A stretch of DNA of 39,659 nt, from NCBI GenBank assembly GCA_002381615.1, contig DFWY01000101.1:18910-58568 (forward strand). Direction: 5' to 3'. The first letter of the stretch is position 1. Each line of letters starts with the position of its first letter. The translations under genes were made by a program, and so were the position numbers. Positions 1-39,659 of this stretch are shown here, one piece after another. This DNA is from Polaromonas sp. UBA4122. GTDB lineage: Bacteria > Pseudomonadota > Gammaproteobacteria > Burkholderiales > Burkholderiaceae_C. The notes beneath the pieces are model-generated. The model ran no database searches. It was not told the DNA's origin and worked only from the letters and a program-made list of their open reading frames with translations.

Positions 1-2
1 GG

Positions 3-3000
3 GGTGGGAGATGTGAAAAAGAGCCAGCTTTTCCCGGGGCCGGGGTTTTTCTGGAGCGCAACACCCCCGCCCCCCGCCATATTGAAGTGCAGATCTTCGG
101 GGATGGCGCGGGCGAGGTGCTGGCGCTTGGCGAGCGTGATTGTTCGCTGCAGCGGCGCAACCAAAAAGTAGTCGAGGAAACACCGGCGCCGAACCTGCGC
201 GAAGAGGTCCGTCAGGCCCTGCTGGAGACTGCACGCAAGCTGGCCCGGACGGCGTCCTACCGTTCGGCCGGCACGGTCGAGTTTGTGGTCGATGCGACAA
301 CGCAAGAGTTCTTTTTTCTCGAAGTCAATGCGCGCCTGCAGGTCGAGCACGGTGTGACCGAGGCCGTCACCGGTGTGGATCTGGTGGAGTGGATGGTTCG
401 TCTGGCGGCCGGGGATATGCCGCCTTTGCATACGCTGCAGGTTGTGCCGCGCGGACATGCGGTGCAGGCACGCCTGTACGCCGAGGACCCGGCGAAAAAT
501 TTTCAGCCGTCGACCGGCCTGCTGACCGAGGTGCATTTTCCGCGCGATCTGCGGGTGGATACCTGGATCGAACGCGGCACCGAGGTCAGTGCGCATTACG
601 ACCCGATGCTGGCCAAACTGATCGCGCATGGCGACAACCGCGAGCAGGCCCTTGCGCGCTTGGGCCAGGCCTTGAGCGAGACCCGCATCGCGGGGCTGGA
701 GTCCAATCTCGATTACCTGCGCGGGCTGATATCTTTTGTGCCATTTTGCGAAGGGCTCCACACCACGCGAAGCCTTGCCACATTCGCGGCGCCCAGCCAT
801 GCCATCGACGTGCTCAGCCCGGGCGTGCAAACCTCGGTGCAGGACTGGCCGGGCCGGCTCGGCTATTGGGACGTGGGGGTGCCGCCCTCGGGCCCAATGG
901 ACGGGCTGGCGCTGCGCCTGGCCAACCGGCTCGTGGGTAACCGCGAGGGTGATGCGGCGCTCGAGATCACGGTCGCCGGCCCGATCCTGAGCTTTCGCAG
1001 TGCGCAGCAGGTGGCTGTCACGGGCGCTCCCATCGAGCTGACGCTGGACGGTGCGCCAGTGCCCATGGGCAAGGCGCTTTCGGTGGTTGCCGGGCAGACG
1101 CTGCGCATTGGCCGCGTGACGGGTGCGGGCAGCCGTGCCTATTTGTCTGTGAGCGGCAGTATCGACGTGCCCAGCTATCTGGGCAGCGGCTCGACCTTTA
1201 CCCTCGGCCAGTTTGGCGGCCATGGCGGCCGGGTGCTGCGTGCCGGCGATGTGCTGCATGTGGGCCAGACGGCTGCCTTGCCGGCCATGGATGCCGAGAC
1301 GGCGGCGACCTTGGCGCCGATTTATGGCCCGCACTGGGACATCGGCGTGCTGATCGGGCCGCATGCCGCCCCCGACTTCTTCACGCCAGGTGACATCGAG
1401 ATGTTTTTTGCCACCGATTGGCAGGTGCACTACAACTCGAGCCGCACCGGTGTGCGGCTGATCGGCCCCAAGCCAACGTGGGCCAGACGCGATGGTGGCG
1501 AGGCCGGTCTGCACCCCTCGAACATCCACGACAACGCCTATGCCATCGGCGCCATCGACTTCACTGGAGACATGCCGGTGATCCTTGGGCCTGACGGCCC
1601 TAGCCTGGGCGGTTTCGTGTGCCCGGCCACCGTGGTACAGGCTGAGTTGTGGAAGCTGGGCCAGCTTTCACCCGGCAATACGGTGCGCTTCAAGCCTTTG
1701 CAGCAGGAAGAGGCGGCCGAGCTGGCGAGGGCCCAACACATAGCACTGGCCGTGCCGGCGCCTGCGGAGTCGGATATCGATCTGCCACCCGTGCTTGGCC
1801 CGGCGCAGAGCCAGCCGCTGGATGCCGCCGTGCTGCACCGCTCACCCGCCCAGGGCAATGGCGTCGAGGTGGTTTACCGACGCGCGGGTGACGCCTATGT
1901 GCTGATCGAATTTGGTGAGCTCAAGCTGGACCTGACATTGCGCTTTTTGGTACACGCCCTGATGACGCGCTTGCAGACCTGGCGCGACGAGGGCCGCTTG
2001 AATGGCGTCATTGACTTGACCCCGGGCATCCGCTCGCTGCAGGTTCATTACGATCCGTTACGTCTGCCGCTGCCGCACCTGATGGACAGGCTGCTGCAAG
2101 CGCAGGCCGGACTGGTTGCTGCCGATGACATTGAGGTGCCGAGCCGCACGGTCTGGCTGCCGCTGTCGTGGGACGACCCTGCCACGAAGCTGGCCATCGA
2201 AAAATACATGCAGTCGGTCAGCGCCGATGCGCCCTGGTGCCCGAGCAATATCGAGTTCATCCGCCGCATCAACGGTCTGCCCGATATCCAGGCGGTCTAT
2301 GACATCCTGTTCGACGCCAGCTACATGGTGCTCGGTCTCGGTGACGTGTACCTCGGCGCGCCTGTAGCCACGCCGCTGGACCCAAGGCACCGGCTCGTGA
2401 CCACCAAGTACAACCCGGCACGCACCTGGACCCCTGAAAACGCCGTGGGAATCGGGGGGGCCTACCTGTGCGTGTATGGCATGGAAGGCCCGGGCGGCTA
2501 CCAGTTCGTCGGTCGTACGGTGCAAATGTGGAACCGCTGGCGGGAGACGCGCGAGTTCCCTGAGGGCAAGCCCTGGCTGCTGCGCTTTTTCGACCAGATT
2601 CGCTTCTACCCGATGGGTGCCGAGGAGTTGCTGGCCTATCGCAAGGACTTCATTGCCGGGCGTGCTTCCCTGCGCATTGAGGAAGGGGTTTTTCGCCTGT
2701 CGAATTACCAGCGCTTCTTGCGTGACAACGACGCTTCGATCAAGGATTTCAAACAGGGCCAGCAGGCCGCCTTTGAGGCCGAGCGTGAACGCTGGCGCCT
2801 GGCGGGCGTGTCCGAGGCGACCGATACCGCTACCTCCGACGACGCGGATGCCCACGCCGCTGCGGCCCAGGCTTTTGACGGCGAAGTCGTTGCCTCACAG
2901 GTTTCGGGCGGCGTCTGGTCCGTGCAGGTTGAGGTGGGGGCCGAAGTGAAGGCTGGGCAGACGCTGCTGGTGATCGAGTCCATGAAGATGGAAATCACCG

Positions 3001-3092
3001 TGCACGCCCATTGCGATGGCCGTATCGAGCAGCTTCTGTGCGCCGAAGGCCAGTCCGTGACAGCTGGGCAACCGCTCGTGCTGATGCGTTAA
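3..3092 (+). CDS. uca: urea carboxylase, 5'-truncated by the window edge
   Basis: Biotin enzyme that carboxylates urea to allophanate with ATP and bicarbonate; the gene downstream completes the pathway. The frame is open from base 3, so the N-terminus lies off the window and about 1,030 of the usual ~1,200 residues are visible. Counting the GTG codon at 87 as residue 1, the order is: end of the biotin carboxylase ATP-grasp fold (EVNARLQVEHGVTE at 79-92), biotin carboxylase C-terminal domain to ~235, KipA-like carboxyltransferase half (~245-545, with a VQDWPGR motif), KipI-like half (~590-800) and a biotinyl domain with ESMKME at 964-969; biotin would attach to Lys967. The GTG at 87 is not the real start, because the conserved HIEVQIFGDG motif begins before it. 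The first ~75 bases read poorly against the family and look like sequence error at a contig end. Confidence 0.95.
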   Translation, partial: GGRCEKEPAFPGAGVFLERNTPAPRHIEVQIFGDGAGEVLALGERDCSLQRRNQKVVEETPAPNLREEVRQALLETARKLARTASYRSAGTVEFVVDATTQEFFFLEVNARLQVEHGVTEAVTGVDLVEWMVRLAAGDMPPLHTLQVVPRGHAVQARLYAEDPAKNFQPSTGLLTEVHFPRDLRVDTWIERGTEVSAHYDPMLAKLIAHGDNREQALARLGQALSETRIAGLESNLDYLRGLISFVPFCEGLHTTRSLATFAAPSHAIDVLSPGVQTSVQDWPGRLGYWDVGVPPSGPMDGLALRLANRLVGNREGDAALEITVAGPILSFRSAQQVAVTGAPIELTLDGAPVPMGKALSVVAGQTLRIGRVTGAGSRAYLSVSGSIDVPSYLGSGSTFTLGQFGGHGGRVLRAGDVLHVGQTAALPAMDAETAATLAPIYGPHWDIGVLIGPHAAPDFFTPGDIEMFFATDWQVHYNSSRTGVRLIGPKPTWARRDGGEAGLHPSNIHDNAYAIGAIDFTGDMPVILGPDGPSLGGFVCPATVVQAELWKLGQLSPGNTVRFKPLQQEEAAELARAQHIALAVPAPAESDIDLPPVLGPAQSQPLDAAVLHRSPAQGNGVEVVYRRAGDAYVLIEFGELKLDLTLRFLVHALMTRLQTWRDEGRLNGVIDLTPGIRSLQVHYDPLRLPLPHLMDRLLQAQAGLVAADDIEVPSRTVWLPLSWDDPATKLAIEKYMQSVSADAPWCPSNIEFIRRINGLPDIQAVYDILFDASYMVLGLGDVYLGAPVATPLDPRHRLVTTKYNPARTWTPENAVGIGGAYLCVYGMEGPGGYQFVGRTVQMWNRWRETREFPEGKPWLLRFFDQIRFYPMGAEELLAYRKDFIAGRASLRIEEGVFRLSNYQRFLRDNDASIKDFKQGQQAAFEAERERWRLAGVSEATDTATSDDADAHAAAAQAFDGEVVASQVSGGVWSVQVEVGAEVKAGQTLLVIESMKMEITVHAHCDGRIEQLLCAEGQSVTAGQPLVLMR

Positions 3093-3094
3093 AC

Positions 3095-3104
3095 AAGGAG
3101 GTGA
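3095..3104 (+). promoter_or_regulatory. near-perfect ribosome binding site that decides the atzF start
   Basis: AAGGAGGTGA lies directly after the urea carboxylase stop and is complementary to the 3' end of 16S rRNA. It sets the start at the second of two adjacent ATGs (3107, five bases after GGAGG) rather than at the ATG at 3104 or any earlier in-frame codon inside the upstream gene. Confidence 0.75.
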
Positions 3105-3106
3105 TG

Positions 3107-4933
3107 ATGCGACTGGATCTTTCAATTCCCGCCCTGCGGGCCCGCTACCTCGATGGCAGTCTGACGCCGGCACTGCTGGTGAAACTGCTGCATGAACAGA
3201 TGCTGGCGGAAGATGCTGCCCTGGATCGCCACCTGTGGATCCGCCGCCTGATGCTCGATGAAATGCACGCCTATGCTGTCGCACTGGAGAAGGCTGACGC
3301 GAAGACTCTGCCCCTGTACGGCATTCCGTTTGCCATCAAGGACAACATCGACCTGGCAGGCATCCCCACCACGGCCGCTTGCCCGGAGTTTGCCTACACG
3401 CCGGAGGCCAGCGCTACCGTGGTGCAGCGGCTGATCGCGGCCGGAGCGATCCCCGTGGGCAAGACCAATCTCGATCAGTTTGCGACCGGCCTGGTAGGGG
3501 TGCGCTCGCCGTATGGGGCCTGCCGCAACAGCATCAACCCGGACTACGTGTCAGGCGGTTCATCCGCAGGCTCGGCCGTCGCGGTCGCACTTGGGCTGGC
3601 CAGCTTTTCACTGGGCACGGATACCGCTGGTTCAGGCCGTGTGCCGGCAATGTTCAATAACCTGGTGGGTCTGAAACCCACCTGCGGCCGAATTCCTGCC
3701 ACGGGCGTGGTGCCTGCCTGTCGCACGCTCGACGCAGTGTCGGTGTTTGCGCTCACTGCGGCTGATGCGGCCACGGTGCTGGGTGCGGCACAAGGTGAGG
3801 ATCCGCTGGATGCATACTCGCGGACCATGCCCCCGCATGGCTACAACTTCGGTGCGGCCAGCAGCTTTCGCTTCGGCATTCCGCGCGAGGCCGACCTTGA
3901 ATTCCATGGCAACCCCGAAGGCCCCGCGCAGTTTGCCCAGGCCGTAGCGCACTTGCGTGTGCTGGGCGGCACGCCCGTGGAGGTGGACCTCACGCCATTT
4001 CGCGCGGTGGCCACCTTGCTTTATGAAGGCCCTTGGGTGGCCGAGCGGTATCAGGCCATCCGGCCGTTCATCGAGGCACAGCCGCAGGCGCTGCACCCCG
4101 TCACGCGCGCGATCACTGAAAAAGGGGCGCAGATTTCCGCTCCGGATACCTTTGCAGCGTTGTACCGTCTCAAAGAGCTGGAGCGGCAGACCCGGCCGGT
4201 ATGGGAAGACATAGACTGCCTGATCACGCCCACAGCCGGCACCATTTACACCATCGACGCGGTGCAGGCCGACCCGATCCGGCTTAATTCCAATCTGGGC
4301 CACTACACCAACTACGTGAATCTGCTGGACCTTTCGGCGGTCGCGGTGCCCACCGGTTTCATGAGTGGCGCGCTGGCGGGCCTGCCCTGGGGTGTGACGC
4401 TGGTGGCGCCTGCCGGACAGGACCTACCCCTGCTTACGCTAGCCTCGCGCCTGCACGCGCGCACGGTGCCCACAGTGGGCGCAACGCCGCACGCCCCGCA
4501 CCGCCTGGCCAGTGCCACGCCGGATGGTTCACCGTTTCCCTCGGGTCAGGTCCAGGTGGCCGTTTGCGGCGCACATTTGAGCGGCTTGCCCTTGAATGGG
4601 CAATTGACGCAGCGCGGCGCACGGCTGGTGCGGCTGGTGCGTAGCGCACCCTGCTACAAGCTGTTCGCGCTACCGGGCGGGCCACCCAGGCGCCCCGGCA
4701 TGCTGCGGGTTGACGAGGGTGGTGCTGCCATCGAGATGGAGGTGTGGGAACTGCCAGCGCGCGAATTTGGTTCTTTTGTGGCTGGCATTCCGGCCCCCTT
4801 GGGGATGGGCACCGTGGCGCTGGAAGACGGCACCCAGGTGCAGGGCTTTGTCTGTGAGGCGTATGCAAGCGCCCAGGCACAGGACATCACCCACTTCGGC
4901 GGATGGCGCAGCTATCTGCGCAGCGTCTCCTGA
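3107..4933 (+). CDS. atzF: allophanate hydrolase
   Basis: Hydrolyses allophanate to ammonia and CO2, the second step of urea use after urea carboxylase. It is 608 residues long, the usual size for the full two-domain enzyme. The amidase-signature domain shows the Ser-cisSer-Lys triad: Lys78 (in FAIKDN), Ser152 (in GGSSAGS) and Ser176 (in DTAGSGR). Spacings of 74 and 24 residues fit the family. The C-terminal third (from ~440) is the AtzF C-terminal domain, containing PGGPPRRPG. The gene begins 14 bases after the urea carboxylase stop with a very strong ribosome binding site, so the two are an operon. It converges on the EamA gene downstream with only 15 bases between. No urea permease or regulator is visible on the right; one could lie left of the window. 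Confidence 0.96.
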   Translation: MRLDLSIPALRARYLDGSLTPALLVKLLHEQMLAEDAALDRHLWIRRLMLDEMHAYAVALEKADAKTLPLYGIPFAIKDNIDLAGIPTTAACPEFAYTPEASATVVQRLIAAGAIPVGKTNLDQFATGLVGVRSPYGACRNSINPDYVSGGSSAGSAVAVALGLASFSLGTDTAGSGRVPAMFNNLVGLKPTCGRIPATGVVPACRTLDAVSVFALTAADAATVLGAAQGEDPLDAYSRTMPPHGYNFGAASSFRFGIPREADLEFHGNPEGPAQFAQAVAHLRVLGGTPVEVDLTPFRAVATLLYEGPWVAERYQAIRPFIEAQPQALHPVTRAITEKGAQISAPDTFAALYRLKELERQTRPVWEDIDCLITPTAGTIYTIDAVQADPIRLNSNLGHYTNYVNLLDLSAVAVPTGFMSGALAGLPWGVTLVAPAGQDLPLLTLASRLHARTVPTVGATPHAPHRLASATPDGSPFPSGQVQVAVCGAHLSGLPLNGQLTQRGARLVRLVRSAPCYKLFALPGGPPRRPGMLRVDEGGAAIEMEVWELPAREFGSFVAGIPAPLGMGTVALEDGTQVQGFVCEAYASAQAQDITHFGGWRSYLRSVS

Positions 4934-4948
4934 GGGGAGGGCCTGGGT

Positions 4949-5824
4949 TCAGGTCGTCTGCGATGAGCCGGCTGCGAGCAGGACGGCCAGAAGGATCAGG
5001 CCGCCGCCGAACAGCGTGCGCGCCGACAGTTCGCCCGCGCCGAGCATGACCGATGAGGCGCTGGCAAACACCACCTCCGAAAGCATGATGAGCGAGGTGG
5101 TGCTCGCGCTCAGGCGCGAGGCGCCATACTGCAGCGCCAGATTGCCGGCGAGAAACGCCAGGCTGATGAGTATGGCCACGCCGATCCAGGCGCTACTGGG
5201 TGCTGGCGGTGCAGCCATCAGGCCCAACCCCATACCGCTGACTGCAGCCCCTGTGGCCATGAGCGCGCCGCCGCCAAACATGGCCAGGATGCGCGACTCG
5301 CCGGGGGTCTGGTTGAGCCGGCGCAGCAGGATGTTGGTCAGGGCAAAGCTGAAGCCGCCCATGAGTGCCAGCCAGTCGGCCAGACTCTCAGGCACGGGCC
5401 AGGGGGACGCCGGTGTCTTGAGCACAATGACCAGGCCGGTCAGGGCCAGCGCGAGCCGCAAGAGCGAGCCGGCGCCCGGCCGCTCACCCAGCAGTGGCCA
5501 GGCCAGCAGCACCACCCAGGCCGGCATCAGGTAAAACAGCAACACCACGCGCACTACGTCGCCCATCGTCACGGCCCAATTGAACCCAACATTGGTCAGC
5601 CCTGAGGCGGCCATCAGCAGCCACAGCATCGGGTGCCGCAGCAGGCCGCGCCAGGCGCCGGGCCTGACCAGCAACAGGCACAGCAGTGAGAAGACAAAGA
5701 TGATGGCCGTGGCCCACAAGGGGTGCAGTCCATGGCGCTGGAGTTCGCGAAATGGCCACCAGGACACGCCCCAGACCAGCGCGTTGAGCACCAGGGCCAG
5801 AGCAGGAAGCAGGGAGTTTTGCAT
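4949..5824 (-). CDS. EamA/DMT-family transporter
   Basis: Inner-membrane protein of 291 residues made almost wholly of about ten hydrophobic helices, with the two-fold EamA repeat (first half ~8-135, second ~150-285). The motif NALVWGVSWWPFRELQRHG near the N-terminus is typical of drug/metabolite exporters in this superfamily. The substrate cannot be read from sequence. It lies 18 bases downstream of lplT on the same strand and may be co-transcribed with it. The stop converges on allophanate hydrolase. I see no signal for a specific regulator. Confidence 0.85.
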   Translation of the reverse strand: MQNSLLPALALVLNALVWGVSWWPFRELQRHGLHPLWATAIIFVFSLLCLLLVRPGAWRGLLRHPMLWLLMAASGLTNVGFNWAVTMGDVVRVVLLFYLMPAWVVLLAWPLLGERPGAGSLLRLALALTGLVIVLKTPASPWPVPESLADWLALMGGFSFALTNILLRRLNQTPGESRILAMFGGGALMATGAAVSGMGLGLMAAPPAPSSAWIGVAILISLAFLAGNLALQYGASRLSASTTSLIMLSEVVFASASSVMLGAGELSARTLFGGGLILLAVLLAAGSSQTT

Positions 5825-5842
5825 GCGCCCGCGCCGTCGCCA

Positions 5843-7126
5843 TCAACCGTGATGGTTGTCGCTGCGGGCGATGCTCAACAAGTGGTCAAGCTGCTCTTTG
5901 TATTTGAGGCAGTTGCTTTTGTGCCAGCGCTGGATCAGCCACATGAAACTGACGACGACCACACCAAAGGCGGTAATGGCGCCAAAGGCTGACAGGCCCA
6001 TGCCGGTTGAGAGACTGTAGAAAGCCCCCAGACTCAAAATGCAAGCCTGCTCGTTGAAATTCTGCACGGCAATCGAGCGTCCCGAGCCCATGAGGTTGTG
6101 CCCGCGGTGCTGCAGCAGCGCATTCATCGGAACCACCAGAAACCCGCCCAGGCCGCCCAGCAGAATCAGGAAAGGTGCAGCCACCCAGACGTTGCTAATG
6201 AAGTTCATCAAAATGACCAGCACACCCATGGCAATGCCCAGGGGCATGACCTTGGCCGCCTGGTCCAGACGCATGCGCATCGAGGCCAGCACGGCCCCCA
6301 CCGCCGTGCCAATCGCCACCACGCCCACCAGTGAAGACGCTTGCGTGGTGCTATAGCCCAGGGCCGCCGCACTCCACGCCAGCACGATGTAGCGCAGGTT
6401 GCCTGAGACACCCCAGAACAGCGTGGTCGTGGCCAGCGAGATCTGTCCCAGCTTGTCGCGCCACAGCGCCGCGTTGCAGTTCCAGAAATCGGGTAGCAGC
6501 TCCAGCTTGTTGCGCGGCATGGGCCGCATTTCAACGCCGGTGTTCGGGATGCGCGTGTTGAACCATGCGGCAATGATGTACAGCAGTATCAGCGCCGAAA
6601 TTGCCGCTTCGGGTGCGGTGTCAATGCCGGTGTCGATCATCGGAAAGTCAAACGACAGCAGTAGGCGGGACACCGAATGGCCGACCAGCTGGCCGCCCAG
6701 CAGCACCCCGAGAATGATCGATGAAATCGTCAGTCCCTCAATCCAGCCATTGGCCTTGACCAGTTGCGAGGCCGGCAGCAATTCGGTCAGGATGCCGTAT
6801 TTGGCGGGCGAATAAGCGGCAGCGCCCAGCCCGACAATGGCATATGACATCAAAGGATGCGAGCCAAACAGCATCATCAGGCAACCGACGATCTTGATGG
6901 CATTGCTCGCAAACATGACCTGGCCCTTGGGCCGCGCATCTGCAAAAGCCCCAACAAAAGGCGCCAAAACCACGTAAAACAGCGCAAACATCGGCACCAG
7001 CGCGGCAGGCTGCCACTTCGGCGCCCCGCTGGTTTTGAGCAGTTCCACGGCGGATACAAACAGCGCGTTATCAGCCAGCGAGCTGAAAAATTGGGCCGCC
7101 ATGATGGTGTAAAAACCGCGCTTCAT
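5843..7126 (-). CDS. lplT: lysophospholipid transporter LplT (MFS)
   Basis: Major-facilitator protein of 427 residues. The N-terminus MKRGFYTIMAAQFFSSLADN and the AAYSPAKYGILTELLP motif are characteristic of LplT, which flips lysophospholipids across the inner membrane for re-acylation. In enterobacteria lplT precedes the acyltransferase gene aas; here no aas follows, only an EamA transporter. The gene is divergent from alr with 179 bases between the starts, and both promoters must lie there. The ATG at 7126 is the natural start because MKRGFY aligns with the family N-terminus. Confidence 0.9.
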   Translation of the reverse strand: MKRGFYTIMAAQFFSSLADNALFVSAVELLKTSGAPKWQPAALVPMFALFYVVLAPFVGAFADARPKGQVMFASNAIKIVGCLMMLFGSHPLMSYAIVGLGAAAYSPAKYGILTELLPASQLVKANGWIEGLTISSIILGVLLGGQLVGHSVSRLLLSFDFPMIDTGIDTAPEAAISALILLYIIAAWFNTRIPNTGVEMRPMPRNKLELLPDFWNCNAALWRDKLGQISLATTTLFWGVSGNLRYIVLAWSAAALGYSTTQASSLVGVVAIGTAVGAVLASMRMRLDQAAKVMPLGIAMGVLVILMNFISNVWVAAPFLILLGGLGGFLVVPMNALLQHRGHNLMGSGRSIAVQNFNEQACILSLGAFYSLSTGMGLSAFGAITAFGVVVVSFMWLIQRWHKSNCLKYKEQLDHLLSIARSDNHHG

Positions 7127-7305
7127 TAAACTGTATTGATTACCGCATTAAATGCATCAGCTGATCTGATGCCGCAAGATAAGGGTGAATGTCTCCAAAC
7201 GATGCAGGTTTATAGCATGGGGGCCGGTGTCAGAATCCATAAAGACCCTTAACAGGATTGCGCCAACGCCGACTCGCCGCCATAAACCCACCACACCATT
7301 GCGCC

Positions 7306-8400
7306 ATGCCACGTCCCATTTTTGCCACCATTCACACTGCAGCGCTGAGCCACAACCTCGCGCGCGCCCGTGCGGCCGCGCCTGACGCGCGGGTCTGGGC
7401 TGTCGTCAAGGCCAATGCCTACGGCCACGGCATTGAGCGTGTTTTTGACGCGTTGCGCAGCGCCGACGGTTTTGCCCTGCTCGATCTGGCCGAGGCGCAG
7501 CGCCTGCGTGCACTCGACTGGCGTGGCCCCATCCTGCTGCTGGAAGGCTGCTTTGACGCACGCGACCTGGAGTTGTGTTCGCGCCTTGGCCTTTGGCACG
7601 CCATCCACTGCAACGAGCAAATCGATTGGCTCGCCGCCCACAAGACCCGGTTGCCGCACCGCGTTTTTCTCAAAATGAACTCAGGCATGAACCGTCTGGG
7701 TTTCACGCCCGAGCGCTACCGCGCCGCCTGGACGCGCCTGAACGCCTTGCCGCAGGTCGATGAGATTTCGCTGATGACACATTTCTCCGACGCCGACGGC
7801 CCCAAAGGCATCGCCGTGCAACTCAAGGCCTTTGACGCCGTGACCCATGACCTGCCCGGCGAGCGCACGCTCAGCAACAGCGCCGCCACGCTGCGCCATG
7901 GTGAGGTGCTGGCCGGGCGATCCGACTGGGTACGGCCCGGCATCGCGGTGTACGGCAGCGCACCCGACTTTCCCGATCACAGCGCCGCCGACTGGGGCCT
8001 GCAGCCCACGATGACGCTGGCCTCCCGAATCATCGGCGTGCAGCACCTGGTGGCCGGTGACACCGTGGGCTACGGCTCCGGTTTCACCGCCGATGGGCCG
8101 CTGCGCATCGGCGTGGTCGCCTGCGGTTATGCCGACGGTTATCCCAGGCACTGCAGCACCGGCACGCCCGTGCTGGTGAACGGCGTGCGCACGCGCATGG
8201 TGGCCCGGGTGAGCATGGACATGATCACGGTGGACCTGACACCTGTGCCTGATGCCGGGATGGGCGCGGAGGTGACCTTGTGGGGCCAGTCTTCAGGTGG
8301 CGCCGCGCTGCCCATTGACGAGGTGGCGCAGGCGGGCGGGACCGTCGGCTACGAGTTGATGTGCGCGCTGGCGCTGCGGGTGCCGGTTCTTGCTGATTGA
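7306..8400 (+). CDS. alr: alanine racemase, biosynthetic
   Basis: PLP enzyme that interconverts L- and D-alanine for peptidoglycan. It is 364 residues long, the usual size. Lys35 in [11 protein letters not shown] is the PLP-binding lysine. The GYADGY motif carries the second catalytic base (Tyr) and RVSMDM follows in the C-terminal barrel. The start ATG at 7306 was chosen because [17 protein letters not shown] matches the family N-terminus; the frame is open further upstream, but that part is not conserved in character. It converges on an EamA gene with 32 bases between. Confidence 0.95.
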
Positions 8401-8432
8401 GTTTTGTTGAGGTCGGGGCAAGACCCGGCTGA

Positions 8433-9338
8433 TCAGCGCTTGCGCAGGCCCAGCGCCATCACCGCCCCAACAACAAGCAAAGCCCCCGCCACTTGCACCG
8501 GCGCAATGGCTTGGCCAAGAATCAGCCAGGCCAGCACCAGTGCGAACACGGGCTCCACGTTCATGATGGCCGCGTTGCCGACCACGCCGAGCTTGGGCAA
8601 CACGGTGAACATGATGGTGAACGCCGTGCCGTAGAGAAAAGTGAGCATGGCCAGTCCCCACCAGCCGGCTGTGGCCTGAGGCAGGTGAAAGCCGCCCTGG
8701 CTGGCCACCATGGTCAGGGCCAGGAGGCTGGCCATCGTCATGGTGGTGGCCGTGCGCACCCGGCCATCGACATCGGCGGCTTCATGCTGCGTGATGACCA
8801 GGGCCAGCCCGAAAGTGCCGGCTGCCGCCAGCGCGAAGGCCACGCCCGCGCCGATGCGCGCCCACTGGCCCGACGCGCCCAGGCCTGATGCTGCGCCCAG
8901 CACATCCAGCGCCAGCGCCAGTCCCAGCAGGATCACGGGCATGGCGACCAGCATGGCGCGCTCCGGCCGCTGTCGGTAAATCAGCCAGGCCCATAGCGCG
9001 GTCCAGATCGGATAGGTGTTAAACGCCAGCAGCGCCAGCGCCACCGGCAGCCGTGCCACCGACGAATACAGGCACAGGCTCTGGATGCCGATCAACAGCC
9101 CGATCACTGGCAGCATGCGCTTGTGGCGCGCGCTGAAGCGCACCCGTACACGCTGCAGGCTCAGGATGGCCACAATCACCAAGGCCGTGATGCCGCTGCG
9201 GAACACCACCGCAGTGGCCACATCCACCCCGTTGTTGAAGGCGATGCGTGCCGCCACATGGTTGGCACCCATCATCAGCGCGATGAGCAGCAGCGTGGCG
9301 AAGGCAGTGCCACTGATGGCCTTGCCTGGGCCTGCCAT
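8433..9338 (-). CDS. EamA/DMT-family transporter
   Basis: Polytopic inner-membrane protein of 301 residues with ten predicted helices and the duplicated EamA fold. The N-terminal motif MMGANHVAARIAFNNGVD resembles exporters of the RhaT/EamA group. Its ATG shares one base with the TGA of the upstream reductase gene (TGATG), so translation is probably coupled. As the last gene of an aldolase-reductase-transporter unit it may move a 2-oxo or hydroxy acid, but this is inference from context only. Confidence 0.85.
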   Translation of the reverse strand: MAGPGKAISGTAFATLLLIALMMGANHVAARIAFNNGVDVATAVVFRSGITALVIVAILSLQRVRVRFSARHKRMLPVIGLLIGIQSLCLYSSVARLPVALALLAFNTYPIWTALWAWLIYRQRPERAMLVAMPVILLGLALALDVLGAASGLGASGQWARIGAGVAFALAAAGTFGLALVITQHEAADVDGRVRTATTMTMASLLALTMVASQGGFHLPQATAGWWGLAMLTFLYGTAFTIMFTVLPKLGVVGNAAIMNVEPVFALVLAWLILGQAIAPVQVAGALLVVGAVMALGLRKR

Positions 9339-10348
9339 CAGTAGAGCCCGCGTACGCTGGCGTGCAGCCGCGCCAGGCCCAGCAGCGCATCGGTGAAGGG
9401 GGTGGGCACCTTCGTCAGCTCGCCCAGCTCCTTTACCACGGTCACCAGCGCGTCCAGCTCGACGGCCTTGCCGGCCTCTACATCCTGCAGCATCGACGTC
9501 TTGAAGGCGCCCAGCTTGCGGGTGACCTGGTGCCTGTCTTCGGGTTGCTGGTCGATAGGAATGCCTATGCGTGCGCCTATTTCCTTGGCTTCCAGCATCA
9601 CGCTGGAGATAAAACCGCGCACCAGCTCGTCGCCCAGGATGCGGTCGGTGGTGGCGCCGGTCAGGGCGCTGATCGGGTTGACGCTCATGTTGCCCCAGAG
9701 CTTGAACCAGATGTCTTTCTGGATCTGGTCGGACACCGGGGCTTCGAAACCGGCTTTTCCCAGCAGCGCGGCGAGCTGTTGCACCCGGGCGGTTTTCTTG
9801 CCCGAAGGCTCACCCAGAATGAGCTTGTTGCCAAAGTGGTGGCGCACCAGACCGGGGCCATCCAGCGAGCAGCTCGCATGCACCACGCAGCCGATGATGT
9901 GCTGCCCTTCAATAGCCTGGGCCAGTGCGCCGGTGGGGTCCACTGACGTCAGGCGTTGGCCCGCCAGCATGCCGCCAAAGCCCTGCAAAAACCACCACGG
10001 AACGCCGTTCATGGCGGTCAGGACCATGGTGTTCGGGCCCATCAGCGGTGCCATCTGCCGAACAACTTCGGGCAGCGAAGGCGCCTTGACGGCCAGCACC
10101 ACCAGGTCCTGCACGCCCAGGTCAGTCGGCGCGGCGCTGGATGCCACCGCTTGCGAGGTCACGCGCCCGCCCTGATGCAGGCGCAGGCCGTGCAGCTGCA
10201 GGGCGTCCAGCGTCGCGCCGCGCGCGACCACGCTGACGTTACAGCCCGCCCGAGCCAGCCCGCTGCCTATCCAGCCGCCGATGGCGCCCGCGCCGTAAAT
10301 GCAAACCCGGTGGAAATGAGCAGCGGCTGCGCCGGTTTCAGTAGCCAC
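9338..10348 (-). CDS. panE: 2-dehydropantoate 2-reductase family protein
   Basis: NADPH-dependent reductase of the ApbA/PanE family, 336 residues. The Rossmann motif is GAGAIG at 19-24, followed by the family's C-terminal helical domain with [18 protein letters not shown], which holds the catalytic lysine. PanE reduces ketopantoate in pantothenate synthesis; paralogues act on other 2-oxo acids, so the exact substrate is open. The start is a GTG at 10348 lying 11 bases inside the preceding aldolase gene, and the stop overlaps the EamA start. The three genes therefore form one tightly packed unit, which suggests a catabolic reductase rather than the housekeeping enzyme. Confidence 0.82.
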
Positions 10349-11159
10349 GGGCCGCTTCCGTCCTGTGCCCGGGGGCCTTGAATTTCGCGAGCAACTCGCG
10401 CGCTGCGCCGGTCAGCAGCATGGTGTCCACACCCACGGCGACGAACAGCGCGCCGGCATCAAGCCATTTGCGCGCCTGCGCCTCGGAGGTGGAGAGTATG
10501 CCCGGCGCCTTGCCGGCCTGGAGAATGCGCGCGATGGCGTCGGCCATGGCGGCCTGCACCGCGGGGTGATCCGGGTTGCCGGGAAAGCCCATCGAGGCCG
10601 ACAGGTCGGCCGGACCGATGAATACGCCGTCCACGCCTGGGGTGGCGGCAATGGCATCGAGGTTGCGCAGCGACTCGACGGTTTCCGCCTGCACCAGCAG
10701 GCAGACCTGGGCGTTGGCTTCATGGATGTAATTGGGATAGCCCTGCCAGCGCGAGGAGCGGGCCACGGCGCTGCCCATGCCGCGGATGCCATCGGGCGGA
10801 TAGCGCATGGCCTGCACCAGCTGCGCGGCCTGCTCGGCGCTGTCCACCATGGGCACGAGCAGGGTTTGCGCGCCGAGGTCGAGGTATTGTTTGATGATCG
10901 CGGCTTCCCCGACCGGCACACGCGCGATCGGGTGTGTGGCCAGGCCCGGGAAGGAAGCCCTGGCGCTGGCGATGCCCTGCAACTGCGCGAGCACGGTACG
11001 CAAGTCGTTGGGTCCGTGCTCGCCATCAATCAGCAGCCAGTCGTAGCCGGTGCCGGCCATGATTTCGGCGCAATAGCCATCGGCCAGATCGATCCACAGG
11101 CCGATTTGCGGCTGCTTGTTGTGCAGGGCTTGCTTGAAGGTGTTGATGGGAGTGTGCAT
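10338..11159 (-). CDS. HpcH/HpaI-family class II aldolase
   Basis: Metal-dependent pyruvate aldolase of 273 residues, of the group cleaving 2-keto-3-deoxy acids or 4-hydroxy-2-oxo-heptanedioate (HpcH/HpaI, GarL). Visible motifs are the catalytic His48 in GEHGP, Arg80 in ARVPVG, and the metal ligands Glu159 (VQAET) and Asp185 ([10 protein letters not shown]). The start ATG at 11159 gives the family N-terminus; the frame stays open much further upstream across radA, but that extension is antisense sequence, not protein. First gene of the unit with the PanE-like reductase and EamA transporter. It shares a 75-base divergent promoter region with radA, which contains an SOS-type box. Confidence 0.9.
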
Positions 11160-11205
11160 GGTCGTTTTCAATGGGAAGGTGAGTTGAATTGTGACAACAA
11201 AAAAA

Positions 11206-11221
11206 CTGTAAGTACATACAG
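11206..11221. promoter_or_regulatory. LexA (SOS) box upstream of radA
   Basis: CTGTAAGTACATACAG is a perfect CTGT-N8-ACAG palindrome, and the flanks (AA before, TA after) resemble the extended enterobacterial LexA site. It ends 13 bases before the radA ATG and lies in the radA/aldolase divergent region, where it would cover the promoter. LexA control of radA is inferred from this match only. Confidence 0.65.
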
Positions 11222-11234
11222 TATCATCGGGCGC

Positions 11235-12615
<1,381 letters not shown>

Positions 12616-12623
<8 letters not shown>

Positions 12624-12643
12624 ACTGAACTGAACTGAACTGA
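12616..12643. repeat. TGAAC pentanucleotide tandem repeat
   Basis: Five perfect copies of TGAAC followed by TGA, beginning in the last codons of radA. The radA stop is the TGA of the second copy. Because the unit is five bases, successive TGAs fall in all three frames. Gain or loss of copies downstream of the stop would leave the protein unchanged. Confidence 0.9.
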
Positions 12644-12700
12644 GTCAGGCAGTCAGAACACACCATGAAGCGCACGGTCTGTCATAGGCTGATATCGTTC

Positions 12701-12750
12701 GCTATAAAAATGGTAGCTGACTACGACCGTGCCATATGGGCCAGAGGCTG
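12701..12750 (+). repeat. dispersed ~50-bp intergenic repeat, copy 1
   Basis: Starts GCTATAAAAATGGTAGCTG and ends near CCAGAGGCTG. It aligns end to end with 20841-20890 (+) and with 28793-28744 (-). The conserved skeleton is an A/T-rich GCTAT...TAGC core, then CCGT, then AT.GG. I recall closely similar elements as very frequent in Comamonadaceae intergenic regions. Confidence 0.6.
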
Positions 12751-12843
12751 AAATGTCTTTAAAAAATGCAGGGAAACGGTTTTCAGTCCGGTACGCACTC
12801 CCCACAACGCCGCCTGCGCGCCGTGCCTGCGAAAATAGCGGGC

Positions 12844-13257
12844 ATGAACTTCCAGAAAATTTTTGTTCCTGTCGCCGGCGTTGCGGTCGTGGTGCTGGCT
12901 TACCGGTTTTACGGCTGGGCTGGCGTGGCTGCGGCTGCCGCGGGTTTGGTGATGTGGGTGCTGCTGCACTTCACCCGCATGATGCAGGTCTTGAAGCGCG
13001 CTGCCAACCGGCCCATCGGCTATGTCGACAGCGCCGTCATGCTCAATGCCAAGCTCTTGCCCGGCATGACGCTGCTGCATGTGGTGGCCATGACGCGGGC
13101 GCTAGGCGAACTCAAGTCCGCCAAGAGCGAGCAGCCCGAGGTGTTTCGCTGGACCGACGGCACGCAGTCGCATGTGACCTGCACCTTTGTGGGCGGTAAA
13201 CTGTCGCACCACGCGCTTTTCAGGCCCGCTCAAGACGGCCCGCCGCCCGCCCCGTAA
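12844..13257 (+). CDS. small membrane protein of unknown function
   Basis: A 137-residue protein with two hydrophobic segments (about 5-22 and 24-44), then a soluble tail with GYVDSAVMLNAKL and a DGTQSHVTCTFVGGKL segment. I do not recognise a biochemical function. Homologues in related bacteria, as I recall, sit just before ilvE, and some carry a glycerate kinase label that this size and topology cannot support. The start ATG at 12844 was chosen because the hydrophobic N-terminus follows it; a longer open frame begins at 12766. It lies 102 bases before ilvE on the same strand and may share its transcript. Confidence 0.7.
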   Translation: MNFQKIFVPVAGVAVVVLAYRFYGWAGVAAAAAGLVMWVLLHFTRMMQVLKRAANRPIGYVDSAVMLNAKLLPGMTLLHVVAMTRALGELKSAKSEQPEVFRWTDGTQSHVTCTFVGGKLSHHALFRPAQDGPPPAP

Positions 13258-13359
13258 AATCAATGTTTCGGGTTTTGTACCGGCTCCCTGGGTTGCCTGC
13301 GGGCGGGCACTCCCGATTTTCAAGAATCACTTCATCACAATCACCACAGGATCCGCATC

Positions 13360-14298
13360 ATGTCCCCAGTAGCACCCTCCATGGAAGACCGCGACGGCAA
13401 AATCTGGATGGACGGCCAGATGGTCGACTGGCGTGACGCCAAAATTCACGTGCTGAGCCACACCCTGCATTACGGCTGTGGCGCTTTTGAAGGCGTGCGC
13501 GCCTACAAAACGGCCGAGGGCACGGCTATTTTTCGGCTGGAAGAGCACACCGAGCGTCTGTTCAACAGCGCCAAAATCCTGCGCATGAAGATTCCTTTCA
13601 GCAAGGAAGAGGTCAACGAAGCCCAGAAGGCCGTGGTGCGCGAGAACCATCTGGAGAGCTGCTACGTGCGCCCGCTCGCCTGGATCGGCTCGGAAAAACT
13701 CGGCGTCAGCCCCAAAGGCAACAAGATTCACCTGATGGTGGCGGCCTGGGCCTGGGGCGCTTACCTGGGCGAGGAAGGCATGAAGCGCGGCATCCGCGTC
13801 AAGATTTCCAGCTTCACGCGCCACCACGTCAACATCACCATGACGCAGGCCAAGGCGGTGAGCAACTACACCAACTCCATTCTGGCCAATATGGAAGCGC
13901 TGGATGACGGCTACGACGAAGCCTTGCTGCTCGACGCATCGGGCTTTGTCAGCGAAGGGTCTGGCGAAAACATTTTTGTGGTCAAGGGCGGCGTGGTCTA
14001 TACGCCCGATCTGTCGGCTGGCGCGCTCAACGGCATCACGCGCAACACCGTCCTGCACATCTGCCAAGACCTGGGGTTGGAATTGGTGCAAAAGCGCATC
14101 ACGCGCGATGAGGTGTACATCGCCGACGAAGCTTTCTTCACCGGCACGGCCGCTGAGGTCACGCCAATCCGCGAGCTGGATCGCATCGAGATTGGCGCTG
14201 GCTCACGCGGGCCGATCACCGAAAAAATCCAGAGCGCATACTTTGATATTGTGAACGGGCGCAACCCGAAATACGCCTCCTGGCTGAGCAAGGTTTAA
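13360..14298 (+). CDS. ilvE: branched-chain amino acid aminotransferase
   Basis: Fold-type IV PLP aminotransferase of 312 residues that makes leucine, isoleucine and valine from their 2-oxo acids using glutamate. Motifs seen: HTLHYGCGAFEGVRAY near the N-terminus, the PLP lysine Lys165 in MTQAKAVSNY, and GSGENIFVV with ALNGITRNTV for cofactor phosphate binding. FFTGTAAEVTPI near the C-terminus separates it from D-amino acid transaminase and lyase relatives. ATG 13360 gives the family N-terminus. Confidence 0.95.
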   Translation: MSPVAPSMEDRDGKIWMDGQMVDWRDAKIHVLSHTLHYGCGAFEGVRAYKTAEGTAIFRLEEHTERLFNSAKILRMKIPFSKEEVNEAQKAVVRENHLESCYVRPLAWIGSEKLGVSPKGNKIHLMVAAWAWGAYLGEEGMKRGIRVKISSFTRHHVNITMTQAKAVSNYTNSILANMEALDDGYDEALLLDASGFVSEGSGENIFVVKGGVVYTPDLSAGALNGITRNTVLHICQDLGLELVQKRITRDEVYIADEAFFTGTAAEVTPIRELDRIEIGAGSRGPITEKIQSAYFDIVNGRNPKYASWLSKV

Positions 14299-14303
14299 AT
14301 ATG

Positions 14304-14395
14304 GCCCCCACGCTTGTCACTTCGTGTATTGCGCTGCCCCCCGAGGGGCTGCAGTCGCCTTGGGACGGCCCGGCGGCGCTGCACGCAACTTCTTA
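14304..14395 (+). repeat. GC-rich dispersed intergenic repeat with hairpin
   Basis: Begins GCCCCCACGCTTGTCACTTC and contains the hairpin GCCCC-CCGA-GGGGC. It matches, to my recollection, a very common Comamonadaceae intergenic element. Its first 40 bases are 36/40 identical to the reverse complement of 19281-19320, inside a histidine kinase gene. It separates ilvE from the zinc-finger gene and might act as a terminator. Confidence 0.7.
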
Positions 14396-14403
14396 AGGAA
14401 TTT

Positions 14404-14610
14404 ATGAGTACATCATTCACCGTTGAGCTATTAGCCTCCGACCTCAACCCCCAAGGCGGCGTGTTTTGCCCCAACCCCAAAGCCGACATGAAGCTGTGGA
14501 ACAGCCACCCCAAGGTCTACCTGGATGTGGCGCACACCGGCCAAGCCAAATGCCCTTATTGCGGCACGCTGTACAAGCTCAAGGACGGCGAACATTTTCA
14601 TGGGCATTAA
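14404..14610 (+). CDS. zinc-finger domain-containing protein (zf-CHCC)
   Basis: A 68-residue protein whose Cys22, His35, Cys50 and Cys53 form the CHCC zinc-binding pattern (CPNP ... H ... CPYCGTLYKL). This fold is shared with the mitochondrial complex I accessory subunit NDUFS6. Bacterial members are widespread in proteobacteria and lack an assigned role. The start ATG at 14404 follows an AAGGAA-like ribosome binding site at 14395-14400. A repeat element separates it from ilvE upstream and a second repeat pair follows its stop. Confidence 0.85.
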   Translation: MSTSFTVELLASDLNPQGGVFCPNPKADMKLWNSHPKVYLDVAHTGQAKCPYCGTLYKLKDGEHFHGH

Positions 14611-14611
14611 A

Positions 14612-14700
14612 GAATCGGGGTCAGGGCCCAATTTCGTTTGATGCGGCTCACGCCGGATGAAGCATCGTCCTGAATCGGGATCCAGCCCAAATTCTTTAAT
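14612..14700 (+). repeat. two diverged direct repeats 60 bp apart
   Basis: GAATCGGGGTCAGGGCCCAA at 14612 and GAATCGGGATCCAGCCCAAA at 14672 are clearly related units of about 29 bases spaced exactly 60 bases apart. They resemble the GGGGTCAG...CCCAATTT palindromic repeats scattered in betaproteobacterial genomes. The second unit lies inside the first codons of the heptosyltransferase gene. Confidence 0.65.
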
Positions 14701-15688
14701 CATCGCGCCGCAATGGATAGGCGACGCGGTGATGACCGAGCCCTTGCTGCGCCGGCTGCACGCGCGTGGCGAACGCATTACAGTAGGGGCCTTGCCGTGG
14801 GTGGCGCCGGTGTACCGCGCCATGCCGCAAGTGGCCGATGTCATTGAATTTCCGTTTGCGCATGGCGGACTGCAATTCAAGGCGCGTCGCGCAATAGCCC
14901 AGCGCATCGAAGGCAAGTTTGACAACGCCTACGTACTCCCCAACTCGCTGAAAAGCGCGCTGCTGCCGTTTTTGGCCAGTATTCCAAACCGCATCGGCTA
15001 CCTCGGCGAGGCGCGCGTGGGCTTGCTCACGCACCGGCTCAAAAACCCCAAAAACAAGCCGCCCATGGTGGCGTTTTATTCCGCCCTCAGCGGCGAGCAT
15101 GATCTGGAAAACGACCGGCCGCAGCTAAAAATGGACGCAGCGGAGATCGAGCAAACGCTGCTTGGCTTAGGCTTGCAGCAGGGCGCATACGTCGTGTTTG
15201 CGCCCGGTGCCGAATACGGCCCAGCCAAGCGCTGGCCCGCCCGTTATTTTTCAGAACTGGCCGCCAGGCTCGACCTGCCGGTGGTGCTGCTCGGCTCGGG
15301 CAAGGAGGCCGCGCTGTGCGACGAGATTGCAGCGCCTGTCAACGTGGCGCTGGCAGGAAAATGCCTCAACCTGGCCGGAAAAACCTCGCTGCCTCAAGCA
15401 CTGTGCCTGATTGCCGCCGGCAAAAGCACGGTCAGCAATGACTCCGGTTTGATGCATGTGGCCGCCGCGTTCGGCGTGCCGCAGGTGGCCCTTTTTGGCT
15501 CGTCGAGTCCCTTGCACACACCGCCCTTAAACGAGCAGGCCACCGTGCTGTGGCTGAAAACCGACCCCTCCTACCAGCCGCCGCTGGATTGCGCGCCGTG
15601 CTTTGCGCGCGAATGCCCGCTCGGCCATACCCGCTGCCTCAATGACATCAGTGCTGCGCGGGTGTTGCGGGTTTTGCAGGCGCTTTAG
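14657..15688 (+). CDS. waaF: ADP-heptose:LPS heptosyltransferase II
   Basis: GT9-family glycosyltransferase, 343 residues, that adds the second heptose to the lipopolysaccharide inner core. Recognisable motifs are LIIAPQWIGDAVMTEPL at the N-terminus, FAPGAEYGPAKRWP in the middle, and SNDSGLMHVAAAFGVPQVALFG in the ADP-heptose-binding half; a Cys-rich CAPCFARECPLG segment lies near the C-terminus. The family normally starts within a few residues of LIIAP. Here the only usable start is the ATG at 14657, which adds about 13 residues (MKHRPESGSSPNS) encoded mostly by an intergenic repeat unit. No other LPS genes are adjacent. Confidence 0.93.
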   Translation: MKHRPESGSSPNSLIIAPQWIGDAVMTEPLLRRLHARGERITVGALPWVAPVYRAMPQVADVIEFPFAHGGLQFKARRAIAQRIEGKFDNAYVLPNSLKSALLPFLASIPNRIGYLGEARVGLLTHRLKNPKNKPPMVAFYSALSGEHDLENDRPQLKMDAAEIEQTLLGLGLQQGAYVVFAPGAEYGPAKRWPARYFSELAARLDLPVVLLGSGKEAALCDEIAAPVNVALAGKCLNLAGKTSLPQALCLIAAGKSTVSNDSGLMHVAAAFGVPQVALFGSSSPLHTPPLNEQATVLWLKTDPSYQPPLDCAPCFARECPLGHTRCLNDISAARVLRVLQAL

Positions 15689-15849
15689 GGAAGCTCTGCG
15701 GCAGGCCTCCCAGCCCAGTCACCCGAACGTGCTGTGGCGGGTCCGCAATAACTGTGAACTTGCTACCTGCAAAGACGTCATGGCGCAAATTTTCAGCGCG
15801 CAGGCAAGACCCACAGGCCGGCAAACACGCGCGTCAAATGGTGCATCAA

Positions 15850-15880
15850 TTGAGAATCATTAGCATTAACATGCTATAGT
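15850..15880 (+). promoter_or_regulatory. feo promoter with Fur box
   Basis: GAGAATCATTAGCATTAAC at 15852-15870 matches 14 of 19 positions of the classical Fur box. It lies between a -35-like TTGAGA (15850-15855) and a -10-like TATAGT (15875-15880), 19 bases apart, 70 bases before the feoA ATG. Iron-loaded Fur bound here would block RNA polymerase. Confidence 0.75.
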
Positions 15881-15949
15881 CATGTTTACGATAAGCCGCA
15901 AAAAATCACATTAAACGGTGCAGCTGCCGTTCATCCTGAAAGAGAAACG

Positions 15950-16249
15950 ATGACTTCGACCCGCCCTGAAAACTTGATGCAGCACAAAGTGCTTGACCTT
16001 GCTTTAATGAAAAAAGGCGATTGCGCCACCGTGACTGGCTTGGCGTCAACCGAAGGGGCGGAGGCGTTGGCGATTAAAACGCGTCTATGGGAACTCGGTT
16101 TTGCCGCAGGTGAAAAGGTCCGGGTCGTGGCTGAGTCATTTCCTGGTGGCGACCCGATGGCTGTGCGACTGGGCAACACTACCTTCGCGCTGCGGCGACA
16201 CGAAGCCGCGATGATTCACGTGGTCCGTTCCGACCTCCATGCTGCGTAA
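15950..16249 (+). CDS. feoA: ferrous iron transport protein A
   Basis: Small cytoplasmic SH3-like protein of 99 residues that supports FeoB. The FeoA core is visible as KKGDCATVTGL, then RLWELGFAAGEKVRVV, then DPMAVRLGNTTFALRRHEAAMI. An ATG at 15977 inside the frame could also serve; the first is preferred as it is closer to the mapped promoter-like region. First gene of the feo unit, 21 bases before feoB, under a strong Fur-box candidate. Confidence 0.92.
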   Translation: MTSTRPENLMQHKVLDLALMKKGDCATVTGLASTEGAEALAIKTRLWELGFAAGEKVRVVAESFPGGDPMAVRLGNTTFALRRHEAAMIHVVRSDLHAA

Positions 16250-16270
16250 CAGTACCTCCACTGGCGCCAC

Positions 16271-18157
16271 ATGAGTACCACCCAGCCACTGCGTCTTGCA
16301 TTAGTGGGCAACCCCAATTGCGGTAAAACCGCATTGTTCAACCGTCTAACCGGCGCCCGGCAAAAAGTTGCGAATTATGCCGGTGTGACCGTCGAACGCA
16401 AAGAGGGGCAGTTCACATCCGCCGCAGCGTGTTCTTATCAAATCGTCGATCTTCCTGGCGCATACAGTCTGAACGCGATGACGCCCGACGAGGCCATCAC
16501 GCGCGACGTATTGTTCGGCAGCCGTGCAGATGAGACGCCGCCAGACGTGATCGTGCTGGTTGCAGACGCCACGAATTTGCGATTGAACTTGCGTCTTGTG
16601 CTGGAAGTCTTGCGCCTGAAGCGCCCGACCGTATTGGCCTTGAACATGGTCGACGTTGCCCAAAAGCGCGGCCTGGTGATTGACACGGCCAGGCTGCAGG
16701 CCGAGCTGGGCATTCCCGTCATTGAAACCGTTGCCGTCAAACCGGGAGGAGGATCGGCGCTGATCGCGCAGCTGGACACCATGTCACCGCAGCCTCAGCG
16801 GCATGACATGCCGGCTGACGGCGTAGCGCGATTCAACACCGATAACACCGCAAGCCTGGAAGCCACGCAACGAGAGGTCCGCCGTATTCTGGACGCGGTC
16901 ATCAAGAAGGCAGGCAGGGAGCAAACCACGGGCGACAAAATCGACGCCATTGTGCTTCATCCTGTGCTCGGCTACGTCCTCCTGGGAGTCCTCCTGTTCC
17001 TGATTTTTCAGGCCGTGTTCAGCTGGTCGAAATTGCCCATGGACCTGATGAAGAGCGCTGTGGACGGGCTCGCTCAGGCCGTGCACGCCGCCATGCCTGA
17101 AGGTGTCCTGCGCAGTCTGGTTGTCGACGGCATTCTGTCCGGCGTCGGCAGCGTGCTGGTATTCCTGCCGCAGATACTGATTCTTTTTCTGTTCATCCTG
17201 TCGCTCGAGGACTCCGGCTATCTGCCACGCGCTGCTTTCCTGCTGGACCGGCTGATGGGCAGCGTCGGACTGTCAGGCCGGGCCTTTATTCCGCTATTGT
17301 CGAGTTTTGCCTGCGCCATCCCGGGCATCATGGCAACGCGGACCATTCAAAATCCGCGTGACCGCCTGGCAACCATCATGATCGCGCCGCTGATGACCTG
17401 TTCGGCGCGGCTGCCGGTGTACGCCTTGATCATCGGAGCATTCATTCCCGATCGCTCCGTCGGCATTTTCAATTTGCAGGGGCTGGTGCTGTTTGGCTTG
17501 TATATTGCCGGCATCGTATCCGCAATGGCCGTTGCCTATGTACTCAAGCGCACAATGAGCAAGGGGCAGTACCAGCCGCTGATGCTGGAGCTGCCGAATT
17601 ACCATTGGCCGAATCTGCGCAATCTGATCATCGGTCTGTGGGAACGTACCAGGATATTCATCACCCGTGTCGGTACCATCATTCTGGCGCTGATGATTCT
17701 GTTGTGGTTTCTGTCCAGTTTTCCGGCACCGCCAGTGGGTGCGATCGGTCCGGCGATCCAATACAGCCTGGCCGGACGGCTCGGGCATTTGCTGGAAGTG
17801 GTGTTCGCGCCGATTGGGTTTAACTGGCAGATCGCAATTGCGCTAATTCCAGGCCTGGCTGCGCGTGAAGTCGCGGTCGGCGCGCTCGGCACCGTCTATG
17901 CACTATCCGCCACCGGCGACCAGCTGGCGACCACATTGACGCCAATGATTGCAGCGACATGGACTCTGCCGACCGCGCTGTCTTTGCTGGCCTGGTATGT
18001 ATTCGCGCCGCAATGTATTTCGACCCTCTCGATTGTCAAGCGTGAGACCAATTCCTGGAAACCGGCGCTGGCCATGGCGGGTTATATGTTTGCGTTGGCC
18101 TATCTTGGATCGTTCGCAACCTATCAAATCAGCCGCGCCTTGTCAGGAGGGGCTTAA
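16271..18157 (+). CDS. feoB: ferrous iron transporter FeoB
   Basis: Inner-membrane Fe(II) uptake protein with an N-terminal GTPase domain. The G motifs are GNPNCGKT at 13-20 (G1), DLPG at 60-63 (G3) and NMVD at 125-128 (G4). Two gate-type membrane regions follow from about residue 235, with SGRAFIPLLSSFACAIPGIM and LAAREVAVGALG. At 628 residues it is shorter than the enterobacterial form (~770) but within the compact betaproteobacterial type. Its TAA overlaps the ATG of the next small gene by one base (TAATG). Confidence 0.96.
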   Translation: MSTTQPLRLALVGNPNCGKTALFNRLTGARQKVANYAGVTVERKEGQFTSAAACSYQIVDLPGAYSLNAMTPDEAITRDVLFGSRADETPPDVIVLVADATNLRLNLRLVLEVLRLKRPTVLALNMVDVAQKRGLVIDTARLQAELGIPVIETVAVKPGGGSALIAQLDTMSPQPQRHDMPADGVARFNTDNTASLEATQREVRRILDAVIKKAGREQTTGDKIDAIVLHPVLGYVLLGVLLFLIFQAVFSWSKLPMDLMKSAVDGLAQAVHAAMPEGVLRSLVVDGILSGVGSVLVFLPQILILFLFILSLEDSGYLPRAAFLLDRLMGSVGLSGRAFIPLLSSFACAIPGIMATRTIQNPRDRLATIMIAPLMTCSARLPVYALIIGAFIPDRSVGIFNLQGLVLFGLYIAGIVSAMAVAYVLKRTMSKGQYQPLMLELPNYHWPNLRNLIIGLWERTRIFITRVGTIILALMILLWFLSSFPAPPVGAIGPAIQYSLAGRLGHLLEVVFAPIGFNWQIAIALIPGLAAREVAVGALGTVYALSATGDQLATTLTPMIAATWTLPTALSLLAWYVFAPQCISTLSIVKRETNSWKPALAMAGYMFALAYLGSFATYQISRALSGGA

Positions 18158-18447
18158 TGCAGGAATCTATCGCCGTTATCATTGTCGTTTACGCGTTCTG
18201 CTTGGTTGCGAAACGTTATGTGCCGCAATCGGTACAGCGGTTTGCGCGTATTCATATGGCGCGAGCTGCAAGGCGGTTGGGATGGATGGGTATAGCGAGC
18301 AAGTTCGAAACGGAAAAGCCGCCGGCACCTTCATGCTCGGATGGTTGCGGAAGCTGCGGCCGTTGTGGTTCCAGCGAGGCTGAACCCGCCATCAAGAGCT
18401 TCAGCATTTCGCCGGGGTCGATAAAGCGTTCGAGTAGCCGTTTTTAA
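18157..18447 (+). CDS. FeoB-associated Cys-rich small membrane protein
   Basis: A 96-residue protein with one N-terminal hydrophobic helix (about 4-18), a basic stretch, and a cysteine cluster Cys60, Cys64, Cys67 and Cys70 (CSDGCGSCGRCGS). The layout resembles the FeoB-associated Cys-rich membrane proteins found in many feo operons and takes the position of FeoC. The cysteines could bind iron, an Fe-S cluster or zinc. Its ATG overlaps the feoB stop by one base, so translation is coupled. A terminator hairpin follows 40 bases later. Confidence 0.8.
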   Translation: MQESIAVIIVVYAFCLVAKRYVPQSVQRFARIHMARAARRLGWMGIASKFETEKPPAPSCSDGCGSCGRCGSSEAEPAIKSFSISPGSIKRSSSRF

Positions 18448-18487
18448 AAGTCGGTGGATTTAGGGGTAGCGCAGCAGCGCAAAAAAA

Positions 18488-18509
18488 GACCACCTCGCGG
18501 TGGCCTTTT
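18488..18509 (+). terminator. hairpin terminator after the feo unit
   Basis: CCACC-TCGC-GGTGG forms a five-pair stem with a four-base loop. It is preceded by a run of A and followed by CCTTTT, so it could act in both directions. Confidence 0.55.
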
Positions 18510-18705
18510 GAAAGCCCTCCTGGCGTGGAGGACATCATTGGGAGATCAACTCAATGGGTTACCAACGTTTTTTCTATTCCCTCACGCTTCGATGGTTGTG
18601 ACAGCAACGTAAGGACTGTGGCGCACGGCTTCTGTTCTGACCATCCCCTAAATGGAGGAGTCGTCGAGTTTTTTTGGCCCAAATCGCAGAATTTCTTGAT
18701 TTGTC

Positions 18706-19947
18706 TTACGATTTTTGATCTGCAGCCGGCAATTCGACAATAAAGGTGGCGCCGCCGCCGGGGCGGGCTTCGCAGCGGACGGTGCCGCCATGGCGCTGGC
18801 TGATGGATTTGACCAGGGCCAGCCCCAAGCCGACGCCGCCCTCACGCTCGCTGGCGCCCGGCAAGCGGTAAAACGGTTGAAAAATGCGCTCACGCTGCCC
18901 GGCTGGGACGCCCGGGCCGCGGTCATGCACCTTGATCACGGCCAGTTGCTTCATGCCCACATGAATTTGCGCCAGCTCCAGGCTGATGTCGCCGCTGCTG
19001 TAGCGCCTGGCGTTTTCCAGCAGGTTGCGGATCAGCCGGCGCAGCAGCCGCGGAGAGCCTTGCACCATCAGGCTGTGGCCAGTACTGGCGATGCCCAGCT
19101 CGGCTTGCAGTTCGGCATTGACGCGCGAGCATTCCTCGGCGGCCAGCCCGGTCAGGTCCAGCGTTTCAAAAGGCTCGGCGTCAGCCTGCCGGGCATCGAG
19201 CCGGCTGGCCAGCAGAATTTCATCGATCAACTGGTCGAGCTCGTTGATACTCCGCAAAATTTCAACTCGCCGGTTAATAGCGGGGGCCAGCGCAGTACGC
19301 GAAGCGACAAGCGTGGGGGCATCGTTCTCCATCAGTTCAAGCCCCATGCGAATGCGGGCCAGCGGCGAGCGCAACTCGTGCGAGGCATTGGCCAGCAGGG
19401 ATTTGTGCGATTCCATCAGGGTCTCAATCCGCTCGGCAGCGTGGTTGAAACGCCTGGCCAGAAAAGCCACCTCATCGTGGCCCTCGGCATTGATACGCGC
19501 AGACAGGTCGCCGGCACCCCAGCGTTCCACGCCTCGTTGCAGGGCCTCCAGCCGCAGCGTCAGGCGACGCATGACGGGGTAAGCCCCCAGCGCCACGGCG
19601 AACCCCACAAGACCCAGCATCCAGCCAAAACTGAAACCAAACGGCGGCCGCATCCAGGGATTGCCGGGGGGACGTTTGGGCCGCGGCAGCAGCAGGTTCA
19701 GGGTCTGGCCGTCTTGGGTGACAACATCAAATTCCAGGTCCTCGCCCATCTGGCGGTCGGGCCTGGTTTGCGCCATACCGATGATTTCGCCCGTGGCATT
19801 GTGAATCAGTACTTCACGTATCGGCAGTTGCGGCGGGTCGCTGGTCAGCCGCCACGCAGCACCCACCAGAAAAGTCAGCACCATCACGGTCGCCACCACA
19901 GCGAGCCAGATGCGGACGTACAGGTGCGAGGTAAAGCGTGCCCACAT
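18706..19947 (-). CDS. sensor histidine kinase (CpxA/RstB-like)
   Basis: Inner-membrane sensor kinase of 413 residues. It has TM1 at ~11-31, a periplasmic segment of ~95 residues, TM2 at ~128-146, HAMP, a DHp domain with phospho-acceptor His190 (SHELRSPL), and an ATPase domain with NLLENARRYS, DRGPGVP and GVGLGLALVK. It is encoded 8 bases after its response regulator. Residues ~210-222 (APTLVASRTALAP), in the turn between the two DHp helices, are encoded by a fragment of a dispersed intergenic repeat. They make this turn about a dozen residues longer than in enterobacterial relatives. The signal sensed is unknown. Confidence 0.92.
   Translation of the reverse strand: MWARFTSHLYVRIWLAVVATVMVLTFLVGAAWRLTSDPPQLPIREVLIHNATGEIIGMAQTRPDRQMGEDLEFDVVTQDGQTLNLLLPRPKRPPGNPWMRPPFGFSFGWMLGLVGFAVALGAYPVMRRLTLRLEALQRGVERWGAGDLSARINAEGHDEVAFLARRFNHAAERIETLMESHKSLLANASHELRSPLARIRMGLELMENDAPTLVASRTALAPAINRRVEILRSINELDQLIDEILLASRLDARQADAEPFETLDLTGLAAEECSRVNAELQAELGIASTGHSLMVQGSPRLLRRLIRNLLENARRYSSGDISLELAQIHVGMKQLAVIKVHDRGPGVPAGQRERIFQPFYRLPGASEREGGVGLGLALVKSISQRHGGTVRCEARPGGGATFIVELPAADQKS
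19281..19320 (-). repeat. intergenic-type repeat fragment inside the kinase gene
   Basis: Read on the minus strand, these 40 bases are identical at 36 of 40 positions to 14304-14343, the start of a GC-rich intergenic repeat. Here the fragment is in frame and translated as APTLVASRTALAP within the kinase dimerisation domain. Confidence 0.8.
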
Positions 19948-19955
19948 AAAGAGAG

Positions 19956-20675
19956 TCAGTCTTGCTGCTTCGCAAAAACATAGCCCACACCACGCACCGT
20001 GAGAATGCGTTTGGGGTCTTTGGCATCCAGCTCAATGGCGCTGCGGATGCGGCCCATGTGCACGTCAATCGAGCGGTCAAACGCTTCAAGCTCGCGCCCG
20101 CGCACGGCTTCCATGATCTGGTCGCGGGTGAGCACCCGGCCCGCGCGCTCGGCCAGTGTCACCAGCAGGTCAAACTGGTACGAGGTTAGCTCGCAGGGGT
20201 TGCCAGAGACGGACACGGTGCGCGCATCGCGATCGATTTCGAGCGAGCCAAAGCGCATGACCTTGTGGGTACCTCCTGCTGCGTCGCCGCCACCGGCTTC
20301 ACCGCCGCGGCGCAGTACCGCGCGAATGCGTGCCAACAGTTCGCGCGGCTCAAAGGGTTTGGGCAGGTAATCGTCCGCGCCAATTTCCAGACCCACGATG
20401 CGGTCCATCGGGTCGCCCTTGGCGGTGAGCATCAGCACGGCGGGGCGCGCGGAGTCGCTGGCCTGGCCCTTGATGCGGCGGCAGATTTCCAGGCCATCCA
20501 TGTCGGGCAGCATCAGGTCCAAAATGACCAGATCGGGGGGACTGGCCTCCAACGCAGCGAGGCCGCTGGCGCCATCGCCAGCGTGAGTGAAGCCATAACC
20601 TGACTGGCGCAGATATTCACCCACCATGGCGGCCAGGCGGGCGTCGTCTTCGATCATTAAAAGCTGTTGGGTCAT
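19956..20675 (-). CDS. OmpR-family response regulator
   Basis: DNA-binding regulator of 239 residues. The receiver domain (1-~120) has the acidic pair Glu9/Asp10, phospho-acceptor Asp53 (VILDLMLPDMDG) and Lys in LPKPFEPRELL. A Gly-rich linker (GGEAGGGDAAGG) joins a winged-helix domain ending RILTVRGVGYVFAKQQD. It is encoded just upstream of its sensor kinase, most like the CpxR/RstA group. A GTAAA-N6-GTAAA element about 90 bases before the start is a candidate autoregulatory site. Confidence 0.94.
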   Translation of the reverse strand: MTQQLLMIEDDARLAAMVGEYLRQSGYGFTHAGDGASGLAALEASPPDLVILDLMLPDMDGLEICRRIKGQASDSARPAVLMLTAKGDPMDRIVGLEIGADDYLPKPFEPRELLARIRAVLRRGGEAGGGDAAGGTHKVMRFGSLEIDRDARTVSVSGNPCELTSYQFDLLVTLAERAGRVLTRDQIMEAVRGRELEAFDRSIDVHMGRIRSAIELDAKDPKRILTVRGVGYVFAKQQD

Positions 20676-20763
20676 GGGCGGGTCCTCGGTTGCAGGGATG
20701 TCCCTTTGGGAAAGTCACAATGAAATTCATGGTGCGCGCAGCGCAATAATCCCGCTTGAAGCC

Positions 20764-20782
20764 ACCGTAAAGTTACGGTAAA
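20764..20782. promoter_or_regulatory. candidate response-regulator operator
   Basis: ACCGTAAAGTTACGGT (20764-20779) is a perfect seven-base inverted repeat with a two-base centre. It also forms a direct repeat GTAAA-N6-GTAAA with an 11-base period (20767 and 20778). An 11-base direct repeat is the usual binding pattern of OmpR-family regulators and GTAAA repeats are typical of CpxR. It lies 89 bases before the response-regulator start. Confidence 0.5.
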
Positions 20783-20840
20783 TCGCAGTGGTTTTGTCGC
20801 AGCATACTCTTTTGAGCTGGGCCGCCAAGGTTTAAATAAC

Positions 20841-20890
20841 GCTATTTAATTGATAGCCGTTCACACCCGTATCTATTGGGTTTGAGGCAC
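20841..20890 (+). repeat. dispersed ~50-bp repeat, copy 2, overlapping a gene end
   Basis: GCTATTTAATTGATAGCCG onwards aligns with copies at 12701-12750 and 28793-28744. The stop codon and last few codons (PQTQ) of the AmpG-like gene on the minus strand lie inside it. Confidence 0.55.
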
Positions 20891-22270
20891 TTTTGTCCTT
20901 GAAGCAAGCCATACCAACAGCAGCACCGGCAAACCCAGCAAGGCAGTCGCAGTGAAAAAGTGGCTATAGCCAAAGGCGTCCACATACTTGCCCGAATAAC
21001 CCGCCAGGAACTTGGGCAAGAGCAGCATCATGGAACTGAAGAGGGCGTATTGGGTGGCCGAATAGTTGACGTTGGTCAGGCTCGACAAGTAGGCAATGAA
21101 GGCCGCCGAGGCGATGCCGCTGGAAAGGTTGTCCGCTGAAATAACCAGAATCAGCGCGTTGACATCATGCCCGCGTGTCCCCAGCCAGGCAAACAGCAGG
21201 TTGCTGGCAGCGCTGAGTACGGCGCCCAGCATCAGGACGCGCATCACGCCGAAGCGCATGGCCAGCGCACCCCCCATAAAGGCGCCGACCAGCGTCATGA
21301 TGACGCCAAAGATCTTGGTCACGGCCGCCACTTCATCCTTGGTGTAGCCCATGTCCACATAAAACGGATTGGCCATGATGCCCATGACGACATCGCTGAT
21401 GCGGTAAACCGCAATCAGCGCCAGGATCAGCAGGGCCTGCTTGCCATAGCGGCGCAAAAAATCGGCAAACGGGTCTATCAGTGCACTCTTGAGCCAGTCG
21501 GCCGCATTTTTGCTCGGTGGCAGTTCGCGGCGTAGGGGTTCTGGCGAAAAGAGCACCGTCGCCATACCGAGCAGCATGGAGGCGGCCATCACCAGATAGG
21601 CGGTTTGCCACGCGCCGTGCTGGTATACGGCGCCATCGACCACTTCGGAGCGCGCTGCAATCCACAGGGCACCGGCGCCCGCCCAGATCATCGCGATGCG
21701 GTAACCGGTTTGATAGGTGGCGGCGAGTGCGGCCTGGCGTTGCGGGTCGGCCGATTCAATGCGGTAGGCATCCAGTGCAATGTCTTGCGTGGCCGAGCCA
21801 AACGCCACCGCCAGCGCACACCACACCACGGGTTGCAGGGCCAGCTTGGGGTCGGTCAGGGCCATGGCCACCAGTGCCGTCATGATGATGGTCTGCGACA
21901 GCAGCAACCAGCTGCGCCGACGCCCGAGCCAGCGTGTGAGCAGCGGGATGGGCAAGCGGTCGACCAGCGGCGCCCACACCCACTTGAAGCCGTAGGCCAG
22001 GCCGACCCAGCTCAGATAGCCAATGGTGGTGCGGTCAATGCCGGCCTCGCGCAACCAGAAGCTCAGCGTGCCGAACACCAGCAGCAGCGGCAGTCCAGCC
22101 GAAAAACCCAGCAGCAGCATGCGCAGTGTTGCGGCCTCGGTATACACATGCCAGACATCGCGCCAGGGGTTCTTCCTGGCGCTGGATGCAGGGCTCAAGG
22201 AGGTGCTGGCGGCGCCGGCAGCGCCAGGGGTCGGCAATTCGGAGGAGGGGGGTTTGTCTGACATGGGCAT
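20873..22270 (-). CDS. ampG: AmpG-like muropeptide permease (MFS)
   Basis: Major-facilitator permease of 465 residues. AmpG proteins import anhydro-muropeptides for cell-wall recycling. The family signature is clear: GFSAGLPLLLVFGTLSFWLREAG, then KWVWAPLVDRLP, then FGSATQDIALDAYRIE. Twelve or more hydrophobic segments are present. The first ATG (22270) and one two codons later are equally possible. The C-terminal PQTQ and stop codon come from a dispersed repeat, so the original end was probably replaced. Divergent from the M48 peptidase gene with about 25 bases between the proposed starts. No ampD or beta-lactamase gene is nearby. Confidence 0.88.
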   Translation of the reverse strand: MPMSDKPPSSELPTPGAAGAASTSLSPASSARKNPWRDVWHVYTEAATLRMLLLGFSAGLPLLLVFGTLSFWLREAGIDRTTIGYLSWVGLAYGFKWVWAPLVDRLPIPLLTRWLGRRRSWLLLSQTIIMTALVAMALTDPKLALQPVVWCALAVAFGSATQDIALDAYRIESADPQRQAALAATYQTGYRIAMIWAGAGALWIAARSEVVDGAVYQHGAWQTAYLVMAASMLLGMATVLFSPEPLRRELPPSKNAADWLKSALIDPFADFLRRYGKQALLILALIAVYRISDVVMGIMANPFYVDMGYTKDEVAAVTKIFGVIMTLVGAFMGGALAMRFGVMRVLMLGAVLSAASNLLFAWLGTRGHDVNALILVISADNLSSGIASAAFIAYLSSLTNVNYSATQYALFSSMMLLLPKFLAGYSGKYVDAFGYSHFFTATALLGLPVLLLVWLASRTKVPQTQ

Positions 22271-22295
22271 TTCAATTTGTGACTATTATTCACGC

Positions 22296-23138
22296 ATGTG
22301 CTTTTTATGCGAAGGCAAACACGCAGCCTGGTCAGGCCGCCGCGCATTTCTGCTGGCGGCTGGCGGCGCGGCGGCTGCTGCCGTGGCCATGCCTTTGCGG
22401 GCGCAAGTCGACGTGGGCGGGTCGTCGGGATTGCGCAATCTGGTGCCGGCTGAAGAGGTCGAAGGCGCGGCCACGCAGGAATATTCCAAGCTGCTGGCGC
22501 AGGCCCGGGCCAAGGGCGCACTTGCGCCGCAAAGCAACTCGCAGTTGCAGCGGCTGCGCCGCATTGCCACGCGGCTAATACCCCAAACCGCGCAATGGAA
22601 TGACCGTGCCCGGCAATGGCACTGGGAAGTCAACCTGATTGGCAGCAAGCAAATCAACGCTTTTTGCATGCCGGGCGGAAAAATTGCTTTTTACACCGGC
22701 ATTCTGGAGCAGCTCAAGCTCACCGACGACGAAGCGGCCATGATCATGGGCCACGAGATGGCGCATGCCCTGCGCGAGCATGCACGCGCCCGCATCGCCA
22801 AAAGCCAGGGTACGGGTACCTTGCTGTCGCTGGGTGCGCAGTTGCTGGGCCTGGGTCAGTTGGGCGATATGGCGGCCAGTATCGGCACGCAATTGTTGAC
22901 GCTGCGCTTCAGCCGCGAAGACGAAACCGACGCCGACCTGGTGGGGCTGGAGCTGGCCGCACGCGGCGGCTACAACCCCCAGGCCTCGGTCAGCCTGTGG
23001 CAAAAAATGGAACAGGCGGGTGCGGGCGCCAACGGCCCCAGCTTTCTGTCCACGCACCCCTCCGGCCCCGACCGCATCCAGCAGCTGCAGGCCAACGTTC
23101 CCAAGGTCCAGGGCTTGTACCAGCGCGCACGCAGCTGA
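22296..23138 (+). CDS. M48-family metallopeptidase, exported (Tat-type signal)
   Basis: Zinc peptidase of the periplasmic BepA/LoiP-like M48 group, 280 residues from ATG 22296. The zinc motif is His153-Glu154-x-x-His157 (GHEMAH), and the third ligand is Glu210 in ETDAD. The N-terminus carries a twin-arginine-like signal: Arg15-Arg16 in SGRRAFLLAAGG, followed by an Ala-rich hydrophobic run ending near LRAQ. An ATG at 22263 would lengthen the signal and overlap the AmpG start; the shorter form keeps the two arginines near the N-terminus. Such enzymes degrade misfolded outer-membrane proteins. Divergent neighbour of the AmpG-like gene. Confidence 0.88.
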   Translation: MCFLCEGKHAAWSGRRAFLLAAGGAAAAAVAMPLRAQVDVGGSSGLRNLVPAEEVEGAATQEYSKLLAQARAKGALAPQSNSQLQRLRRIATRLIPQTAQWNDRARQWHWEVNLIGSKQINAFCMPGGKIAFYTGILEQLKLTDDEAAMIMGHEMAHALREHARARIAKSQGTGTLLSLGAQLLGLGQLGDMAASIGTQLLTLRFSREDETDADLVGLELAARGGYNPQASVSLWQKMEQAGAGANGPSFLSTHPSGPDRIQQLQANVPKVQGLYQRARS

Positions 23139-23155
23139 AGCCGCGTCGGGGCACC

Positions 23156-23174
23156 ACACCCGGGTAGGGGTGTT
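23156..23174 (+). terminator. weak hairpin after the M48 peptidase
   Basis: ACACCC-GGGTAG-GGGTGT forms a six-pair stem followed by only three T residues. It may be a weak terminator before the HPP-CBS gene. Confidence 0.3.
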
Positions 23175-23248
23175 TCCCGCCAGCATAGCGGACAATACAA
23201 GTGCTGCTTTTGCGGCCGCCTGCATTGTTTCCCGCAACCCGCGCGCTT

Positions 23249-24448
23249 ATGACCACTCCTTCCCGGCCCGACTCCCGCAATACCGATCGTGGCCGCATGC
23301 CGGCCTTCTTCAGCCGGGCGTGGTGGCGCGCTTTCCGGCCCGCCCGGACCGGCATCAACAGCCGCGAGCGACTGCGTCTGGTGACGGGCTCGCTGATCGG
23401 CATCTTCCTGACCGGACTGTTGTGCCACCTCGCTGGCGGCACGGGGGTCTTGAACCTGCCCTGGCTGGTGGCCCCGCTGGGTGCCAGTGCCGTGCTGGTG
23501 TTTGCCGTGCCTGCCAGCCCGCTGGCGCAACCCTGGTCCGTTGTGGGCGGCAACACCGTGTCGGCATTGGTGGGCATTGCCGTTGTCCATGGCACGCATT
23601 TGCTGGGCTTTCCTGACTTGGCGGCCGGGCTCGCGGTGGCCACCGCCATTGCCCTGATGCTGGCCCTGCGCTGCCTGCACCCGCCGGGCGGCGCAACCGC
23701 ACTGATGATGGTGCTGGGGGGCATATCAGATCCGGCTTTTGCCTTCTATCCCGTGATGCTCAATTCAGTGTTGCTGGTGGCCGCCGGCATCGCTTACAAC
23801 AACGCCACACGCAGGTCCTATCCGCATACTCAGCTGCCGCTTGCCAGTGGGGTGTTATCCGGCAAGGCCCGGCAGCTGGACGCGGACCTGGACGCCATAC
23901 TGGCGCGTTACAACCAGGTGCTGGACGTCAGCCGGGACGACCTTCAAACCCTGCTGGCGGGGACCCAGCTGCGTGCCTACGACCGCAAGCTGGCCGAAGT
24001 GCGCTGTGCCGACATCATGTCGCGTGATCTGGTGACCGTGGAGTTTGGCACGACCCTGCAGGAAGCCTGGGCGCTGCTGCGGGGTCGCGCCATCAAGGCG
24101 CTGCCGGTGGTGGACAGCAGCTTTCGCATTGCCGGCATCATCACGCTGGCGGATTTCATGCGTGCCGCCGAACTCGATGTGTACGACGGCTTCGACGACA
24201 AGCTGCGAAAGCTGCTCCGCAGCACCCGCAGCGCCTACTCGAGCAAGCCCAAGGTGGTGGGCCAGATCATGACGCGCAATGTGCGCGTGGCAGGCATGCA
24301 GCGCCACCTCGTGGACCTGGTGCCGCTGTTTGGCAGCACCGGCCATCACCACATTCCCATCATTGGGGAGGGCGAGCGCCTGGTTGGCATGATTACGCAG
24401 TCCGACTTGGTGACCGCACTGGGGCGGGCCGCTGACCCGGCCGTGTGA
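23249..24448 (+). CDS. HPP-domain membrane protein with CBS pair
   Basis: A 399-residue protein from ATG 23249. The N-terminal half is an HPP domain with four to five membrane helices and the signature LHPPGGATALMMVLGG. A linker (~195-245) leads to two CBS modules (about 255-310 and 335-395; IMSRDLVTVEFGTTLQEAW and IMTRNVRVAGM). HPP proteins have been linked to nitrite transport in plastids and cyanobacteria; CBS pairs usually bind adenine nucleotides and gate transport. Function here is therefore a nucleotide-regulated membrane transporter by inference. A GTG at 23201 is a possible earlier start, but the added residues look non-coding in character. Confidence 0.85.
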   Translation: MTTPSRPDSRNTDRGRMPAFFSRAWWRAFRPARTGINSRERLRLVTGSLIGIFLTGLLCHLAGGTGVLNLPWLVAPLGASAVLVFAVPASPLAQPWSVVGGNTVSALVGIAVVHGTHLLGFPDLAAGLAVATAIALMLALRCLHPPGGATALMMVLGGISDPAFAFYPVMLNSVLLVAAGIAYNNATRRSYPHTQLPLASGVLSGKARQLDADLDAILARYNQVLDVSRDDLQTLLAGTQLRAYDRKLAEVRCADIMSRDLVTVEFGTTLQEAWALLRGRAIKALPVVDSSFRIAGIITLADFMRAAELDVYDGFDDKLRKLLRSTRSAYSSKPKVVGQIMTRNVRVAGMQRHLVDLVPLFGSTGHHHIPIIGEGERLVGMITQSDLVTALGRAADPAV

Positions 24449-24556
24449 CGCTGAAAAGGAGCACACGGAATCGCTGGCACCGCTACACTGTCACGCGGTG
24501 GTGCCTGCACCTTAAGATGGGCCATGTGTTACCCCGTTTTCTGGGGGGAAAACAAT

Positions 24557-24670
24557 ATGCCCTTTGCAAGGATTACGTCCCCAGTGGCCGACGACAAATT
24601 CCCTATCCGTTTCGGCGGCGGCGTTGCCTCGCCCGGTGTGAAATCCGCAGCGACCGTCCTGCCGTCATGA
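24557..24670 (+). CDS. possible 37-residue leader ORF coupled to hpt
   Basis: A short frame begins with ATG 24557 after a GGGGGG run eight bases upstream that could act as a ribosome binding site. It encodes 37 residues starting MPFARITSPVADDKFPIRFG. Its TGA overlaps the ATG of the hpt gene (ATGA). The hpt start itself has no clear ribosome binding site, which fits translational coupling. No homologue is recognised; it may be chance. Confidence 0.3.
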   Translation: MPFARITSPVADDKFPIRFGGGVASPGVKSAATVLPS

Positions 24671-25023
24671 GCACCACAGACCCGGCTTTTCTCGCATTTC
24701 TGGAAGCGCAGCGTGCGGATTACCGCAGTTCGCTGCCCCAGCGGCTGGTACAAATTGAGTCGCTCTGGCGCCAGGTGCTGAACGACGAAGCGCCAGCGCA
24801 AGCGCTGGCAAGCCTGGAGCGCTGTGCGCACAGCCTGGCGGGCTCGGGCGCAACCTTCGGCTTTGCCGCTCTGGGCGACGCCGCACGGGTGCTGGAACTG
24901 GCCGTCAGTCCGCTGCTGGGCACTACACACGCCTTGACGTCCACGGCACAGAGCGAAGTGAGCCGGGCTGTTGAAGCGCTCCAGCGCAGCCTGTCTGGCG
25001 AGACTGGAATTCAGGGCATCTAG
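24667..25023 (+). CDS. Hpt-domain phosphotransfer protein
   Basis: Single Hpt-domain protein of 118 residues. The phosphotransfer histidine is His55 in AHSLAGSGATFGF, which matches the HxLKGxA...G pattern of Hpt domains. Helices flank it on both sides ([19 protein letters not shown]). ATG 24667 was chosen over an open frame from 24445 because the domain begins here. It precedes the hybrid kinase by 27 bases and is the natural intermediate between that kinase's receivers and the free receiver downstream. Confidence 0.85.
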   Translation: MSTTDPAFLAFLEAQRADYRSSLPQRLVQIESLWRQVLNDEAPAQALASLERCAHSLAGSGATFGFAALGDAARVLELAVSPLLGTTHALTSTAQSEVSRAVEALQRSLSGETGIQGI

Positions 25024-25050
25024 CCCCTAACCCTGTAACAAGACCGTCTC

Positions 25051-28000
25051 ATGTCCTCTACCGATACGACCCTGAAAAACATGCCACATCCAAAAATTCA
25101 TCAACATCGAATTGGTCTGGTTGCTGGAGCGATTCTGATTGTCGTGACTCTGCTGGCGGGCGTAACAGTCTTTTTCGTCATGGAGCGTCATGCCAAGGAG
25201 CTTCTGGGTAAAAGCCTGCAGATGTCCCTGAAAAATCGCGTGCAACTAAGCCAGACTGAAATTGGAGCCGGTTTTGACAGAACGATGCTCATTGCCACTC
25301 GTCCTACGCTGATGGATCAGATGCAACGGGTGAATGCAGACGCGGAAGAGGGCCCTGCCCGGGGCGCGCTAAACACGATCGCTCAATCGTTTCTCCAGAC
25401 CGGACTTACGGGCATTGTGCTGCTTGACAAAGACGGACGCGAGCTGGCGCATGCCGGCTCCTTTGCACAAAAGTCAGTGCTGACCGTCCTGCTTAATCTG
25501 CCTGGGCGCGTGCAATTAATGTCGGATGGGCAACTGTTGCTGCATGCCGAGGCCGACATGAAACAGGCAGGACGTGTTGTTGGCAAGGTCATTACGGAAA
25601 CATCGCTGCCTGCCACCACGGGCGCGCTCAAGGATGCCAGCCTTCTGGGCGAAACGGGAGAGCTGGCGCTGTGCGCGCCCTTCGGCCTCAACATGCAGTG
25701 CTTCCCAACGACGCTCAACCCCAAGAGCTTCACGCTATCCAAAAGGTCACCACAAGGCGTGTCATTGCCGATGACGCATGCCTTGGAGGGCGACACCGGA
25801 TTCATTACCGCCCACGATTATCGCAACCAGGAGGTGGCGGCGGCTTACGCGCCGGTTGGCGATCTTGGGCTGGGGATGGTGCTGAAAATGGACAGCGCCG
25901 AACTGTATGCGCCCGTGTGGAGCCAGCTGCGCTATCTGATTCCGCTTCTGGCCGGCCTGCTTGCCCTCGCGCTGTTGTTGCTGCGTTGGCTGCTCACTCC
26001 GCTGGTGGTCGGGCTGGTTCGCTCGGAAGCGCAAGCCCAAAAGATGAGTGCAAGTTTGCGCGACAGCGAACGCCACGAACGGGCGCTGCTGGACAATGTG
26101 GATGAAGGCCTAGTGAGCATCTCCGATGTCGGCATGATTGAACTGTTCAACCCGGCTGCCGAGCACATGTTCGGCTACCGCAGCGAGGAAGTCGTCGGCA
26201 AGAACGTATCCATGCTGATGCCGGAGCCTTACCACAGCGAGCACGATGGCTACCTGGGGCGCTATCTTCAAACCGGTCAGGCGAAAATCATCGGAATCGG
26301 TCGCGAGGTGAAGGGGCTGCGCAGTGACGGCGGCGTTTTTCCTATGGACCTGCGAATTTCGGAGTTTTTCCTGGGAGGGCGTCGTCAGTTCATTGCCAGC
26401 ATACGCGACATCACCGAGCGCAAGCGCATTACCGAGGCGTTGCGTGCCAGTGAATTGCAGTTGCGCCAGATCACCGACACCGTACCGGCCCTGATTGCCT
26501 ACCTGGATCTGGAACAACGATTCCGCTTTCACAACAAGGCCTACGAAGAGGTTCTTGGCCTGAGCTTCGGGCAGATCAATGGCCACACCCTGGTCGAAGT
26601 GCTCGGCCCGCAAACCTACGGGGGTGTCCAGGACAAGGTTGAAGAAGTGCTGAGCGGCTATGCCGTGCACTACGAGCGCGACCAGATGACGTCGCAGGGC
26701 AAGCTCAGAAGCTACGCCTTTCAGTTTTTCCCGCGCTATGGCGAGGGCGCGGACGAAGGCAAGGTCATCGGCTTTTTCTCGATGGGCACCGACATCACCG
26801 AGCTCAAGCGCATTGACCGCATGAAAACAGAATTCGTCTCAACAGTCAGCCACGAGTTGCGAACACCGCTGACCTCGATCCGCGGTTCGCTGGGACTGAT
26901 CGCGGGCGGTGTGGCCGGTGAACTGCCTGAGGCCGTGAAGAGCCTGGTGGGCATTGCCAAGAACAACTGCGAGCGCCTGATCCGGCTGATCAACGACATC
27001 CTGGACAGCGAAAAAATCGAGTCTGGCAAGATGCGCCTGGACCTGCAGGTCGTCAACATCAGGCAGCTGGTCCAGCAGACGCTGGCCGCCAATGAAGGTT
27101 TCGCGGGCCAACACCGCGTGAAGATGCTGTTGCAGGCGCCCGATGCGTCGCTGCAGGTGCGCATTGACAGCGACCGCATGACCCAGGTGCTGACCAATCT
27201 GCTGTCCAATGCTGTGAAGTTTTCACCGCCGGAGAGTGCGGTGGAGGTGAAGGTGTCCCGCGTGGGCCAACAGGTGCGAGTCGAAGTCGCGGACCACGGC
27301 CCCGGTATTCCGGAGGAATTTCGCGGCAGGATCTTTCAGAAATTTTCTCAAGCGGATTCTTCCGATAGCCGGCAGAAAGGCGGGACCGGTCTCGGGCTCA
27401 ACATTTCCAGAGCCCTCATCGAGAAGATGGGCGGCCAGATCGGCTTTAGCAGCGAGGCGGGTGCAGGCACCACCTTCTTCTTTGAGTTGCCAGAATGGCG
27501 GGACCCGGCGCCGCTGCGCCAGCCTTTCAGGGCGCGGGCTGCATCCCCCAGGCATCGCATCCTGATTTGCGAGGGCGACCTCGACGTTGCGAGACTCATC
27601 AGCATGATGCTGGGCAAAGCCGGGTTTGAAGTCGATATCGCGCATAGTGCAGCTCAAGCTTTGACATGCCTTACGCGCAACAACTACGATGCCGTGACGG
27701 TGGACCTGAAGCTGCCAGGCCAACACGGCGCCGCCTTCATCAGTGCGCTGCGCGGCGAAGAAAGAACACGCCACCTGCCCGTCGTGGTGATCTCGGCCAT
27801 GGCCGAAGCAGGGCGGTTGCAGTTCAACCACAAACCGCTGACAGTCTCGGACTGGCTTGAAAAGCCGATCGACGAAAACCTGCTGATCCTCAGCGTTCGC
27901 CGGGCCGTCGCCGGCCTGCATTCAGGCAAGCCGCGCATCCTGCATGTGGAAGACGATCCAGACATCCAGCGTATCACCGAAGCGATTGTCCAGGATTTTG

Positions 28001-28314
28001 CAGACTTCGAATTTGCGGCCACGCTGGACCAAGCCCGAGCCCGGCTGCGCGAGCACCGGTTTGACCTGGTGCTGCTGGACCTCGCGTTGGGCGAGGATTC
28101 GGGCTGGGATCTCGTGGCTGATATCGATGCGCTCGATCCACGGCCGCCGGTGATCGTGTTTTCGGCCAGCGATGTGGATCCGGCCGACGGCCAGCGGGCC
28201 GAAGCGGTCCTGCTCAAAGCCCATACTTCCAATACCGAGCTGTTAAATACCATCCAGCGGATTCTTCAGATTCCCGGAGACCCTGGCCCCACCCGTCCCC
28301 AAACCCTGAGTTGA
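25051..28314 (+). CDS. hybrid sensor histidine kinase, FixL-like PAS, two receivers
   Basis: A 1087-residue membrane kinase. Order: TM1 ~20-44; extracytoplasmic domain ~45-293, probably Cache-like; TM2 ~296-320; PAS1 ~345-460; PAS2 ~470-590; HisKA with His601 (SHELRTPL); HATPase (~705-820, N box near 716, DHGPGIP near 749); receiver 1 (~837-950, Asp885); receiver 2 (~953-1075, Asp1010). PAS1 is strikingly FixL-like: NVSMLMPEP, then His398 in EHDGYLGRY, then IIGIGR with Arg418. His398 and Arg418 are 20 residues apart, as are the haem-ligand His200 and distal Arg220 of Bradyrhizobium FixL. Oxygen sensing is inferred. Receiver 1 reads ICEGDLD, so Gly replaces the second acidic pocket residue. 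The free receiver gene follows after 3 bases. Confidence 0.93.
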
Positions 28315-28317
28315 CCC

Positions 28318-28704
28318 ATGCCCGCACCCTTGAATCGCATTCTTTATGTTGAAGACGAACCGGACATCCGCGCCGTGGCGCAGATGGCCCTGGAAGCCGT
28401 GGGAGGTTTCGTCGTGATCGCCTGCGCCTCCGGTCAGGAAGCGCTGAGTGCCGCACCGCAGGCCCAGGCCGATCTGTTGCTACTGGACGTCATGATGCCC
28501 GGCATGGACGGGCCCAACACGCTCAAGGCTTTGCGTGCGCTACCTGCCACAGCCCAGACGCCGGTGATCTTCATGACGGCCAAGGTGCAGGCCGCAGAAG
28601 TGACGGTATACAAGGGCCTGGGCGCGCTGGAAGTGATTCCCAAGCCCTTTGACCCGATGGAGCTTTCTGCGCAGATTCAGCGTATCTGGGCGGCGCAGAT
28701 TTGA
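28318..28704 (+). CDS. single-domain response regulator (CheY-like)
   Basis: A receiver-only protein of 128 residues. Acidic pocket Glu12/Asp13, phospho-acceptor Asp57 ([13 protein letters not shown]), Thr in IFMTAK and Lys in [10 protein letters not shown] are all intact. No output domain is present, so it must act by protein contact or as a phosphate sink. It starts 3 bases after the hybrid kinase stop and completes the Hpt-kinase-receiver operon. Confidence 0.9.
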
Positions 28705-28743
28705 TGTTTGGCGCTTGAGTTTGTCGCTGTTTAAGGGTTAAAA

Positions 28744-28793
28744 GTGACGATAGCCCTTATGGGACGGATGTAAGTAGCTATTGATTTTATAGT
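28744..28793 (-). repeat. dispersed ~50-bp repeat, copy 3
   Basis: On the minus strand it begins ACTATAAAATCAATAGCTAC and runs through CCGTCCCATAAGGG. It aligns over its full length with 12701-12750 and 20841-20890. It fills the gap between the receiver gene and the flavin reductase gene. Confidence 0.6.
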
Positions 28794-28914
28794 GACCAGG
28801 TCCATACAGGGTCGTGCGAACATGTCACAATGTTGGGTACAGAAACTGGAAACTGCCGGGCGGTCAAGGCCGCAGAGGCAAATCCGTTGCAACGCAGCGA
28901 ATGGAGGCTTCAGA

Positions 28915-29451
28915 ATGGCTAAGCGCTCGTTTCCCCTGTCCAAGGTCTACGGTCTGCTCGAGCCGGGACCGGTGGTGCTGCTCACCACCGCGCACAAAGG
29001 CGCGGCCAACGTCATGACGATGTCGTGGCACACAATGATGGAGTTCGAGCCGCCGCTGGTGGGTTGCGTCGTCAGCAACCGCGACTTCAGCTTCGATGCG
29101 CTCAAGGCGACGCGTCAATGCGTACTCAACATTCCCACGGTGGAACTGGCGGCGAAGGTAGTGGGCTGCGGCAACACCTCCGGCCGCCGCGTGGACAAGT
29201 TCAAGTCCTTCGGCCTGACGCCGGAACCGGCGTCGCTGGTCGGCGCGCCGCTGATCGCCGAGTGCTACGCCAACCTGGAATGCCGGGTGGTCGATACGCG
29301 GCTGATGAATCGCTACAATTTCTTCGTGCTCGAGGTGCTCAAAGCGTGGATCGACCCGGCCTGCAAAGAACCGCGCACGCTTCATCACCGGGGGCGGGGC
29401 GTTTTCATCGTGGCCGGCGAGACGATCAAGCTGCCGTCGAAGATGAAGTGA
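28915..29451 (+). CDS. flavin reductase-like FMN-binding protein
   Basis: A 178-residue protein of the flavin reductase-like split-barrel family (DIM6/NTAB type). Visible family features are PVVLLTTAHKGAANVMTMSW near the N-terminus, the CVLNIPTVELA segment, and RGRGVFIVAGETI near the C-terminus. Members bind FMN and reduce flavin or act on small molecules; the substrate here is not evident. The start at 28915 follows GGAGG (28903-28907) at a good spacing. It stands alone on the plus strand, and the next genes lie on the other strand. Confidence 0.82.
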   Translation: MAKRSFPLSKVYGLLEPGPVVLLTTAHKGAANVMTMSWHTMMEFEPPLVGCVVSNRDFSFDALKATRQCVLNIPTVELAAKVVGCGNTSGRRVDKFKSFGLTPEPASLVGAPLIAECYANLECRVVDTRLMNRYNFFVLEVLKAWIDPACKEPRTLHHRGRGVFIVAGETIKLPSKMK

Positions 29452-29715
29452 CCTGAGCTGATCGACGAGTTTCGGTCCAGACAAAAGAGAATTTTTATCT
29501 CGATGATGCGCTTGGCATTTTGGACCAGGCATGGAATTGGCTCTAGGCGTCGGCGATTCGACCGTCGACCGGTTCAGGCGACCCTGATACGTCTTCAGAT
29601 TGACCGAAAGCAGCTTTTAACGTGCCGCATAACCGGCCCGCGCAGAGCGGGGGGTCCGTGTTGATCGGAGCTTGGACGCCGCCTCACGCCGTGCCTCAGA
29701 TCTCGCAGCGCCACA

Positions 29716-30642
29716 CTAGTGACCACCCAGGAGCCGGCCGTTGACCATCTGCCCGTACATCGAATCGGGAGAGTCGTGGAATTTCTTTCGCGTGGCTTCG
29801 ACGGAGCCGGTAAAACGCGGGTCCTGAGGGCGGTCCTGGCTGTTCATGAACATGGCAACATCCCACGCGTCCTGATCGCTGAGCATTCCACCGCGACTCA
29901 AAGGCATGTTCGCTTTGATGAACCCGGCCGCGTTGCCCACCTGGTGCATGCCAGCTCCCCAGTTGAAAGAGTTCTTGCCCCATAGCGGTGGAAATGTCAC
30001 CTGTCCCGCGCTGCTCTGGCCTTGCCCGTCTGCGCCGTGGCAAAGGGCGCAATTGGCTGTGTAGACACGCTCACCTCGTGCATAGTCTGCTGACAGCGGC
30101 GGCTTGGGCAATTTGGGATAACCACTTCCTGGCACTTTGGTTCCGACCGGCGCTCCTTTGGCGAGCCAGTAGGAATATGACTCAAGCGCGACCAGCACCG
30201 GATCGCCCAGAGGCGGAGCCTTGCCGTTCATGCTGTAGCGAAAGCACCCCTGGATTCGTTCGGCCAACGTGCTGATCTTGCCGTCCTTGGCGCGGTAGGC
30301 CGGGTATGAAATGAATGCCCCCCACAGAGGGGCCGAGTCGGCGCGCCGGCCCGCATCCAAGTGGCAATTTGCACACCTGAGAGAGTTGCCGACGAACTTG
30401 CCAGCAAATTCACGGGTGCGTGTGAATATTCGCTCACCTTGTAGAACTACTTTGCCAAACTCGTCGTCAGCAAGGCTGGCTTCGGGGGGCGGCTTGAAAG
30501 GCTTCGCAGCCGATGTCACTGTTGCGTCCACAGGCGTCGCTGGCTGCGCCGCTGCTGCTGTCTCGGCGGCGCCTCCGATGGAGGCCATCAGGAAGACGAG
30601 GGAAAGCATGGCGAATGGGAGACGGAGCCGGGGGTAGTTCAT
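29716..30642 (-). CDS. tsdA: thiosulfate dehydrogenase TsdA, dihaem cytochrome c
   Basis: Periplasmic dihaem cytochrome of 308 residues with a Sec signal peptide (cleavage near GGAAETAAA). Haem motifs are Cys90-Cys93-His94 (CANCH) and Cys198-Cys201-His202 (CALCH). Between them lie SYPAYRAKDG and ERIQGCFRYSMNG; Cys133 in the latter corresponds to the unusual axial cysteine ligand of the catalytic haem of TsdA. The enzyme oxidises thiosulfate to tetrathionate or runs in reverse, depending on species. Its ATG overlaps the tsdB stop (ATGA), so the two are co-translated. Confidence 0.9.
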   Translation of the reverse strand: MNYPRLRLPFAMLSLVFLMASIGGAAETAAAAQPATPVDATVTSAAKPFKPPPEASLADDEFGKVVLQGERIFTRTREFAGKFVGNSLRCANCHLDAGRRADSAPLWGAFISYPAYRAKDGKISTLAERIQGCFRYSMNGKAPPLGDPVLVALESYSYWLAKGAPVGTKVPGSGYPKLPKPPLSADYARGERVYTANCALCHGADGQGQSSAGQVTFPPLWGKNSFNWGAGMHQVGNAAGFIKANMPLSRGGMLSDQDAWDVAMFMNSQDRPQDPRFTGSVEATRKKFHDSPDSMYGQMVNGRLLGGH

Positions 30643-31355
30643 GGCTTGGCTCCTTCGGTCTTGGGACGCCGACTGCCGGCGGTTGGCAGGCTGGCGAAAT
30701 AGTCGGCCAGCGCGCTGATCTCGGCGTCAGAGAGCTTGTCGGCAATCAGTACCATGAGCGTCAATGGCCCCGGCGGTCGCAGGCCGTGTTTCCATCCCCT
30801 GAGTTGACCGGCGATATAGGCGGCGGGCTGTCCTGCCAGCGGAGGGAAGCTTTCTCCGACGCCAAGACCGGCGGGTCCGTGGCACTGGATGCAAGCGGGA
30901 AGGCCATCGGTCCAGCGCCCACGCGTGGCAAGCCAAGCACCCGTGTCCGCATGGCTGGCCTCGGGGACGCGAGCGGCCGTGACCGTCGACGGCAAGGCGC
31001 TAAAGAACGCAGCCATTGCTTGTCGCTGGGCATCCGTGAGCGCCTTTGCGATTGGCTGCATCACAGCGTTCTGCCGAGTGCTGGCGGCGAACGCATTCAA
31101 CTGTTCGAGAAGATAGCTTTGGCCGAGACCGGCGAGACGGGGGAAGCCTGCCGCGCCGTTCCCTTCGCCCTTGGCGCCGTGGCAGGCGACGCATGCGGGG
31201 ACACCTTGGGTCGTCCCTTTCGTCGCTATGGTTTGAGCCATGCTCATAGGAACATCCAGCGCGAAGGCGCTGCCTATCCCGCACATCATCAAGAGCGCGC
31301 CAAGCGTCCGGTGCATCGTCCTGGACGCGGAAGCGCGCCGAGCAAATTCAGGCAT
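30639..31355 (-). CDS. tsdB: TsdB, dihaem cytochrome c electron acceptor
   Basis: Periplasmic cytochrome of the c4 type, 238 residues, the usual electron partner of TsdA. It has a signal peptide (LGALLMMCGIGSAFA) and two haem sites, Cys55-Cys58-His59 (CVACH) and Cys155-Cys158-His159 (CIQCH). The two halves are related (FPRLAGLGQSYLLEQL and FPPLAGQPAAYIAGQL). The start at 31355 is chosen because GGAGAG lies a few bases upstream on the minus strand; the frame is open to 31604 but that part is not conserved in character. First gene of the tsdBA pair. Confidence 0.88.
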   Translation of the reverse strand: MPEFARRASASRTMHRTLGALLMMCGIGSAFALDVPMSMAQTIATKGTTQGVPACVACHGAKGEGNGAAGFPRLAGLGQSYLLEQLNAFAASTRQNAVMQPIAKALTDAQRQAMAAFFSALPSTVTAARVPEASHADTGAWLATRGRWTDGLPACIQCHGPAGLGVGESFPPLAGQPAAYIAGQLRGWKHGLRPPGPLTLMVLIADKLSDAEISALADYFASLPTAGSRRPKTEGAKP

Positions 31356-31809
31356 CTGGCCTCTCCATATTGAATGAATCCATCCAGCTGCTGCTGGTAT
31401 GGCGACATTAGCGTAAAGCCTCATGAGCGCTCGTAGGACGGCATCTTGATAGCTTGATAGAGCATTGATCGTCATGTTGCAAGCCTCAGTCTGAGACACC
31501 GGCCCGATCGACGGGTGATGTCCCCAGCAGCGATTGCGCGCAACGCATCGCATGAGGTATCGGTCTGCGAGCTTACCCTGCGGCAAAAGGTTGCACCCAC
31601 GCACGGTGGCCTACGCTGTGGATAAATGCCTGAATAACTCAGAAATTTGGTGCCAGCCGTGGGCTTGCCGATCATGCTCGAAAAATAGGCAGTCGGGGTG
31701 GCACCTCACGACCCAAAACCGTCCTTCTATTTTCCACGGAGCAGATGCTCAAACGTCGAAGTTCATGGGCGCTGCGCAGCTTTATCGTACGCCGTCCAAG
31801 GAGGCCCGA
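31356..31809. other. 454-base gap with no supported gene
   Basis: This stretch lies between the RIO kinase stop and tsdB, both on the minus strand. It should hold the tsdB promoter. I see no convincing reading frame, RNA or hairpin. A lone TGTGGATAA at 31617 equals a DnaA box but stands alone. Confidence 0.4.
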
Positions 31810-32685
31810 CTATTTCGCTTTCGGCCATTTGCCTTCGGCGTTGACGCCATCCTTGCGCGCCCGCCGTGCGGCGTCTTCGTCGCGCGCTGCGTCGATGACC
31901 CGCATCACGCCGTTGAGGTCGGCGAGCTTTTCGTTACGCTTGAAGTGCCCGGTAAGTTCGCTCTCCGGCTGCAGCGCACCGGTTTCGTAAAGCGACCAGA
32001 TTTCCTTGCCGTAGTCGGTGCGCAGAAGTTCCGGGGCGAACTGGCCGAAGTAAGTGGCGAGGTTATCAACGTCGCGCTCGAGCATTCGGCTGGCATTGTT
32101 GTTGGCTGCTGCGTCGATCGCCTGCGGCAGGTCGATGATCACCGGCCCATCGCTGTCAATCAGCACGTTGTACTCGGAGAGATCACCATGCACGATGCCG
32201 GCGCAGAGCATGCGGACGACCTGCCGGATCAGAACAGCGTGGTAGCGCCGGGCTTCGTCTCCGCTCAGGACGACGTCGTTGAGCCGCGGCGCAGGTGAGC
32301 CGTTTTCATCGGTCACCAGCTCCATCAGCAGCACGCCTTCGTGGAAGTTGTACGGCGTTGGCACGCGAACGCCTGCGGCCGCAAGGCGGTGCAGCGCATC
32401 GACCTCGGCATGCTGCCAGGCGGCCTCCTGCTCCTGGCGCCCGTAGCGTGAGCCCTTGGCCATGGCGCGGGCCTGGCGGCTGTTCTTGATCTTGCGGCCT
32501 TCGGTGTAATCGACGGCCTGACGGAAGCTTCGCTTGTTGGCTTCTTTGTAAACCTTGGCGCAAAGCACCTCATCGCCACACTGGACGACATACACCATGG
32601 CTTCCTTGCCGCTCATGAGCTGACGGATGACCTTGTCGACCAGGCCATCGGCCACCAGTGGCTCGATTCTGCTCGGGGTTTTCAT
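31810..32685 (-). CDS. RIO1-family atypical serine protein kinase
   Basis: Soluble kinase of 291 residues. RIO1 motifs are present: Lys44 (CAKVYK) for ATP, the flexible-loop segment KRSFRQAVDYTEGR, catalytic His166-Gly-Asp168 with Asn173 (HGDLSEYN), and metal-binding Asp185 (IIDLPQA). RIO kinases of archaea and eukaryotes act in small ribosomal subunit maturation; the role of bacterial ones is poorly defined. The ATG overlaps the stop of ycaO by four bases (ATGA), so it is probably made in step with YcaO. The frame remains open upstream, but that is ycaO sequence in another frame. Confidence 0.9.
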   Translation of the reverse strand: MKTPSRIEPLVADGLVDKVIRQLMSGKEAMVYVVQCGDEVLCAKVYKEANKRSFRQAVDYTEGRKIKNSRQARAMAKGSRYGRQEQEAAWQHAEVDALHRLAAAGVRVPTPYNFHEGVLLMELVTDENGSPAPRLNDVVLSGDEARRYHAVLIRQVVRMLCAGIVHGDLSEYNVLIDSDGPVIIDLPQAIDAAANNNASRMLERDVDNLATYFGQFAPELLRTDYGKEIWSLYETGALQPESELTGHFKRNEKLADLNGVMRVIDAARDEDAARRARKDGVNAEGKWPKAK

Positions 32686-34421
32686 GCCTTCTGTTCGCTC
32701 TTGTGCAGCTTGCCATAGGCGGTGAGAAGGCGTTGGTGCATGTCGCAGTCGGCCAGGTTCAGCCCGAGCGCGGGCTGGCCGAAAAAGCGCAGCTCGCCTT
32801 TGAGAAGGGCTTTGGCCTGGCGCAGCGTTTCGGCACCGTAGAGGTTTTGCAGGGTGGCGGCGTAAGGCGCAGCATCGTCGAGCTTCCGCAGGCTTTCGAT
32901 GCAGCGGTACACGCGGCGGCGATCGGCATTGATTTGTCCGAAATGGCGAATCCATTCGCATCCTTCGCCGATGGCTTCTTCGTTATCGAACGCCAACGCC
33001 AGCAGGGTTTTCAGTTCGCCCACGCGCAGGTCTTTCCAGAACGCGTCGTCGCCGGGTGCTAGGCCGATCAGGGCCGCGACCAGGCGCTCGTCGGTGAGGC
33101 CGCTTTCATTGAGCGTGTCGAGTAGATCGCTGCATTCTTCGTTGTCGAGTTCGGGCAGGTGCAGGATGGCTTCGCGGATGCTGTTGGCAACGCTGTTGTT
33201 CTCCCATTCGAGTTCGTCGATCGGGTAGATCTCCGACATGCCGGGAACAATAATGCGGCAGGCATAGACGCCCAGATGGGTGAAGTCTGCAACGTAGATG
33301 TCGTGGCCGCTGGCGTGAATGCATTCGACCAGCCAGGCATAGTCTTCGGCGGTGGTGGTGCTGAAGTTCCAGTCGTGGAATGCGAAATCCGGTTTGTCGC
33401 CGAGGAAGTTCCAGCTGATGATGCCGCTGGAGTCCACAAAGTGGATTTCGATGTTCGGCGAACTGGCGATTTCTTCGAGGTCGAAACCGGGTTCCGGAAA
33501 GCCAGCCAGCGCGTCAAGCGCCCGCCCCTGCAGCAACTCGGTCAGCGCGCGTTCCAGTGCAATTTCGAAGCGCGGATGGGCACCGAAGCTGGAGAAGCAG
33601 CCCTGGTCCTGTGAATTGAGCAGGGTCACGTTCATCACCGGGTATTGGCCGCCCAGCGAGGCGTCTTTCACCAGAATGCCGAAGCCGGCGTCACGCAGGC
33701 CTTGGATGCCGGCCGCGATGCGCGGATAACGATTGATGACGTCTTGCGGCACGTCAGGCAGGCAAAGCCCCTCGCTGATGATGCGGAACTTGATGTGGCG
33801 CTCAAAAATTTCCGACAGCGCCTGCGTTCGCGCCTCAGCCTGCGTATTGCCGGCCGACATGCCGTTGCTGACATACAGGTTGCCAATGACGTTGACCGGG
33901 AAGTGGATCACGGCCTCGTCACGCTGGCGCACGTAGGGAAGGGCGCAGATTCCGCGCTCCATGTTGCCCGAGTTGAAATCGACCAGGGTGCTGGCGTGGA
34001 TGCTGCCCTTGGGGTTGTAGAACTGCTGCAGTTCGGGCGTTAGCAGGGCGCGCGGCCATGCGCCGCCCGCCCCGGGCGCAAACCACTGCTCCTGCGGATA
34101 GTGCACGAAACTGCGACCCGCGCCGCCCTCGGCGTATGGCTGGCCGAGGTAGTAGTGGTTCCAGAAGTAGTTGCAAGACAGGCGTTCAAAAAATTCGCCG
34201 AGCGCGCTGGCCAGCGACGCCAGTTTGGAGGCGCCCTTGCCGTTGGTGAACATCAGCGGGCAGTCCCGGTCGCGCACGTGCACCGACCAGATGCCATCGA
34301 TGGGGTTGAGCCACGAACGTTCCTCAACGTGAAAGCCAAGGGCCTCCAGCTTGGCCTGCATGGTGTTGATCGAGGATTCAAGCGAGGCATCCTTGCCGAC
34401 GATGAAGCTTTCTGATTGCAT
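32682..34421 (-). CDS. ycaO: YcaO, ribosomal protein S12 methylthiotransferase accessory factor
   Basis: ATP-dependent YcaO-domain protein of 579 residues, close in length to the E. coli protein (586) and similar throughout. Motifs include WLNPIDGIWSVHVRD, GKGASKLASLASALGEFFER (part of the ATP site), NVIGNLYVSNGMSAGNT, SLGGQYPV and FTHLGVYACRIIVPGMSEIYP. E. coli YcaO supports RimO-dependent methylthiolation of ribosomal protein S12; the reaction it performs is unclear. The C-terminus (SEQKA) lacks the proline-rich tail of azoline-forming YcaOs, and no RiPP precursor or cyclodehydratase partner is nearby. It leads a two-gene unit with the RIO1 kinase. Confidence 0.93.
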   Translation of the reverse strand: MQSESFIVGKDASLESSINTMQAKLEALGFHVEERSWLNPIDGIWSVHVRDRDCPLMFTNGKGASKLASLASALGEFFERLSCNYFWNHYYLGQPYAEGGAGRSFVHYPQEQWFAPGAGGAWPRALLTPELQQFYNPKGSIHASTLVDFNSGNMERGICALPYVRQRDEAVIHFPVNVIGNLYVSNGMSAGNTQAEARTQALSEIFERHIKFRIISEGLCLPDVPQDVINRYPRIAAGIQGLRDAGFGILVKDASLGGQYPVMNVTLLNSQDQGCFSSFGAHPRFEIALERALTELLQGRALDALAGFPEPGFDLEEIASSPNIEIHFVDSSGIISWNFLGDKPDFAFHDWNFSTTTAEDYAWLVECIHASGHDIYVADFTHLGVYACRIIVPGMSEIYPIDELEWENNSVANSIREAILHLPELDNEECSDLLDTLNESGLTDERLVAALIGLAPGDDAFWKDLRVGELKTLLALAFDNEEAIGEGCEWIRHFGQINADRRRVYRCIESLRKLDDAAPYAATLQNLYGAETLRQAKALLKGELRFFGQPALGLNLADCDMHQRLLTAYGKLHKSEQKA

Positions 34422-34863
34422 GGGTAGTCCTGCTGAGTGCTGTATGGGGAGAGAAATGCCTGCCAGCGCCGCTGGGGACGTTTACCCGTAAAGGGCCGCC
34501 GGTGGCTTGGCGACCCCGTGGTGGTCGATATCGGCAGTTCGTTATCGGTGATGCGGGGTCGGCAACCGGGGACGACGGCGCCCGGACTGAGGTGAAGCTT
34601 GTGATTATCTCGCATCGGCGCCTTACTCGGCATGCCCCCATGCAGTGCGAGGGCTTAGGCGGCCGCCAGCACCTTGCGCACGGATCGCGGTGATTTCTAC
34701 CTCATCGGGCGGGCGATGAATTGGGGTGCCGTTGTAGTTTGCCGCTATCGGGCCTTTTGCTGAATGTCGGCTTCTGGCCGTTATATAGACATCTCTAATG
34801 GTTTGAGGCGGGGTGCTCAATCTGCCGCCAGGCAGTACGATGTAGGGCAAACGAGATCCGACC
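34422..34863. other. 442-base divergent gap between ycaO and pfkB
   Basis: Holds the promoters of both neighbours and an arfB-like fragment at 34662-34740. The stretch around 34764-34781 (GAATGTCGGCTTCTGGCC) resembles another common intergenic repeat type of this family. No intact gene or RNA is seen. Confidence 0.4.
34662..34740 (-). pseudogene. arfB: arfB (peptidyl-tRNA hydrolase) N-terminal remnant
   Basis: The minus strand reads TPIHRPPDEVEITAIRAQG followed by AGG. The core DEVEITAIRAQGAGG (34706-34662) is nearly identical to the start of ArfB/YaeJ, the ribosome-rescue hydrolase. The similarity stops exactly where the catalytic GGQ should be completed: the next codon is CGC (Arg), not Gln, and the reading then runs to an early stop. 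There is no ATG at the expected place. About 24 residues of ~140 remain, so this is a broken gene. Confidence 0.6.
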
Positions 34864-35808
34864 ATGACCAAGACCGACATCCTGACCGTCACCATGAATC
34901 CAGCCCTGGACGTGTCAACGTCGACCGACAAGGTAACGGACACGCACAAACTCAGATGCACTGCCGCGAAACTTCACCCTGGGGGTGGCGGGATCAACGT
35001 GGCCCGCGTCGTGCAGCGGCTGGGCGGCGACTGTCTCGCGCTTTACCCGGCTGGGGGAGCGAAAGGGCAGTTGCTGCGACAGATGCTCGACCAGGAGCAG
35101 GTGCGCAGCCATTGTGTCGCTATTGCAGATGAGACGCGTGAGAGCTTTTCTGTCCACGAAGTGTCTAGCGGGCGTGACTTTCGCTTTGTGTTGCCCGGGC
35201 CTGCATTGACGCCACTGGAGTGGGAGGCCTGCCTGGAGTACGTGAGCGTACTCGAAGTGCCTCCCCGTTATCTGGTGGCCAGTGGCAGCCTGCCGCCCGG
35301 TGTGCCTGACGACTTTTACGCGCGACTGGCAAGGCTGGCGCGCGCGCGCGGCAGCCTTGTGGTGGTGGATACGTCAGGTCCGGCGCTGGCAGCAGCGCTG
35401 GCAGAAGGGGTGTATCTGGTGAAGCCAAGCCTGCGGGAGTTGCGCGACCTGACCGGCCGGCCGCTGACCACCGAGCCGCAGTGGCGCGAGGCTGCACGGC
35501 AGATCATCAAGGATGGACAGGCGCAGGTCGTGGCACTGTCTCTGGGCGAGGACGGCGCACTGCTTGTCACCGCGGACAGAACGCTACGTGCCCAGAGCGT
35601 GCCGGTGAAGGTGGAAAGTTCCATTGGTGCCGGCGACAGCTTTGTCGGCGGCCTGATCTGGGCGTTGAATCGAAATGCCGATCTTGAGCAGGCGTTCCGC
35701 TATGGCATGGCGGCAGGCGCAGCCGCCATGCTCACTGCGGGAACCGCGCTGGGCCAGGCGGCGGATGTGGAACGGCTCCACAACGAGGTAACCGTCGCGC
35801 CAGCCTGA
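34864..35808 (+). CDS. pfkB: 6-phosphofructokinase II (PfkB family)
   Basis: Ribokinase-fold sugar phosphate kinase of 314 residues. The substrate-binding motif GGGGINVARV lies at 40-49 and the anion-hole/catalytic motif GAGDS at 255-259, with Asp258 as catalytic base. LRCTAAKLHPGGGG, SGSLPPGVP and LVKPSLREL match E. coli PfkB more closely than 1-phosphofructokinase or tagatose-6-phosphate kinase, although these cannot be fully excluded. It stands divergent from ycaO and 185 bases before kup; no fru PTS genes are near. Confidence 0.85.
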   Translation: MTKTDILTVTMNPALDVSTSTDKVTDTHKLRCTAAKLHPGGGGINVARVVQRLGGDCLALYPAGGAKGQLLRQMLDQEQVRSHCVAIADETRESFSVHEVSSGRDFRFVLPGPALTPLEWEACLEYVSVLEVPPRYLVASGSLPPGVPDDFYARLARLARARGSLVVVDTSGPALAAALAEGVYLVKPSLRELRDLTGRPLTTEPQWREAARQIIKDGQAQVVALSLGEDGALLVTADRTLRAQSVPVKVESSIGAGDSFVGGLIWALNRNADLEQAFRYGMAAGAAAMLTAGTALGQAADVERLHNEVTVAPA

Positions 35809-35859
35809 GCCGATGACCCGCAAGCCTCGCGCTGCTTCATGGTCTTGCCGCGCAGGACG

Positions 35860-36012
35860 CTACATGTTGCGCCGGTACTGCTCACCCACCTCGAACGTCA
35901 TCAGCACAGCATAATGCCAGGGGCCTGCCTTTGTCGCGCGGATCAGATTTGCGCCCCACTTCTCCTCAACAATTATTTGAACCAGATCCTCCGATGAAGA
36001 ATACTCAGTCAT
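35860..36012 (-). CDS. possible 50-residue ORF antisense to the kup start
   Basis: An ATG-initiated frame on the minus strand encodes 50 residues beginning [20 protein letters not shown] and ending [12 protein letters not shown]. The last ~30 codons use GC-ending codons like a real gene and end in TAG. Its first 19 bases overlap the kup start on the other strand. It may be the surviving C-terminal part of an older gene rather than a working one. No homologue is recognised. Confidence 0.2.
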
Positions 36013-37862
36013 CGCTTGCCGCCCTCACCCTTGGCGCCGTAGGGGTCGTTTATGGCGATATTGGCACCTCACCGCTCTATGCATTCAAAGAGGTTTTTGC
36101 CAGCGGGCACGTTCCCGTCACCCCGGATAACGTCTTAGGCGTCCTGTCCCTGTTCTTCTGGACGCTGACAGTGATCGTATCGATCAAATACGTCGTCCTC
36201 ATTATGCGAGCGGACAACCATGGCGAAGGAGGGTTGATGGCGCTCCTTGCACTGGCTTCCCAGTCGGTCAAGGACAACCCCAGACTCAGGCGGACACTCA
36301 TGATTTGCGGGGTGTTTGGCGTGGCGCTGTTCTTTGGGGATGGCGTGATCACACCCGCCATATCCGTGTTGTCCGCAGTGGAAGGCCTGGAGATCGTGAC
36401 CCCGACAGCCAAGCCCTATGTCCTGCCGATAACCTTGACTGTGTTGGTCCTGCTTTTCATGGTTCAAAGGCGCGGGACAGATCAACTTGGAAAGTTTTTC
36501 GGACCGATCATGGTTGTCTGGTTTGTCGCTATTGGCCTGATGGGGCTGGTGCCCATCATCAACCATCCCGCAGTGCTCAAGGCAGCCTCACCTTACTACG
36601 CATTGCATTTTGGTGTAGAGCATTACCAAGTTGCGTTCGTCACCCTGGGTGCCGTATTTCTTTGCGTAACTGGGGCAGAAGCGCTCTATGCAGATATGGG
36701 CCACTTTGGCAAATCGCCTATTCGTGTGGCTTGGTTTACTCTGGTGATGCCGTCATTAATATTGAACTACTTCGGGCAGGGTGCCCTTGTGTTGGTCAAT
36801 TCGAAGTCCGTCGGGAACCCGTTTTTCTTGATGATGCCTGACTGGGCAACCATCCCGATGGTTGTCCTTGCAACTGCCGCCACGGTGATTGCGTCCCAAG
36901 CACTGATTTCCGGGGCTTTTTCCGCCGCCAAGCAGACGATCCAGCTCGGATACTTGCCGCGACTGTCCATTCTTCACACCTCCGAGTACGACACCGGCCA
37001 GATTTATGTTCCGGCCGTGAATTTTGCATTACTCCTTGGCGTGGTCTTGGCCGTTGGCATCTTCGGCTCGTCTACCGCGCTTGCTGCGGCTTACGGGATT
37101 TCGGTGAGTTTGGTGATGGTGATCACCACGGTCCTGACGTTCTTCGTCATCCGCTACGGCTGGGGTATGCCGCTCTATCTATGCCTTGCCGCGACGGGCT
37201 TCTTTTTTGTTGTCGATGTTTCGTTTTTTGCATCCAATCTGCTCAAGATTGCAGACGGTGGCTGGTTTCCTCTGCTGATGGCGGCCGCCCTGTTTGTGAT
37301 TCTCGTCACCTGGAAAGACGGACGGAGCCTTCTTTCGGCCAAATTGCGCAAGGATGCTCTGGATCTCAAGCCATTTCTTGAAAGTGTTTTGGCTTACCCT
37401 CCAGTGCGCGTTCCAGGTACTGCCGTGTTCATGACGGCAGAAGCGGGTGTCGTGCCAAACGCATTGCTGCACAACCTCAAGCACAACAAGGTGCTCCACG
37501 AGAACAATTTGTTTCTCACGGTTCAAAGCCAAGAGGTCCCGCGAATCCCCGCGAACAGGCAAGTCGAGATCACCCCACTGGGACACGATTGCTGGCAGGT
37601 CATCCTGAACTTTGGTTTCATGGACGATCCCGATGTGCCGCGAGCGCTTCAGCAAATTACCAGTCAGGGTTGCGAGCTGGATCCCATGAAAACGAGCTAT
37701 TTCCTGTCGCGCGATATCGTAGTTCCGACCATTGGCGATGAAATGGCGCCATGGCGGGAAAAGATATTTGCCCAAATGCACCACAGCGCAAGTGGTGCCG
37801 CCAGCTTCCTGCACTTGCCAAACAATGCAGTCGTTGAATTGGGCTCGAAGATTGAAATTTGA
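35994..37862 (+). CDS. kup: low-affinity potassium transport protein Kup
   Basis: Inner-membrane K+/H+ symporter of 622 residues, with about twelve membrane helices up to ~residue 440 and a soluble C-terminal domain. The N-terminus [17 protein letters not shown], the [18 protein letters not shown] motif and [13 protein letters not shown] in the C-terminal domain are diagnostic. It ends [10 protein letters not shown], as Kup proteins do. ATG 35994 is preferred over an open frame from 35931, since [17 protein letters not shown] aligns with the family start. The ribosome binding site is weak. Confidence 0.95.
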
Positions 37863-37944
37863 TACTTGTCAGGACGTCCAGGGGCTGTTGGCGCCAGTTG
37901 ACTATTGAGTACCCCTGGTCAGTTCTGAATCGGCGCAATCTACT

Positions 37945-38214
37945 TTGGATGGTCAAATCACGATCGGCGGGAGCACACTACTACCTGTAGGGGTCAATTT
38001 TTTCGAATTCCGGTTAATGACAGAACCGTTGACTCTTCGTATGACCGGTGTTATCTGCATCTTCGGCATCTATCACCTTACGGTCCTTTGGCAGTCACGT
38101 TGGTCTTGGCACAGTGGTCGATCCGAGCACCTCGAGTTGATCGTTGCCATATACGCGACTCTTGGCATCTTGCTGCTAATTGCGGCACGCAATCACCATT
38201 TGGTCAATAATTAA
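37945..38214 (+). pseudogene. truncated DUF6632-like membrane protein
   Basis: An 89-residue frame with two hydrophobic helices: GVICIFGIYHLTVLWQSRW and IVAIYATLGILLLIAARN. This pattern matches the first half of DUF6632 membrane proteins, which as I recall continue after AARN with a further segment containing SLIWFTVWSS. Here the frame ends at once (HHLVNN). The likely start within it is the ATG at 38017. It could still be a short working protein. Confidence 0.4.
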
Positions 38215-38319
38215 AACCCATATCGCCATATAAATAGTTGACGATTTGACCGGAAAGAACCGATCCAAGGGAACTGTACATAAATTGGAGCAATAAACTC
38301 AAGAGACAAAGGTGGATTG

Positions 38320-39333
38320 ATGGAAAGTCTTGATCTCAGAGTCCTGGGTGATGCGCTGAACTGGCAAAGCGCTGGGCACGCGGTCACGCTGGTCACCGTC
38401 GTCCAAACCTGGGGTAGCGCGCCGCGGCCACCGGGCGCCCTGCTTGCGGTGCGTGACGACGGGGTGGTGAGTGGTTCAGTATCAGGTGGCTGCGTCGAAG
38501 ACGATTTGATTGCCCGCATCAAGGCGGGCTTCAAATCTGTCGGCGGTGGCATGCCCGCATTGGATAAGCCTGCCATGATCGCCTACGGTGTCAGCAAGGA
38601 GGAAGCGACCCGTTTCGGCTTGCCCTGCGGCGGTACCCTGCGGCTGGTGCAGGAGCCCTTGCTGGACACCACCTGGGTGGCGCAATTGCTGGCGCGCACG
38701 GCGGACCATCAGCTGGTGGCGCGCACGCTCACCTTGGCCACTGGCGCGGTGCAGCTGTCGGATGCGGTGCGGGGTCAGTCCATGCACTTCGACGGCAGCA
38801 CGCTGACCACCGTGTTTGGCCCAAAATGGCGCTTGCTGTTGATTGGCGCCGGCCAGTTGTCGCAGGCCGTGGCGCAGATGGCGCTCATGCTCGATTTTGA
38901 AGTGCTGGTGTGCGACCCGCGGGAGGAATATGCTGCCACCCTGGCGACCGGTGTGCCTGGCATTCGGCGCGTCGAAGGCATGCCCGACGATGTGGTGCGC
39001 GAGCTGGTGCCCGATGCCCACACGGCAATAGTGGCCCTCACGCACGACCCAAAACTCGACGACATGGCATTGCTCGAAGCGCTCCAGTCAAGTGCTTTCT
39101 ATGTAGGCGCCTTGGGGTCGCGACGCAACCAGGACGCCCGCAAGGAGCGACTGGCGAAGCACTTCGATTTGAGCGCTGAAGAGCTGGTCCGATTGCACGG
39201 CCCGGTGGGTCTGGCGCTGGGTGCCAAAACGCCGGCCGAGATTGCGATCTCCATCATGGCCGAGATCGTGCAGGTCAAAAATGTGGTGGCTGCGGCAGCG
39301 GCAACGACCACTGCGGGCGGTGCGCTGATTTGA
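38320..39333 (+). CDS. XdhC-family molybdo-enzyme accessory protein
   Basis: A 337-residue protein with the XdhC/CoxI N-terminal domain (TVVQTWGSAPRPPGALLAV and GSVSGGCVEDDLI) and a C-terminal Rossmann-type domain (LLLIGAGQLSQAVAQMALML, then VCDPREEY). XdhC proteins bind the molybdenum cofactor and help sulfurate and insert it into xanthine dehydrogenase or CO-dehydrogenase-type enzymes. ATG 38320 follows GGTGG closely. Its stop overlaps the next gene, a nucleotidyltransferase, which fits a cofactor-maturation unit continuing to the right of the window. Confidence 0.88.
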   Translation: MESLDLRVLGDALNWQSAGHAVTLVTVVQTWGSAPRPPGALLAVRDDGVVSGSVSGGCVEDDLIARIKAGFKSVGGGMPALDKPAMIAYGVSKEEATRFGLPCGGTLRLVQEPLLDTTWVAQLLARTADHQLVARTLTLATGAVQLSDAVRGQSMHFDGSTLTTVFGPKWRLLLIGAGQLSQAVAQMALMLDFEVLVCDPREEYAATLATGVPGIRRVEGMPDDVVRELVPDAHTAIVALTHDPKLDDMALLEALQSSAFYVGALGSRRNQDARKERLAKHFDLSAEELVRLHGPVGLALGAKTPAEIAISIMAEIVQVKNVVAAAAATTTAGGALI

Positions 39334-39659
39334 GTTTGCCCACCGTCATTGTTCTGGCCTCCGGGCGCGGCGAGCGTTTTGCAGCGTCGGGCGGCACCAC
39401 CCACAAACTGCAGGCACGGCTGGCGGGCAAGACGGTGCTGCAACACACGCTGGATGCCGTGCGAGCCAGTGGCCTGCCGTGGCATCTTGAAGACGGCGGC
39501 CATCCCGGCATGGGCGACTCGATTGCAGCCGCGGTGCGGACGACATTGCAGTCCACACCGCAGGCCACTGCCTGGCTGATTCTGCCGGGTGATTTGCCCC
39601 TGATTCAGAGTGACACCCTGCGTGCTGTTGCGGCGGCACTGAATGGTCACGATGTGGCG
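39330..39659 (+). CDS. MobA-like nucleotidyltransferase, 3'-truncated
   Basis: The frame starting at TTG 39330 (or TTG 39336) runs to the window end, 110 codons, and lacks an ATG or GTG start. It reads LASGRGERF for the nucleotide-binding loop, then GMGDSIAAAV and LILPGDLPLI, as in molybdenum cofactor cytidylyl- or guanylyltransferases. TTG 39330 would overlap the XdhC stop (TTGA). The segment between the first helix and GMGDS is only about 13 residues, shorter than usual for MocA. Probably co-translated with the XdhC gene for molybdenum cofactor maturation. Confidence 0.78.
   Translation, partial: MSLPTVIVLASGRGERFAASGGTTHKLQARLAGKTVLQHTLDAVRASGLPWHLEDGGHPGMGDSIAAAVRTTLQSTPQATAWLILPGDLPLIQSDTLRAVAAALNGHDVA

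Follow-up and report, generated by a model that had tools for sequence, protein, structure and literature searches.

The 40 bases at positions 19281..19320 (minus strand) of the window, the 39,659-nucleotide stretch of Polaromonas sp. UBA4122 DNA analyzed here, are very probably the left half of a ~80-bp non-autonomous mobile element that inserted in frame at the turn between the two DHp helices of a sensor histidine kinase and now contributes to a translated, flexible loop. That a dispersed repeat was captured at this turn, as put forward in a first-pass annotation of the window, is strongly supported by the data presented below, and dozens of other copies of the repeat are found in the same genome.

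A truncated repeat copy at the turn of an RstB-like kinase

The gene harboring the insert (18706..19947, minus strand) is an open reading frame of 413 aa with Pfam HAMP (residues 125-175), HisKA (183-252) and HATPase_c (298-409) domains. The top NCBIfam model for its product is RstB (NF007898), with a score of 190.7 bits versus a cut-off of 478; since the score lies below the cut-off, the protein is termed here an RstB-like sensor histidine kinase and is named no further. It shares the HAMP-HisKA-HATPase_c architecture of RstB/CpxA-type kinases, including a HisKA match, and their conserved catalytic residues, but differs from them in presenting 12 extra residues at the DHp turn and an RstB score far under the cut-off. 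The phospho-acceptor His190 (codon at 19378..19380, minus strand) is invariant in an alignment of 32 sequences, and the gene of the presumed partner, an OmpR-family response regulator of 239 aa identified by its Pfam Response_reg and Trans_reg_C domains, is located at 19956..20675 on the minus strand.

A direct count bears out that 36 of the 40 bases at 19281-19320 match, in reverse orientation, the beginning of the 14304 repeat, and the two arms (14304-14343 and 19281-19320; 40 nt, 90% complementary) constitute the longest among the inverted pairs listed for the window. Identity falls away beyond these 40 nt, first to 36/45 and then to 37/50. Because the similarity ends at 40 nt, the kinase retains no more than the left half of an element whose length elsewhere is ~80 bp, and the kinase copy, which presents 97.5% identity with the element consensus over 40 nt, is best read from its sequence as a truncated relic of a dispersed element. 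The copy is read in frame +1 of the element and covers residues 210-223 of the kinase, with the 40 bases encoding APTLVASRTALAP at residues 210-222 plus one base of residue 223.

The location of these residues between the DHp helices, past His190, which had been proposed from the sequence, agrees with an AlphaFold2 monomer model of the window kinase (mean pLDDT 72.7), in which helices 159-207 and 220-255 are connected by a turn at residues 208-219 (19291..19326, minus strand) and pLDDT drops below 50 at residues 214-216. In the equivalent model of a kinase carrying a full-length element (locus L104; mean pLDDT 71.2), the helices span residues 159-208 and 232-264, with pLDDT below 50 at residues 210-230. 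Both models are of insert-bearing monomers and of moderate confidence, and in both the element-coded residues are predicted to lie mainly within the turn, with the two DHp helices kept. The turn had also been judged by eye to be about 12 residues longer than that of E. coli RstB, a figure that is exact when compared with most congeners, since the segment between the RIRM and ELDQLI motifs comprises 38 residues in the window kinase versus 26 in these. The phmmer alignment with CpxA (4BIW) distributes the difference into an 8-residue gap at the turn and two shorter gaps. The seven non-Polaromonas orthologs read (L141-L143, L146 and L148-L150, leaving out the more distant L151-L172) all present a short turn without the repeat residues.

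The kinase turn across Polaromonas

Of 87 Polaromonas genomes, 81 were found to encode the kinase, and its turn could be read in 80 of them, a count that omits G023 (where the contig ends), an additional locus each in G020 and G009, and rows from outside Polaromonas. The RIRM-to-ELDQLI segment spans 25-28 residues in 62 of these 80 kinases and 34-36 residues in three ambiguous cases (G028, G008 and G096), whereas in the remaining 15 it spans 37-102 residues and contains the element peptide (+11 to +76 residues), in all of them in the same orientation and frame. The reading frame is continuous through the insert in all 15 carriers. In one of them, Polaromonas sp. P2-4 (G080, C1:2985513-2987234, L200), the kinase gene is broken further downstream, 3' of the insert, a break that may be a sequencing error given that the assembly is rated 83% complete. 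Two carriers present tandem elements at the turn, with two units in G018 and two units plus a partial third in G100, all in frame, while G099 retains only the first four residues of the element followed by a linker that is also found in G105 and G027. When the 14 carriers other than G099 were compared with the element consensus, all aligned at the turn; their best pieces cover 24-90 columns and present 69-98% identity.

The point of insertion is not the same in all carriers, and at least four distinct points can be told apart. The element follows directly after ELM, ELL or EML in G065, G080, G018, G093, G105, G027 and G099; it lies three residues past ELM in the window's genome (G000), G020, G077, G016, G067 and G017; and it follows ELMEDVV in G100 and an otherwise ordinary ELMSPGTPSPQSI in G036. 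In a quick tree inferred from the 80 kinase genes with the turn left out, the presence of the insert needs 12-13 changes, and carriers interleave with non-carriers inside one well-supported clade. A single clade of the 15 carriers was rejected on this quick tree (AU p = 2e-10), which leaves room for allele exchange, and so were the directly-after-ELM/ELL/EML class and the ELM+3 class when each was constrained to form one clade. Since insertion points and subtypes differ and carriers are scattered, more than one insertion event at this turn is likely on the sequence evidence. The turn acts as if it were a permissive site, repeatedly filled, extended and trimmed.

An unlikely, though serious, alternative is that most carriers descend from one ancient insertion at the turn, inherited thereafter and frequently lost or exchanged through recombination between species. 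Distant carriers (G000, G020/G077, G067 and G017) do share ELM[ED]x[EDQ] followed by (A/T)P(T/A)LVASRT, the common downstream linker of G105, G027 and G099 fits the same history, and the alternation of carriers and non-carriers within one supported clade is what local allele exchange would give. Inserts in other genes are also heritable: the AmgK insert is common to G000 and G065, and the SulP insert to G000, G065 (where it is in tandem) and G071, so insertions can be inherited and persist through speciation. A single origin is nonetheless difficult to reconcile with the different insertion points, with the ordinary SPGTPSPQ that G036 retains before the element and that looks like the mark of a separate event, with the subtypes that differ at the turn (AATTTTCC, GAACTTGC and GGCCTTGC arms), and with the 62 non-carriers that have a turn of ordinary length.

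The element between and within genes

The full-length copy of the element in the window (14304..14383, plus strand) is located between the stop codon of ilvE, as named by NCBIfam, at 14298 and the ATG of the following small ORF at 14404, and contains a hairpin, CCCCCCGAGGGG, and a 3' stem, TGCAG/CTGCA. The same arrangement can be recognized across copies, with a rather constant left half that contains a CCCCC..GGGGG hairpin and a right half that forms a stem whose two arms covary. Stem arms with at least four complementary bases were identified in 33 of 45 own copies, versus ~6.5 after swapping partners, where each 3' arm is borrowed from a copy whose 5' arm differs. For the copies of the family search (loci L274-L302, a few of which are from Polaromonas), the corresponding figure is 23 of 30, versus ~4.8 after swapping. 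RNAalifold did not detect the covarying 3' stem on a MAFFT alignment of 47 copies because the variable arms misalign, and the arms were then compared directly. A search of positions 13900-14800 against Rfam returned two matches only, with E-values of 5.3 and 8.1, far under the gathering score.

A search of the window's genome with a 93-nt query identified at least 46 clear matches, including the query copy (40 of 95 candidates scored; two 15-nt matches among the 48 rows were left out), and 58 distinct copies were gathered from the loci of this genome. The dispersion inferred in the first-pass annotation is thus confirmed, and it extends beyond this genome, with a 72-nt consensus matching 84 of 87 Polaromonas genomes and 244 of 299 sampled genomes of the family, in 126 of 141 sampled genera; two records were matched in a search of plasmids. 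Tandem copies are frequent, with a spacing of ~84 bp. The bases upstream of copies approximate AATATG: of 57 copies read, 38 present T at -2 and 37 present G at -1. A general target-site duplication was rejected, given that end repeats of at least five bases were present in 6 of 58 copies versus 3.8 after shuffling. Of the two 12-nt cases, one corresponds to a tandem unit and the other, an oddity, surrounds the AmgK copy described below.

The repeat had been described as intergenic. This holds for the copies located between genes, but copies are also found in frame inside no fewer than 12 additional genes of this genome. In order to assess phase, both flanks of the 58 copies were judged separately, each side being required to present an open, coding-like frame of 70 codons or more; the in-gene set was hence defined on the fetched loci by ORF length and codon-position G+C, irrespective of annotation. 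Coding-like frames were in the same phase on both flanks for 13 copies, with one mismatch, where agreement in one third of cases would be expected if phase were free. The lone mismatch concerns the second of the copies located at the TolQ end, for which the downstream frame is apparently that of the next gene. The C-terminal tail of TolQ itself is made up of two tandem element units (C124:22175-22328, L240). A complementary scan for one open frame running through the element, which is blind to frameshifted copies (a condition that the two-flank test does not impose), identified 14 copies, seven in frame +1 and seven in frame -2, and added PriA, the sequence of which is partly masked. Both frames are free of stops in every one of the 48 full copies, irrespective of location, and openness is hence no evidence by itself; frames +2 and -1, however, are open in 45 and 47 of the 48 and yet are not used. 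The bias towards +1 and -2 could partly stem from the insertion target, such as an in-phase ATG. Extending the scan to 59 loci of G000, G065 and G071 yielded 17 rows, four of them repeating G000 loci and 13 at nine new loci, all in +1 or -2.

The 13 genes with in-frame copies in the window's genome encode FdhD, IcmF, acetoacetate-CoA ligase, MetX, biotin carboxylase, a SulP transporter, AmgK, an M16 peptidase, a fused hydantoinase with two copies, PriA, FtsY, RecJ (named by eye) and the kinase described here; several of the NCBIfam names, such as AmgK and acetoacetate-CoA ligase, correspond to scores below the model cut-off. An 823-aa frame at locus L004 (+3) was discarded as a false antisense frame, the RecJ-like gene at that locus reading the element in -2. 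The hydantoinase (C96, L227) is a fused frame of 1288 aa that contains two copies in opposite orientations, both in frame, and a second sensor kinase of this genome, recognized by eye (L215:138-1724), presents a copy in frame -2 near its N terminus, where the start codon is uncertain. Alignments to solved structures pick up on both sides of the insert for IcmF (insert 286-322, 37 aa versus 1 residue in the structure), biotin carboxylase (314-350, 37 aa versus 1), FtsY (290-323, 34 aa versus 3), the AmgK-like kinase (228-258, 31 aa versus 8) and MetX (328-369, 42 aa versus 4), while FdhD presents a longer unaligned stretch (206-257, 52 aa versus 8) after which the alignment resumes. The AmgK copy follows directly after HRDFMPRNLM, which we take to be the catalytic loop of the fold, in both G000 (C64:17905, L236) and G065 (L357), and the G000 copy is flanked on both sides by a direct repeat of 12 bp, CGAAACCTGATG, that partly matches the 3' stem arm of the element itself.

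FtsY, the SRP receptor, was matched in 83 of 87 genomes. For 64 of these 83, the match consists of two pieces without the insert that are typically 6 bases apart (e.g. G071), so the site is empty in these genomes, and in 15 genomes, including G000, a single piece spans the site, several of these pieces being shorter than the query and possibly gapped. G002, which belongs to these 15, presents an element copy within FtsY at C63:9022-9093, and the FtsY copy of G000 is located on C53 (L006).

The distribution among host proteins bears on the function that may be ascribed to the insert. It is improbable that the insert is adaptive, with a longer DHp turn retuning dimer packing, cis/trans autophosphorylation or phosphatase activity and drawing repeated hits for that reason. 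That 15 of 80 species carry it at the same turn, and that G018 and G100 hold in-frame tandem units, would fit such selection, but the presence of the same element within many unrelated enzymes points to tolerance over selection specific to the kinase, and the models predict intact flanking helices and a disordered insert. Even less credible is the removal of the element from RNA, or its skipping by the ribosome, so that it is absent from the protein. A compact element with covarying stem arms and the interruption of core-function proteins (FtsY, IcmF, PriA) could be read in this manner, but all 13 insertions within one gene are in frame, which neither removal nor skipping would need, and the window relic is in frame without having the 3' stem. 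Chance or convergent similarity of two G+C-rich stretches can be set aside, since ~3e-8 such 40-nt pairs are expected in the window from base composition and the congeners refute it, all 14 compared carriers aligning with the consensus at the turn.

Comparable known elements and probable effect on host proteins

The closest parallel by description is provided by the Rickettsia palindromic elements (RPE), which occur in frame within unrelated genes and add a conserved peptide that is seemingly tolerated (PMC10969869, PMC3733652). The Polaromonas element shares with RPE its dispersed location, both between genes and in frame in unrelated ORFs, the preservation of the host protein around the insert, and a palindromic secondary structure, with arms that covary in the Polaromonas element. 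It differs from RPE in its length (~80 bp versus ~150 bp), in its hosts, which are high-G+C betaproteobacteria in most sampled genera of a family rather than Rickettsia, and in the use of two reading frames, one per orientation, with in-frame tandem copies. Based on this likeness of description, and not on sequence comparison to the ten described RPE families, we term the element RPE-like rather than RPE.

Repetitive extragenic palindromes (REP) have also been reported wholly inside ORFs in several species, including Thauera, with many of them in replication and repair genes (PMC3733652), and the Polaromonas element likewise hits PriA and the RecJ-like gene. Those REP, likened to the element by description only, are 20-40 bp long, unlike the element, and carry a GTAG or CGTC tag, and neither Polaromonas nor Acidovorax is mentioned in that work. 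The element also resembles REP/REPIN sequences associated with RAYT transposases in being a short hairpin element without clear target duplication. Of 87 Polaromonas genomes, 84 present a match to PF01797 (Y1 transposase), and 67 of the 87 present a single one, typically as a frame of ~240 aa (L244-L273), yet no element match was found in the ~1 kb flanks of this gene at 18 loci, which does not favor a RAYT as the mobilizer. G076 and G022 encode the PF01797 gene and present no element match. No transposase could be tied to the element.

The element may correspond to BRE, an element of ~90 bp, rich in G+C, that has been described in Bordetella and in Comamonadaceae including Polaromonas JS666, with tandem copies and some copies within coding sequences (Hot et al. 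2011, PMC3110155). The likeness, which was drawn by description only, comprises the length (~80-90 bp), G+C richness, tandem arrangement and copies within coding sequences. Copy numbers appear to differ: 29 BRE are reported in JS666 and 4 in CJ2 (PMC3110155), versus at least 36 element matches (E <= 0.001, partial ones counted; 40 of 59 candidates scored) in the genome taken as JS666 (G032) and at least 30 (same threshold, partial ones counted; 40 of 48 candidates scored) in that taken as CJ2 (G024). The section of the BRE report consulted presents no analysis of reading frames. A text search with four 12-16-nt words of the element returned unrelated papers only, and in the literature on BRE, Polaromonas repeats and Burkholderiales elements, covered mostly by titles and abstracts and with subscription journals mostly outside, no work treats the frames or host proteins of the element.

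Taken as a mobile element that is very probably non-autonomous, the repeat would insert at many sites, tending to follow AATATG and without generating a target duplication. Insertions in genes would survive only where phase is kept and the peptide falls in a tolerant turn, and surviving insertions may later be duplicated or trimmed by deletion, the copy in the window having presumably been reduced in this way to a short relic. From the conservation of phase, we infer that the insert is translated. Most likely, the protein accommodates it structurally and it is nearly neutral, tuning the kinase modestly at most; an effect on kinase signaling, such as the altered dimerization or phosphatase control suggested in the first-pass annotation, is possible, and the wide range of other host proteins speaks for tolerance in the first place. 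A broader reading, to be held only tentatively, is that of a family-wide betaproteobacterial element with a sequence shaped to provide one bland, flexible-peptide frame per orientation (+1, APTLVASRTALPPEGAELAWGGPA; -2, AGPPQASSAPSGGSAVREATSVGA). Its in-frame insertions would make it a naturally occurring linker-insertion mutagen: it would continually invade turns on the surface of conserved proteins, among them the hinge of a signaling helix bundle, and then grow in tandem or be trimmed.

Small mobile DNA that enters ordinary enzymes in frame is known chiefly from Rickettsia, and a 2024 review deems a wider role of such elements in protein evolution conceivable (PMC10969869). Here, in-frame insertion is widespread in one genus, affects proteins of core function and provides pairs with and without the insert, among 80 species, at one turn. 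These natural pairs make it possible to test the translation and tolerance of the insert, as well as the role of DHp-turn length in a histidine kinase.
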